From positions 1 to 43,898 of the forward strand of contig JAJRCF010000023.1 of NCBI GenBank assembly GCA_028679075.1: a DNA stretch of 43,898 nt, read 5' to 3'. This document shows positions 1 to 43,898 of the stretch, in pieces (the first letter of the stretch is position 1; each line of letters opens with the position of its first letter). The position numbers and the translations under genes were made by a program. The notes beneath the pieces were generated by a model. That model was not told where the DNA came from and ran no database searches. It worked only from the letters and a program-made list of their open reading frames with translations. The stretch is from Methanoregula sp. Lineage in GTDB: Archaea; Halobacteriota; Methanomicrobia; Methanomicrobiales; Methanospirillaceae.

Positions 1-56
1 CAGCGGAATCATCATTTCGGGCTGGGATAGGGAGACGTTTGCCGGGCATCCTGTAA

Positions 57-1223
57 TCACCAGGTCACGCTCTGTGCATTGCCCATGAAATAGACACTAC
101 CCGTATTGGGATCATATTCCAGTACGAATAATCCGATACCGACAGGCCTGATTTTCTGGATGACAACCGTATTGGTACTTATGCCATCAATTTTTATTGA
201 CCCGTTGACAACGAGTCCCGTATAGTAGCCTCCCTGGGTGGTCCGCAGGGTCAGCGTTGATCCTACATCGTTATAGCCGGTGATCCAGGTATGATATAAT
301 CTCGTGGAAGAAGTATTTGACCAGAGTCCGGTACTCTTATGTCTCCAGTACACACCCACACTATTGGAATCCGGGGCGGTAAATTCCCAGATCTGGTTAC
401 CAATCCCGAAGATCTTCCATGTCCCCGGATTGCTTTTTCTCTGTGTGACGAGAAGAGTATCGCCAATTCCAAGATTTTGTGGGGTTGTAGTATCATACGC
501 GATGGTCGATCCCGAACCGGTGATATTGAGCAGGAGATAGGTGTTTTGATCGATAGTTGCCTTACCATCACGGTAGAAATTTATCGAGTTTGCCCCCACA
601 GCAGTCGCAATGACCGGTCCGACCGTTGACGGGGACTGGTTTATCGCAGCGCCGATCACGGATACATTGCTCAGGACCGCACCAAGCACTGCCTGGGGAT
701 CCGAACCATTGATACAGATGGCAGGAACTGACGTAGTCCTGACGATTATGTCCGGGGCAACCTTTCCGGAAGGTACCGACACGTTGGCAGACGCAGAACC
801 AATCACCGAGGATCCCGTTCCCGTCTGGTTGTAGACAAGGTAAATGCGCTGCGGGGCCTCCCCGGTGGAGAGGGGGACCAGCAGGTTCTTCCCGAGCGAC
901 CACTGGTTCCCGCCGCCGGCAACCGAATATGACTTCAGATTCCCGTCGACATAAACGGAGAAACTGCCAGACGCGAGGGTGTCACCGCCATTGTGCGTGA
1001 GGTACAGGGTCGGGGGAACATGGTTGTCGGTGCCGACCATGAAGTTGACATTCGGGACCTTCTCCGGCGTGGATTGCGAGAAAAGGGCTACTGCGACAAC
1101 CGCCACCGCGGCGACAACGAGGCCGACCAGCAGGACCGCCCCGATCACTTCGGAGACCCCTGCGGTACTATCATATCCGGGATGATGCCGAATCTCCGGA
1201 CCTGCTGCTCTCCGGGATGTCAT
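57..1223 (-). CDS. Type IV pilin-like protein (DUF1628 N-terminal domain)
   Basis: This is a 388-residue secreted or surface protein. Residues about 20-48 hold a class III-type signal: a short polar leader, then GVSEVIGAVLLVGLV and a run of Val/Ala. That matches archaeal pilin N-termini processed by the prepilin peptidase, with cleavage likely just before VSEVIG. The remaining ~340 residues are rich in Ser, Thr, Gly and Asn with several N-x-S/T sequons, as expected for an exposed, glycosylated beta-rich domain. Its start overlaps the stop of the upstream pilin-like gene by 4 bases (ATGA), so the two are probably translated together. At this length it could be a minor pilin, an adhesin or a surface-layer-associated protein. 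The family call rests on the N-terminus; the role is inferred. Confidence 0.8.
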   Translation of the reverse strand: MTSRRAAGPEIRHHPGYDSTAGVSEVIGAVLLVGLVVAAVAVVAVALFSQSTPEKVPNVNFMVGTDNHVPPTLYLTHNGGDTLASGSFSVYVDGNLKSYSVAGGGNQWSLGKNLLVPLSTGEAPQRIYLVYNQTGTGSSVIGSASANVSVPSGKVAPDIIVRTTSVPAICINGSDPQAVLGAVLSNVSVIGAAINQSPSTVGPVIATAVGANSINFYRDGKATIDQNTYLLLNITGSGSTIAYDTTTPQNLGIGDTLLVTQRKSNPGTWKIFGIGNQIWEFTAPDSNSVGVYWRHKSTGLWSNTSSTRLYHTWITGYNDVGSTLTLRTTQGGYYTGLVVNGSIKIDGISTNTVVIQKIRPVGIGLFVLEYDPNTGSVYFMGNAQSVTW

Positions 1224-2167
1224 GATATTCCCGAGGCGATATTGTTGAGGGTCACGACATAATCGACCGTCTGCAGGGTCAGGTAGACGTCAGGGTTTGA
1301 GGGGGATGTGTAGGGCCCGTTGATCAGCATGAACGCCTTCCCGCGTTTTGTCACAGGGTCCTCGACAACATTGAACGAATACCATGAACTATCGGTGATG
1401 TTGCCCCGGATCCGTGTCTCGTTCAGCACGCCCATCCAGGTCAATGCCGTTGGTTTATCGGCAACATCGACCGAGATGTTCACCCAGGTATCCGGCTGGA
1501 GAGTGGCGATCCGTGTCGGGGTCCGTACCTGCGAATCGACCCGGACCGGGCCCTTGCCACCGATCGAACTCCCGCCCAGTACCCGGATCGGGACAAGGTT
1601 CACGGCAGCCACATCGACCGTCCCGTTGTTTGCCTTTGCAATGGTGAAAGAAGGGGAGACACGGCAGACCGAGCCGTTATCCTGCGAGAGGAATATCCCG
1701 CCGGTCTGGTAATAGTACCGCTGCTGGATCCAGTAATTGTTCATGGACTGGTATTCCAGGGTGCTCAGGTTGACCACCGTTGCCGTTGTTGCGGAACTGC
1801 TGTTGACGGTCAGGGTATCCCCGCCATCATTTACGGCAAGAGTAGCCGAAGAGGCGATGGGATTGAGCATCGGGATAAAGAGACCACCGGACTGGGAGTT
1901 CCCCCCGCCGGTACCGAGATTGAAGGTCGTGGAGAGCGTGACGCCGGACTGGTTGTTGATCCAGAGAGAGTCAAGGCTCATCTTGTAATCCGTGAACCGG
2001 TCCTTGACTGCATTCATCTGGGTGATCTCCCCTTCCCGCCCGTTTACCGGGACGACATAGATCGCCCAGACGGAAAATGCGGCAACAACCAGGCCGAGAA
2101 GCAGCACAAACCCGATCACTTCAGACAGGGCATAATCCCCGTTCAGCCCCGTAGCACCGTCTCTCAT
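1220..2167 (-). CDS. Type IV pilin-like protein (DUF1628 N-terminal domain), first gene of the pair
   Basis: This 315-residue protein has a pilin-type N-terminus: a 14-residue leader, then LSEVIGFVLLLGLVVAAF and a further hydrophobic stretch to about residue 33. Cleavage by the archaeal prepilin peptidase is expected before LSEVIG. The C-terminal ~280 residues are Ser/Thr/Asn-rich, with many N-x-S/T sites. The ATG at 2165-2167 is preceded within about 30 bases by an AT-rich TATA-like stretch and a short dyad. The downstream pilin-like gene starts inside its stop codon. Together they look like a two-gene operon for a surface filament or adhesin. No prepilin peptidase or assembly ATPase is in the window, so assembly would depend on genes elsewhere. 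Confidence 0.8.
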   Translation of the reverse strand: MRDGATGLNGDYALSEVIGFVLLLGLVVAAFSVWAIYVVPVNGREGEITQMNAVKDRFTDYKMSLDSLWINNQSGVTLSTTFNLGTGGGNSQSGGLFIPMLNPIASSATLAVNDGGDTLTVNSSSATTATVVNLSTLEYQSMNNYWIQQRYYYQTGGIFLSQDNGSVCRVSPSFTIAKANNGTVDVAAVNLVPIRVLGGSSIGGKGPVRVDSQVRTPTRIATLQPDTWVNISVDVADKPTALTWMGVLNETRIRGNITDSSWYSFNVVEDPVTKRGKAFMLINGPYTSPSNPDVYLTLQTVDYVVTLNNIASGIS

Positions 2168-2182
2168 AATCTAATAACCCGT

Positions 2183-2194
2183 GTATGGTCATAC
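2183..2194. promoter_or_regulatory. Short perfect dyad upstream of the pilin pair
   Basis: GTATGGTCATAC reads as GTATG-N2-CATAC on both strands and lies 16-27 bases upstream of the first pilin-like start, next to an AT-rich TATA-like stretch (about 2195-2205). That position suits a repressor site or chance symmetry. No known regulator is assigned. Confidence 0.25.
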
Positions 2195-2294
2195 CATAAA
2201 GGTTTTTAGGAACCGGTATATCGTGAAAGCCAGAAGAGGGAAAATCAGTGCGCAGGAAAAGACACGGACACCATACGTACCGGCTTTTCCGGGC

Positions 2295-2318
2295 TGCGGG
2301 GGTCGGGCGGTGTACTTC
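2295..2318 (+). repeat. 24-bp repeat, copy 1
   Basis: The unit begins TGCGGGGGTCGGG and ends GTGTACTTC. Copy 1 is on the plus strand and shares two further bases (CG) with copy 3 at its 3' side. All three copies are identical over 24 bases. The repeat is G-rich in its first half. Confidence 0.9.
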
Positions 2319-2425
2319 CGCATGGCAGGGGTGTGCACGGCATTTCTGAAATTACCCGACTGCTTCGAGGAAAATTCCCCCAAAATCCGCATTCCCAAAA
2401 GGCACAGGATTGGTCCGGAAAACAA

Positions 2426-2449
2426 GAAGTACACCGCCCGACCCCCGCA
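2426..2449 (-). repeat. 24-bp repeat, copy 2 (inverted)
   Basis: This is an exact reverse complement of copies 1 and 3. It can pair with copy 1 (loop of 107 bases) or with copy 3 (loop of 75 bases), which gives two mutually exclusive long stems in any transcript covering the region. Confidence 0.9.
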
Positions 2450-2524
2450 CACATCCATCGCGATTCTGTAAAAAACCTGCCATTTTCCCGTCGTAAAGAT
2501 GTGCCGGGAAGGGGTCCTGCCCGG

Positions 2525-2548
2525 TGCGGGGGTCGGGCGGTGTACTTC
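2525..2548 (+). repeat. 24-bp repeat, copy 3
   Basis: Exact copy of the 24-bp unit in the same orientation as copy 1, starting 230 bases after it. It lies about 135 bases upstream of the radical SAM gene start. Confidence 0.9.
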
Positions 2549-2682
2549 CGAACGTGAGAAACGTCCCGGTATTTCCAGACATTGCATGGCTGGCAGAAGA
2601 AGAGTTTTGAATCACACGCACCAAATAGTATGATCGCTTTTCACAACCGGACCCTTCCGGTCAGCAAACAGGTGCACATACA

Positions 2683-3675
2683 ATGACACTCTCCAAAGGC
2701 TGCGTGCTCTGCAACCAGGGCGCAAAGATGGTGCTCTTTGTTACGGGACGCTGCCACCGCTCCTGCTGGTACTGCCCCCTCTCATCGGAGCGGAAGGGAA
2801 CGGACACGGTCTATGCCAACGAGGTGCCCGTCGATGTCCCGTCCCAGATCATCGAGGTGGCGGAGATGATGAGCGCACTCGGGACCGGTGTGACGGGAGG
2901 CGAACCGCTCCTCTGCCTCGACAAGGTGACGGAATACTGCCGGATGCTCAAGGAGCACTTCGGGAACGAGCACCAGATCCACCTGTACACCGCAAAGGCA
3001 CCGACGGACAACGAACTGGAGCAGATGAAGGGGCTCGTGGACGAGATCCGGCTCCACCCGCCGCGTGAGTGCTGGGATACGGTCCTTGATACGGGCTATA
3101 TCCGGTCCGCAAAGAGGGCCCGGGAGATGGGCTTTGACATCGGCATCGAAGTGCCGGCACTGCCGGGGCTCGAACTGCTAATCCCGGCGCTCCCGCACCT
3201 TGACTTCCTCAACATCAACGAGCTTGAATGGGGCGAGACCAATGCATACCAGATGCGGGAGCGGGGCTATGAACTCGCCGACGAACTGCACAATGCAATT
3301 GACGGGGCAAAAGGGTGGGCGGAGGAGTTGTGCCGGCATGACAAGGTGCACTGGTGCTCCTCGGGCTTCAAGGACTCCGTCCAGCTCCGTGAGCGGCTGA
3401 AGCGGATCGCACAGAACACCGCCCGGCCGTTCGATGAGATCACGGGCGACGGGACCATCGTATACGGAGTCCTTGAACCTGAACCGGAACAAAAAGAGGC
3501 GATCGCCCGGTTCTGCCGTGAACGGCTGGAACCGGAGAGTTTCGAAGAGCATAGCGACCGTATCGAGATGGCCTGGTGGCTCCTCGAGAAGTATGCCGAT
3601 GAACTGCAGGGGAAAAAGTACGTGATCGAGCGTTACCCTCACGGCGGCATGGTCGTGGAGATGACCCCGGTATGA
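2683..3675 (+). CDS. Radical SAM protein of unknown substrate
   Basis: This 330-residue protein has a radical S-adenosylmethionine motif, CHRSCWYC (C-x3-C-x2-C, residues about 24-31), that would bind a 4Fe-4S cluster. A glycine-rich SAM-contact segment, TGGEP, follows near residue 72. Two further cysteines occur in the N-terminal CVLCNQG stretch. The overall look is that of archaeal proteins related to pyruvate formate-lyase activating enzyme. The ATG at 2683 follows an AGGTG ribosome-binding site. Its stop overlaps the next start by four bases (ATGA), so it is co-translated with a cis-prenyltransferase. That pairing hints at a link to polyprenyl or lipid-carrier metabolism, but the reaction is unknown. 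Confidence 0.85.
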   Translation: MTLSKGCVLCNQGAKMVLFVTGRCHRSCWYCPLSSERKGTDTVYANEVPVDVPSQIIEVAEMMSALGTGVTGGEPLLCLDKVTEYCRMLKEHFGNEHQIHLYTAKAPTDNELEQMKGLVDEIRLHPPRECWDTVLDTGYIRSAKRAREMGFDIGIEVPALPGLELLIPALPHLDFLNINELEWGETNAYQMRERGYELADELHNAIDGAKGWAEELCRHDKVHWCSSGFKDSVQLRERLKRIAQNTARPFDEITGDGTIVYGVLEPEPEQKEAIARFCRERLEPESFEEHSDRIEMAWWLLEKYADELQGKKYVIERYPHGGMVVEMTPV

Positions 3676-4439
3676 CCTTGCGCGACCTCATCGATCCGTT
3701 CTACGAGGGGCACCTCAGGCGGCAGTGCAGGCATATCCCCAACCATATCGCGATCATCATGGACGGGAACCGCCGGTACGCCAGGATGCTCGGGCTCGAT
3801 ACTGCCGACGGCCACCGCGCCGGTGCCGACAAGACAGAACAGGTGCTGGACTGGGCGCAGGAACTGGGCATCCGCCATATCACGCTCTACTCGTTCTCGA
3901 CAGAGAACTTCTCCCGGAAAGATGATGAAGTGGGGTATCTCTTTTCCATGTTCAAGGAGAAGTTCATCGGCGTACTCACCGATGAACGGGTAAACCGGTA
4001 CAAGATCCGCGTCCAGATGGTCGGGGACCCCTCAATGCTCCCGGAAGACCTCCGGCAGGCGGTCCGTGACGCTGAGGAGGCAACAAAAGACCATACCGGT
4101 TTCCACCTCAATATTGCGCTCGCCTATGGCGGAAGGAACGAGATCGTCCTTGCTGCACGGCAGATCCTCGAAGAAGTCCGGAAGACCGGCACCGATCCGG
4201 AGAAGATCGATGTCCGCATGGTCGAAGAGCACCTCCACCAGGGAAAGGGGATCCCTCCCGTGGACCTGATCATCAGGACCGGCAATGAATGCCGCACCTC
4301 GAACTTCCTGCCGTGGCTTGCCAACGGGCATGAGTCGGCCGTCTATTTCTGTGCCCCGTACTGGCCGCTCTTCCGGAAGATCGACCTCCTGCGTGCCATC
4401 CGCACCTATGACCAGAGGATGGCCGCAAAGACCCCGTGA
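3672..4439 (+). CDS. uppS: Cis-prenyltransferase (undecaprenyl diphosphate synthase family), catalytic-type subunit
   Basis: This 255-residue enzyme adds isopentenyl units in cis to an allylic diphosphate to make the long polyprenyl carrier used in archaeal glycosylation. The catalytic loop is intact: HIAIIMDGNRRYAR, with the catalytic Asp at residue 31. It is followed by GHRAGADK, the LYSFSTENF motif, LAYGGRNEI and DLIIRTGNECRTSNF. The C-terminus ends in RTYDQRMAAKTP and lacks the R-x-F/L-G tail that single-subunit enzymes use to bind diphosphate. The second, degenerate family member at 5226-5855 has exactly that tail, so the two may form a heteromer. The gene is translationally coupled to the radical SAM gene. 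Confidence 0.9.
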   Translation: MTLRDLIDPFYEGHLRRQCRHIPNHIAIIMDGNRRYARMLGLDTADGHRAGADKTEQVLDWAQELGIRHITLYSFSTENFSRKDDEVGYLFSMFKEKFIGVLTDERVNRYKIRVQMVGDPSMLPEDLRQAVRDAEEATKDHTGFHLNIALAYGGRNEIVLAARQILEEVRKTGTDPEKIDVRMVEEHLHQGKGIPPVDLIIRTGNECRTSNFLPWLANGHESAVYFCAPYWPLFRKIDLLRAIRTYDQRMAAKTP

Positions 4440-4513
4440 GTCACTTCCAGGGTACCCGTTGCCCGATCGCGTACTATATTTCTCTTGAACAACAGATCAA
4501 CAACTGACCGTTT

Positions 4514-5221
4514 ATGACGATAAGGAAGGGACAGGGTGAGAAATGGCGCCAGACCACCGTGGTCCTGAGGGAGGACATTCTCACAAAAGCGCAATCAGCA
4601 GGTATTGACATCAATGACCTCTGCAACCGGGCGCTGGCGGATGCCACCGGAATCCGTTATGTCGTCCCGGGTAAACCTGGCGCCGGATTCCCGTCAACAC
4701 CCGTTATCATCGTACGCGACGGGGCTCATGCTGAGGGGGCTGCCATCCCCCCGGGCACCTCACCGGAGGGTATTCACCCGGTCATAAACGCCGATGACCC
4801 CCGGGCGGCCACCACGGTAAAGCAGGTGCCAAGGTTACCGGTACAAAAAGCGCCTGCAGCGTTACCGGGAAGAGTCTCTTCCCCGGAAAAACCACAGGAG
4901 AAAGCCCCCGTTGTGCCGGACGTCCCCGTTCCTGTTCCCCCAAAGGAAAAACCGGTAAAACCGGAGACCGGGCCAAAGAAAAAAGCAAAGGGCACCCCGA
5001 TTAAAAAATTCATGGCAGACTGCATTGTCCGTGAGGATACCGAAGACTGCCACGTGACAAAAGATCTCCTGTACCGGGCCTTCACCCGGTGGTGCCGGGA
5101 ACACCGGATCGCCCCGGTTCCCGACCGGAGGGCCGTCACCGTTGCCCTCAAGAACCAGTTCGCCATGACGGAGAAGATAATCGGGGGAGAACCGTCCTGG
5201 ACGAACCTCCGCCTCAAATAG
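4514..5221 (+). CDS. Putative DNA-binding protein: CcdA-like N-terminus, Pro-rich linker, D5-type winged helix C-terminus
   Basis: The 235 residues have three parts. Residues about 1-50 (TTVVLREDILTKAQSAGI, then a DLCNRAL-type helix) resemble the DNA-binding part of CcdA-type antitoxins. Residues about 55-155 are low-complexity, rich in Pro, Lys, Val and Ala, and probably disordered. Residues about 160-235 contain IKKFMADCIVREDTED, then LLYRAFTRWCREH and a basic end. This is like the winged-helix domain at the C-terminus of phage, plasmid and poxvirus D5 primase-helicases, without any primase or ATPase. No toxin gene is adjacent. A TATA-like box (near 4470-4480) suggests its own promoter. The domain calls come from pattern recognition; function is unknown, and a chromatin or transcription role is possible. 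Confidence 0.6.
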   Translation: MTIRKGQGEKWRQTTVVLREDILTKAQSAGIDINDLCNRALADATGIRYVVPGKPGAGFPSTPVIIVRDGAHAEGAAIPPGTSPEGIHPVINADDPRAATTVKQVPRLPVQKAPAALPGRVSSPEKPQEKAPVVPDVPVPVPPKEKPVKPETGPKKKAKGTPIKKFMADCIVREDTEDCHVTKDLLYRAFTRWCREHRIAPVPDRRAVTVALKNQFAMTEKIIGGEPSWTNLRLK

Positions 5222-5225
5222 GACG

Positions 5226-5855
5226 TTATTTCCCGAAACGCCGTATCCGCGACTGGTAATCGCGCAGCACCCGCAGGAAGTCGACTTTCCGGAAGAGCGG
5301 CCAGTTCACGTCGGAGAAGAAGAGTTCCGAATAGACCGACTGCCAGATCAGGAAGTCGGTGAGGTGGTCCCCCCCGCTCTTGATCACCATGTCCGGTATG
5401 TACTGGAAGGTCAGGCAGGACTCGATCAGTTTCTCGTCAACGGCTTCGGGGTCAACGCGGTCACGTGCCATCTTCCGGATGCACGCGGTGATCTCTTCCC
5501 TCCCGCTCTTTCCAATCGCGACAATCACCTCCATTCCCTTGCCGGAGCACTCCTCGCGGTCCCCGACGTGCAGGCTGAGCCGGGCGATCGTGCTGATCTT
5601 CCGGATCGCCGGGAGGAACGGTTCGAGGTTCTCCGGTGCCGAAGTCGCGATATGGAACATGAGGCCGTGTATGCCGGAGAGGGGGGGAGACCGCTGCCGC
5701 GAGACATACGCATTGATCGCATTGCACCAGGACGTGACCTGATAGAGCGAGTCCGGTGCGTCTGCAAGGTCCTGTCCGCTGATCATGAAACAGACCTGTG
5801 CAGGGAGTTCTGCAATCTGCCGCTTGAGCAGCTGTGCATAGAGCCAGTAGATCAT
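5226..5855 (-). CDS. Degenerate cis-prenyltransferase paralogue, likely non-catalytic partner subunit
   Basis: This 209-residue protein is recognisable as cis-prenyltransferase from its C-terminal half: DMVIKSGGDHLTDFLIWQSV, ELFFSDVNWPLFRKVDFLR, then a final IRRFGK. The N-terminal catalytic loop is gone: where the family has MDGNRR it reads MISGQDLAD, so the catalytic Asp and the following Asn/Arg are missing. It is also shorter than the usual ~230-255 residues. The ending R-F-G-K resembles the R-x-G-K tail of the eukaryotic NgBR/Nus1 accessory subunit. The intact enzyme nearby (3672-4439) lacks that tail. I infer a two-subunit enzyme. The gene is convergent with 4514-5221 and has a GGGTG ribosome-binding site. 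It would act at the membrane in polyprenyl carrier synthesis. Confidence 0.75.
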   Translation of the reverse strand: MIYWLYAQLLKRQIAELPAQVCFMISGQDLADAPDSLYQVTSWCNAINAYVSRQRSPPLSGIHGLMFHIATSAPENLEPFLPAIRKISTIARLSLHVGDREECSGKGMEVIVAIGKSGREEITACIRKMARDRVDPEAVDEKLIESCLTFQYIPDMVIKSGGDHLTDFLIWQSVYSELFFSDVNWPLFRKVDFLRVLRDYQSRIRRFGK

Positions 5856-5937
5856 TCTTCACCCACTATTGACGGTTTAAGGTAAATATCCTTGAGGGTG
5901 GGGTGTTCCCCCCACTACCTGTCCGTAGTGCCGCCCT

Positions 5938-5961
5938 ATCTGGTCACATATCTGGTCACAT
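5938..5961. repeat. 12-bp tandem duplication across the feoB stop codon
   Basis: ATCTGGTCACAT occurs twice in direct tandem (5938-5949 and 5950-5961). On the feoB strand this duplicates the last sense codon, the stop codon and the next six bases, so the message reads ATG TGA CCA GAT twice. It leaves the protein unchanged. A similar 12-bp duplication covers the stop of the RPA gene at 40121-40144. Confidence 0.85.
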
Positions 5962-7938
5962 GAAGGGACTGAGCACCCGGAATACAACCGCCCCAAGCGC
6001 GATCGCAAGGCCGGTCTCAAGTGCCGAGATGGCGAGCGCCTTCTTCCAGCCGAACTCCTTTGCAAGGGCGAGGATGGTGGAGAGGCAGGGGACATACAGC
6101 ATCGTTACGAGCGCAAAGACGATCAGCTGCACGGGGGAAAGGACCGTTGAGAAGACGGTGGTGCCGAAGAGTGCTGCAAGGGCAAGGATCGTCATCTCTT
6201 TCCGGATGATGCCAAAGACGAACACCACCCCGGTCATGACCGGGAGGCCGAGGAGGAGCACGGTGATCGGGGAGAGGGCGGTATTGATGGGTTCAAGGAA
6301 CCCCATGGCGTACGCGGCGGTGATCACGATACTGCCGATGAGGTATGAGGGGAGCACGATCCCGATGAGCGAGCGGGTCCGCTGCCAGGTCTGCCCGATC
6401 ACGCCCGGGATATGCGGGATGTGGTAATCCGGCATCTCCATGATCATGCCGACAGATTCTCCGGGCAGGAGCCGGAATGCGAGCCTCCCGAGGATGACGA
6501 TCAGGACGAAGTCGAGGAGGTAGAGGGCCAGTGCCCACCAGATGTTCACGAACGCTGCAACAACACCGAGGATCACGATCGTCCGGGCCGAGCAGGGCAC
6601 GAGCGTGACAAGGAATGCGGCAAGGAACTTCTGTTTGGGGGACTCAATGATCCGGCACGAGAGGCAGGCCGGGACCGTGCAGCCGAACCCAAGCACGAGC
6701 GGGATGATCGCCTTGCCGTGCAGCCCCATCTTGTGCATGCCCCGGTCGAGCATTAAGGAGAAACGGGTGAGAAATCCCGAGTCCTCGATCAGCGCGAGGA
6801 TGAGGTAAAACGGGATCACGTACGGGATGATGAGCGTGAGTGCGGCGACGAGGCCGGTCCATGCACCGTTGAAGACAATATCCACGGCAGTGCCCTTGAT
6901 CAATGGATTGAGAGGCGCAATACCGGAGAGGAATGCCGTGAGGATCTCTGAGATCCATGCACCGATGATGAATGTCCAGACCAGCAGTCCCCCGATCATG
7001 AGGGCAAGGAGGATATACCCGAGCACCGGGTGGAGGGCGATGCGGTCGATCCGTTCCGTGAGCGGGACCTCATTGTCCCCGGGCGGTCGTATGGTCATCA
7101 CTTCGGCAACCAGCCGTTCAGACGCATGGTACCGCTCGGCGCTCATGACGGTGGCCGCAGGTTCACCGTGGATCTTCTCCAGTTCCCGGGCGAACTCACC
7201 GGCAGCGGCAACGGCATCAGGCGCCAGTTTCCGTGCTTCCCAGACCGCGTCGGAATCGCCTTCGAGCAGCTTGATCGCGGTCCAGCGGGGAGGATAGCCT
7301 CCCGCGCCATCAGGGAGCAGTTTTACGACCCGGGAGATCCGGTCTTCCACTTCCTTCCCGTAGGAGATGAGATGGGGGTGTAGCCGGGACCGGACAGCCC
7401 CGATGATCGCATCGGAGAGCTCGGCGATTCCCTTCCCCTGGATCGCCACGGTAGGGATGACGGGTATCCCGAGCAGGCCTGCAAGCCTGGCAAAATCGAT
7501 GACTATGCCTTTCTGTGCGGCCAGGTCCATCTGGTTCACGGCAAGGATGAGCGGGCTCTCCAGTTCCATGAGCTGGAGCGTGAAGAAGAGGTTCCGTTCC
7601 AGTGCGGAGGCATCGACAATGTTCACGACAACGTCAGGGTGGTCGTGGGCAATGAACTCGCGGGAGATCTGCTCTTCGGTCGAGAGGGCCGTGATCGAGT
7701 AGATGCCCGGGAGGTCGATCACCCGGATCCGCTGGCCGCGGTACTGGAGGAGGCCCTCGGCCCGCTCAACGGTCTTGCCCGGCCAGTTGCCGATCTCCTG
7801 GTCAACACCGGTGAGCTGGTTGAACGTGGCGCTCTTGCCAACGTTTGCATTACCGGCAAGGGCGACTACGTATTCATCTTTACCGGGAGACGGAAGGGGG
7901 AGGGGGCCGCACCGGGTACAGTCAGGGCATCCGCTCAT
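5956..7938 (-). CDS. feoB: Ferrous iron transporter FeoB
   Basis: This ~660-residue inner-membrane protein imports Fe(II). The N-terminal G domain has the G1 loop GNANVGKS (residues about 29-36), the GNWPGKTVE switch I region and DLPGIYSI (G3). The C-terminal half contains about ten hydrophobic segments with Gate motifs such as LGFGCTVPA and [10 protein letters not shown] short Cys cluster, CPDCTRC (residues 4-10), precedes the G domain. I chose the ATG at 7936-7938 because it overlaps the regulator's stop (ATGA) and has a GGGAG ribosome-binding site. An in-frame start six codons upstream is less likely. It is the second gene of an operon whose first gene is a DtxR-FeoA fusion, so iron is expected to repress it. 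Confidence 0.95.
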
Positions 7939-8651
7939 CCGTGCTTCTCCCTGCATGCGTGTACAAAGATATGGTCGGCAATCGCGTGATCGATTGCAAG
8001 CCGTGTCCTGCGCACGCCGATCTCTACCGGCCCGAGCAGGGGGGCCTTGCGCACCAGCTGGATCTCGGTCTTTAAAGTGAGGCCGAGATCGGTCAGGCGC
8101 TGTATGACACTGTTGTCGCCCCGGATAAACGCGATGGTGGCTTTCTGGCCGGGGTCGAGGGAGGTGACCGGTATGAGCGGCTCATCGCGGCTGCAGGAGG
8201 CTGCCGGTTCCGTTTCATCAAGGCATGCAGAACAGCTCTCCACGTCCCGGTCGCAGGCCTCGATCAGGCTGCCGTGGGGGCAGCGGGCCGGGGCCTTGAG
8301 CAGTTTGCAGAGGGCGCATTCCGTCTCGTCGGAGAGCGTGTGCTCCATCTTGCAGGCTTCATCGTGCACGTTCTCCTCGCTGATATGGAGGACATCGGTT
8401 AAGAAGACCTCGAGGAGGCGGTGGCGGCGCTTCACTTTCCGCGCCATCTCAAGGCCCTGGTCCGTCAGGGTCGCACCCCGGTAGGGTTCATAGTTCACGT
8501 ACCCTTTTTCCGAGAGCACCTGGAGTGCTTCGGTGACACTGGCCGGGGAGACCTTAAGGCATTTTGCGATCGCCGAGGTCTTCGCCACCCCGTGCTTCTC
8601 CTCAATATCGAGAATGCTCTCCAGGTATTCTTCCAGCTGCTCTGAAGCCAT
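7935..8651 (-). CDS. DtxR/MntR-family iron regulator fused to a C-terminal FeoA domain
   Basis: This 238-residue protein starts with a DtxR-type winged helix ([16 protein letters not shown], then [18 protein letters not shown]) and a metal-binding dimerisation region ([17 protein letters not shown]). Residues about 165-238 form a FeoA/SH3-like domain ([21 protein letters not shown]). Between them is an unusually Cys-rich stretch with about eight cysteines ([25 protein letters not shown]) that could hold an extra metal or Fe-S site. It is the first gene of the feoB operon. Two palindromes matching the DtxR-type TTTAGG-N4-CCTAAA pattern lie just upstream, which implies autoregulation. In this fusion the FeoA half could also act directly on FeoB. 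Confidence 0.9.
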
Positions 8652-8660
8652 TATCTATTA

Positions 8661-8676
8661 TTTAGGTCACCCTAAA
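8661..8676. promoter_or_regulatory. Iron-box-like operator 1
   Basis: TTTAGGTCACCCTAAA is a 16-bp dyad (TTTAGG-N4-CCTAAA) of the DtxR/IdeR type. It lies 10 bases upstream of the DtxR-FeoA start, on the coding side of the AT-rich TATA-like stretch (8674-8688), where binding would block transcription start. Confidence 0.75.
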
Positions 8677-8684
8677 TTAATAAA

Positions 8685-8700
8685 TTTTGGGATCCCTAAA
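8685..8700. promoter_or_regulatory. Iron-box-like operator 2
   Basis: TTTTGGGATCCCTAAA is a second near-perfect 16-bp dyad. Its centre is 24 bp from that of operator 1. The TATA-like stretch sits between the two sites, so two regulator dimers could bracket the promoter. The site could also affect the divergent KaiC-like gene, but that start is about 150 bases away with its own TATA box. Confidence 0.75.
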
Positions 8701-8852
8701 CATCCGGGAGATACAGGTGACTCTGCAGTACAGGAAAAATCAACAAAACGCCTTGTATTTTGGCGTAACAGGTAAAGACGCGCCGGTGCGGCAGTTCCTG
8801 CCGGCCAGACAGGAGAGATTATAAGTATTCTGGCGAAATTATCAAGCGATAG

Positions 8853-9560
8853 ATGTATTCGTATAAGTCAGGGATTGCGCAGATCGACGATATATCCGGG
8901 GGGTTTGATGCAGGGACCAACATCCTCATCCTGGCCCCTCCGATGAGTCAGGCCGATCAACTGGCATATGCACTGACAAAACCGCTGACGGGAGAATACG
9001 CAATCGTCCTCTCAACGAACGAACGGGCATCAGAAGTAGTCGATGCCTTCAAAGCCGCCGGTGCCGACAAGCGGTTCATCGGGGTCATCGATGCGATCAC
9101 CAAGAGTTCGACACCGAGCATCATCGACACGCCCCGGCTGATGTTCGTCTAGAGCCCCACCGACCTTACCGGTATCGGGATCAAATTTTCCAATATGATC
9201 GAGACGATCTTCGAAGGTGACTTTTCCGAGGGCGAAGCCGGGCTCTTTCCGCCGCCCATACGGTTTTCCGTGAACTCCATCTCAACCCTCCTGATGTACC
9301 GCAGGCTCGAGGTCCTCTACCAGTTCCTGCACGTGCTTACGGCAAAACTGAAGAAGATCGAGGGCGTTGGCGTCTACCTCCTCAACAGCGAGTCGTTCGA
9401 TGACAAGACGCTCTCCCTGATCAAACAACTGATGCAGTGTGTGATCGAGGTCAAGGTTGAACAGAACATCAATTACCTGCGTATCAGCGGGCTCCACGGG
9501 GTCAGCGGGGACTGGATGAAATTCACCCTCTCAAAAGGACAGGTGACCATCCTTCCATGA
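8853..9560 (+). pseudogene. RecA/KaiC-superfamily protein interrupted by an in-frame TAG
   Basis: Two open segments (8853-9152 and 9195-9560) lie in the same frame and read as one 235-residue protein if the TAG at 9150-9152 is passed. Coding sense continues without a break on both sides (TPRLMFV, stop, SPTDLTGIGIKFSNMIE). It resembles small archaeal KaiC/RAD55-like signalling ATPases, but the phosphate-binding loop is degenerate: LAPPMSQADQLA replaces the usual G-x4-GK-S/T, so ATP hydrolysis is doubtful. A TATA box (TTATAAG, 8819-8825) is placed for a nearly leaderless message. A single C-to-T change (CAG to TAG) explains the stop. It could be a real nonsense mutation, a sequencing error or readthrough. 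Restart at the ATG at 9195 is also possible. dphB follows 33 bases later. Confidence 0.75.
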
Positions 9561-9593
9561 TGCCGGTGTGGGACTAAGAAAGTTCGGGGAACC

Positions 9594-10343
9594 ATGCTGA
9601 CTTTTATCGGGCTCGGGCTCTTTGATAAAACCGATGTCTCTGAGAAGGGGCTCCGTCTCATCAGGTCTGCGGACCGGGTCTTCCTCGAATGCTACACCTC
9701 GCGTCTCGGGGGCACGACCCGCGAGGAACTCGAGACGTTCTATGGGAAACCGGTCACCCCCCTCTTCCGGGACGATGTCGAGCAGCACCCGGATGAACTG
9801 CTCGCGGAGGCCAAGCTGAAAGATGTCGTCTTCCTCTGCGCCGGAGACCCCATGGTCTCGACCACCCACGCGGACCTCCGGATGCGGGCCGCTGCCCGGG
9901 GGATAAAGACGGCGATCGTGCATGCGGCATCCATATCGAGTGCTGTCTGCGGCCTCTCCGGCCTCCAGAACTACCGGTTCGGGAAGTCCTGTTCGCTCCC
10001 GTTCCCGCAGAAGAACTGGTTCCCGACAACGCCTCTCGATGTCATCCTCCAGAACCTCTCGCTCCGTCTCCATACCCTCGTCTTCCTCGATATCCAGGAA
10101 GAGCGGTACATGACGGTACCCGAAGCAGTCGGCCTCCTTGAACAGATGGCCGGGCAACGGAAGGCAGAGATCCCGCTCTACGTGGGTATCGCCCGGGCAG
10201 GGTCCGGCGAACCGGTGGTCCGGGCCGGTACGGCTGACGCGATCCGGGCGGTGGATTTCGGCCCACCGCTCCACATCCTCATCATCCCGGCGGAACTGCA
10301 CGATATGGAGCGCGAATACCTGGAGGTATTTGCCGGCCTATGA
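9594..10343 (+). CDS. dphB: Diphthine synthase
   Basis: This 249-residue S-adenosylmethionine-dependent methyltransferase makes diphthine on the conserved His of elongation factor 2, the methylation stage of diphthamide synthesis. It has the tetrapyrrole-methylase fold seen in Dph5: [11 protein letters not shown] at the N-terminus, [28 protein letters not shown] (the SAM-binding GDP motif) and a [11 protein letters not shown] segment. Length is typical for the archaeal enzyme. Its stop overlaps the DUF357 gene start by four bases (ATGA), so the two are co-translated. Confidence 0.95.
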
Positions 10344-10921
10344 ACCTCCACGAATGCCAGGCCCTGCTTGCAGGATCTCTCTCTGGCACGCGGTGCAGTG
10401 GCCCTGAGGGATCGCCCCACTGGCACACCGGGCAGTCGGTGCTCCGGATGGCATCTGCATACGAGAGCGATGGCAGGACATTCATGACCGGAGGGGACCC
10501 GGTCAACGCACTGGCCGCATTCCTGTACGGACTCGGGTGGCTGCACTGCGGGATCGCATCCGGTCTCCTTGTCCGCCAGGAGGCCCGGGACATATGCCCG
10601 TTTACCGGGACGTTTGAACGTGTACCGGCGGACCAGAGCGCCAAACTTGACGAGAAAACGGGGAGGTATGCACACCTGCTGACCACCGCCATCGACTCTG
10701 TTTCAACAGCCCCGTATCGTGGGACACCCGCACATGCATTTGCCGTGCAGGTCTGTTTTATCGCCGGGGTCTACCTGGCCCGGGGGAACCGGGTAGCAGC
10801 CAGCGGGAAACCTGAGGAAGCACTGGCCTGCTTCAGTTACGGTCACGGGTGGATCGATGCCGGGGTCCAGGCCGGGCTCCTCTCCATCCATGCACACCAC
10901 GAGATCTTCACGGTCGATTAA
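10340..10921 (+). CDS. DUF357-type helical protein
   Basis: The protein is 193 residues and mostly helical, with two related segments. Residues about 45-75 ([20 protein letters not shown]) and 145-185 ([20 protein letters not shown], then DAGVQAGLL) share the G-D/K-P-x-x-A-L-A-x-F-x-Y-G-x-G-W pattern of archaeal DUF357 proteins, which points to an internal duplication. No catalytic motif is visible. It is translationally coupled to dphB. Function is unknown. Confidence 0.75.
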
Positions 10922-11026
10922 GACGGGTTGCACCCCGGAATTCCCTGAATAAAAAGGTATATACTATGCCCCATAACCTGTTAAGATAACAGCCGCTGCC
11001 ATGGAGACAGCCGGAGAGTTTGAGCA

Positions 11027-12058
11027 ATGGATAAATCACAGGTCAAATGGCTTTACATTTCCGTGGGTTTCTCCCTTGCCGTCCTCATCATCATCCTCTT
11101 TTTTACCATCAACGAGAACACCATCACCTACCTGCAGGAGATCAACCCCTGGTTCCTCCTCCTCGCCTTCCTCACCCACCTGCTGACCATGTGTTTCTGG
11201 GCAATGCGGGTCAAGATGATGTCCGGTTCGCTTTCATATCGCATCGGGTTCTGGTACAGCCTGAACCTTGTCTTTGCCAACCTGCTCGCTTCCGCGATCA
11301 CGCCGGCCCAGGCCGGGGGTGAGCCGGTCAGGGTCCACGAGCTCTATAAGGCAAACGTCCCCCTCGGCGATGCAACTGCAATCGTGATCATGGAGCGGGT
11401 GCTTGACGGCATTGCCCTTGCAGGGCTTGCGGCGTTCTCCATGATCGTCCTGACCGACCAGTGGAAACAGCTCGGGACGGTCTCCGAGATCATGGTCGTG
11501 GTCACCTGGATCTTCGTTGCAGGGTGCCTCTTCCTCTTCTACCTCGCCATCCGTCGCCCCGACGTAGTGAAAAGGGTGGTGAACCGCTGTACGATCTGGC
11601 TGACAAAGACCTGGGAGAACAGCCGGGTCGAGGCACTCCTGGTCCGTGCGGACAAGGAGATCGACAACTTTCAGGGTGCGACACTCCGGTTTGTCCATAC
11701 CGCCAAGGGGGGCCTTGCCTGGGGGATGCTCTTTACGCTCCTCTACTGGGTCTCGGAGATCCTTACGGCCTCCCTTATCCTTGTCGGGCTCGGCCAGGAC
11801 CCCCTGGTCCTCGAATCATTCGTGATCCAGCTCATCCTCGCGATCCTGATGATGATCCCGCTCACCCCGGGCAGTTCGGGCATTGCCGAAGTCGGGGCTA
11901 CGTCCATGTACGCCCTGTTCCTGCCGGCGGGGGTTGTGGGGATCTTTGTCGTCCTCTGGCGTATCGTCCTCTATTACTTCAATATCGCGCTCGGGATCCT
12001 CTCCAGCATCATCATCGTGCGCCGGGAAGCCCGGAGCTGCCTTGACGAGAAGGCCTGA
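11027..12058 (+). CDS. Flippase-like integral membrane protein (UPF0104 / LPG synthase TM family)
   Basis: This 343-residue protein has about eight hydrophobic segments. It belongs with the lysylphosphatidylglycerol-synthase transmembrane family: SAITPAQAGGEPVRVHEL (residues 87-104) is the family hallmark, followed by IVIMERVLDG and near the C-terminus MMIPLTPGSSGIAEVG. In archaea and bacteria such proteins are proposed to move or modify lipid-linked glycans (AglD-like neighbourhoods). The soluble synthase domain is absent, as is normal for this short form. A TATA-like box (GGTATATAC near 10958) gives it its own promoter. Substrate unknown. Confidence 0.85.
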   Translation: MDKSQVKWLYISVGFSLAVLIIILFFTINENTITYLQEINPWFLLLAFLTHLLTMCFWAMRVKMMSGSLSYRIGFWYSLNLVFANLLASAITPAQAGGEPVRVHELYKANVPLGDATAIVIMERVLDGIALAGLAAFSMIVLTDQWKQLGTVSEIMVVVTWIFVAGCLFLFYLAIRRPDVVKRVVNRCTIWLTKTWENSRVEALLVRADKEIDNFQGATLRFVHTAKGGLAWGMLFTLLYWVSEILTASLILVGLGQDPLVLESFVIQLILAILMMIPLTPGSSGIAEVGATSMYALFLPAGVVGIFVVLWRIVLYYFNIALGILSSIIIVRREARSCLDEKA

Positions 12059-12104
12059 CCACCTGAACGCTTATCAGCGATAACGGCAATCACTGTGCAC
12101 AGGC

Positions 12105-12557
12105 ATGACACAGGTCAGGTGCGAGGTCAAAGGCGTCTTCATGGCCACCAGCGACACGGCCACTGTCCCCCTTGTGATACTCTCGGACAGCAATGGCCGC
12201 CTCCTGCCGATATTCATCGGCATCTGGGAAGCCGTCTCCATCAACAGTGCCCGGAACAGGGAGGTGCTCCCCCGTCCGTTCACCCACGACCTCTTCCTCG
12301 ACCTGTGCGAGAAGTTCTCGATCACCCTGCGGTCCCTGCAGGTTGACAGCATTGAAGACGGGATCTATTACGCCCAGCTCGTCTTTGTCAACAACAAGCA
12401 CGAGGAATTCCTTGACTGCCGCCCGAGTGATGGTATCGCGCTGGCACTCAGGGGGGATGTCCCGATCTTTGTAGAAGAGAGCGTGCTTGCAACCTCCGCA
12501 CAGAAGACCGAGGACCTGCCGCAGATCGTAGATCTTACGTCTTTCCTTCAGAAGTAA
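12105..12557 (+). CDS. DUF151 / bifunctional nuclease family protein
   Basis: This 150-residue protein matches the DUF151 (BFN) domain across its length: LVILSDSNGRLLPIFIG near the start, the helix following INSARN, DSIEDGIYYAQLVF, and the conserved CRPSDGIALALR (residues about 107-118). In plants and some bacteria the family has nuclease or stress-related roles; in archaea the function is unproven. It stands alone, convergent with hisE, with only 7 bases between stop codons. Confidence 0.85.
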   Translation: MTQVRCEVKGVFMATSDTATVPLVILSDSNGRLLPIFIGIWEAVSINSARNREVLPRPFTHDLFLDLCEKFSITLRSLQVDSIEDGIYYAQLVFVNNKHEEFLDCRPSDGIALALRGDVPIFVEESVLATSAQKTEDLPQIVDLTSFLQK

Positions 12558-12564
12558 AACAGGA

Positions 12565-12867
12565 TTATTTCCTGCGGTGCTCCAGCTCTGCCATCACATC
12601 GGACAGGTCAACACCCGCTGCCCGGAGGGCGACAAGCATATGGAAGAGGAGGTCCGCCGCTTCACTCGCGGTACGCCCGGGGACCTTGTTCTTCACCGCA
12701 AGGATGAACTCGGTCGACTCCTCGCCCACTTTCTCCAGCACCTTGTCGATCCCTTTCTCATCGCTCATCAGGCGGGTCGTATAGGACCCCTCCTTCGGGT
12801 TATCGGCACGGTCGCAGATCACGGCCCAGAGCTCCGCAATGATCTTCGGATCGGCTGTTGGTTTCAT
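12565..12867 (-). CDS. hisE: Phosphoribosyl-ATP pyrophosphohydrolase
   Basis: This 100-residue enzyme hydrolyses phosphoribosyl-ATP to phosphoribosyl-AMP, the second step of histidine synthesis. It shows the MazG-like helical metal-binding pattern: GSYTTRL, KVLEKVGEESTEFILA and EAADLLFHMLVALRAAG. The start is the ATG at 12865-12867, which shares one base with the stop of the upstream nusA-like gene (TGATG). Longer in-frame extensions would run through nusA and are rejected. No other his gene is in the window. Confidence 0.93.
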   Translation of the reverse strand: MKPTADPKIIAELWAVICDRADNPKEGSYTTRLMSDEKGIDKVLEKVGEESTEFILAVKNKVPGRTASEAADLLFHMLVALRAAGVDLSDVMAELEHRRK

Positions 12868-13307
12868 CAGGCTTCCTTCTCCAGCAGTACTTCTCCGACT
12901 TCGATACCGTAAAACCTTCTGCAGAGTATGCGCGCCTTCTCGATGTTGCACCCGGCCTTGCCGATGGCAATTCCAAGGTCACTCCTCTGCCGGACAAGCA
13001 CGTTCACCGGCCCGTTCTCCGCAGTCCGGTCAACACCGGTGACTTCGGCGGGCTTGAAGATATTGGCGATGAATGCATCGGGTGTATCGGCAAATTCAAC
13101 CATCTCGATCCGTTTGCCAAGCACGTTCTGGAGCCTCCGGATGTTCTCGCCCTTTTTCCCGATTGCGAGCCCCATATCTCCCTGCCGGACCACGTAGATC
13201 ACCCGGTCAAAACGCTCGTCAATCACGCAGTCAAGCGCCGTGGACTTGGTAAGAATCCGCAGTTCCTCAATATACCTTCGCTCCTTAAAACCGATATTGC
13301 GCTCCAT
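12867..13307 (-). CDS. nusA: Archaeal NusA-like KH-domain RNA-binding protein
   Basis: The 146 residues form two KH domains. The first has GDMGLAIGKKGENIRRLQ (the G-x-x-G loop is GKKG) and the second has SDLGIAIGKAGCNIEKAR (GKAG). This is the compact archaeal NusA: two KH domains without the bacterial N-terminal RNAP-binding or S1 domains. It would bind RNA during transcription. In many archaea nusA sits in the RNA polymerase-ribosomal operon. Here it is paired with hisE, which may be lineage rearrangement or a second paralogue. The ATG at 13305-13307 is clear. Confidence 0.9.
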   Translation of the reverse strand: MERNIGFKERRYIEELRILTKSTALDCVIDERFDRVIYVVRQGDMGLAIGKKGENIRRLQNVLGKRIEMVEFADTPDAFIANIFKPAEVTGVDRTAENGPVNVLVRQRSDLGIAIGKAGCNIEKARILCRRFYGIEVGEVLLEKEA

Positions 13308-13470
13308 GGTAAAATCAATCCTATTGTATCCGCTGATTCTGGATATTCGAAATTTGATATCTGGACAGCCCCAGGAAAACCCGGTCCCGTTACAGTGAAT
13401 TTATGAAATGATCACACTGCTATTTTAAAAAAGTTGTGAAGAGAGTACGGGAACAATAAAAAAGGTGAGA

Positions 13471-14208
13471 TTAGGTGTAGGTATAGGTGACCGATACCTG
13501 TGCAGTCACGGTGATATCACCGGACTGGATGGGGGTAGCGACAGCGGATTTGGCTCCCATTGCGGAGTCCGCCTGGTAGTTTGAATACGCTACCGGCATG
13601 TAGCCCTGGTAGATGTTGACATTCCCCGTGCCGGTGATATTGACACCCATTGCTCCGGCCACGGCCTCTGCATCAGCACGGGCATTTGCCACTGCCTTTT
13701 TCAAGGCCTCGCTGCGGAGCGCAAGGGACTGCGCATCGGAAAGCATGAACTGGATGGAGTCTGCCTGGTTGACACCATTTGCGACAGCGATATCAATTAC
13801 TTCCCCGGTCCTGCTCACATCATGGAGCGTGACAGTCAGGGTGTTGGTTACCCGGTACGCCTTGACCTTGGGGTTCAGGATGCCGCTGGAGTAATCCTCG
13901 TACACCGTGTAGATGTTATATCCGGTGGTTTTAAGAGCGTCCCTGGGTATACCAGCCGCAACAAGGGCATCGATCACCTTGGTCATCTTAACGGCGTTGT
14001 CTGCCTGCGCAACCTTCACATCAGCATTCTCGGTCTGGACGGAGAACGTGACCTGGGCACGGTCAGGTGTGCCGATCACGTTGCCGCTGCCGGAGGCCTG
14101 GATCACTTTATCCGTCATCGAATCAGCCGATGCAGCGGAGACGCTGCCAACAGTTGCTATCATGAAGATAGCAGCAAGGGCCAGAAGGATTGGAAGTCTT
14201 CTTATCAT
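13471..14208 (-). CDS. Secreted SIMPL-domain (DUF541) protein
   Basis: This 245-residue protein has a Sec signal peptide (residues about 1-25: basic start RR, hydrophobic core ILLALAAIFMIATVGSV, then SAASA). The rest is a SIMPL/DUF541 domain: IQASGSGNVIGTPDRAQVTF, DALKTTGYNIYTVYEDY, YRVTNTLTVTLHDV, and the long helix with EALKKAVANARADAEAVAGA. Family members are periplasmic or surface proteins of poorly defined role, some with stress phenotypes. It is monocistronic and divergent from the leuCDB-type operon. A T-rich stretch follows the stop (complement of about 13457-13464). Confidence 0.9.
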   Translation of the reverse strand: MIRRLPILLALAAIFMIATVGSVSAASADSMTDKVIQASGSGNVIGTPDRAQVTFSVQTENADVKVAQADNAVKMTKVIDALVAAGIPRDALKTTGYNIYTVYEDYSSGILNPKVKAYRVTNTLTVTLHDVSRTGEVIDIAVANGVNQADSIQFMLSDAQSLALRSEALKKAVANARADAEAVAGAMGVNITGTGNVNIYQGYMPVAYSNYQADSAMGAKSAVATPIQSGDITVTAQVSVTYTYT

Positions 14209-14347
14209 GATACATTGGTTTGGCCTGAAACGGGGTTAAATCTTACTTTGACTGCGAATCCGGTCGCAGTTATCGGAAGTGGTGCAGGTGGAGTGGTGCA
14301 CGAGAAAATACAAGACACCCGGAAGACAATAGTAGTGACGATCGAGC

Positions 14348-15598
14348 ATGACAGCGACAATCGTAGAGAAGATCTTCTCACGGAAGTGTGGCAGCGACAT
14401 ACGGGCAGGCGAAGTGGTCATGGCCCCTCTTGACGGGGCGATGATCCATGACATCACCGGCCCGCTTGCCATCCAGAAGTTCTACGAGATGGGCGGAAAG
14501 AAGGTCTTTGACCCGAAGCGTATCATCATGCTCTTTGACCACCAGATCCCCGCGGATTCCATCGAGGCTGCAAACAACCATGTCTATATGCGGAAGTTTG
14601 CCGCGGAACAGGATATCCATAACTATGATATCAACGAGGGGGTCTGTCACCAGGTTACCCTTGAAAAAGGGCGTGCAGCACCGGGCGAGATCGTGGTGGG
14701 TGCGGATTCCCACACCTGCATGTACGGCGCAACCGGTGCATTTGCCACCGGTATCGGGTCGACCGATATGGGATTTGCCCTGAAGTTTGGATCACTCTAT
14801 TTCAAGGTGCCCGAAACGATACGTGCGGAAGTATCCGGCAGGTTCCCCAAACGGGTAGGGGCAAAGGACCTGATCCTCTCGATTGCCGCAGATATCGGTG
14901 CCGATGGCGCGACCTACAAAGCGATCGAGTTTACCGGAAAGACGGTCAGGAAACTGGACATGCCAGGCAGGATGACCCTCTGTAACATGGCGATCGAGAT
15001 GGGCGGAAAGGCAGGCATTGTCGCTCCGGACAAGATCACGTGGGAGTACATGAAGGGCCGGCGGAAGATGAAGCCCTTCGAGCTTGACAGCGACGAGGAC
15101 GCGAAGTTTGCCGAGAAACGTTCTTACGATGTCTCGGACCTTGAGCCCCAGGTAGCGGTCCCGCATAACGTGGATACCGGAGTCCCGATCAGCAAGGTGG
15201 AAGGGACACACATTGACCAGGTCTTTATCGGTTCCTGCACGAACGGGCGTTTCGAGGACCTCGCGGAAGTGGCAGAGGTGCTCGGGAAGAAGAAGTTCAA
15301 CCCGAAGATCCGGGTCCTCATCATCCCGGCATCCCGGGACGAGTACCTGAAGACATTAAAAGCCGGGCTCATCGAGAAGTTCGTAAAGGCAGGTGCACTC
15401 GTCGAGGCCCCCTGCTGCGGGCCATGCATGGGCGGCTCATTCGGCCTGATCGCCCCGGGGGAGGTCTCGCTCTCGACATCGAACCGGAACTTCAAGGGCC
15501 GCCAGGGCAGTACTGACGGTAAAGTTTACCTGTGCTCCCCGGCAACGGCGGCAGCAAGTGCAATCACGGGCGAGATCACCGACCCGAGGGAGGTGTGA
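14348..15598 (+). CDS. leuC: 3-isopropylmalate dehydratase / homoaconitase, large subunit
   Basis: This 416-residue subunit carries the 4Fe-4S cluster of an aconitase-family hydro-lyase. The ligand cysteines are visible in FIGSCTNGR (near residue 299) and in [10 protein letters not shown] (near 355-364). Active-site segments [12 protein letters not shown] and [16 protein letters not shown] are intact. Methanogens have several such enzymes: LeuCD for leucine and isoleucine, and AksDE for 2-oxosuberate, the coenzyme B precursor. The sequence alone does not separate them with confidence, so the symbol is provisional. It is first in an operon with the small subunit (one-base overlap) and a dehydrogenase. 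Confidence 0.9.
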
Positions 15599-16155
15599 TG
15601 ATGGCAGCAAAGAAGACCGTCCCGGTAAAGAAGGTCGTAATCAGGGCGGCACCGGCCATGAAGAATATGCGTGTCTGGAAATTCGGGGACGACATCGACA
15701 CCGATGCGATCATCCCGGGCCGGTTCCTGACCATCAACAACCCGGACGAGCTCGCAAAGCATGCCTTTGAGGGGACACGGGACGAATTTGCAAAGAAGGT
15801 GAAGGAAGGCGACGTGATTGTCGGTGGCCGTAACTTCGGCTGCGGTTCGTCACGGGAACACGCCCCGCTTGCCCTGATGGGTGCTGGTGTGAAAGTAGTC
15901 GTGGCACGCTCGTTTGCCCGGATCTTCTTCCGGAACTCGATCAATGTGGGCCTGCTCCCGGTGGTCTGCCCGCAAGCGGACAAGATCGCCGACGGGGAGA
16001 GGATCACCCTGAACATCCGGGACGGGTGTATTGAAGCCGACGGGAAGAAGTATCCAATCGAACCCGTGCCGGTGTTCATGCAGGGCATCATCGATGCCGG
16101 CGGGCTTGTGGAATATGCGAAATCATTGAAGGAGGTACCGGCATGTACAAGATAG
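15598..16155 (+). CDS. leuD: 3-isopropylmalate dehydratase / homoaconitase, small subunit
   Basis: This 185-residue swivel-domain subunit has [20 protein letters not shown], then [21 protein letters not shown], and [19 protein letters not shown]. The residues after IIPGR, which help set the side-chain specificity loop, read FLTINN. I could not assign that to the leucine or the homoaconitase type. The chosen ATG at 15598-15600 overlaps the large-subunit stop by one base and is immediately followed by another ATG. A basic 20-residue extension precedes the conserved part, so a later start near 15658 is possible. The 3' end overlaps the dehydrogenase gene by 13 bases. Confidence 0.9.
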
Positions 16156-17264
16156 CGTCAATCGGTGGCGACGGGATCGGCCCGGAGATCGTGGCCGAGG
16201 GAAAGAAGGTACTGGAGGCAGCGGGCGAGAAGTACAACTTCGATATCCGGTGGACAGACTTCAATATCGGGGCTGACCGCTACCTTGCAACAAAGGAACT
16301 GGTCACCGAGGATGACTTAAAGGAACTGAAGAAGTTCAAGGCGATCTACTTCGGTGCGATCGGTGACGAACGGGTGAAACCGGGAGTACTGGAGAAAGGC
16401 ATCCTCCTTGCCCTCCGCTTCCACTTCGACCAGTACGTGAACCTCCGGCCGATCAAGCTCCTCAAAGGAGTCGAGACGCCGCTCGCAGGGAAAGGCCCAA
16501 AGGACATCGACTTCGTGGTCGTCCGCGAGAACACCGAGGACTTCTACGTTGGAATCGGATCGAGGTTTAAGAAGCACCAGAAGATCGAGCTCGATGTGGT
16601 CCGCGACATCTACAACGTGAAATTCGGGCTGGACGTGGAGAGCGATGCCGAGGAGATCGCGTACCAGATCGGGGTCATCACCCGCGAAGGTTCGCGGAGA
16701 GTCCAGACCTATGCGTTCGACCTTGCGATGCAGCGGAAGAAGAAACTCACCTCGGTGGACAAGGCCAATGTCCTCTCGGATGTATACGGCCTCTGGCGGG
16801 ACGTCTTTACAGACACCGCAAAGAAATACCCTGACGTCACCACCGAGTTCAACTTCGTGGACGCCATCACCATGTGGTTTGTCAAGAACCCCGAGTGGTT
16901 TGACGTCGTGGTCACCCCGAACATGTTCGGCGATATCATCACCGACCTCGGCGCCATGATCCAGGGCGGGCTCGGCCTTGCCCCGGGCGGCAATATCAAC
17001 CCTAAAGGCACCTCGATGTTCGAACCGATCCACGGCTCCGCCCCGAAGTATAAGGGAATGGGGGTGGCAAACCCCATCGCCACCATCTGGGCCGGATCGC
17101 TCCTGCTCGACCACATCGGGGAACACGAGGCTGCGGATGCAATTGTCCGGGCCATCGAGAAGAGCATCAAGGACGGCGTTGTAACAAAGGACCTTGGCGG
17201 AAAGGCCGTCAGCACATCAAAGGCCGGCTCATATATCGCCGACTGCGTGAAGAAAGGAAAATAA
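16143..17264 (+). CDS. leuB: 3-isopropylmalate / homoisocitrate-type dehydrogenase
   Basis: This 373-residue NAD-dependent beta-decarboxylating dehydrogenase opens with [15 protein letters not shown]. It has the substrate-binding arginine segment [22 protein letters not shown], the metal-binding [19 protein letters not shown] (conserved Asp residues) and the nucleotide-binding [18 protein letters not shown]. It completes a hydratase-dehydrogenase set with the two genes before it. As with them, leucine synthesis (LeuB) or coenzyme B 2-oxosuberate synthesis (AksF) are both possible. A T-rich run just after the stop (about 17268-17275) may end transcription. Confidence 0.9.
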
Positions 17265-17290
17265 TTCTTTTTTATCCCGTTTCCCGGTTG

Positions 17291-17920
17291 TTACCGGATA
17301 ATACGTTCCACGCTGAAAAAGACAACGGGGAGCGTCATGTATATCGCCGTACTCCAGGTGCTGCCTGCAAGTGCGAGAAGGATCCCGACAAGAGAGACCG
17401 CAGGGACGACGAGGTTCCGGGAACTGATTTTCCTGATATATGCCGGCTTCAGCGTGGGTTCTGTGAGCCGGTGATCGCCCGTTGCGTACCACCACTGGGC
17501 AGACAGTCCCATGCCGATTGCCAGGAGGTTTGCCTCAAACACCATGGCACCGACCGGGACACTGGAAAAATCACCGGAGAACGAGGTTGAAAACGGGAGC
17601 AGGGCAACAAACATGAGGGTCACAAGATTGATCCAGGTGAAGACGGTATCGAGAGTCTTTACCGAGTGGAACTGCATATGCTGGCTGAGCCAGAATGCCC
17701 CGAGGATCAGGAATGCAAGAACATAGTGAAGGAAATCGGAATGGAGGGCAAGGAGCGCCTGGAGGGCATAGGCATTGGATGAGACCAGGGTTGCCTTATC
17801 CGGCAGGCCCAGGCCGATGACAAGAAGTGTCATCGCAAACGCAAAGATGCCGTCTGAAAGCGCTTCCAGCCTGCCTTTCGTGAGATGGGATTCGTTACTC
17901 CTCTCCGTTTCTTCAGTCAT
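17291..17920 (-). CDS. TMEM175-family (DUF1211) potassium channel-like protein
   Basis: This 209-residue membrane protein has about six hydrophobic segments. The hallmark is at residues 17-35: RLEALSDGIFAFAMTLLVIG, the R-x3-L/F-SDG motif that lines the pore of TMEM175 channels. The prokaryotic proteins conduct potassium. The ATG at 17918-17920 is preceded by GGAGAAGGA. It is followed in the same direction only after the leuB end, so it is probably a single-gene unit. Confidence 0.85.
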   Translation of the reverse strand: MTEETERSNESHLTKGRLEALSDGIFAFAMTLLVIGLGLPDKATLVSSNAYALQALLALHSDFLHYVLAFLILGAFWLSQHMQFHSVKTLDTVFTWINLVTLMFVALLPFSTSFSGDFSSVPVGAMVFEANLLAIGMGLSAQWWYATGDHRLTEPTLKPAYIRKISSRNLVVPAVSLVGILLALAGSTWSTAIYMTLPVVFFSVERIIR

Positions 17921-18005
17921 GATATCCTTCTCCGTAACGGGATTCCCCCGATATTCCTGCCCGTGTCCTTATCCGGTTCCACATCGTCCCGGCTGGTCGG
18001 AATAG

Positions 18006-18944
18006 TCATTTTGCTTTTTCCAATGCCGCCGACGATTCATCCTGGTCGTCATCCCCGCTCAGGGACTTCGATATGATGGACCGGAAATACCCAAAGGTCC
18101 CCTTTGCCTGCCGTCCGCTGACACGTGCCCGGTATTCGCTGACCGTCTGGTCGCCGGAAACGTCGGTGATAAGGAATTCGGCCTCGGCCTGGCCTTCCTC
18201 GACCGCCATCCTGTCAGTGACATCCGTCATCGACCCGGCAATCGCAATGGTCTTCCCGTTCTTCACTACCGGCACCTCGTTCACTTCCACCCAGCACCTC
18301 CTGCCGTCACGGGCCACCATTTCCAGGCGATAGGGAGGTTCTCTCTTACCGGAGGCAACCGCCCGGATCGTCCGTTCAAGGCCGGATGCATTCAGGGGAT
18401 GATCGGTAAGGTAATCGGTCCAGGTCCGTTTCCCTTCTCCCGGACGGCAGCCAAGCAGGTTGCGGATCCTCGGGCTGACAAAGACCACCAGGTGTTCCGT
18501 CGTATGGGAGTAATACATCGGGGCACCGCTTTCAAGGACAAGCATCAGTTCCTGGTCGCGCTTCCGTATCGCCTTCTGCTCGTTCTTGAGAGGTGTGATG
18601 TCCCTTCCGGTCGCGACAACCGAGATGACCTTTTGATCGTCCCCGAGAACAGACTTCGCGGACCAGCTGATGCAGCGCATCCCTTTGTTTGTCTGCAGCC
18701 ACTGTTCGACAACACAGGTGTACGGGGGGCGGAACAGTTTGGTCATCTGCGTGGCGACAACATCAGCGTAACGCTCATCGGTCACCGGCATAAAGATACT
18801 GCCGGACAGTTCTTCCCGGGTTTTACCGATAATCCCGCAATAGGCCCTGTTGACAAAAAGGAGACGGCCTTCAAGGTTGAACCTGACGATAAGATCCTGC
18901 TGGTTCTCTACAAGATCCCGGTATTCCATATCCGAGGTATCCAT
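18006..18944 (-). CDS. Two-PAS-domain sensor protein without a visible output domain
   Basis: This ~312-residue soluble protein has two PAS domains. PAS1 covers about residues 5-120 (DLVENQQDLIVRFNLEGRLL, VNRAYCGIIGKTREEL, ending VVATGRDITPLK). PAS2 covers about 130-255 (ELMLVLESGAPM, FVSPRIRNLLGCRPGE, ending IAGSMTDVTDR). About 55 residues follow with no histidine kinase, cyclase or HTH motif. I use the ATG at 18942-18944; longer in-frame extension lacks coding character. Such proteins may act as stand-alone sensors that bind partner kinases. It is not obviously co-transcribed with a neighbour. Confidence 0.8.
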   Translation of the reverse strand: MDTSDMEYRDLVENQQDLIVRFNLEGRLLFVNRAYCGIIGKTREELSGSIFMPVTDERYADVVATQMTKLFRPPYTCVVEQWLQTNKGMRCISWSAKSVLGDDQKVISVVATGRDITPLKNEQKAIRKRDQELMLVLESGAPMYYSHTTEHLVVFVSPRIRNLLGCRPGEGKRTWTDYLTDHPLNASGLERTIRAVASGKREPPYRLEMVARDGRRCWVEVNEVPVVKNGKTIAIAGSMTDVTDRMAVEEGQAEAEFLITDVSGDQTVSEYRARVSGRQAKGTFGYFRSIISKSLSGDDDQDESSAALEKAK

Positions 18945-19126
18945 TTCTGACCGCCATTTCCTGTGCCGGTTCACTCCTGTATTATGATTGCGAAAGGGGG
19001 AGTGTGCTCTGCTTATGATCATCTGTTTTGGAACTATTAATGTTGCACGATACTGACGAAAAAGAAGTGACCTGTACCTGCCATGAGAGGGGGGGGCAGG
19101 TGAGGGGAAGTGCACTATCCGCGGGT

Positions 19127-19537
19127 TCAGACAGCCACGCTGATCGTCTGCTGGCCTTCTGCCGCCCTGCGGAACCTGGCTGCAGGGGTCTCCGGTATCT
19201 TGACAATCGCAACGGAACGCTCCTTTCCGTAGATCACGGCACGGAGCATGGAGAGGGAGAGGGTGAAATTCCCGGCCTCGAACAGGTCGATATTCAGGGC
19301 TTTTCCTGACGCAGAGACATGGGCAAGGCCCCGGGTCAGGCCAAGATACTCATTCCAGTTACGGGTGAGTTCCTCGACCTGCACGTACATACGTCCCGAG
19401 ACCGCTTTCACGAGATCGGATTTCCGGATTGCATACCTGTTCCCGAGAATATGCAGTTCGACAATATCATGTGACACGCCATCGCCGTCAAGGGCCCGGG
19501 CCCTTGTCTGCTGGAGATATCCTGCTTTTTCCATCAT
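19127..19537 (-). CDS. Hypothetical 136-residue protein downstream of the nitrogenase-like genes
   Basis: I do not recognise this family. The first ~25 residues are polar. The middle reads ELHILGNRYAIRKSDLVKAV and later YLGLTRGLAHVSASGKALNI, then a beta-like end with RSVAIVKIPE. There is no signal peptide, membrane segment or cysteine motif. The frame stays open far upstream (to 20056), but that part runs across the NifD-like gene and has no coding character. The start is the double ATG at 19532-19537 behind AAGGTGG. A TATA-like sequence (about 19579-19590) gives it its own promoter. It lies 128 bases after the NifD-like stop on the same strand, so a functional link is possible but unproven. 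Confidence 0.65.
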   Translation of the reverse strand: MMEKAGYLQQTRARALDGDGVSHDIVELHILGNRYAIRKSDLVKAVSGRMYVQVEELTRNWNEYLGLTRGLAHVSASGKALNIDLFEAGNFTLSLSMLRAVIYGKERSVAIVKIPETPAARFRRAAEGQQTISVAV

Positions 19538-19665
19538 ACACGACCACCTTCTGTCGTATACTGGCGTTGCAGCAGAGAGTATATAACCTCCCGGCGTGTG
19601 CAGGGTGAAAGTGATCTGCCGTCGGAGATTGTGGGGGACATCCATCCCCGCGTAATAAAAATGGC

Positions 19666-20787
19666 CTATGGTTTTTTGTTCATGCAGGCATTCAGCACCT
19701 GTTCGATGAACGAGAGCGTGCCGTTCGTACCGGCGATAGGGGACGGGAACAACCGGATACTCCCCCGGAGGGGAGGGATGATCCCCACGAAGGCTGCATT
19801 GCCGCACACGGAACGTTCGAACGATGACCCGATGACGAGATCGGGGGAATGGGCACTGATCAGGTCTCGTACCTGGGAAAGGCCGGCCACCCGGGCAACC
19901 GGAAACGTCGTGTCGCATTCGCTGTTGCGTGAACCAATGCTGCAAATCTCCGCATCGAGGTACTGGTTCAGCACCCGGGCTGCAAACGTGGCATACGAGC
20001 ACCCCCCGAATACCGCAGCAACCGGGGGATCGTACCGGTGCAGGTACTTGTCGCATGCCTGCACGACCCGTTCTTCCTGATGATCCAGTTCTGCCAGGAC
20101 GGGACCGATGTCAGATCCATCGATAACCTCACCGATCCGGGTAAACGTCTCACGGACCGCGTCAAATCCCAGCATCCCGCCAAGATACTCACCTGTTCCC
20201 GATGCAAAATCCCCGTTTGTACCAATCGTATACGGTGCAGCACGGTGCACATTTTCGAGACGGTCCTGGCAGAATATGGTACCCACCGGGACAGATGCCA
20301 TCCTGAACAGCCGTACCATCTCCTGCACGTTGCCCGCTGAGAACGGGTCAAACATGCACACCCCGTCGATATTCACGCCACAGGAACCCGGATCGGTACG
20401 GGGTTCCAGTATAGCCAGGGCCTTGGCATACCCGGTCTCGATATCCCCGGAAAAGCCCGGGCTGTCGACAAGGATCACATCATGGCCTTCGAGCATGGAA
20501 CGGATATCCTCACCAAGAATGGCAGGCACGCAGGTGGTGATCACCGCGATCCTCTTTCCCGTCTTCGAGAGCCCGCCGATCACTTCCAGGAGCCGGTCCT
20601 CCGACCCGAAGATCACCTCGTTCTCAAGAATGAACGTGCCGTGAAGCGGGGCATGGAGGAGCGTTGTGGGATAATAATAGCACCCGCTTGATCCATGGAT
20701 GACCACCGCTATCCCATCAAACCCCGCAAGACAGGCCGCAGCACCGGTCATGGCACAGGGCCAGAGCGGGTTGTCGCACTCAGGCAT
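19666..20787 (-). CDS. Nitrogenase component 1-like protein, D-type subunit
   Basis: This 373-residue protein belongs to the nitrogenase/protochlorophyllide reductase/CfbD superfamily. Three cysteines sit where the family binds its intersubunit Fe-S cluster: Cys11 (NPLWPCAMTGA), Cys36 (VVIHGSSGCYYY) and Cys86 (VITTCVPAILGEDI). A C-terminal Rossmann-like part (VAAVFGGCSYATFAARVL, DLVIGSSFERSV) is retained. It is far shorter than NifD (about 480-500). I see no counterpart of the FeMo-cofactor Cys and His ligands, so nitrogen fixation is unlikely. Its start overlaps the K-type gene by 8 bases. It differs in motif from CfbD as I know it (family text such as AAMYTLRDL and MHGPSGCCFR). The reaction is unknown. 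Confidence 0.8.
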   Translation of the reverse strand: MPECDNPLWPCAMTGAAACLAGFDGIAVVIHGSSGCYYYPTTLLHAPLHGTFILENEVIFGSEDRLLEVIGGLSKTGKRIAVITTCVPAILGEDIRSMLEGHDVILVDSPGFSGDIETGYAKALAILEPRTDPGSCGVNIDGVCMFDPFSAGNVQEMVRLFRMASVPVGTIFCQDRLENVHRAAPYTIGTNGDFASGTGEYLGGMLGFDAVRETFTRIGEVIDGSDIGPVLAELDHQEERVVQACDKYLHRYDPPVAAVFGGCSYATFAARVLNQYLDAEICSIGSRNSECDTTFPVARVAGLSQVRDLISAHSPDLVIGSSFERSVCGNAAFVGIIPPLRGSIRLFPSPIAGTNGTLSFIEQVLNACMNKKP

Positions 20788-21820
20788 GGGTTGCCCGCCT
20801 CCAGCGGTGGAGCATCCGTCGCGTCCCGGCAGTCCCTACCGCAGCGCTGACGGGCAGGCGGACAGGGTGCCCCGTTTCACCCGGCGTGAAGCCCAGTGCC
20901 CGGGCCAGTTCTTCGGCGGCACGGATATCTTCCGGCCCGGAAAGGGAGGGATCGAGTGCGGCCCGGGACTGACGGAGATCGGTAAACCCGGCAATCAACT
21001 CCTCTTGCCGGGCACGTTCCCCTTCTGTCGCCCCCTTCCCGTCAATACCGCAGCACTCCGCAACCGATGCGATGAAGGAGAGCGTGTCCGAGAGACCGTG
21101 GGGGAATGACGGGAGGAAGGGCGTCCCAAACCGGTCCTTAAGATACTCCCCTACCGGGACAAGTGACGGGCTGCGGAGGATATTGAGCTGTGCCGCACCA
21201 AGCGCGGATATCCGGTCGTACGTGATATCATGGATAAAACGCAGGTTCACATGAAGGCCGAGCAGGGAGAGGAGCCGTGCGATCTCCGCATAGTTCTCGT
21301 CGATCTCATATTCGAGGTTCATCTCCCCGATGATATTCACCCCGGCGGACCTCCGGCAGGGCCCGGCAGTCCCCGCGAGGGCAATGAGGGCATTATTCAC
21401 CCCGTCCTGGAATGTCCCCCCAAGAAAACCTGCCGTGGGAACCGGTATGACCGGAATGCCGTATTCCTCCGAACACACGGCTTCGACATCGTCACCGATC
21501 GTCTCGACAATACAGGTCGAGAGCACAAAGACGGCCCGGGAATTCCGGCCTGCAGCCTTCGCGATAGCCTGCCGGAGGGCTGCCTCACCACCGAAGATAA
21601 CCTCGGTCTCAGACAACCCGGTCGAGACCAGTTCTGGCAGGAGGGCACGGTCGTTGTCAAGCCAGGTCGCGTGCAGTAACGACGCGTTATGGTGGCTGCA
21701 CCCCTTCGGGCCGTGCACGACCGTGACTGCGTCTCGGATATGGGAGGTCACCGATATGGCCCCGGTAAGGGTACAGCCTCCGAGCCTAGAAGAATTCACG
21801 GGCAAGGGATTCAAGCTCAT
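20780..21820 (-). CDS. Nitrogenase component 1-like protein, K-type subunit with shortened C-terminus
   Basis: This 346-residue protein is a second, different component 1-type subunit. The three conserved cysteines are Cys16 ([10 protein letters not shown]), Cys41 ([12 protein letters not shown]) and Cys103 ([16 protein letters not shown]). GVNIIGEMN and [16 protein letters not shown] mark the central domain. After about residue 300 the expected third Rossmann domain is not recognisable; the protein ends in a basic tail (RRMLHRWRR). Paired with the D-type protein it could form a heterodimer with a six-cysteine cluster site. The ATG at 21818-21820 is used; a TTG start nine bases upstream is less likely. 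It overlaps the NifH-like gene by 35 bases. Confidence 0.8.
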
Positions 21821-22598
21821 CGATCTCAAGAGGGGTGGGGATGGTTAACCGGGTATTTTCCATGATACGCTGTGCGAGGGTGCGGTAGTGACCCGCCTGG
21901 GCCGAGTCCGGGCGGTATTCGATCACGGTCTGCCGGTTCACTTCGGCTTCCTGAACGACATGGTCGCGGGGAATATACATCACCATGGCACTGTTCACCC
22001 GGCGGGCGAACTCGGTCACCAATTCTTCTTCCCGCGGCTGGCCTTTTGCATTGCAGATCACGCCGGCAAGCCGGCACTTGCTCTTCACCCGGGACGAGAG
22101 CCTCTGGACGGCCTTGCAGATATTGTTGGCTGCGTACAGGGACATCAGTTCACCGGAAGTGACAAGGTAGATCTCCTGTGCATAGCCTTCCCGCATCGGC
22201 ATTGCAAACCCGCCGCAGACCACGTCCCCGAGCACGTCGTAGACGATGACATCGCCTTCAAGGGCCCCGAATTTCTCGAGCAGCTGGAAGGTGGCGATGA
22301 TCCCGCGTCCCGCACAGCCGACACCGGGCTCGGGCCCTCCCGCCTCCACGCAGCGGACACCGTTGTAACCGGTAAAGACTACATCAGAGAGTGAGACTCC
22401 CTCATTGCCACGTTCCCGTACAAGATCCATGACGGTCGGGATGAACCGGCCCTGCATCAGCATCCGGGTGCTGTCCCGCTTGGGGTCGCAGCCGATCTGC
22501 ATGACCGAGACACCCCTGCCGGAGAGTGCTGCCGAGAGGTTGGCAGAAGTGGTGGACTTCCCGATCCCGCCTTTCCCGTACAGGGCGATCTGTTTCAT
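21786..22598 (-). CDS. NifH/BchL/CfbC-type ATP-dependent Fe-S reductase
   Basis: This ~270-residue protein would transfer electrons to the component 1-like subunits with ATP hydrolysis. Walker A is GKGGIGKST (residues 8-16). The 4Fe-4S ligands between two monomers are Cys95 (GVGCAGRG) and Cys128 ([12 protein letters not shown]). The Arg in CAGRG, the ADP-ribosylated residue in NifH, is present. [10 protein letters not shown] follows the usual switch segment. The ATG at 22596-22598 precedes [11 protein letters not shown] and has no ribosome-binding site, but a TATA box lies about 25 bases upstream, so a leaderless message is likely. It is the first gene of the nitrogenase-like cluster. It could be mistaken for nifH or cfbC by similarity. 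Confidence 0.9.
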
Positions 22599-22616
22599 TG
22601 GCGTACAATGGGGCGG

Positions 22617-22628
22617 CAATTTATATTA
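22617..22628 (-). promoter_or_regulatory. TATA box of the nitrogenase-like operon
   Basis: Read on the minus strand the sequence is TAATATAAATTG. Its centre is about 25 bases from the NifH-like ATG, which puts the transcription start at or beside the start codon. An imperfect dyad (GTTAAC-AAAA-GTAAAC, 22640-22655) lies just upstream and could be an operator. Confidence 0.6.
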
Positions 22629-22743
22629 GATCTCCTGATGTTAACAAAAGTAAACTTGTGTTGGGCCGGCATCAGATGGCAGGACAATGGACGGAGAACC
22701 TCCACAACGGGATCAATCAGAGGATATTTAGGGAGCAGGGATC

Positions 22744-23100
22744 ATGATCGTAGATACCATGGAATACCTGCAGACACTGCTCAAGTTCATTGCAGGAGGG
22801 AGCATCATTGTCGGGGTAACGTACCTGGCACAGCAGGTGAACCCAAAATACGGGGGCATCCTTGCCGCCGCACCCATCATCACCACCATTGCATTCCTCT
22901 TCACCTATAATGAAGCCGGCAGGGCCACCACCCAGCAGCTGGTCCTCGGGACCTTCTTCTTCGCCATCCCGTCGGTGATATTCCTCGTATCCCTGTACTT
23001 CCTCATGAACCGGCTGGGATTCCTGGAAAGTCTCGGCGGGGCATATGGCGTCTGGATCATGTCTGTGCTGGTTATCAGCCGGTTCATTCCCGTCGTATAA
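22744..23100 (+). CDS. DUF3147-type small membrane protein
   Basis: This 118-residue protein has four hydrophobic segments (about residues 12-30, 37-55, 62-85, 95-115). The N-terminal LLKFIAGGSIIVGVTYLAQQ, followed by PKYGGILAAAPI, matches the DUF3147 pattern. A GGGAG ribosome-binding site precedes the ATG. It is divergent from the nitrogenase-like operon and convergent with trkH. Function is unknown; transport is plausible from its fold. Confidence 0.75.
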   Translation: MIVDTMEYLQTLLKFIAGGSIIVGVTYLAQQVNPKYGGILAAAPIITTIAFLFTYNEAGRATTQQLVLGTFFFAIPSVIFLVSLYFLMNRLGFLESLGGAYGVWIMSVLVISRFIPVV

Positions 23101-23128
23101 CCGGGGCTCCTGAAGAGGGACCGGGCTG

Positions 23129-24586
23129 TTATTCAGGGCCACGGATCAAGGCCAGAAACAGGATCACGACCGGGATCACTTCCAGCCTCCCGATCCACAT
23201 CACCAGGATAAAGATCCATTTCGATATCACCGGCATATCCGGGGAGACATACCCGGTATTGATGCCGCAGGTGGCGAATGCGGAGACCACCTGGAAGACA
23301 ATTTCCGTCAGGGAGAACGTGGTCAGGTGGTACTGGAGCACCGCGAGGGAGGCGACAAAGACGATGACAACCGACAGGAGGATCACGAGCATGTTCTTTG
23401 CAGTCTCCAGCTCCGCGGTCGCCTTCGGGATCACCCTCCCCGCGATCTTGAACGGTACAAGAACCTTCCCGCTCACGTACAACCGCTGGAACCACCACAT
23501 GAGAGCCCGGATCGCAAATGCAACCCGGTCAAGCTTGATCCCCCCGGCCGTGCTTCCGGTCGCGCCGCCGATGAAGGTGAGCATGGCAAGGAAAAGCAGG
23601 GTGACACCGGCCCAGCTCTGGAGATCCACGATCTGGAAGCCGGTGCTCGTCAGGGCGGATACCGCCATGAAGAGCCCCTGCCAGAGTGCCTGTACCATGT
23701 CAAGATCGGAGAAGAAAATCAGGTCATAGGCCAGCACGGCAGTTCCCGCAGCAAGGAAAACAAAGAACAATTTGACCTGCTTGTCGCCAAAGAAGCTCCA
23801 GCGGTGGTGTTCCAGGATCAGGAAATAGAGTTTGAACGGAAGGGCACCGGCGATCATGATGGGGATGAGCATGATCTCAAGCGCAATGCTGTCGTAGTAG
23901 AGGACACCCCCCTCGTGCAGCGTGAACCCCCCGGTCGAGATCGTCGAGAGGGCGAGGTTGACCGATTCCCAGAGCGATAACCCGGTGAACAGGATGAGCC
24001 CGATGGCACAGAACGTGAGGACCGCATAAATTTTCCAGAGCGCCCGGCCGGCCGCAACAATACCGGGCATCAGGGGCTCTTCCCGGCTCTCGTTCCGGAA
24101 GATCTTTGACCGGAACAGCCCCGTATTGCTGGCAAGGGCGACGCTGAACGCAATGATACCGATACCCCCAACCCACTGCATGTAGGAACGCCAGAAGAGG
24201 AGCGTGAAGGGAGCGGTATCCAGCGAGCGGATCATGGAGAACGCAGTGCCGGTCCAGCCGGCCATGCCTTCGAAGACCGCATCGGTAAAACTCATGTGCA
24301 GGCCCAGCATGAACGGGATGCCGCTCACCATGGCACAGGCAAACCAGACCAGTGCCACCGAGCACATGGCCGTGGAGAGCCGGTTGCCCTTACCGCTGCG
24401 GGGAAGTTTTTTGAGGGCGATACCGGTAATAAAAAAGATGGCCGGTACGGTTGCCATGGGCAGGAGCATGTCCCACTCGGAGAAGAGGACCGCAATGATC
24501 AGGGGGACGCAGGTCACCGGGGCGACAAAGGTGAAGATATCACCGAGATCCGCGATGATCGTGGAGAGATACCCGAGCCGGCCCAT
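23129..24586 (-). CDS. trkH: TrkH-family potassium transporter subunit
   Basis: This ~485-residue membrane protein has four loop-helix repeats with selectivity-filter glycines: GWTGTAFSMI, STGGFTLHE, TSTGFQIVD and ATCGINTGY, in order. GGATGSTAGGIKLDR is the typical TrkH/KtrB segment after the third repeat. It imports potassium together with a cytosolic TrkA/KtrA regulator, which is not in this window. The ATG at 24584-24586 is used; a GTG one codon upstream is equally possible and no ribosome-binding site is visible. It lies downstream of the desulfoferrodoxin gene in the same direction, after a 70-base gap. Confidence 0.92.
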   Translation of the reverse strand: MGRLGYLSTIIADLGDIFTFVAPVTCVPLIIAVLFSEWDMLLPMATVPAIFFITGIALKKLPRSGKGNRLSTAMCSVALVWFACAMVSGIPFMLGLHMSFTDAVFEGMAGWTGTAFSMIRSLDTAPFTLLFWRSYMQWVGGIGIIAFSVALASNTGLFRSKIFRNESREEPLMPGIVAAGRALWKIYAVLTFCAIGLILFTGLSLWESVNLALSTISTGGFTLHEGGVLYYDSIALEIMLIPIMIAGALPFKLYFLILEHHRWSFFGDKQVKLFFVFLAAGTAVLAYDLIFFSDLDMVQALWQGLFMAVSALTSTGFQIVDLQSWAGVTLLFLAMLTFIGGATGSTAGGIKLDRVAFAIRALMWWFQRLYVSGKVLVPFKIAGRVIPKATAELETAKNMLVILLSVVIVFVASLAVLQYHLTTFSLTEIVFQVVSAFATCGINTGYVSPDMPVISKWIFILVMWIGRLEVIPVVILFLALIRGPE

Positions 24587-24658
24587 CACTATTGGGTTGC
24601 CGCTCGTGCTCTATTAGTGTTTGCCCGGTGGCGTGATAAAAAAGGAGGGGGAAGAGGC

Positions 24659-25039
24659 TTAGGCCTTGTCGGTCCAGAGCCCGTGCACATTGCAGTATGC
24701 CCGCACTTTCAGACGGCCATCCGGCACGGTGAACTCCGCTTCTGGTTTCTGCCCGGGTTTCAGTCCCTGCACAAAAAGGGAATCGCCGGAGATTACCTCG
24801 ATCCACTGGATATAGTGTTTCTCCTCCATCGGGTGGGGGATTGCCCCGAGTTTCACCCGGATCCCCTTTTGGGTCTTTTCAACAACGGGCACATGCTTCT
24901 CCTTTCCCGTATCCTCCGTCTTTTCCACCTGGAGGATCATGGGCTGGCCGCAACAGGAGAGGGTACCACCGGAAGGGCTGACCACCATCGTGGTGTTTCC
25001 ACATACGCCGCACTTATAGACTTCGAGCATTTTTGTCAT
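24659..25039 (-). CDS. dfx: Desulfoferrodoxin (superoxide reductase)
   Basis: This ~126-residue protein reduces superoxide to hydrogen peroxide without making oxygen. The N-terminal domain has the desulforedoxin-type site: CGVCG near residue 10 and CCGQ near 30. The C-terminal domain has the Fe(His)4Cys centre pieces HPMEEKHYIQWIEV and YCNVHGLW, plus KHVPVV with the lid Lys/Glu region. The ATG at 25037-25039 follows GTGAGG. It is the last gene of the rubredoxin-FprA-desulfoferrodoxin unit, where rubredoxin is the expected electron donor. Confidence 0.93.
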   Translation of the reverse strand: MTKMLEVYKCGVCGNTTMVVSPSGGTLSCCGQPMILQVEKTEDTGKEKHVPVVEKTQKGIRVKLGAIPHPMEEKHYIQWIEVISGDSLFVQGLKPGQKPEAEFTVPDGRLKVRAYCNVHGLWTDKA

Positions 25040-25054
25040 ATTACGCCTCACGGG

Positions 25055-26239
25055 TTATAAAATACCGATTTCCTTGTGTTTCTTTGCAATATCATCCGCA
25101 AGCCGGTTGAGTGCCACGAGAGCCGCTTCATCCGGCAGTCCCTTAATGACCACCGGTTCAAGGACCTCGACTTTCACATGGTCCAGCATCTTTACGATCG
25201 TCTCGGCAGCTTTGCCCCCCCACCCGAAGGAGCCGATCACCGAGGCAAACCGGACCTTGGGTTTCAGGACATTGGCAAGGTACGTTGCATAGACGATCTG
25301 GGGGTGGGGCCCGAAGAGCACGGTCGGCGTGCCGACCACAACCGTTGCCGCATCGACAAGGGAATACGCCAGTTCTCCGATATCGGTATGCGTGAGGTTG
25401 AAAGGCTTGACATCGACGCCCCGCTGGATGAGCGCTCCGGTGAGGTGGTCGACCATCTTCTGCGTGCTCCCGTGCATGGAGATATACGGCAGGACGACCA
25501 CGTTCTTCACATCATCCGAGACCCAGTCCGCATAGGCATCGAGGATAAATTTCGGATTCCTGTTGACCGGGCCATGACTCGGTGCAATCATGGCAGGGTC
25601 CAGGTCCCTGACCTTCTGGATATACCCCCTGATGCTGTTCCGGAACGGCATCATGATCTCGGCGTAATACCGTTTTGCCGACCGGTAGGCATCGGCCTCG
25701 TTTGTTATGTACAGCTCGCTTGTGGCCTGGTGGAACCCGAAGAGGTCGCAGGGAAAGAGGATCTTATCCTCGACAAGGAACGTGATCTGCGTCTCCGGCC
25801 AGTGAGTCCACGGGGTCAGGAAGAACCGGAGGGTCCGGTCTCCCAGGGAGAGCGTATCCCCGTCCTTTACCACCATCACGGACTCCGGAGCAATCTGCAG
25901 GAGGGCGACGAGGAGATCGCGGCACTTCTCGTTCGTCACCACCTTTGCCCGGGGGTACATCTCGAGGACCATGGGCAGGGAACCCGCATGGTCCTGCTCG
26001 GCATGGTTGATGACGATGTAATCGATCTGCTCGATACCGAGTTTGATGAGGTTGACGATCAGCTCCTCTTCCTTCTTCGGGTCAACGGTGTCGATCAGGG
26101 CGGTCTTTGTGCTCCCGCGGATAAGATACGAATTATAACTCGTCCCTTCCGGGAGCGGGATCAACTCGTCAAAGAGCCGCCGGTCAAAATCCAGCGCCCC
26201 GACCCAGCAGATCCCCTTTGCGATTTCACGTGCAGCCAT
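25055..26239 (-). CDS. fprA: A-type flavoprotein FprA (F420H2 oxidase type)
   Basis: This 394-residue protein has an N-terminal metallo-beta-lactamase-like diiron domain, with HAEQDHAG (H-x-E-x-D-H) near residue 80, then TPWTHWPE, PCDLFGFH and SHGPV for the remaining ligands. A C-terminal flavodoxin domain begins near residue 250 (VVVLPYISMHGSTQKMVDHL). In methanogens this protein uses reduced F420 to reduce oxygen to water. Related flavodiiron proteins reduce nitric oxide. The stop lies 15 bases before the desulfoferrodoxin ATG and the start is 6 bases after the rubredoxin stop. Confidence 0.94.
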   Translation of the reverse strand: MAAREIAKGICWVGALDFDRRLFDELIPLPEGTSYNSYLIRGSTKTALIDTVDPKKEEELIVNLIKLGIEQIDYIVINHAEQDHAGSLPMVLEMYPRAKVVTNEKCRDLLVALLQIAPESVMVVKDGDTLSLGDRTLRFFLTPWTHWPETQITFLVEDKILFPCDLFGFHQATSELYITNEADAYRSAKRYYAEIMMPFRNSIRGYIQKVRDLDPAMIAPSHGPVNRNPKFILDAYADWVSDDVKNVVVLPYISMHGSTQKMVDHLTGALIQRGVDVKPFNLTHTDIGELAYSLVDAATVVVGTPTVLFGPHPQIVYATYLANVLKPKVRFASVIGSFGWGGKAAETIVKMLDHVKVEVLEPVVIKGLPDEAALVALNRLADDIAKKHKEIGIL

Positions 26240-26245
26240 CGTCCA

Positions 26246-26404
26246 TCACGCCTTTACAAATTTATCCTTGTCGGCAAAACAGACCGGGCATTGCCAGTCA
26301 TTCTGAAGCTCTTCGAATGCCTTTCCCGGGGGGAGGTCCAAACGCGGTTCTCCTTTCTCCGGGTCATACACATGCCCGCATATCGTACAAACATACCTGT
26401 CCAT
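26246..26404 (-). CDS. rub: Rubredoxin
   Basis: This 52-residue iron protein begins MDRYVCTICGHVYDPEKGEP and has the second site QCPVCFADKDKF. The four cysteines (6, 9, 39 and 42) form the FeS4 site. An AGAGGT ribosome-binding site precedes the ATG at 26402-26404. It is first in the operon with fprA and dfx and likely carries electrons to them. Confidence 0.95.
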   Translation of the reverse strand: MDRYVCTICGHVYDPEKGEPRLDLPPGKAFEELQNDWQCPVCFADKDKFVKA

Positions 26405-26530
26405 GATTTACCTCTGGTTTTCGGATATTACAGAATTGCGCCCCGTATCAAAAATGGTTTCGATACTGCCATCGGGACACCCACGCACAAATACCGGCGC
26501 TGCTGACGGGAGATTGTGTACACGGACTAG

Positions 26531-27070
26531 TTATCCATCGGGGGAACTCTTGAGGTAGTAACGGTTGACGAAAAAGTTGAATGACTGGTTCTTCCGTGCG
26601 GCCGTTTCAAGGGAGAAGGACTTGAGGATCTCGAACATGAAGTCGATCCGGGAGTCGAATCTTTTTGGGATACGGGCATTGAAATCCTCTTTCGTCAGGT
26701 CGTCCGTAGACGCCATGTCCGTGATGCCCGGTTCGTGCTCAAGGGGCCCGGATATCCCGGCATAATACCAGCTCTCGATCTCCCGGATCACGATCACGAC
26801 GCTGCTGCCATCAAGGTTGCTGAACCGGTAATAGAGGATCTGCTTCTTGTCCCGCACCGAGTGCTCATAATCGATATCGGCAACGAAGATATAGTCGTTC
26901 TTCATCAGGACGACGCTTTGTAAGAACTTATTCACCTTGTCGCGCTTAATGCAGGCATACGGCACGATCTCGACCGAGTCGTACCGGGGAGCAAAGAGGG
27001 GTTTGATGATACGGCCGAAGAACCGAACATCGTCCTCTCCCTCGACCATGATGAACAGGCGTTTCTTCAT
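26531..27070 (-). CDS. TOPRIM-like protein paired with an AAA ATPase
   Basis: This 179-residue protein starts MKKRLFIMVEGEDDVRFFGR, with the conserved Glu (residue 10) of a TOPRIM/DUF4435-like fold. Acidic residues follow at ADIDYE (Asp65, Asp67) and an R-E-I-E motif near residues 96-99, as in the nuclease parts of OLD-type and AriB-like proteins. Metal-dependent nuclease or RNA cleavage activity is plausible but not shown. It begins directly after the stop of the ATPase gene (TGAATG), so the two proteins are almost certainly partners. The call is pattern-based. Confidence 0.6.
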   Translation of the reverse strand: MKKRLFIMVEGEDDVRFFGRIIKPLFAPRYDSVEIVPYACIKRDKVNKFLQSVVLMKNDYIFVADIDYEHSVRDKKQILYYRFSNLDGSSVVIVIREIESWYYAGISGPLEHEPGITDMASTDDLTKEDFNARIPKRFDSRIDFMFEILKSFSLETAARKNQSFNFFVNRYYLKSSPDG

Positions 27071-28336
27071 TCACATTCCCAGCAGGTTCTGGAGGTAGAG
27101 TTCCTCGATACCGATCTCGTTTGCAAGAAATGTCCTGACCTCTTCCTTGTCGGCAGGCCGGGAGACCACGGAATACCCCCCGCTGTCGCGGGAGATCAGC
27201 AGGATATCGTCAAGGGAGGCATGCTTGACAACTTCCGCACTGTGGGTAGTGACCATGATCTGTTTTTTCGCCGAGGCCTCTTTCATCATGCCCAGGATCC
27301 GGGCAACAAGGAACGGGTGGATATGGCCCACCGGTTCCTCGATAATGATGAAAGGCTTGTCCTCAAAATAGAGGGCGATGATCAGGGCAAAGATGATGAT
27401 GGTGCCGTCCGAGAGGGATGAGGCAGGCAGGTCCCGGCTCTTTGCATACCGTTCGCGGAGGGTGAGGATGAGCGAGACGTCCATGAATTTCTGCACCGAG
27501 AATTCCTCGACAAAGGGGAGGGTGTCGCGGAGCAGGTTTGAAAATTTGCGCTTCTTCTCCGGGTCATCGATGATCTTCTTTAAGACGAGCGCAAGGTTTC
27601 CGCCATCGCTCTCAAGTTCCCGTTTCCCCGTTATGACTGCCCCTTTCTTCGGCAGTTTCGGATCGATATCGTACACGGCGATCCGGTCGAAAAACCTGTC
27701 GAGATGCGGGAGCGGGAAACCGAAGGCCGTCTCGAGGAGGAGTGTCTTTTCCGGGAGGTGGTGGTTGCGGAAGAAGATCGGTATGATCTCATCCTGCGTG
27801 AGCGGGCACCCTTCAGGGATCCGGACCGCGTAGTGGATCGCACCATTCTCGTTCGAGACCTCGATCTCTCCCCTGCCGATCAGGGTGTCCCCGACAACCG
27901 ATGCCCCCTCCCGCCGGCAGGACGAGACCTCGCAGCCGATCCGGAGCCGGTCCCGGGTGATCGTAAATTCATCCGCCTTCCCGCTGAACCGGAGGGCAAA
28001 TTCATACGTGGACTCGCAGGCCTTCATCCCGAGGAAGGACGGGGCACCGGAAGTGGTCTCGACAACGTCCATTACGGTGTCCGGAATGTAACTGACCCGG
28101 ATGACGAGGTCACGTGTGCTGCCGATCTGTGCATTCATGAGGTACTCCGCACCTCCCTGCATCGCAATGGCGTTTACTACCCCGTTCGTTGCGATATCAC
28201 GCAGGAACCGGAAGATGCTGATGAAATTGGATTTTCCCGCAGCATTCGACCCGATCACGACATTGAACCGGGCAAGGTCGACATCGAGCTCGGAAAAACT
28301 CTTGAAATTTTCCACATGGATCTGCTGGATCGGCAT
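27071..28336 (-). CDS. AAA ATPase of the OLD/RecF-like class
   Basis: This ~421-residue ABC/SMC-type ATPase has Walker A GSNAAGKSN (residues about 29-37), signature-like SSLSDGTIIIFAL, Walker B FIIIEEPVGHIHP and an H-loop VTTHSAEVV. It opens with IQQIHVENFKSFSEL, typical of AAA_21/RecF-like proteins in which long middle insertions replace the coiled coil. An AAGGAG sequence sits 5 bases before the ATG at 28334-28336; a GTG two codons upstream would overlap that site. With the TOPRIM-like partner it resembles split OLD or PARIS-like defence pairs. Confidence 0.8.
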   Translation of the reverse strand: MPIQQIHVENFKSFSELDVDLARFNVVIGSNAAGKSNFISIFRFLRDIATNGVVNAIAMQGGAEYLMNAQIGSTRDLVIRVSYIPDTVMDVVETTSGAPSFLGMKACESTYEFALRFSGKADEFTITRDRLRIGCEVSSCRREGASVVGDTLIGRGEIEVSNENGAIHYAVRIPEGCPLTQDEIIPIFFRNHHLPEKTLLLETAFGFPLPHLDRFFDRIAVYDIDPKLPKKGAVITGKRELESDGGNLALVLKKIIDDPEKKRKFSNLLRDTLPFVEEFSVQKFMDVSLILTLRERYAKSRDLPASSLSDGTIIIFALIIALYFEDKPFIIIEEPVGHIHPFLVARILGMMKEASAKKQIMVTTHSAEVVKHASLDDILLISRDSGGYSVVSRPADKEEVRTFLANEIGIEELYLQNLLGM

Positions 28337-28457
28337 ACGCACTCCTTACGTCATCGTCACCCTTGTACCCAAAGAAGGTATTGGTCTGGGACGGGCAGGC
28401 AAACCCTGCTGCCGTGAAAAACCGGTCCGGCATACCCACGAAACTGCATTAAGAATG

Positions 28458-29057
28458 CTATTTTCCCTTTGGCCGGTAACCAAGAGAATTGATCCAGTGG
28501 AAGATGCCCTGCGAATTCCGCTCGGGAAACACGCCCTCGGCAACGGATTTTACTTCCTCCACGGAATAGAAGGCGTTGGGGTGGAAGTCCTTGATGATAC
28601 CGATCACATGCGGGAGGTCCTGTCGTTTGATGATGGTAAAGACCATCTTCACCTTGCCGGTCCCTCCTTCTGCATCGACACTTGTCACGCCATAATTGTG
28701 CGAGCGCAGGAACTGCACGAGGCCCCCCGGGTCCTCTTTGGTGATGATGCGGACACTGGTGAGGCCAAGGGAGAGTCTCTCTTCAATGGCCATGCCGACA
28801 ATCGTCCCGGTGGCAAACCCTGCGCCATAGGCGATGTAACAGACAACATTGGTCAGGTTGTTCATCACCTGCCCGATGGCAACGAGCCAGATGATCACCT
28901 CGAAAAAACCGATGACCGCGGGGAGGTACTGGATCCCTTTCGACATGAAAATGACCCGGATCGTGTCAAGGCTCATGTCGCAGACACGGGCAAGGAAGAT
29001 CAGGACCGGGACAATGACAAAGGCAAAAACACCGGGTGTTATGACGGAGTCCAGCAT
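28458..29057 (-). CDS. DUF2179/DUF5698 membrane protein
   Basis: The protein is 199 residues: three to four hydrophobic segments in the first ~90 residues (FAFVIVPVLIFLARV, the segment after QYLPAVIGFFEVIIW, and AYGAGFATGTIVG), then a cytosolic DUF2179 domain (TSVRIITKEDPGGLVQFLRS, VKMVFTIIKRQDLPHVIGII). Family members resemble YitT/YebE-type proteins of unknown role. The start MLDSVITPGVF at 29055-29057 has an AGGT site; longer upstream frames overlap the neighbour and lack sense. Confidence 0.85.
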   Translation of the reverse strand: MLDSVITPGVFAFVIVPVLIFLARVCDMSLDTIRVIFMSKGIQYLPAVIGFFEVIIWLVAIGQVMNNLTNVVCYIAYGAGFATGTIVGMAIEERLSLGLTSVRIITKEDPGGLVQFLRSHNYGVTSVDAEGGTGKVKMVFTIIKRQDLPHVIGIIKDFHPNAFYSVEEVKSVAEGVFPERNSQGIFHWINSLGYRPKGK

Positions 29058-29182
29058 AAATACCTGATATTTTATCCCGCGTGTTAATAGTTTGCGGTGA
29101 GGTCGGAACAGCTCTGCCCCCTGCCAAAACAGGAGTGCGAGCACCGGATGACAGCCCCGCTGCTGCGGGAGATATCCCGCGA

Positions 29183-30019
29183 TCAGGCAACCGGCACAGG
29201 GATCGTTACGTAATGCCGGGACAGGTACCAGTGGACCAGGGCGAGGACACCGGTGGTGACCAGGGCTGTAAGTAAGATAACGGGAGTTGACTGCTTGAGA
29301 AGGGTGGCGTCCAGCCACCCGGCTGCAAGATATACCAGGCACCCGGTCACGGCAACCGATGCCGCCCAGACATCCCGCACCGCGAAGAAGAAGATGGCCA
29401 CCAGGATCCCCGCAGAAATATACCAGAGCAGCGTGTCCGGTGTGCCGGCACCCGGGAATTGCGCACGGGAGGTCAGCCCGAAGAGGATACCGGTAACAAC
29501 CACCCCGACAGAGATGGACGGGAGAACGCCGCCATCCCGGACAAGTGCCTGGATATGTGTCCCGGCAATCACCCAGCAGATCATGACGGACGCAATCCCG
29601 GTGGGAAGGAGAAGGAGAAATGCCATGGCAAAGGCAGACCGGTCCGTACCGAACGGGTTTGCCAGGGCAACCGCTGCCCCGATGATAAGCACGGTCAGGA
29701 CAACAGCGAGGCCCGTACGGTGCAGTGACCGGAACCCCAGGTGGAACATGGTGACATCCCCGGCAACGAACGCCCTTCGCATAAGAAAGACCGGTACCAC
29801 CAGCCCGGCAAGGATACAGGTCGTTGCCGTATAGAGGATGATCCCCGCGGGATCAGGACGCAGGAAGAGCTGTCCACGGCCCTCGAACAGGAAGGTTTCC
29901 AGGACCCAGATAAGGTACACGAGGACCGGGATCAGTAGGAGACGGATCACCATGTTCCGGGACAGCGACACGTATGTCCTTCCGGTTCCGTCAGGGGATT
30001 GTTCCCGGGTCTTCTTCAT
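29183..30019 (-). CDS. Multi-spanning membrane protein of unknown function
   Basis: This 278-residue protein has a short basic N-terminus (MKKTREQS) and about eight hydrophobic segments. Recognisable text includes IRLLLIPVLVYLIWVLETF, LLLLPTGIASVMICWVIAG and LLWYISAGILVAIFFFAVRD. No transporter or enzyme motif is seen. I believe similar proteins occur in other Methanomicrobiales, but this is from memory. It lies between the DUF2179 gene and the 2-oxoacid oxidoreductase genes on the same strand. Confidence 0.7.
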   Translation of the reverse strand: MKKTREQSPDGTGRTYVSLSRNMVIRLLLIPVLVYLIWVLETFLFEGRGQLFLRPDPAGIILYTATTCILAGLVVPVFLMRRAFVAGDVTMFHLGFRSLHRTGLAVVLTVLIIGAAVALANPFGTDRSAFAMAFLLLLPTGIASVMICWVIAGTHIQALVRDGGVLPSISVGVVVTGILFGLTSRAQFPGAGTPDTLLWYISAGILVAIFFFAVRDVWAASVAVTGCLVYLAAGWLDATLLKQSTPVILLTALVTTGVLALVHWYLSRHYVTIPVPVA

Positions 30020-30106
30020 GGGATCACCGCCTCGTCCACCAGACGTGCATCTGCAGAGCAGGTGCTGCCGGCCGGGCCGTATTGTATATCCGTATGATAC
30101 CCGGGA

Positions 30107-30958
30107 TTATATCCGTGACGCCAGGAGCTGCCGGACTGCCTCTTCCCGCTCCCCGGCAGTCACCGCCTTCGTTGCCATCCGTTCACCAAAACCCGGGAAC
30201 GCTGCTGTGTACAATACCCCGAGGGGGATCCGTGCATCCGAGTTGTAATCCCATTCCCGGGCCAGTGCACAGGCCCGGTCGAAACTGGCGGGATCATGGT
30301 CCGCAGGCTCGTATACCCGGGGCGTGTAATAATCGGCTGCCGGGAAGAACGTGGCACAGATCTGGAGCACGTCAATGAACGAGAAACCCCAGTGGGCAAT
30401 TCCACCCTGCAGGAGTACCTTGAGCTGGTCCATCTTCTTCGTGTAACCCCGTGCGATATACGTTGCCCCGCTCGCAAGCATCAGTTCCACGGGGTTGATC
30501 GGGAACTCTGCTGTTCCCGAGGGCGTGGACTTGCCCCGGAATCCCAGCGGGGACGTAGGGGTATACTGCCCGGTCGTAAGCCCGTACACGCGGTTGTTGT
30601 GGACGATGACCGTGATATCGACGTTCCGTTTCGCGGCAAAGACCAGGTGGTCCAGCCCTTCCGCATAACAGTCCCCGTCGCCACAGCAGCAGATGACAGT
30701 CAGATCGGGATTGGCCAGTTTGATGCCGGTCGCCACCGGTATCGTCCTCCCGTGGAGGGAGTAAAACGTGTTGATATTCAGGTAATCGGCGATCTTCGCA
30801 TGGCACCCGATACCAGACACGAGGACGACATCGTCAAGCGATCGGCCCGCAGTCTCCATCTCCGCAAGGATCTTCTTAAGCGTATGCTGGATGGTGAAGT
30901 TACCACAGCCCGGGCACCAGGTGTTCTGGACGTCCGTGATCAGTGCCCGCCCGGTCAT
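30107..30958 (-). CDS. korB: 2-oxoacid:ferredoxin oxidoreductase, beta subunit
   Basis: This ~283-residue thiamine diphosphate-binding subunit has WCPGCGNF near the start, GIGCHAKIADYL, HGRTIPVATGIKLANP and the cofactor motif CCCGDGDCYAEGLDHLVFAA ending in VHNN (GDGD to NN). With the gamma-alpha fusion it would oxidatively decarboxylate a 2-oxoacid to an acyl-CoA and reduce ferredoxin. 2-Oxoglutarate is a common assignment, but pyruvate or branched-chain acids are not excluded. The ATG at 30956-30958 overlaps the alpha-subunit stop by four bases. Confidence 0.9.
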   Translation of the reverse strand: MTGRALITDVQNTWCPGCGNFTIQHTLKKILAEMETAGRSLDDVVLVSGIGCHAKIADYLNINTFYSLHGRTIPVATGIKLANPDLTVICCCGDGDCYAEGLDHLVFAAKRNVDITVIVHNNRVYGLTTGQYTPTSPLGFRGKSTPSGTAEFPINPVELMLASGATYIARGYTKKMDQLKVLLQGGIAHWGFSFIDVLQICATFFPAADYYTPRVYEPADHDPASFDRACALAREWDYNSDARIPLGVLYTAAFPGFGERMATKAVTAGEREEAVRQLLASRI

Positions 30959-32616
30959 GGGACGACCTCCTTCAGCCTGGCACACAGGCTTTCATACGTG
31001 AACGGGCGCCCGTCGTACCGCAGGACCTTCGCATCAGGGATGATCCCGTGCTGCTGTGCAAGCGCAGCAAGCTGTGCGGTCGCATTTTCCTCCACGCAGA
31101 TGATCGTTGTTGTGCCTGCAAGCGCTTCCTTCAGCCGGGTCACCGGGAACGGGGCGAGCACCACGGGCTGGACAACGCGGAGCCCCAGTGTTGTACCGGC
31201 CTCGCTGCACACGCCCTTTGTGGACCCCCAGCAGAGGATCGCAACAGGAGCTTCGGCAAGCCCGAGGACATTGACCTGGTGATACCCGTTCAGCCCGGTG
31301 ATCAGCCCCTCCTGCTTGCGCAGGCGTTTGTCGGCCATCAGGGTGACCATCTCCGCTTCTTCTGTGGTGTAACCCGATGCATCGTGGGCATAACTGTTCA
31401 CCTTGACGACCGCATCCTTTGCTCCGGGGAACGCAAGAGGCGATACACCGGAAGGGCTGTCCGCATAGCGGAGGTACGGGGGCTTTCCATCCCATGCGGG
31501 AGGTGCCTGTGTTGACGGGAGGGAGGTCCCGGCAGCATCCACGCTGTACGTTCCTTCAGACAGGGTCTTGTCAGGAAGGATAAAGGCGGGGACCTGGTAC
31601 TTCCATGCAATGTCCATCGCAATCGCCGACCAGAGCAGCGCTTCCTGTGCATCGCCCGGTGCAACAACGAGCCGGGGGTACTCTCCCTGTCCCGCATGCA
31701 GGACGAACTGGAGCTCGGACTGCCCGGTATACGTGGGAAGACCGGTTGAGGGCCCGGTACGCTGGGATACCACCAGCACAAGGGGGATCTCTGCCATGCC
31801 GGCAAGGGAGAGCCCTTCGGTCATGAGACAGAACCCCCCGCCGGACGTACCGACTGCCGCACGCTTCCCGCCATAGGCGAAGCCGAGTGCCATCAGGATC
31901 ACGGCGATCTCGTTCTCCGGGTGCACGACCGTGATCCCGAGTTTCTCTTTCTCCCCGGCAAGGAAATGGAGCAGGCTCGACGAGGGGGTCATCGGGTACG
32001 AGACATATGCCTCAAGCCCGCCCCGGACAAGGCCCAGGCCGATCGCCTCGTTCCCGTTCAGGAGGGGGAGGGGCGGATTACTGCACGGTTCGATCCGGCG
32101 GGCAACGGCAAGCTGGTCGTACGCACGCCGGGCCACCTTCAGGTTCAGGTCGATACCTTTGGGGACATGGCGCCGGAATACCGTCTCGACAGTCTCCCAT
32201 TCGATCCCGGCAGCCTTCGCAAAACCACCGATGATTGCCGAATTCCCCATGATCCCCGGCGCTTTCTCGCTCGTGAGGATGTCCTGCAGGGATATGCCCT
32301 GCCCGTCGGACCTGGCCAGGTCCGCGTTGAATATCACTGCCGTACCCGCATGCCCCGGGTCGCGGTGCCGGTCCACGGTCTCCTGGTTCAGGGCCAGGAT
32401 AAAATCGAGCTTCTCCCTGCAGGTCCCGACCTCGTGTTCAGATCCGCGGATTATGGCAAAATTATGTCCCCCCCGGATCAGGGAAGGGTAATCGAAATAG
32501 AGATAGATCCGGTAACCAAGGTGGTTGAGCAGCTGGGCCACCAGTGCACCGGCACTGTTGATGCCATCACCGGCTCTCCCGCCGATGAGGACTGAGACTT
32601 CTTTTATTTCAGTCAT
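30955..32616 (-). CDS. korA: 2-oxoacid:ferredoxin oxidoreductase, fused gamma-alpha subunit
   Basis: This ~553-residue protein joins an N-terminal gamma domain (residues about 1-185: SVLIGGRAGDGINSAGALVA, YPSLIRGGHNF) to an alpha (pyrimidine) domain. The latter has GNEAIGLGLVRGGLEAYVSYP, PMTPSSSLLHFLA, HPENEIAVILMALGFAYGG and SGGGFCLMTEGLSLAGM. Such fusions pair with a single beta subunit and receive electrons without a dedicated ferredoxin-like delta subunit, and none is seen here. The start is the ATG at 32614-32616. A TATA box (GTATATAC, 32651-32658) suggests a short leader. The gene is divergent from the HEAT-repeat gene. Confidence 0.9.
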   Translation of the reverse strand: MTEIKEVSVLIGGRAGDGINSAGALVAQLLNHLGYRIYLYFDYPSLIRGGHNFAIIRGSEHEVGTCREKLDFILALNQETVDRHRDPGHAGTAVIFNADLARSDGQGISLQDILTSEKAPGIMGNSAIIGGFAKAAGIEWETVETVFRRHVPKGIDLNLKVARRAYDQLAVARRIEPCSNPPLPLLNGNEAIGLGLVRGGLEAYVSYPMTPSSSLLHFLAGEKEKLGITVVHPENEIAVILMALGFAYGGKRAAVGTSGGGFCLMTEGLSLAGMAEIPLVLVVSQRTGPSTGLPTYTGQSELQFVLHAGQGEYPRLVVAPGDAQEALLWSAIAMDIAWKYQVPAFILPDKTLSEGTYSVDAAGTSLPSTQAPPAWDGKPPYLRYADSPSGVSPLAFPGAKDAVVKVNSYAHDASGYTTEEAEMVTLMADKRLRKQEGLITGLNGYHQVNVLGLAEAPVAILCWGSTKGVCSEAGTTLGLRVVQPVVLAPFPVTRLKEALAGTTTIICVEENATAQLAALAQQHGIIPDAKVLRYDGRPFTYESLCARLKEVVP

Positions 32617-32880
32617 ACGTGCCCCGCATGATACGGTGATGCAGGTGCAGGTATATACATTGGCATGATGCCAACCACCGTAACCACCGCCACAGGACCG
32701 GATCTCCGACGTAACTTTCCTGTCGTTATATTCAAATAGGCCGGCATCAATCTTCATCACTATACAACGTATCTCCCCGTATTCCGAAGGGATACGCCAT
32801 CCGGTCTTGACACGTCAGGATACCACCATTATTCCCACCGGGACAAACGGGACTGACCGTGTCACACCGATAAAAGGGGT

Positions 32881-33807
32881 ATGGAGCGAACGAGTGTGAA
32901 TGTACCTGGCACGGGGTCGGACAAGAAAGCCTATTCGATCCACACGACAAGCGGCATGGACATGGATGGCCTGATCAAGGCGATCCGCCATCGCAATCTT
33001 GGGATACGCTGGAGGGCTGCGCTTGCCCTCGGGGATATCGGGGAGCCGGCGATCAAGCCCCTGATCCGGGCGCTCAGGGAAGACGACCACGATGTCCGGT
33101 GGCTGGCCGGCCTTGCCCTTGGCCATATCGGCGAGCTGGCAATCCCCCAGCTGATACGGGCATTATCCGAAGAGGACCATGACGTGCGCTGGCATGCCAC
33201 CCGCATCCTTGCCGGGATGGGCACACCGGCAATCGCACAACTGATCGCGAGCATGCGGCACGAGGACAGCGATACGCAGTGGCGGAGCGCGTATGCCCTC
33301 TCCATTATCGGGGAACCGGCGGTCGAACCGCTGATCCTTGCCCTGAAAGACAAGCTCTGGTGGGTCCGGGTCAGGGCAGCCTGGGCGCTTGGCGAGATCC
33401 GCGACACGCGTGCCGTGGAGCCACTGATCCAGTCGGTGAATGACCAGGACTGGTACGTCCGCTGGACCGCCGCCGACGCGCTGGGGAAGATCGGGGACAA
33501 GAGGGCCGCGATGTGCCTCGGGAAGGCCCTCAAGGAGCCGGACTCGTTTGTCCAGGTGCCGGCAACATGGGCGCTGGGCAAGCTCGGCAGCAACGCACCG
33601 GTCGACTCCCTGATCGAGTGCCTGAAGAGCCCCGACTGGTATGTGCGCTGGGGTGCGGCAGATGCGCTCGGCAACATCGGCGATGTCCGGGCGCTCGACC
33701 CCCTGAAGAAACTGCTGGACGACAAGGACGAGTATGTGCGCCGGGCCGCGGTTGAGGCAACCGGGAAGATCAAAAAGAAGAGTGCAGCCGCCGGATGTCC
33801 GGTATAA
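32881..33807 (+). CDS. HEAT-repeat (PBS lyase-like) protein
   Basis: The 308 residues consist of an N-terminal ~30-residue extension and about nine HEAT-like repeats of ~31 residues each. The recurring core is V-R-W-x-A-A-x-A-L-G-x-I-G-x-x-x-A-x-x-P-L-I-x-A-L (for example residues 41-65 and 193-205). This makes a curved helical scaffold for protein-protein contacts. There is no lyase catalytic site. The start at 32881 has a GGGGT abutting the ATG, which is unusually close, so a start near 32956 (MDMDGLIKAI) is possible. Partner unknown. Confidence 0.85.
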   Translation: MERTSVNVPGTGSDKKAYSIHTTSGMDMDGLIKAIRHRNLGIRWRAALALGDIGEPAIKPLIRALREDDHDVRWLAGLALGHIGELAIPQLIRALSEEDHDVRWHATRILAGMGTPAIAQLIASMRHEDSDTQWRSAYALSIIGEPAVEPLILALKDKLWWVRVRAAWALGEIRDTRAVEPLIQSVNDQDWYVRWTAADALGKIGDKRAAMCLGKALKEPDSFVQVPATWALGKLGSNAPVDSLIECLKSPDWYVRWGAADALGNIGDVRALDPLKKLLDDKDEYVRRAAVEATGKIKKKSAAAGCPV

Positions 33808-33818
33808 CCGGCGGTCCC

Positions 33819-34205
33819 TTATTTTTTCATCAGCGTTTCCAGGATCGCTTTCATATCATTGATCTTGTAGGGTTTTGAGAGACTGCCGGAAAAACCATAT
33901 CCTGCATAATCCATGACCACCGGGTCATTGGAATACCCGCTGGAGACAATGGCCTTGACAGACGGATCGAATTCCCGGAGCCTGCGGATGGTCTCCTCCC
34001 CTCCCATGCCATCCGGGATGGTGAGATCGAGGATGACTACATCAAACGGGGCATTGGCAGCCTTCTCCTGTTTATACAGATCGATTGCCGCGGAACCGTC
34101 CTTTGCAAACATCACGTCATAGTCAAGGAATTTCAGGACTTCGAAGGTTACATCAAGTATGATCTGCTCGTCGTCCATCAGCAGTATTTTTCCCTTGACG
34201 GCCAT
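33819..34205 (-). CDS. Stand-alone response regulator receiver domain
   Basis: The 128 residues make up a single CheY-like domain: LLMDDEQIILDV with the acidic pair, the phosphoacceptor Asp in VVILDLTIPDGMGG (near residue 60), the switch Ser in AIVSSGYS and the Lys in LSKPYK. There is no output domain, so it probably works by protein contact or in phosphorelay. The ATG at 34203-34205 follows AGGGGTG; a GTG two codons upstream is too close to that site. A TATA-like box lies at about 34256-34270. No kinase is adjacent. Confidence 0.9.
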   Translation of the reverse strand: MAVKGKILLMDDEQIILDVTFEVLKFLDYDVMFAKDGSAAIDLYKQEKAANAPFDVVILDLTIPDGMGGEETIRRLREFDPSVKAIVSSGYSNDPVVMDYAGYGFSGSLSKPYKINDMKAILETLMKK

Positions 34206-34367
34206 GCACACACCCCTGATCAGTTCCGGATTTACATCTAATTACAGACCCATCTGCTATATAGTTATACAGTTTGCGCTGCATACGGCCCTGCCGTGGG
34301 ACTGTTCCACCGTAACGGACTAAAAAACAGATGATGCTTACAGAAGGGATACACCGGCAGGCAGGAC

Positions 34368-34643
34368 TCACTTCTTCAGCGCCCGGAGCCGTGCTGCTTC
34401 CTCTCCATCTTCCACACGGAGGAGGAACGTACCATGACAGGGCTTCGTGTACGGGAAGATGACAAAATCCCCGTCGAGCCCGATCGCGATCGGGGGCAGG
34501 CCGATCACGTGGACGTCGAATATCTTGAACCCCGGCTGCACATCGATCGATTCCCTGAAATTGCTGTGGATATAATCGCGGGACTCCTTGAACGTGGCAT
34601 CCCGCAGCACGATCTCGTAGTTCATCGATTCTACGCAGCCCAT
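34368..34643 (-). CDS. DUF1894 protein
   Basis: This 91-residue protein matches a small family (DUF1894) known mainly from methanogens: FKESRDYIHSNFRESIDVQP, then VHVIGLPPIAIG and FVIFPYTKPCHGTFLLRV. The start at 34641-34643 is behind GAGGTGG and overlaps the end of the DUF1890 gene by 13 bases; the pair is conserved together. No catalytic residues are evident. One cysteine near residue 69 and another at residue 3 are present. Function unknown. Confidence 0.85.
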   Translation of the reverse strand: MGCVESMNYEIVLRDATFKESRDYIHSNFRESIDVQPGFKIFDVHVIGLPPIAIGLDGDFVIFPYTKPCHGTFLLRVEDGEEAARLRALKK

Positions 34644-35104
34644 GGTGCCACCTCGTCGATTGCCTTTTTCAGCGGCAGGGGGTTGTGGACAGCCTTTGCC
34701 GCAATCACCGTGCAGGGAAAGTCGATCTTCTTTACCTGCTCCTCGTAATGCTCGCCATATACGAGAGCGTAGAGTTTCGCCTTCGAGATCGCTCCCATCG
34801 TCGCCGCATAGCTGACACCCGCATCATTGTGGATGAAGACAAAACACTGGTCGAAATCACGTTTCTTGTCCGTGATCAGGCCCACGGCCCGGTCGAGGTC
34901 GATCACCTCACCGAGATAATGACGATCAGGGTCCGAGACCACAAGAAGGGTATTCGCGGCCTTGTTACCGGCAACAACCGGCGTAATGCCGGCTTTTTTC
35001 AGCCGGTTGATCAGGTAGAGTGCGATACTGGTCTGTACCGGTACCTGGGGACACCCGAGCACGAGGAGTGCAGTTGCGGTTTTTGCTGTCGGTTCATCTG
35101 CCAC
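34631..35104 (-). CDS. DUF1890 protein
   Basis: This 157-residue Rossmann-like protein belongs to the methanogen-associated DUF1890 family: ALLVLGCPQVPVQTSIALYL at the N-terminus (a conserved Cys-Pro), VVAGNKAANTLLVVSDPD, and FVFIHNDAGVSYAATM. It starts with GTG (35102-35104). It resembles cobalamin-binding or nucleotide-binding alpha/beta folds, but no ligand is known. It is coupled to DUF1894 and lies 76 bases after fdhD in the same direction. Confidence 0.85.
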   Translation of the reverse strand: MADEPTAKTATALLVLGCPQVPVQTSIALYLINRLKKAGITPVVAGNKAANTLLVVSDPDRHYLGEVIDLDRAVGLITDKKRDFDQCFVFIHNDAGVSYAATMGAISKAKLYALVYGEHYEEQVKKIDFPCTVIAAKAVHNPLPLKKAIDEVAPWAA

Positions 35105-35180
35105 AATTATCCGTCCCTGACTACTGGTAATTCCTATTCTCGGCCACAGGAAATAACCTTACGCATCGCGGTTGCCGGGT

Positions 35181-35918
35181 TTACTTCCGGCCGGCAAGGT
35201 CAACCCGCCGGGGATGCGTGTAGATGGTAAACCGGTCACCCCGCGAGAACCCGATGAGGGTGATGCCTGCCGCTTCCGCTTCCGCGATCCCCTTGTCGGT
35301 CGATGCTGCACGCGAGATGATGACGGGGATCCCGGCATGGGCGCTCTTCCGGACCATGCCCGCCGGCTGCCTCCCGGTACACCCGATTACGCAGCGGGAG
35401 AGATCGATCCCGTTCAGGGCAGCATATCCCACGAGCTTGTCGACCGTGTTATGCCTGCCCACGTCGCTGCTCTTGCAGAGGAGCTTCCCGTCCTGGAACA
35501 GGACCGAGCAGTGGACCCCCCCGGTCTTTCTCCAGAGTTCGGTCTCGATCTCCTTGGTGATCGCGATGACATCATCAGGAGAAATCCGGACATCCGAGAC
35601 AATGGTTTGTACCGGAGAGAGGAAACTCTGCCCCCCGGAGGAACCGGTCTCCCGCTTCACCCGGTGCAGGTCGCAGCCGGTGTCCGAATATACCAGGATA
35701 CGGTCCCCGTCAAGGGTCACCTTGTCCACGCAGCGGACCAGACCTTCGCTGATGACATAACCGGCACCCAGCTCCCGCAGCTGGTCGCGGCTTGCAACCA
35801 GGGTGGCTACCGGCCGGTCATTGAGCAGGAGATCGAACCGGTCCTCGATGACAATGGCATCATCCGTCTCCTTCGCCACACCGGCAACAGCCTGGATGCC
35901 GTGATGGATATGGATCAT
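35181..35918 (-). CDS. fdhD: FdhD-family formate dehydrogenase accessory protein
   Basis: This ~245-residue protein is of the family that passes sulfur from a cysteine desulfurase to the molybdenum/tungsten cofactor of formate dehydrogenase. Visible motifs are LGAGYVISEGLVR, GGVHCSVLFQDGKLL, SSDVGRHNTVDKLVG and TGRQPAGMVRK. The loop that carries C-x-x-C in well-studied members reads GSSGGQ here, so those cysteines appear to be missing, and another Cys (for example in GGVHC or GCTGR) may take part. The ATG at 35916-35918 overlaps the cutA stop by four bases. No formate dehydrogenase gene is in the window. Confidence 0.9.
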   Translation of the reverse strand: MIHIHHGIQAVAGVAKETDDAIVIEDRFDLLLNDRPVATLVASRDQLRELGAGYVISEGLVRCVDKVTLDGDRILVYSDTGCDLHRVKRETGSSGGQSFLSPVQTIVSDVRISPDDVIAITKEIETELWRKTGGVHCSVLFQDGKLLCKSSDVGRHNTVDKLVGYAALNGIDLSRCVIGCTGRQPAGMVRKSAHAGIPVIISRAASTDKGIAEAEAAGITLIGFSRGDRFTIYTHPRRVDLAGRK

Positions 35919-36256
35919 GGTTCCCGCGTCTCCCCGTGCACCCATGCACGGTAGGGCAGGTAGCCGGCCGTTACCGGAAGCACGATGATCTCCGGAACTT
36001 CGTACGGGTGCATGGCTTTGAGCGCCCGGATGACCTTGTCTGCAAGGCCCTGCCGGGTCTTGATGATGAGCAGGTGCTCCTCCTCATCGCAGGACTCTCC
36101 CTTCCAGCGGTACAGGGACCGGACCGGGACGATAGTGACGCAGGCAACGAGGTTCTTCTCCAGAAGGCGCTGCGACAGGTCCGCTGAACGGGACGGGGGC
36201 ACGGTTGAATAGATCACGCAGATCTCCTGCCCGCCTCCCGCATTCTTCTTCTCCAT
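35915..36256 (-). CDS. cutA: CutA1-like divalent ion tolerance protein
   Basis: This 113-residue protein has the CutA ferredoxin-like trimer fold: VIYSTVPPSRSADLSQRLLE, LVACVTIVPVRSLYRWKGE, and MHPYEVPEIIVLPV. The family was linked to copper tolerance, but its real role is unclear. The start is the ATG at 36254-36256. It is the first gene of a unit with fdhD, and divergent from dapL. Confidence 0.92.
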   Translation of the reverse strand: MEKKNAGGGQEICVIYSTVPPSRSADLSQRLLEKNLVACVTIVPVRSLYRWKGESCDEEEHLLIIKTRQGLADKVIRALKAMHPYEVPEIIVLPVTAGYLPYRAWVHGETREP

Positions 36257-36374
36257 GCGAAAGGTGTTGCTGCTCCCGGCTCATAAGCCTATACAACAGG
36301 GTCCTACCATAGGGGCTCAGCGACAGGAAACAGGAGTTAATTTCTATAGCGCCCAGCGCCAATAGTACGTACTT

Positions 36375-37523
36375 ATGTACGCATCACGCATGAGCAATCT
36401 CCCGCCGTATCTTTTTGCACGGATCGACGCGATGAAAGCCGAGCAACGGAAGAAAGGCGTTGACCTCATCGACCTCGGTGTCGGTGACCCGGACCTCGCA
36501 ACCCCGCCCCATGTCGTGGAGGCCCTCTGCACGGCAGCAAAGGACTCAAAGAACCACCACTACCCGGACTATGCCGGCATGCCTGCCTACCGGAGCGCCG
36601 TTGCCGGGTGGTACAGGAAGCGGTTCGGTGTCACGCTCGATGCAGACAAGGAAGTCGTTGCCCTCATGGGATCCAAGGACGGCATCGCCCATATCGGCGA
36701 GGCGTTCGTGAACCCCGGCGACTATGTCCTTGCCCCGAGCCCCGGCTACCCGGTATACCGGACCGGTACCCTCTTTGCCGAGGGAAAGGTGCACGATATG
36801 CCGCTCCTGCGGGAGAATAATTTCATTCCCGTGCTCTCCGACATCCCGAAGAACGTGGCAAAGGCTGCAAAGATCCTCTACATCAATTACCCGAACAACC
36901 CGACGGGGGCCATAGCACCGGAGGGGTTCTACAAGGAAGTCGTCGACTTTGCACGCGACAATGAGATCGTTGTCGTCTCGGACAATGCGTACTCCGAGAT
37001 CTCCTTTGACGGGTACCGTGCCCCCTCGTTCCTCCAGACAAAGGGTGCCATGGAGGTCGGTATTGAGATGCACTCTCTCTCGAAAACCTACAACATGACC
37101 GGCTGGCGGATCGGCATGGCTGTCGGCAACGCGGAGGTCATTGCCGGGCTCGGGAGGGTCAAGACCAACGTGGACTCCGGAGTCTTCGATGCCGTGCAGC
37201 ATGCCGCTATCACGGCACTCTCGGGCCCGCAGGACTGCGTGAAGGACGCCTGCAGGATCTACCAGGAACGCCGCGACGTGCTCATCAAAGGCCTGCAGGG
37301 GCTTGGCTTCGATGTGCCGCTGCCCAGGGCAACATTCTACGTATGGGTGCCGGTGAAGGACTGCATGGCCTTTTCCGGCCGGCTCCTGACCGAAGCCGGT
37401 ATCGTTGCAACCCCGGGCGTTGGTTTCGGTGCCAGCGGGGAGGGCTACGTGCGGTTTGCGATCACCCGGCCGGTTGCCCGGATCCAGGAAGCAATCGAAC
37501 GGATGCGGAAGATGCAATTATGA
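36375..37523 (+). CDS. dapL: LL-diaminopimelate aminotransferase
   Basis: This 382-residue PLP enzyme converts tetrahydrodipicolinate to LL-diaminopimelate in one step, the short lysine route used by many methanogens. It has LIDLGVGDPDLATPPHVVEAL, INYPNNPTGAIAP, VVVSDNAYSEISFDGYRAPS and the PLP-lysine segment HSLSKTYNMTGWRIG (Lys near residue 239). It overlaps lysA by four bases (ATGA). Related class I aminotransferases are hard to separate by sequence alone, but the lysA coupling supports this call. The first ATG (36375) is used; an internal ATG at 36390 is possible. Confidence 0.9.
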   Translation: MYASRMSNLPPYLFARIDAMKAEQRKKGVDLIDLGVGDPDLATPPHVVEALCTAAKDSKNHHYPDYAGMPAYRSAVAGWYRKRFGVTLDADKEVVALMGSKDGIAHIGEAFVNPGDYVLAPSPGYPVYRTGTLFAEGKVHDMPLLRENNFIPVLSDIPKNVAKAAKILYINYPNNPTGAIAPEGFYKEVVDFARDNEIVVVSDNAYSEISFDGYRAPSFLQTKGAMEVGIEMHSLSKTYNMTGWRIGMAVGNAEVIAGLGRVKTNVDSGVFDAVQHAAITALSGPQDCVKDACRIYQERRDVLIKGLQGLGFDVPLPRATFYVWVPVKDCMAFSGRLLTEAGIVATPGVGFGASGEGYVRFAITRPVARIQEAIERMRKMQL

Positions 37524-38812
37524 AACTCCCCCATCACCTCACCATAAAAAACAGCCACCTGCTCATCAACGGGCAGGACTGCGTTGCCCTTGCAGAGAAA
37601 TACGGGACCCCGCTCTATGTCACGAGCGAGGACCGGATAGTGGAGCAGTTCGAGAGTTACAAAAAAGCCCTTGGCGCACGGTACCCGAAGGTGCAGGTGC
37701 TCTTTGCAGCAAAGGCAAACGGCAACCTTGCCCTGATGCGGGCGCTTGCAGCAAAAGGAGCCGGCGCAGATGTCTTCTCCTCAGGAGAACTCCAGCTGGC
37801 ACTCGTTGCCGGTATGGCGCCGGAGAAACTCCTCTTCAACGGGAGCTCCAAGACACCCGCGGACCTGAAACTCGCGGTGGAGAAAGGCGTCAAGGTCTCG
37901 CTCGACTCCCTGGACGAACTCCACCAGCTCGACGCTGTTGCAACAGCGGCCGGCAAAAAGGTGAAGGTCTCGTTCCGCGTCAACCCGGCGCTAGAAGTGC
38001 CCACCCACCAGAAGATCGCAACCGGCCTTGCCACGAGCAAGTTCGGCATCCCGCACAGGGAGATCCCTGCTGCGTATAAGGAGGCCCTGGCCTGCAAAAA
38101 CATCCAGCCGGTCGGTATCCACTGCCACATCGGCTCGCAGATCCTCGACGTTGAACCCTTTGCCCGTGCAGCCGAAGTGATGGTGCGTATCGCAAAGGAG
38201 CTGACAGAGATGGGCGTGAAGCTCGAGTTCATCGACCTTGGCGGCGGCCTTGGCATCCCCTACCACCACGACACCGACCCGGCACCGGCACCGGAGGATT
38301 ATGCAGCAAAGGTGGTCCCGATCTTTAAGGCCGGCATGGAAGCCTGCGGGATCACGCCCGAACTCTGGGTTGAGCCCGGCCGTTCGCTCGTTGCTGACTC
38401 AACCATCCTCCTCACCCGTGTCAACTCCACCAAGAGAGCCCACAAGCGCTTTGCAAACGTGGACGCCGGGTTCAACCTGCTGATCCGCCCCGCCATGTAC
38501 GATTCGTATCACGAGGTCATTGTGGCAAACAAAGCGGACGCCCCGCTCAATGCCGAATACACCGTGACCGGACCCATCTGCGAGACCGGCGACATCCTTG
38601 CACCGGACCGGAAGCTGCCGGAACTCGCTGCCGGAGATATCATCGCGGTGCTCGATGCCGGTGCCTACGGGTACTCGATGGCATCGCAGTACAACAGCCG
38701 CCCGCGGTGTCCCGAGCTCCTCCTCCATGGCACGCAGGCAGCCCTCATGCGCCGGGGGGAAACCACGGCCGATATCACCGCTGCCATGGAACGCCCGCCC
38801 TGGCAGAAGTAA
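37520..38812 (+). CDS. lysA: Diaminopimelate decarboxylase
   Basis: This 430-residue PLP enzyme of the alanine racemase fold makes L-lysine from meso-diaminopimelate. It shows VLFAAKANGNLALMRALA (PLP lysine), GADVFSSGELQLAL, KFGIPHREIP, GIHCHIGSQI, FIDLGGGLGIPY, WVEPGRSLVADS and the C-terminal GPICETGDILAPD with DAGAYGYSMASQYN. Upstream in-frame coding belongs to a dapL overlap and is rejected. The RPA gene follows 15 bases later. Confidence 0.96.
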   Translation: MKLPHHLTIKNSHLLINGQDCVALAEKYGTPLYVTSEDRIVEQFESYKKALGARYPKVQVLFAAKANGNLALMRALAAKGAGADVFSSGELQLALVAGMAPEKLLFNGSSKTPADLKLAVEKGVKVSLDSLDELHQLDAVATAAGKKVKVSFRVNPALEVPTHQKIATGLATSKFGIPHREIPAAYKEALACKNIQPVGIHCHIGSQILDVEPFARAAEVMVRIAKELTEMGVKLEFIDLGGGLGIPYHHDTDPAPAPEDYAAKVVPIFKAGMEACGITPELWVEPGRSLVADSTILLTRVNSTKRAHKRFANVDAGFNLLIRPAMYDSYHEVIVANKADAPLNAEYTVTGPICETGDILAPDRKLPELAAGDIIAVLDAGAYGYSMASQYNSRPRCPELLLHGTQAALMRRGETTADITAAMERPPWQK

Positions 38813-38827
38813 ACAAGGATCCCGCCA

Positions 38828-40132
38828 ATGCACTTCCACTATGCGCTGGTCGATGACCTCATCACCAAAGAGGAGTTCGAACAACGCGTAGAGAAGAAGA
38901 TCGACGAGTGCGGCGACCTGGTGGACGAACCGACCGCCGCGATGATGGTGGTCGGGGAACTGGGCCGCGAGCACGTGAAGATCAAGGGGCTCTCGGCGAA
39001 ATCCAGCCTCTTCTCTTTTTTCGGGAAGATTATCGACAAGACCGAACCAAAGGAGTTCGACCGGGCAGATGGCGAGAAGGGCTGGGTGGCTACTATCCTG
39101 CTTGGCGACGAGACCGGGACCACCCGGGTCGTGCTGTGGGACCAGAAAGCCGGGGCAGTACTCGATACCGAGATCGGCGAGGTCCTCGAAGTGATCGGCC
39201 GCCACCCGGGGAAGAGCACCCGGGAGATCTATGCACTTGCCCTCCGGAAAGCCAGCTGCGAGATCCCGTGCGAGATGCAAAAGAACGGTACCGGTGCAGG
39301 AAAGCTCTCGGACGAACCGGTGGATCTTGACGCCATCCTGATCACCCGCGGGGAGCCCCGTTCCTATACCCGGCGGGATGGGACCACCGGGGAGATGGTG
39401 GACGCGATCATCGGCGATGCTGCAGGCACGGCACGCATGGTCGCATGGGCCCCGGACCTGCTCCTTGCTGTCCCGGCGGGTGCTGCCATACACATCACCG
39501 GGGCAAAACCGAACCAGCGCGATGAGGGCCGGAGTTACAGCCTTGATGAGAAGAGCACCGTCTCCATCACAGACCAGGTCATCACCATACCGTTCACCCC
39601 GCTTGGTTCCGTGGCCGATCAGGGAGTATACAGTGTCCAGGGCACCATCAGGCAGCTGCAGCAGCCGCGGTCCTTCACCACGCGGAACGGCACGCCCTCC
39701 TGGGTCAGGAACGTGACGATCTCCGATGGCAAGGATGACCAGAAGATTGTGCTCTGGGGGGAGAACGCACTCGTCCCGCTGGCTGCGGGAGACTCCATCG
39801 AGGTCTATCACGCAACCGCAAAACCCGGGCGGTTCGGGGATATCGAGCTCGCGGTCGGGAGGGGGAGTGCCCTGCGGGTGCCAAAGGAACCGGCAGTTCC
39901 CGTCCCGGTCGTCTTCTCCGGCACCATCATCGCAGGGCAGGGCTGCACGTTCATCGACAATGGCAAGGATCGTTATCTCATCGAAGGAAATTTTCCTGAA
40001 GGCAGCGAGGTTGAGGTAACCGGGGTGCTCTCCGGCAGCCGTATCATCCCGGAAGAGGTCGTGCCGGTCGTGATCAGTACGGAGACGGTACTGGCACACG
40101 TGCAGGCACTCAGGGACCGTATAAACCAATAA
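38828..40132 (+). CDS. Replication protein A-like single-stranded DNA-binding protein
   Basis: This 434-residue protein contains three to four OB folds, each recognisable by a V-x-A-T-I-G-D-x-x-G-T-x-R-x-V-L/A-W pattern: GWVATILLGDETGTTRVVLW (residues about 83-102), VDAIIGDAAGTARMVAW, and VRNVTISDGKDDQKIVLW. It would coat single-stranded DNA in replication and repair. No zinc finger is obvious. It starts at an ATG behind AAGGAT, just after lysA, and shortly before radA, a sensible partner in recombination. Its stop codon lies in a 12-bp tandem duplication. Confidence 0.9.
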   Translation: MHFHYALVDDLITKEEFEQRVEKKIDECGDLVDEPTAAMMVVGELGREHVKIKGLSAKSSLFSFFGKIIDKTEPKEFDRADGEKGWVATILLGDETGTTRVVLWDQKAGAVLDTEIGEVLEVIGRHPGKSTREIYALALRKASCEIPCEMQKNGTGAGKLSDEPVDLDAILITRGEPRSYTRRDGTTGEMVDAIIGDAAGTARMVAWAPDLLLAVPAGAAIHITGAKPNQRDEGRSYSLDEKSTVSITDQVITIPFTPLGSVADQGVYSVQGTIRQLQQPRSFTTRNGTPSWVRNVTISDGKDDQKIVLWGENALVPLAAGDSIEVYHATAKPGRFGDIELAVGRGSALRVPKEPAVPVPVVFSGTIIAGQGCTFIDNGKDRYLIEGNFPEGSEVEVTGVLSGSRIIPEEVVPVVISTETVLAHVQALRDRINQ

Positions 40133-40144
40133 ATAAACCAATAA
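40121..40144. repeat. 12-bp tandem duplication across the RPA stop codon
   Basis: ATAAACCAATAA occurs twice in tandem (40121-40132 and 40133-40144), duplicating the last three codons (Ile-Asn-Gln) and the stop. The second copy is in frame but lies beyond the first stop. Confidence 0.85.
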
Positions 40145-40175
40145 AAACTCACTTTCACCCCGCGCAATCCGGGAG

Positions 40176-40182
40176 TATATAT
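40176..40182 (+). promoter_or_regulatory. TATA box of radA
   Basis: TATATAT lies 44-50 bases upstream of the radA ATG at 40227, which puts transcription start near 40205. An AGGAG site (40211-40215) precedes the ATG, so the message has a short leader of about 20 bases. Confidence 0.6.
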
Positions 40183-40226
40183 GCCAGCTTTTAACATCTT
40201 GTTGTGCCATAGGAGTGTTACAAGAA

Positions 40227-41204
40227 ATGGCTGAAGGACCATTGGAAATTGAAGATTTACCGGGTGTAGGCCCGAGCACTGCAGAGAAACTCCGGGAAGC
40301 CGGTTACCTTTCGGTCGAGAGCATTGCAACGGCAGCACCTGCCGAGCTCTCGGAGGTATCAGAGATCTCTGAGGCAACTGCAAAGAAGATCATCAAGGCC
40401 GCCCGCAAAGTCGCCGACGTCGGCGGGTTCAAGACCGGCAAGGACATCTTCGAAGCGAGGAAGGATATCAGGAAGCTCTCGTTCCGGGTCCCGGAGCTCG
40501 ACACCCTGCTCGGCGGGGGAATGGAGACCCAGGCGATCACCGAGATGTATGGTGAGTTTGGTTCCGGTAAGAGCCAGATCGTCCACCAGATGGCGGTCAA
40601 TGTCCAGCTTCCCGAGGACGACGGGGGCCTTAACGGCAGCGTCATCTACATCGATACGGAGAACACCTTCCGGCCCGAGCGTATCGAACAGATGGTGAAC
40701 GGCCTCGGCCTGGATAATATTCCCGATGTGCAGGAGTTCCTCGACAATATCCATATCGCCCGGGCCCACACGTCCGATCACCAGATGCTGTTGATCGACA
40801 ACTCCCGGGAGCTGGCAACCGAACTGAAAGAGAACGGGAAACCGGTCAAGCTCTTCATCATCGACTCGCTCACGGCCCACTTCCGGGCGGAATATGCCGG
40901 TCGCGGGACACTCGCTGCACGCCAGCAGAAACTGAACCGCCACATGCACGAGCTCTTCAAGCTCATCGATGAGCATAATGCCGTGGGCCTCGTCACCAAC
41001 CAGGTCATGTCCAACCCGGCCGTGTTCTTCGGGGACCCGACGAAGCCTATCGGAGGCAACATTGTCGGGCACACGGCGACATTCCGCCTCTACCTCCGCA
41101 AGAGCAAGGGCGGCAAACGCATTGCACGTCTCGTGGACAGCCCGAACCTTCCCGAAGGAGAGGCACCGTTCATCGTCGAAGAGGCGGGTCTCAAGTCATG
41201 TTGA
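40227..41204 (+). CDS. radA: DNA repair and recombination protein RadA
   Basis: This 325-residue archaeal RecA/Rad51 recombinase has an N-terminal helix-hairpin-helix domain (residues about 1-60, [17 protein letters not shown]), the polymerisation segment before [20 protein letters not shown], Walker [10 protein letters not shown], Walker [17 protein letters not shown], and L2-region text [20 protein letters not shown]. It forms filaments on single-stranded DNA for homologous recombination. The ATG at 40227 is used; an in-frame GTG four codons upstream overlaps the ribosome-binding site. The RPA gene upstream supplies a natural partner, although a separate promoter is visible. Confidence 0.97.
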
Positions 41205-41209
41205 TATCT

Positions 41210-41238
41210 CCCGGTCTTCCGGGAACTTTTTCTTTTTT
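41210..41238 (+). terminator. Hairpin plus T-tract after radA
   Basis: CCCGG-TCTT-CCGGG (41210-41223), 5 bases after the radA stop, is followed by an 'aa' and a T-rich run to 41238. This matches an intrinsic-type or T-rich archaeal terminator. Confidence 0.7.
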
Positions 41239-41273
41239 GATTGTGTAAAATTCCTCTTATCCAGGTAGATCGT

Positions 41274-41462
41274 CCCTCCCTCTTCGAGTCAGGGCTGCTC
41301 GAAGTTGGAGAGGTTCATCAGAATCCGAAAGGTTCGTCAGGACCTTGAGGATGAGAAAATTTACGTAGAAAATTTTCGAACCTCGACAATGAGAAGGGAG
41401 GCATAAGCCGACCTTCGAAGAACGCTGATGCGTTCTTCTCGTCCTCCCAGTCTGATGACTGG
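41274..41462. other. Four successive hairpins in the radA-pgp intergenic region (possible structured RNA)
   Basis: No coding frame is present in the 301 bases between radA and the next gene. After the terminator come four inverted repeats: CTTCGAG/CTCGAAG (41282-41304); GAGG, GAAAATTT/AAATTTTC, CCTC (41347-41384); GGGAGG and GAAGAACGC-TGAT-GCGTTCTTC, then CCTCCC (41396-41448); and CCAGTC-TGAT-GACTGG (41447-41462). A short direct repeat, AGGTTC-A/G-TCAG, lies between the first two (41311-41340). The density of perfect stems is unusual. It could be a small RNA, a decayed mobile repeat or a nested set of operators. No known RNA family is recognised. Confidence 0.5.
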
Positions 41463-41505
41463 TCGGATCGAGAATTTTTAATCCCGGGCCGGCAGAGATT
41501 AAACC

Positions 41506-42204
41506 GTGTTGAAAGCGCTTATCACCGATATCGATGGGACAATCACCTGTCCCAACCGCAGGCTGGATACCGGCGCTGTCGAGACGATCCGGTCGCTGGT
41601 CGACCAGGGGGTCGAGGTAGTACTGGCAAGCGGGAACACATCCTGCTTCATGGAGGCACTCTGCAAGATGATCGGGACACAGGGGTCGTTCATTGCAGAG
41701 AACGGCGGAGTGTACCGGATCGGCTATACCGGCACTCCCCGGATTATGGGGGACCAGACTGCCTCCGCAACCGCCCTTGAAATTGTTCAGGCCCATTTCC
41801 GTGCACAGGGAAAAGAGCTGGAGCTGTTCAGCCCAACGTACCGGTTCACGGACCGGGCATTTGCCCGGACCGTTCCGGTCCCTGAAGTACGGGAGGTCCT
41901 CCGGGACAACCCCGTACAGATAATCGACACCGGGTATGCCATCCACCTCCAGGCACCGGGGATCAACAAGGGGACAACGCTTGTCCCCCTTGCCGAAGCA
42001 CTGGGCCTTGGACCAGAAGATTTCCTGGCGGTCGGGGATTCCGTGAATGATATCCAGATGATCAGGGCTGCCGGCATTGGCATCGCCGTTGCCAATGCCC
42101 ATCCCGATGCAAAAGCGGCAGCAGATTATGTTGCAGTAAACGAGTACGGCAACGGATTTGTGGAAGGAGTAAAAAAGTATTCTTCTTATTTCCGGGCAAG
42201 GTAA
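41506..42204 (+). CDS. pgp: Phosphoglycolate phosphatase, archaeal HAD type
   Basis: This 232-residue HAD hydrolase dephosphorylates 2-phosphoglycolate. The catalytic motif I is ITDIDGTITCP (Asp nucleophile). Motif II is in VVLASGNTSCFMEAL. The cap follows, and motif IV is LAVGDSVNDIQMIRAAG. It starts with GTG (41506-41508; a TTG follows), with an AT-rich box (about 41472-41483) placed for a nearly leaderless message. The 3' end overlaps the convergent PRC-barrel gene by 19 bases. Confidence 0.92.
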   Translation: MLKALITDIDGTITCPNRRLDTGAVETIRSLVDQGVEVVLASGNTSCFMEALCKMIGTQGSFIAENGGVYRIGYTGTPRIMGDQTASATALEIVQAHFRAQGKELELFSPTYRFTDRAFARTVPVPEVREVLRDNPVQIIDTGYAIHLQAPGINKGTTLVPLAEALGLGPEDFLAVGDSVNDIQMIRAAGIGIAVANAHPDAKAAADYVAVNEYGNGFVEGVKKYSSYFRAR

Positions 42205-42440
42205 CGATCAACGACAATATAGTCCTTGATATCCTTCACCGCTTCAAACGGTACAATGAGCAGCTTGTCATCCTCGAGGTTGAAGCCATCCGTGGCAAAG
42301 GACTGGTCCGGGTGGATGATCATTTCCTGCACCTGGCCGGAATCAAAGTCAACACGGATATTTTTCAGGGTCCCGATAAGCTTCCCGTCGTTGGTCATGA
42401 TCTTTTTTCTCGACAGGCTGCGGGCAAATACACGAGTCAT
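42186..42440 (-). CDS. PRC-barrel domain protein
   Basis: This 84-residue single-domain protein reads MTRVFARSLSRKKIMTNDGK, then LIGTLKNIRVDFDSGQVQEM and LLIVPFEAVKDIKDYIVVD, which is the PRC-barrel beta fold seen in RimM and in many euryarchaeal proteins. A role in RNA or ribosome-associated processes has been proposed for the family. A TATA-like box (complement of about 42456-42470) about 23 bases before the ATG points to a leaderless message. Confidence 0.88.
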   Translation of the reverse strand: MTRVFARSLSRKKIMTNDGKLIGTLKNIRVDFDSGQVQEMIIHPDQSFATDGFNLEDDKLLIVPFEAVKDIKDYIVVDRYLARK

Positions 42441-42524
42441 GAAAAAATTGACGATGTATAAATATTTAAATTGTTCTAAACTGGCGGGAAAAATGAGTTT
42501 TTCGGGATTTATAGCATAAGAAGG

Positions 42525-42734
42525 TTATTTGAACATTTCTGCGGCCATTCTGACATCGGTTCCCCGCAGGGTCTTCCTGCCGGCATGGTCTGACATCTTC
42601 TTTGCTTCCTTTGCAAGGAAGGTACCATATTCCTCCATCAGTTCGGCAAGCGTTTCAGTGGCATCGGCACTGACACGCTCGGCACCAGCCTTCTTGATGA
42701 TCCGTTCAACTGCAGCCTGGGATAATTCTGTCAT
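42525..42734 (-). CDS. Archaeal histone
   Basis: This 69-residue histone-fold protein begins MTELSQAAVERIIKKAGAER, then has helix 2 DATETLAELMEEYGTFLAKEAKKMSDHAGRKT and the loop R-T in LRGTDVRMAAEMF. It is one histone fold with no tails, as usual for archaea, and would wrap DNA as dimers. The ATG at 42732-42734 follows GGGAGG at about 10 bases. A perfect 18-bp palindrome covers its presumed TATA position, which suggests specific regulation. Confidence 0.95.
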   Translation of the reverse strand: MTELSQAAVERIIKKAGAERVSADATETLAELMEEYGTFLAKEAKKMSDHAGRKTLRGTDVRMAAEMFK

Positions 42735-42766
42735 AAATTGTTGATCCTCCCATAGCATTTGGCGCG

Positions 42767-42784
42767 GAATATCTAAAGATATTC
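42767..42784. promoter_or_regulatory. Perfect 18-bp palindrome in the histone promoter
   Basis: GAATATCT-AA-AGATATTC spans 42767-42784, 33-50 bases upstream of the histone start, overlapping the AT-rich position expected for the TATA box. A third half-site, GAATATC, lies at 42798-42804. The octamer CATTTGGC is directly repeated at 42756-42763 and 42806-42813. A repressor or activator dimer site is likely; the regulator is unknown. Confidence 0.6.
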
Positions 42785-42830
42785 TCTTTTAACGCGAGAA
42801 TATCCCATTTGGCTGTTTTTTGCGGTTAGA

Positions 42831-42857
42831 ATAAAAAAGCCCGGGGTGAACCTGGCT
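42831..42857 (-). terminator. Hairpin and T-tract after the HTH-CBS gene
   Basis: On the minus strand, AGCCAGG and a short loop lead to CCGGGCT and a run of T (complement of the A run at 42833-42838). It lies 14 bases beyond the stop at 42871. Confidence 0.55.
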
Positions 42858-42870
42858 AAAAAGAGTGTAG

Positions 42871-43749
42871 TTACAGGGCAGGAAAGACCCGGATGATATC
42901 CGACTGGGTGATGATGCCCACCGGCTTTCCGTCTTCCATGACGATCAGCCGCCCGATCTTGTGCTCCTTGAACTGCCGGATCACTTCGAAGAGTTTGATG
43001 TGTGACGGTGCTTCGACAACGTCCGTGGTCATGCAGGCTGAGACCTTTGTCGACAACGGGAGGCCCTTCTCCACCGCTTTTGCGATGTCGCTCATCGTGA
43101 TGATACCGGAGAGTTTCCCGGCGTCTACCACTGCTACGCCATGGATATGGTCGCGGTTGAAGAGGGAGAGTGCATCCTTTAAGGTGTTCGCGCTCGTTAA
43201 GGAGATTAACGGCGACGACATGTAATGCTTAATCGATTTCTTCGGGAGCGATATCATCTCGGACGTGGAGATGAGGAGGGCCTGTTTTGCCTCATCCTTG
43301 CCAAAGATCTCGCCCCGGATCAGGAGCTTGTTGACCGGTGTCGGGCCAATCGTGATCTGGTCGCCGATCTCGAAGAGTTTCGCACTGCCGACCAGCTTGA
43401 TCACCGCGTGGCAGACATCCGGGTGGCAGAGTGTGGTGAAATCAACTTCCTTGACATTTGCCCCGCGGACCTCCTCCCCGTTCCGGCTGATCCTCACGTC
43501 ATAGTCGCCCTCGGCTGCGTTCAGGTTGAGTTCCTTGTATGCCAGCTCGGTGGGGATATACCCGCCTTTCGGGCCGGGCACCCCGTCAACGAGCCCTACC
43601 GCCTTTAAGGACTGCATCTGGTTGCGCACGGTCCCCGGGTTGCGCTGGATCATATCGGCAATCTCCTCGCCTTTGATGGAGTGGGACTGCTGGTGGTAGA
43701 GGGTGATTAAGGTGATGAGGATATCCTTCTGGATAAGGGACAAGTCCAT
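42871..43749 (-). CDS. HTH and CBS-pair regulatory protein
   Basis: This ~292-residue protein has an N-terminal winged helix (residues about 1-60: IKGEEIADMIQRNPGTVRNQMQ), a middle beta-rich sensor domain (about 65-165, TLCHPDVCHAVIKLVGSAKL) and two CBS domains at the C-terminus (MSSPLISLTSANTLKDALSL, and MTTDVVEAPSHIKLFEVI), ending IGRLIVMEDGKPVGIITQSD. CBS pairs usually bind adenylated ligands such as AMP or SAM, so it may be a ligand-dependent transcription regulator. The ATG at 43747-43749 has its TATA box about 25 bases upstream (leaderless). The neighbour on the other strand starts 51 bases away. Confidence 0.88.
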   Translation of the reverse strand: MDLSLIQKDILITLITLYHQQSHSIKGEEIADMIQRNPGTVRNQMQSLKAVGLVDGVPGPKGGYIPTELAYKELNLNAAEGDYDVRISRNGEEVRGANVKEVDFTTLCHPDVCHAVIKLVGSAKLFEIGDQITIGPTPVNKLLIRGEIFGKDEAKQALLISTSEMISLPKKSIKHYMSSPLISLTSANTLKDALSLFNRDHIHGVAVVDAGKLSGIITMSDIAKAVEKGLPLSTKVSACMTTDVVEAPSHIKLFEVIRQFKEHKIGRLIVMEDGKPVGIITQSDIIRVFPAL

Positions 43750-43772
43750 AACGCTAAACCGTTTGACGTTCC

Positions 43773-43782
43773 ATAAATAAAT
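43773..43782. promoter_or_regulatory. Shared AT-rich element between two divergent leaderless genes
   Basis: ATAAATAAAT is about 25 bases from both starts (43749 on the minus strand and 43800 on the plus strand). Read either way it can act as TATA box, with each transcript starting at or beside its start codon. Confidence 0.5.
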
Positions 43783-43799
43783 AGATAGGCAGGCTGTTT

Positions 43800-43898
43800 G
43801 TGGAATTCGAGAAGATGCCAACGGTGCCAACTGCGGATGAGATCCTTGACCGGAGTTTCCGCCGTGCGGCAAAGAAGATGAAGGAGAAGACCAACAAG
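43800..43898 (+). CDS. NOG1-type GTPase, 5' end only (runs off the window)
   Basis: Thirty-three codons are visible: a GTG start (43800-43802), then EFEKMPTVPTADEILDRSFR, followed by RAAKKMKEKTNK. This matches the N-terminal helix of the NOG1/Obg-related GTPases in large ribosomal subunit assembly (family text such as MPTVPTADEL). The GTPase domain is beyond the window. An internal ATG at 43815 is an alternative start, but the MxFEKMPT form favours the GTG. Confidence 0.75.
   Translation, partial: MEFEKMPTVPTADEILDRSFRRAAKKMKEKTNK

Follow-up and report, generated by a model that had tools for sequence, protein, structure and literature searches.

A cfbC-linked pair of nitrogenase component-1-like genes in Methanomicrobiales, with CfbC as the candidate shared reductase

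Gene content of the locus

The window is a 43,898-nt stretch of contig JAJRCF010000023.1 from Methanoregula sp. (assembly GCA_028679075.1). Within it, a NifH-type gene is followed by two genes encoding component-1-like proteins, here called gene 1 and gene 2, and by a shorter conserved open reading frame (Table 1). The NifH-type protein (PF00142, Fer4_NifH, 366.5 bits) carries a Walker A motif from residue 8 together with Cys95 and Cys128. Both downstream proteins match PF00148 (Oxidored_nitro), gene 1 at 197.6 bits and gene 2 at 106.6 bits, and each contains three cysteines of note, at positions 16, 41 and 103 in gene 1 and 11, 36 and 86 in gene 2. The NifH-type gene overlaps gene 1 by 35 bases, and gene 1 overlaps gene 2 by 8 bases. 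A preliminary description of this DNA is borne out in all these particulars, including the protein lengths and the presence of the 136-residue reading frame. It had also counted that reading frame as a member of the cluster, which is not supported: a similar protein persists beside the NifH-type gene at all four inspected loci that lack genes 1 and 2. The 136-aa protein, which has no Pfam match at E ≤ 0.01, was therefore rejected as part of the system and is treated as a neighbour.

Table 1. Features at the locus, in window coordinates.
Feature	Coordinates	Strand	Basis
cfbC: NifH-type ATPase/reductase subunit, 270 aa	21786..22598	-	NF033200 F430_CfbC above cut-off
Gene 1: component-1-like subunit, apparently alpha (NifD/NifE) type, 346 aa	20780..21820	-	NCBIfam, Pfam, tree
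Gene 2: component-1-like subunit, apparently beta (NifK/CfbD-leaning) type, 373 aa	19666..20787	-	NCBIfam, Pfam, tree
Conserved unknown protein, 136 aa, neighbour outside the system	19127..19537	-	ORF from ATG 19537

The NifH-type protein and the F430 pathway

By its NCBIfam scores, the NifH-type protein is CfbC. It passes the cut-off of the CfbC model NF033200 (419.4 against 402 bits) and falls narrowly below that of the nifH model (394.3 against 394.35 bits). The two other clear NifH-type proteins of the genome are both below the CfbC cut-off: one (C33) scores 381 bits and passes nifH at 451 bits, and the other (C21), which is fused to a component-1 domain, scores 313 bits. The genes cfbE, cfbD and cfbB lie together on contig C1 of the same genome, all above cut-off, with no cfbC beside them. 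The window protein is the sole CfbC-grade protein found in this genome, which also has CfbD, CfbE and CfbB; with an assembly completeness of 90%, a second cfbC may have escaped it, and the absence of one is likely rather than certain. Across the order Methanomicrobiales, a CfbC match above cut-off is found in 199 of 232 genomes and a CfbD match above its own cut-off (TIGR03282) in 207, and several genomes have no NifH match other than cfbC.

The preliminary description had set the genes apart from the characterised members of the superfamily, CfbCD included. Its view of the component-1 pair as distinct stands, but independence of the set from F430 biosynthesis is not supported, given the CfbC score, the cfbE-cfbD-cfbB cluster without cfbC, and the persistence of cfbC in the two inspected lineages that have lost the pair (see below). 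It had also asked whether the genome holds another cfbC and cfbD, the lack of which would speak against it, and here the outcome is divided: a separate cfbD is present, whereas another cfbC was not found. Separate nif genes, likewise asked after, do occur: nifH and nifE pass their cut-offs, and a NifN-like gene is present, as are additional component-1 genes.

Family membership and phylogenetic placement

NCBIfam scores suggest that gene 1 is of the alpha type and gene 2 of the beta type, so that the K-type and D-type labels previously given to them look swapped. The best model for gene 1 is nifE (124.4 bits), ahead of a general alpha-subunit model (106), nifD (77.9) and nifK (27); for gene 2 it is, weakly, nifK (41.3 bits), with CfbD next (38.9). 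Gene 1 does not reach the cut-offs of nifE (505.1 bits) and nifD (653.6), nor gene 2 that of nifK (427.3), and both are well below that of CfbD (TIGR03282, 268.4 bits; gene 1 scores 44.6). The BchB, BchN, BchY and BchZ cut-offs are not reached either, the highest score being 64.5 bits (BchB) against 490.4.

A tree of 87 of the 105 gathered rows (373 columns, LG+C20, IQ-TREE; the rows of five loci omitted) places gene 1 (13 rows, 100/100), gene 2 (13 rows, 100/99) and CfbD (11 rows, 100/100) in separate clades. All three are apart from the rows labelled NifD/K/E/N, ChlN/B and BchY/Z, labels that were assigned by gene order, length and place, with an NCBIfam check of the genome's own NifE and NifN-like rows only. 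The pair had been said to fit no characterised member, and a component-1 tree had been proposed as a check. In this tree, which is without Mar rows, both subunits fall outside CfbD, the rows labelled as nitrogenase and every other characterised clade, in agreement with their scores below all curated cut-offs.

Gene 1 groups as sister with the component-1 portion of the C21 fusion (95/98) and gene 2 with that fusion's BchB-like partner (96/80); fusion and partner are both encoded in the window's own genome (L020, 10050-13570). The gene 2 side and CfbD are joined weakly (52/76). Long branches, together with identities of 17-27% to the reference rows compared, leave the deeper order unsettled, and the sister grouping itself rests on identities of 18-27% and long branches. 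Next to the C21 system are genes resembling cobaltochelatase I and D and CbiS, none of which reaches its curated cut-off, and other genes that look like BtuFCD-type transport and CobN-like genes, as judged without recourse to family models. Dos Santos et al. (2012; PMC3464626), in the accessible text, mention archaeal genes in which nifH is fused to nifE and nifN comes next, as well as M. labreanum proteins carrying two and one cluster cysteines next to an ABC transporter; this description, as far as that text goes, does not fit the window pair.

Distribution and natural losses

Gene 2 is found at E ≤ 1e-25 in 205 of the order's 232 genomes; among the 135 with completeness of 90% or more and contamination of 5% or less, 126 have it. 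When 392 genomes were drawn evenly across the phylum, 82 had a match at E ≤ 1e-15, a single one of them outside the order (28% identity). Among named organisms, the highest identities to gene 1 are seen in Methanoregula and other Methanomicrobiales. A few of the listed matches to gene 1 or gene 2 carry an in-frame stop. Among 31 loci longer than 9 kb, cfbC is adjacent to gene 1 on the same strand in every case, and in 30 the aligned segments overlap; gene 2 lies within 43 nt after gene 1 in 29 of these loci and 2.2 and 5.0 kb away in the other two. The flanking genes are partly different from family to family.

Nine good-quality genomes lack gene 2, namely seven of the genus g13, which we take to be a Methanospirillum-like genus, plus G130 and G161. 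In the last of these, NF033200 has no match at E ≤ 1e-60 either, so the entire locus is probably missing from its assembly. At the cfbC loci of G130 and three g13 genomes (G197, G200 and G203), tblastn recovers cfbC at 70-73% identity, the 136-aa region and other neighbours, and finds neither gene 1 nor gene 2. No gene 2 match at E ≤ 1e-25 occurs across the 12 g13 genomes, in which the best gene 1 match (1.9e-29) is as weak as paralogue matches; ten of the 12 match NF033200 at E ≤ 4e-124, and ten have CfbD. In G130 and G203, cfbC is the single NF033200 match at E ≤ 1e-50. The joint absence of genes 1 and 2 with cfbC retained is thus the pattern of a unit loss, the reductase staying for CfbD. 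Gene 2 is also missing from the two g9 genomes (85% and 62% complete). One of them, G142 (L256, 10 kb), has a NifH-type match of 51% identity without matches to genes 1 and 2, but was excluded from the synteny argument since its NF033200 score (331 bits, one in-frame stop) is under the CfbC cut-off and since this genome is 85% complete.

Seven g13 genomes top the TIGR03282 list, and a foreign CfbD was considered for this genus; it was rejected because the g13 CfbD (69-72%) and CfbC (68-73%) identities to the window genome lie within the range of the order. A relaxation of CfbC where the pair has been lost was also rejected, given one V/I change at most: a single position that is invariant in 55 pair-bearing rows differs in G130 (V180I) and in one of five g13 rows, and no change at such positions is shared by all g13 rows.

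FprA-type, desulfoferrodoxin and TrkH genes adjoin cfbC. This synteny is partly kept where the pair is absent, which makes a link of the pair to oxygen defence weak.

Cluster cysteines and the cofactor site

Conservation was assessed in 60 gene 1 rows and 58 gene 2 rows (matches of at least 200 bits and at least 90% coverage, near-duplicates removed), many of them from the window's genus. Cys16, Cys41, Cys103 and Arg216 of gene 1 are invariant, as are Cys11, Cys36 and Cys86 of gene 2, in which Cys4 is kept in 57 of 58 rows. Jointly, the subunits hold six cysteines of the nitrogenase P-cluster type, which in the alignment are closer to the Nif rows than to the ChlB/BchB or CfbD rows; at the second cysteine position of subunit B, all 13 gene 2 rows have Cys and both ChlB/BchB rows Asp. 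At the column of NifD C275, the FeMo-cofactor cysteine, all 60 gene 1 rows have Arg, and all ten rows taken as NifD have Cys, which upholds the earlier statement that FeMo-cofactor ligands are absent.

The complete P-cluster-type set, as in the Nif rows, would suit an enzyme that reduces some unrelated small molecule, be it a sulfur, nitrogen or other substrate, similar to methylthio-alkane reductase but without a metallocofactor; that no substrate-specific motif was identified in the alignment also speaks for it. Such a role is nevertheless rather improbable, given the absent cofactor cysteine, CfbC as the partner and the tetrapyrrole-type genes adjoining the sister system.

The cofactor site also bears on a NifEN-type scaffold, in which the heterodimer would hold or mature an [8Fe-9S-C] cluster for the MCR activation complex, with CfbC as the Fe protein. 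Gene 1 has nifE as its best NCBIfam model (124 bits) and shares Cys116 (59 of 60 rows) with the rows taken as NifE (six of six), and L-type clusters are present in the MCR activation complex according to the available text of PMC12176620. The column of the L-cluster cysteine, NifE C250, is however Arg in all 60 gene 1 rows. The model TIGR03274, taken as Mmp7 from its name "methan_mark_7", is matched in all ten genomes searched, which speaks for a scaffold, but these comprise seven with the pair and three without it (G130, G197 and G203); the pair is therefore unnecessary for the complex, and its replacing part of that complex was rejected on the same result. Of the 82 gene 2 matches in the phylum sample, moreover, one lay outside the order, at 28% identity, yet the complex was described from Methanococcus maripaludis (PMC12176620, available text). 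A scaffold role is accordingly held to be very unlikely.

The substrate-side motifs of CfbD (KKETAY, DEYG and GVPHAI) are unconserved in the gene 1 and gene 2 alignments, so that a substrate would be held differently than in CfbD. Their absence counts against a role auxiliary to CfbD, with the pair as a helper, store or alternative acceptor by which CfbCD would convert Ni-sirohydrochlorin a,c-diamide in higher yield. The adjacency to cfbC in 31 of 31 loci, the genomes without another NifH match and the CfbD-like subunit lengths would all be in line with such a role. It is considered unlikely, as the pair is dispensable and the CfbD of pair-less g13 genomes remains inside the identity range of the order.

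Proposed function and significance

The preferred reading is tentative and, taken as a whole, is given slightly less than an even chance. It sees the locus as an operon of cfbC and two genes for a heteromeric component-1-like protein, a CfbC-fed heterodimer that would reduce an organic substrate, most likely an acidic tetrapyrrole, in a modification, a repair or a non-essential conversion. At the sequence level, genes 1 and 2 are linked to cfbC and absent together where it stayed, the cluster cysteines are kept and the cofactor ligand is missing, with CfbC as the candidate shared reductase. Driven by ATP, CfbC would hand over single low-potential electrons both to the CfbD homodimer, for F430, and to the heterodimer as a second acceptor. 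Upon docking of CfbC, a putative bridging Fe-S cluster with Cys16/41/103 and Cys11/36/86 as ligands would take up these electrons, and the heterodimer would reduce its substrate directly, in the manner of protochlorophyllide reductase. An acidic tetrapyrrole, whether F430-like or corrinoid-like, gripped by basic residues such as Arg216, is suggested by the place of CfbC in the F430 pathway, the sister system amid tetrapyrrole-type genes, the lack of a metallocofactor cysteine and the basic residue at the nitrogenase cofactor site. Lineages that dropped the pair kept both cfbC and cfbD, which would place the step in the modification or repair of F430, or in a tetrapyrrole conversion that cells can do without, and outside core F430 synthesis. 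Weighing against this reading are several points: no tetrapyrrole gene except cfbC adjoins genes 1 and 2, the assembly is incomplete, the CfbD motifs are missing, the six cysteines are closest to those of the Nif rows, the sister grouping and the structural comparison have the limits given here, CfbC shows no lineage-wide change after loss of the pair, and a few matches carry in-frame stops.

A bolder and rather improbable proposal is that CfbC has a second acceptor across Methanomicrobiales: a heterodimer of P-cluster type, devoid of a metallocofactor, that would serve to repair or remodel F430, for instance by restoring its oxidised form, or to re-reduce it in MCR, and that would be a heteromeric offshoot near the root of the homodimeric CfbD. 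Oxidised F430, or 12,13-didehydro-F430, is a possible repair substrate. If CfbC serves a second acceptor in nearly all Methanomicrobiales, which are major methane producers, F430 metabolism would have an unsuspected branch, and nitrogenase-like enzymes would gain another function to explain. The enzymes installing known F430 modifications are called unknown in the available text of a 2022 paper (PMC9081873). An offshoot near the CfbD root would show how nitrogenase-type heteromers could arise while the F430 reductase is still shared. The pair bears on the rise of heteromeric nitrogenases from homodimeric CfbD-like ancestors, and the origin of heteromeric nitrogenases is treated in PMC12176620 and PMC12552129, as far as their accessible text goes. 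Among the literature matches listed, none was identified, in its accessible text, as describing the gene 1/gene 2 pair. The natural losses, in the Methanospirillum-like genus and in G130, offer a ready comparison of genomes and metabolites.

Comparison with known systems

Structure models, built from alignments containing Nif rows, have pLDDT values of 82 (gene 1) and 90 (gene 2). For both, the best structural match is DPOR (BchNB/ChlNB), with other nitrogenase-type chains close behind; the DPOR-like compactness of the models may reflect small size alone. CfbD is absent from the structural matches listed, which has no bearing on a fold relation. PDB profile searches with both subunits were set aside as evidence, being biased by the Nif rows in the alignments.

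The system resembles CfbCD in its NifH-type subunit, which is CfbC by cut-off, and in subunit lengths (346 and 373 aa, against 358 aa for the genome's CfbD). CfbD, however, is a homodimer with two cluster cysteines per subunit and active-site motifs, whereas the pair consists of two subunits with three cysteines each and lacks these motifs. With NifDK and NifEN it shares the fold, the six P-cluster-type cysteines and an Fe-protein partner, but it has Arg for the cofactor cysteine and a shortened domain III in gene 1, and scores far under the cut-offs. Like DPOR, it has no metallocofactor ligand; unlike DPOR, it has Cys in gene 2 where the B subunit has Asp, lies far under the cut-off and is placed apart in the tree. 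Methylthio-alkane reductase (MarHDK) is also heteromeric and has the common fold, but uses nitrogenase-type metalloclusters (PMC12552129, available text), whereas the pair is without the cofactor cysteine (Arg in 60 of 60 rows), a comparison made without a MarD row in the alignment or tree. The C21 system is sister to both window subunits in the tree, yet its NifH is fused to the alpha-type subunit where the window has separate overlapping genes, its partner has retained just one cluster cysteine out of three, and its neighbours are chelatase-like and transport genes.

Genomic neighbourhood and further copies of the pair

Synteny of the TrkH, desulfoferrodoxin and flavodiiron (FprA-type) genes with cfbC (the NifH-type gene) is found in several families, and a protein similar to the 136-aa one also adjoins cfbC in loci that lack genes 1 and 2, the component-1-like pair. 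Further along the window, an AAA_21-type ATPase and its partner, for which no Pfam match was found, possibly form a defence-type pair.

Coordinates of features in the window and in compared genomes
Feature	Location	Strand	Remark
136-aa protein	window 19127-19537	-	without Pfam match
TrkH, desulfoferrodoxin, flavodiiron (FprA-type) genes	window 23129-26239	-	beside cfbC
AAA_21-type ATPase and 179-aa partner	window 26531-28342	-	
NifH-component-1 fusion locus	L020:2693-18997		own genome, contig C21
NifH-type match	L228 / G142:C149:15612-16376		in-frame stop

Among the matches listed, one in-frame stop each interrupts gene 2 in four genomes (G092, G111, G112, G139) and gene 1 in two (G105, G229), reflecting either errors in the sequence data or gene decay. 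Neither of the two genomes of genus g9 (Methanomicrobiales) yielded a match to gene 2; in one of these, G142, the NifH-type match shares 51% identity with the window cfbC and falls under the CfbC cut-off. Genome G182, from the genus of the window, carries the pair in two copies on separate contigs (G182:C28, G182:C32).

Other nitrogenase-like systems in the same genome

The window organism probably fixes nitrogen, judging from its gene content, since loci L021 and L022 (contigs C33 and C30) hold nifH and nifE over cut-off, a NifN-like gene and more component-1 genes. On contig C21, NifH is joined to a component-1 domain in a 746-aa fusion protein with a BchB-like partner (427 aa); cobaltochelatase-like I/D genes and a CbiS-like gene adjoin them, as do genes interpreted as encoding BtuFCD-type transport and a CobN-like protein. 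From sequence, we read fusion and partner as a candidate tetrapyrrole-linked nitrogenase-like system, as yet uncharacterised; a comparable fusion and partner are present in G197 (L263), a Methanomicrobiales genome.
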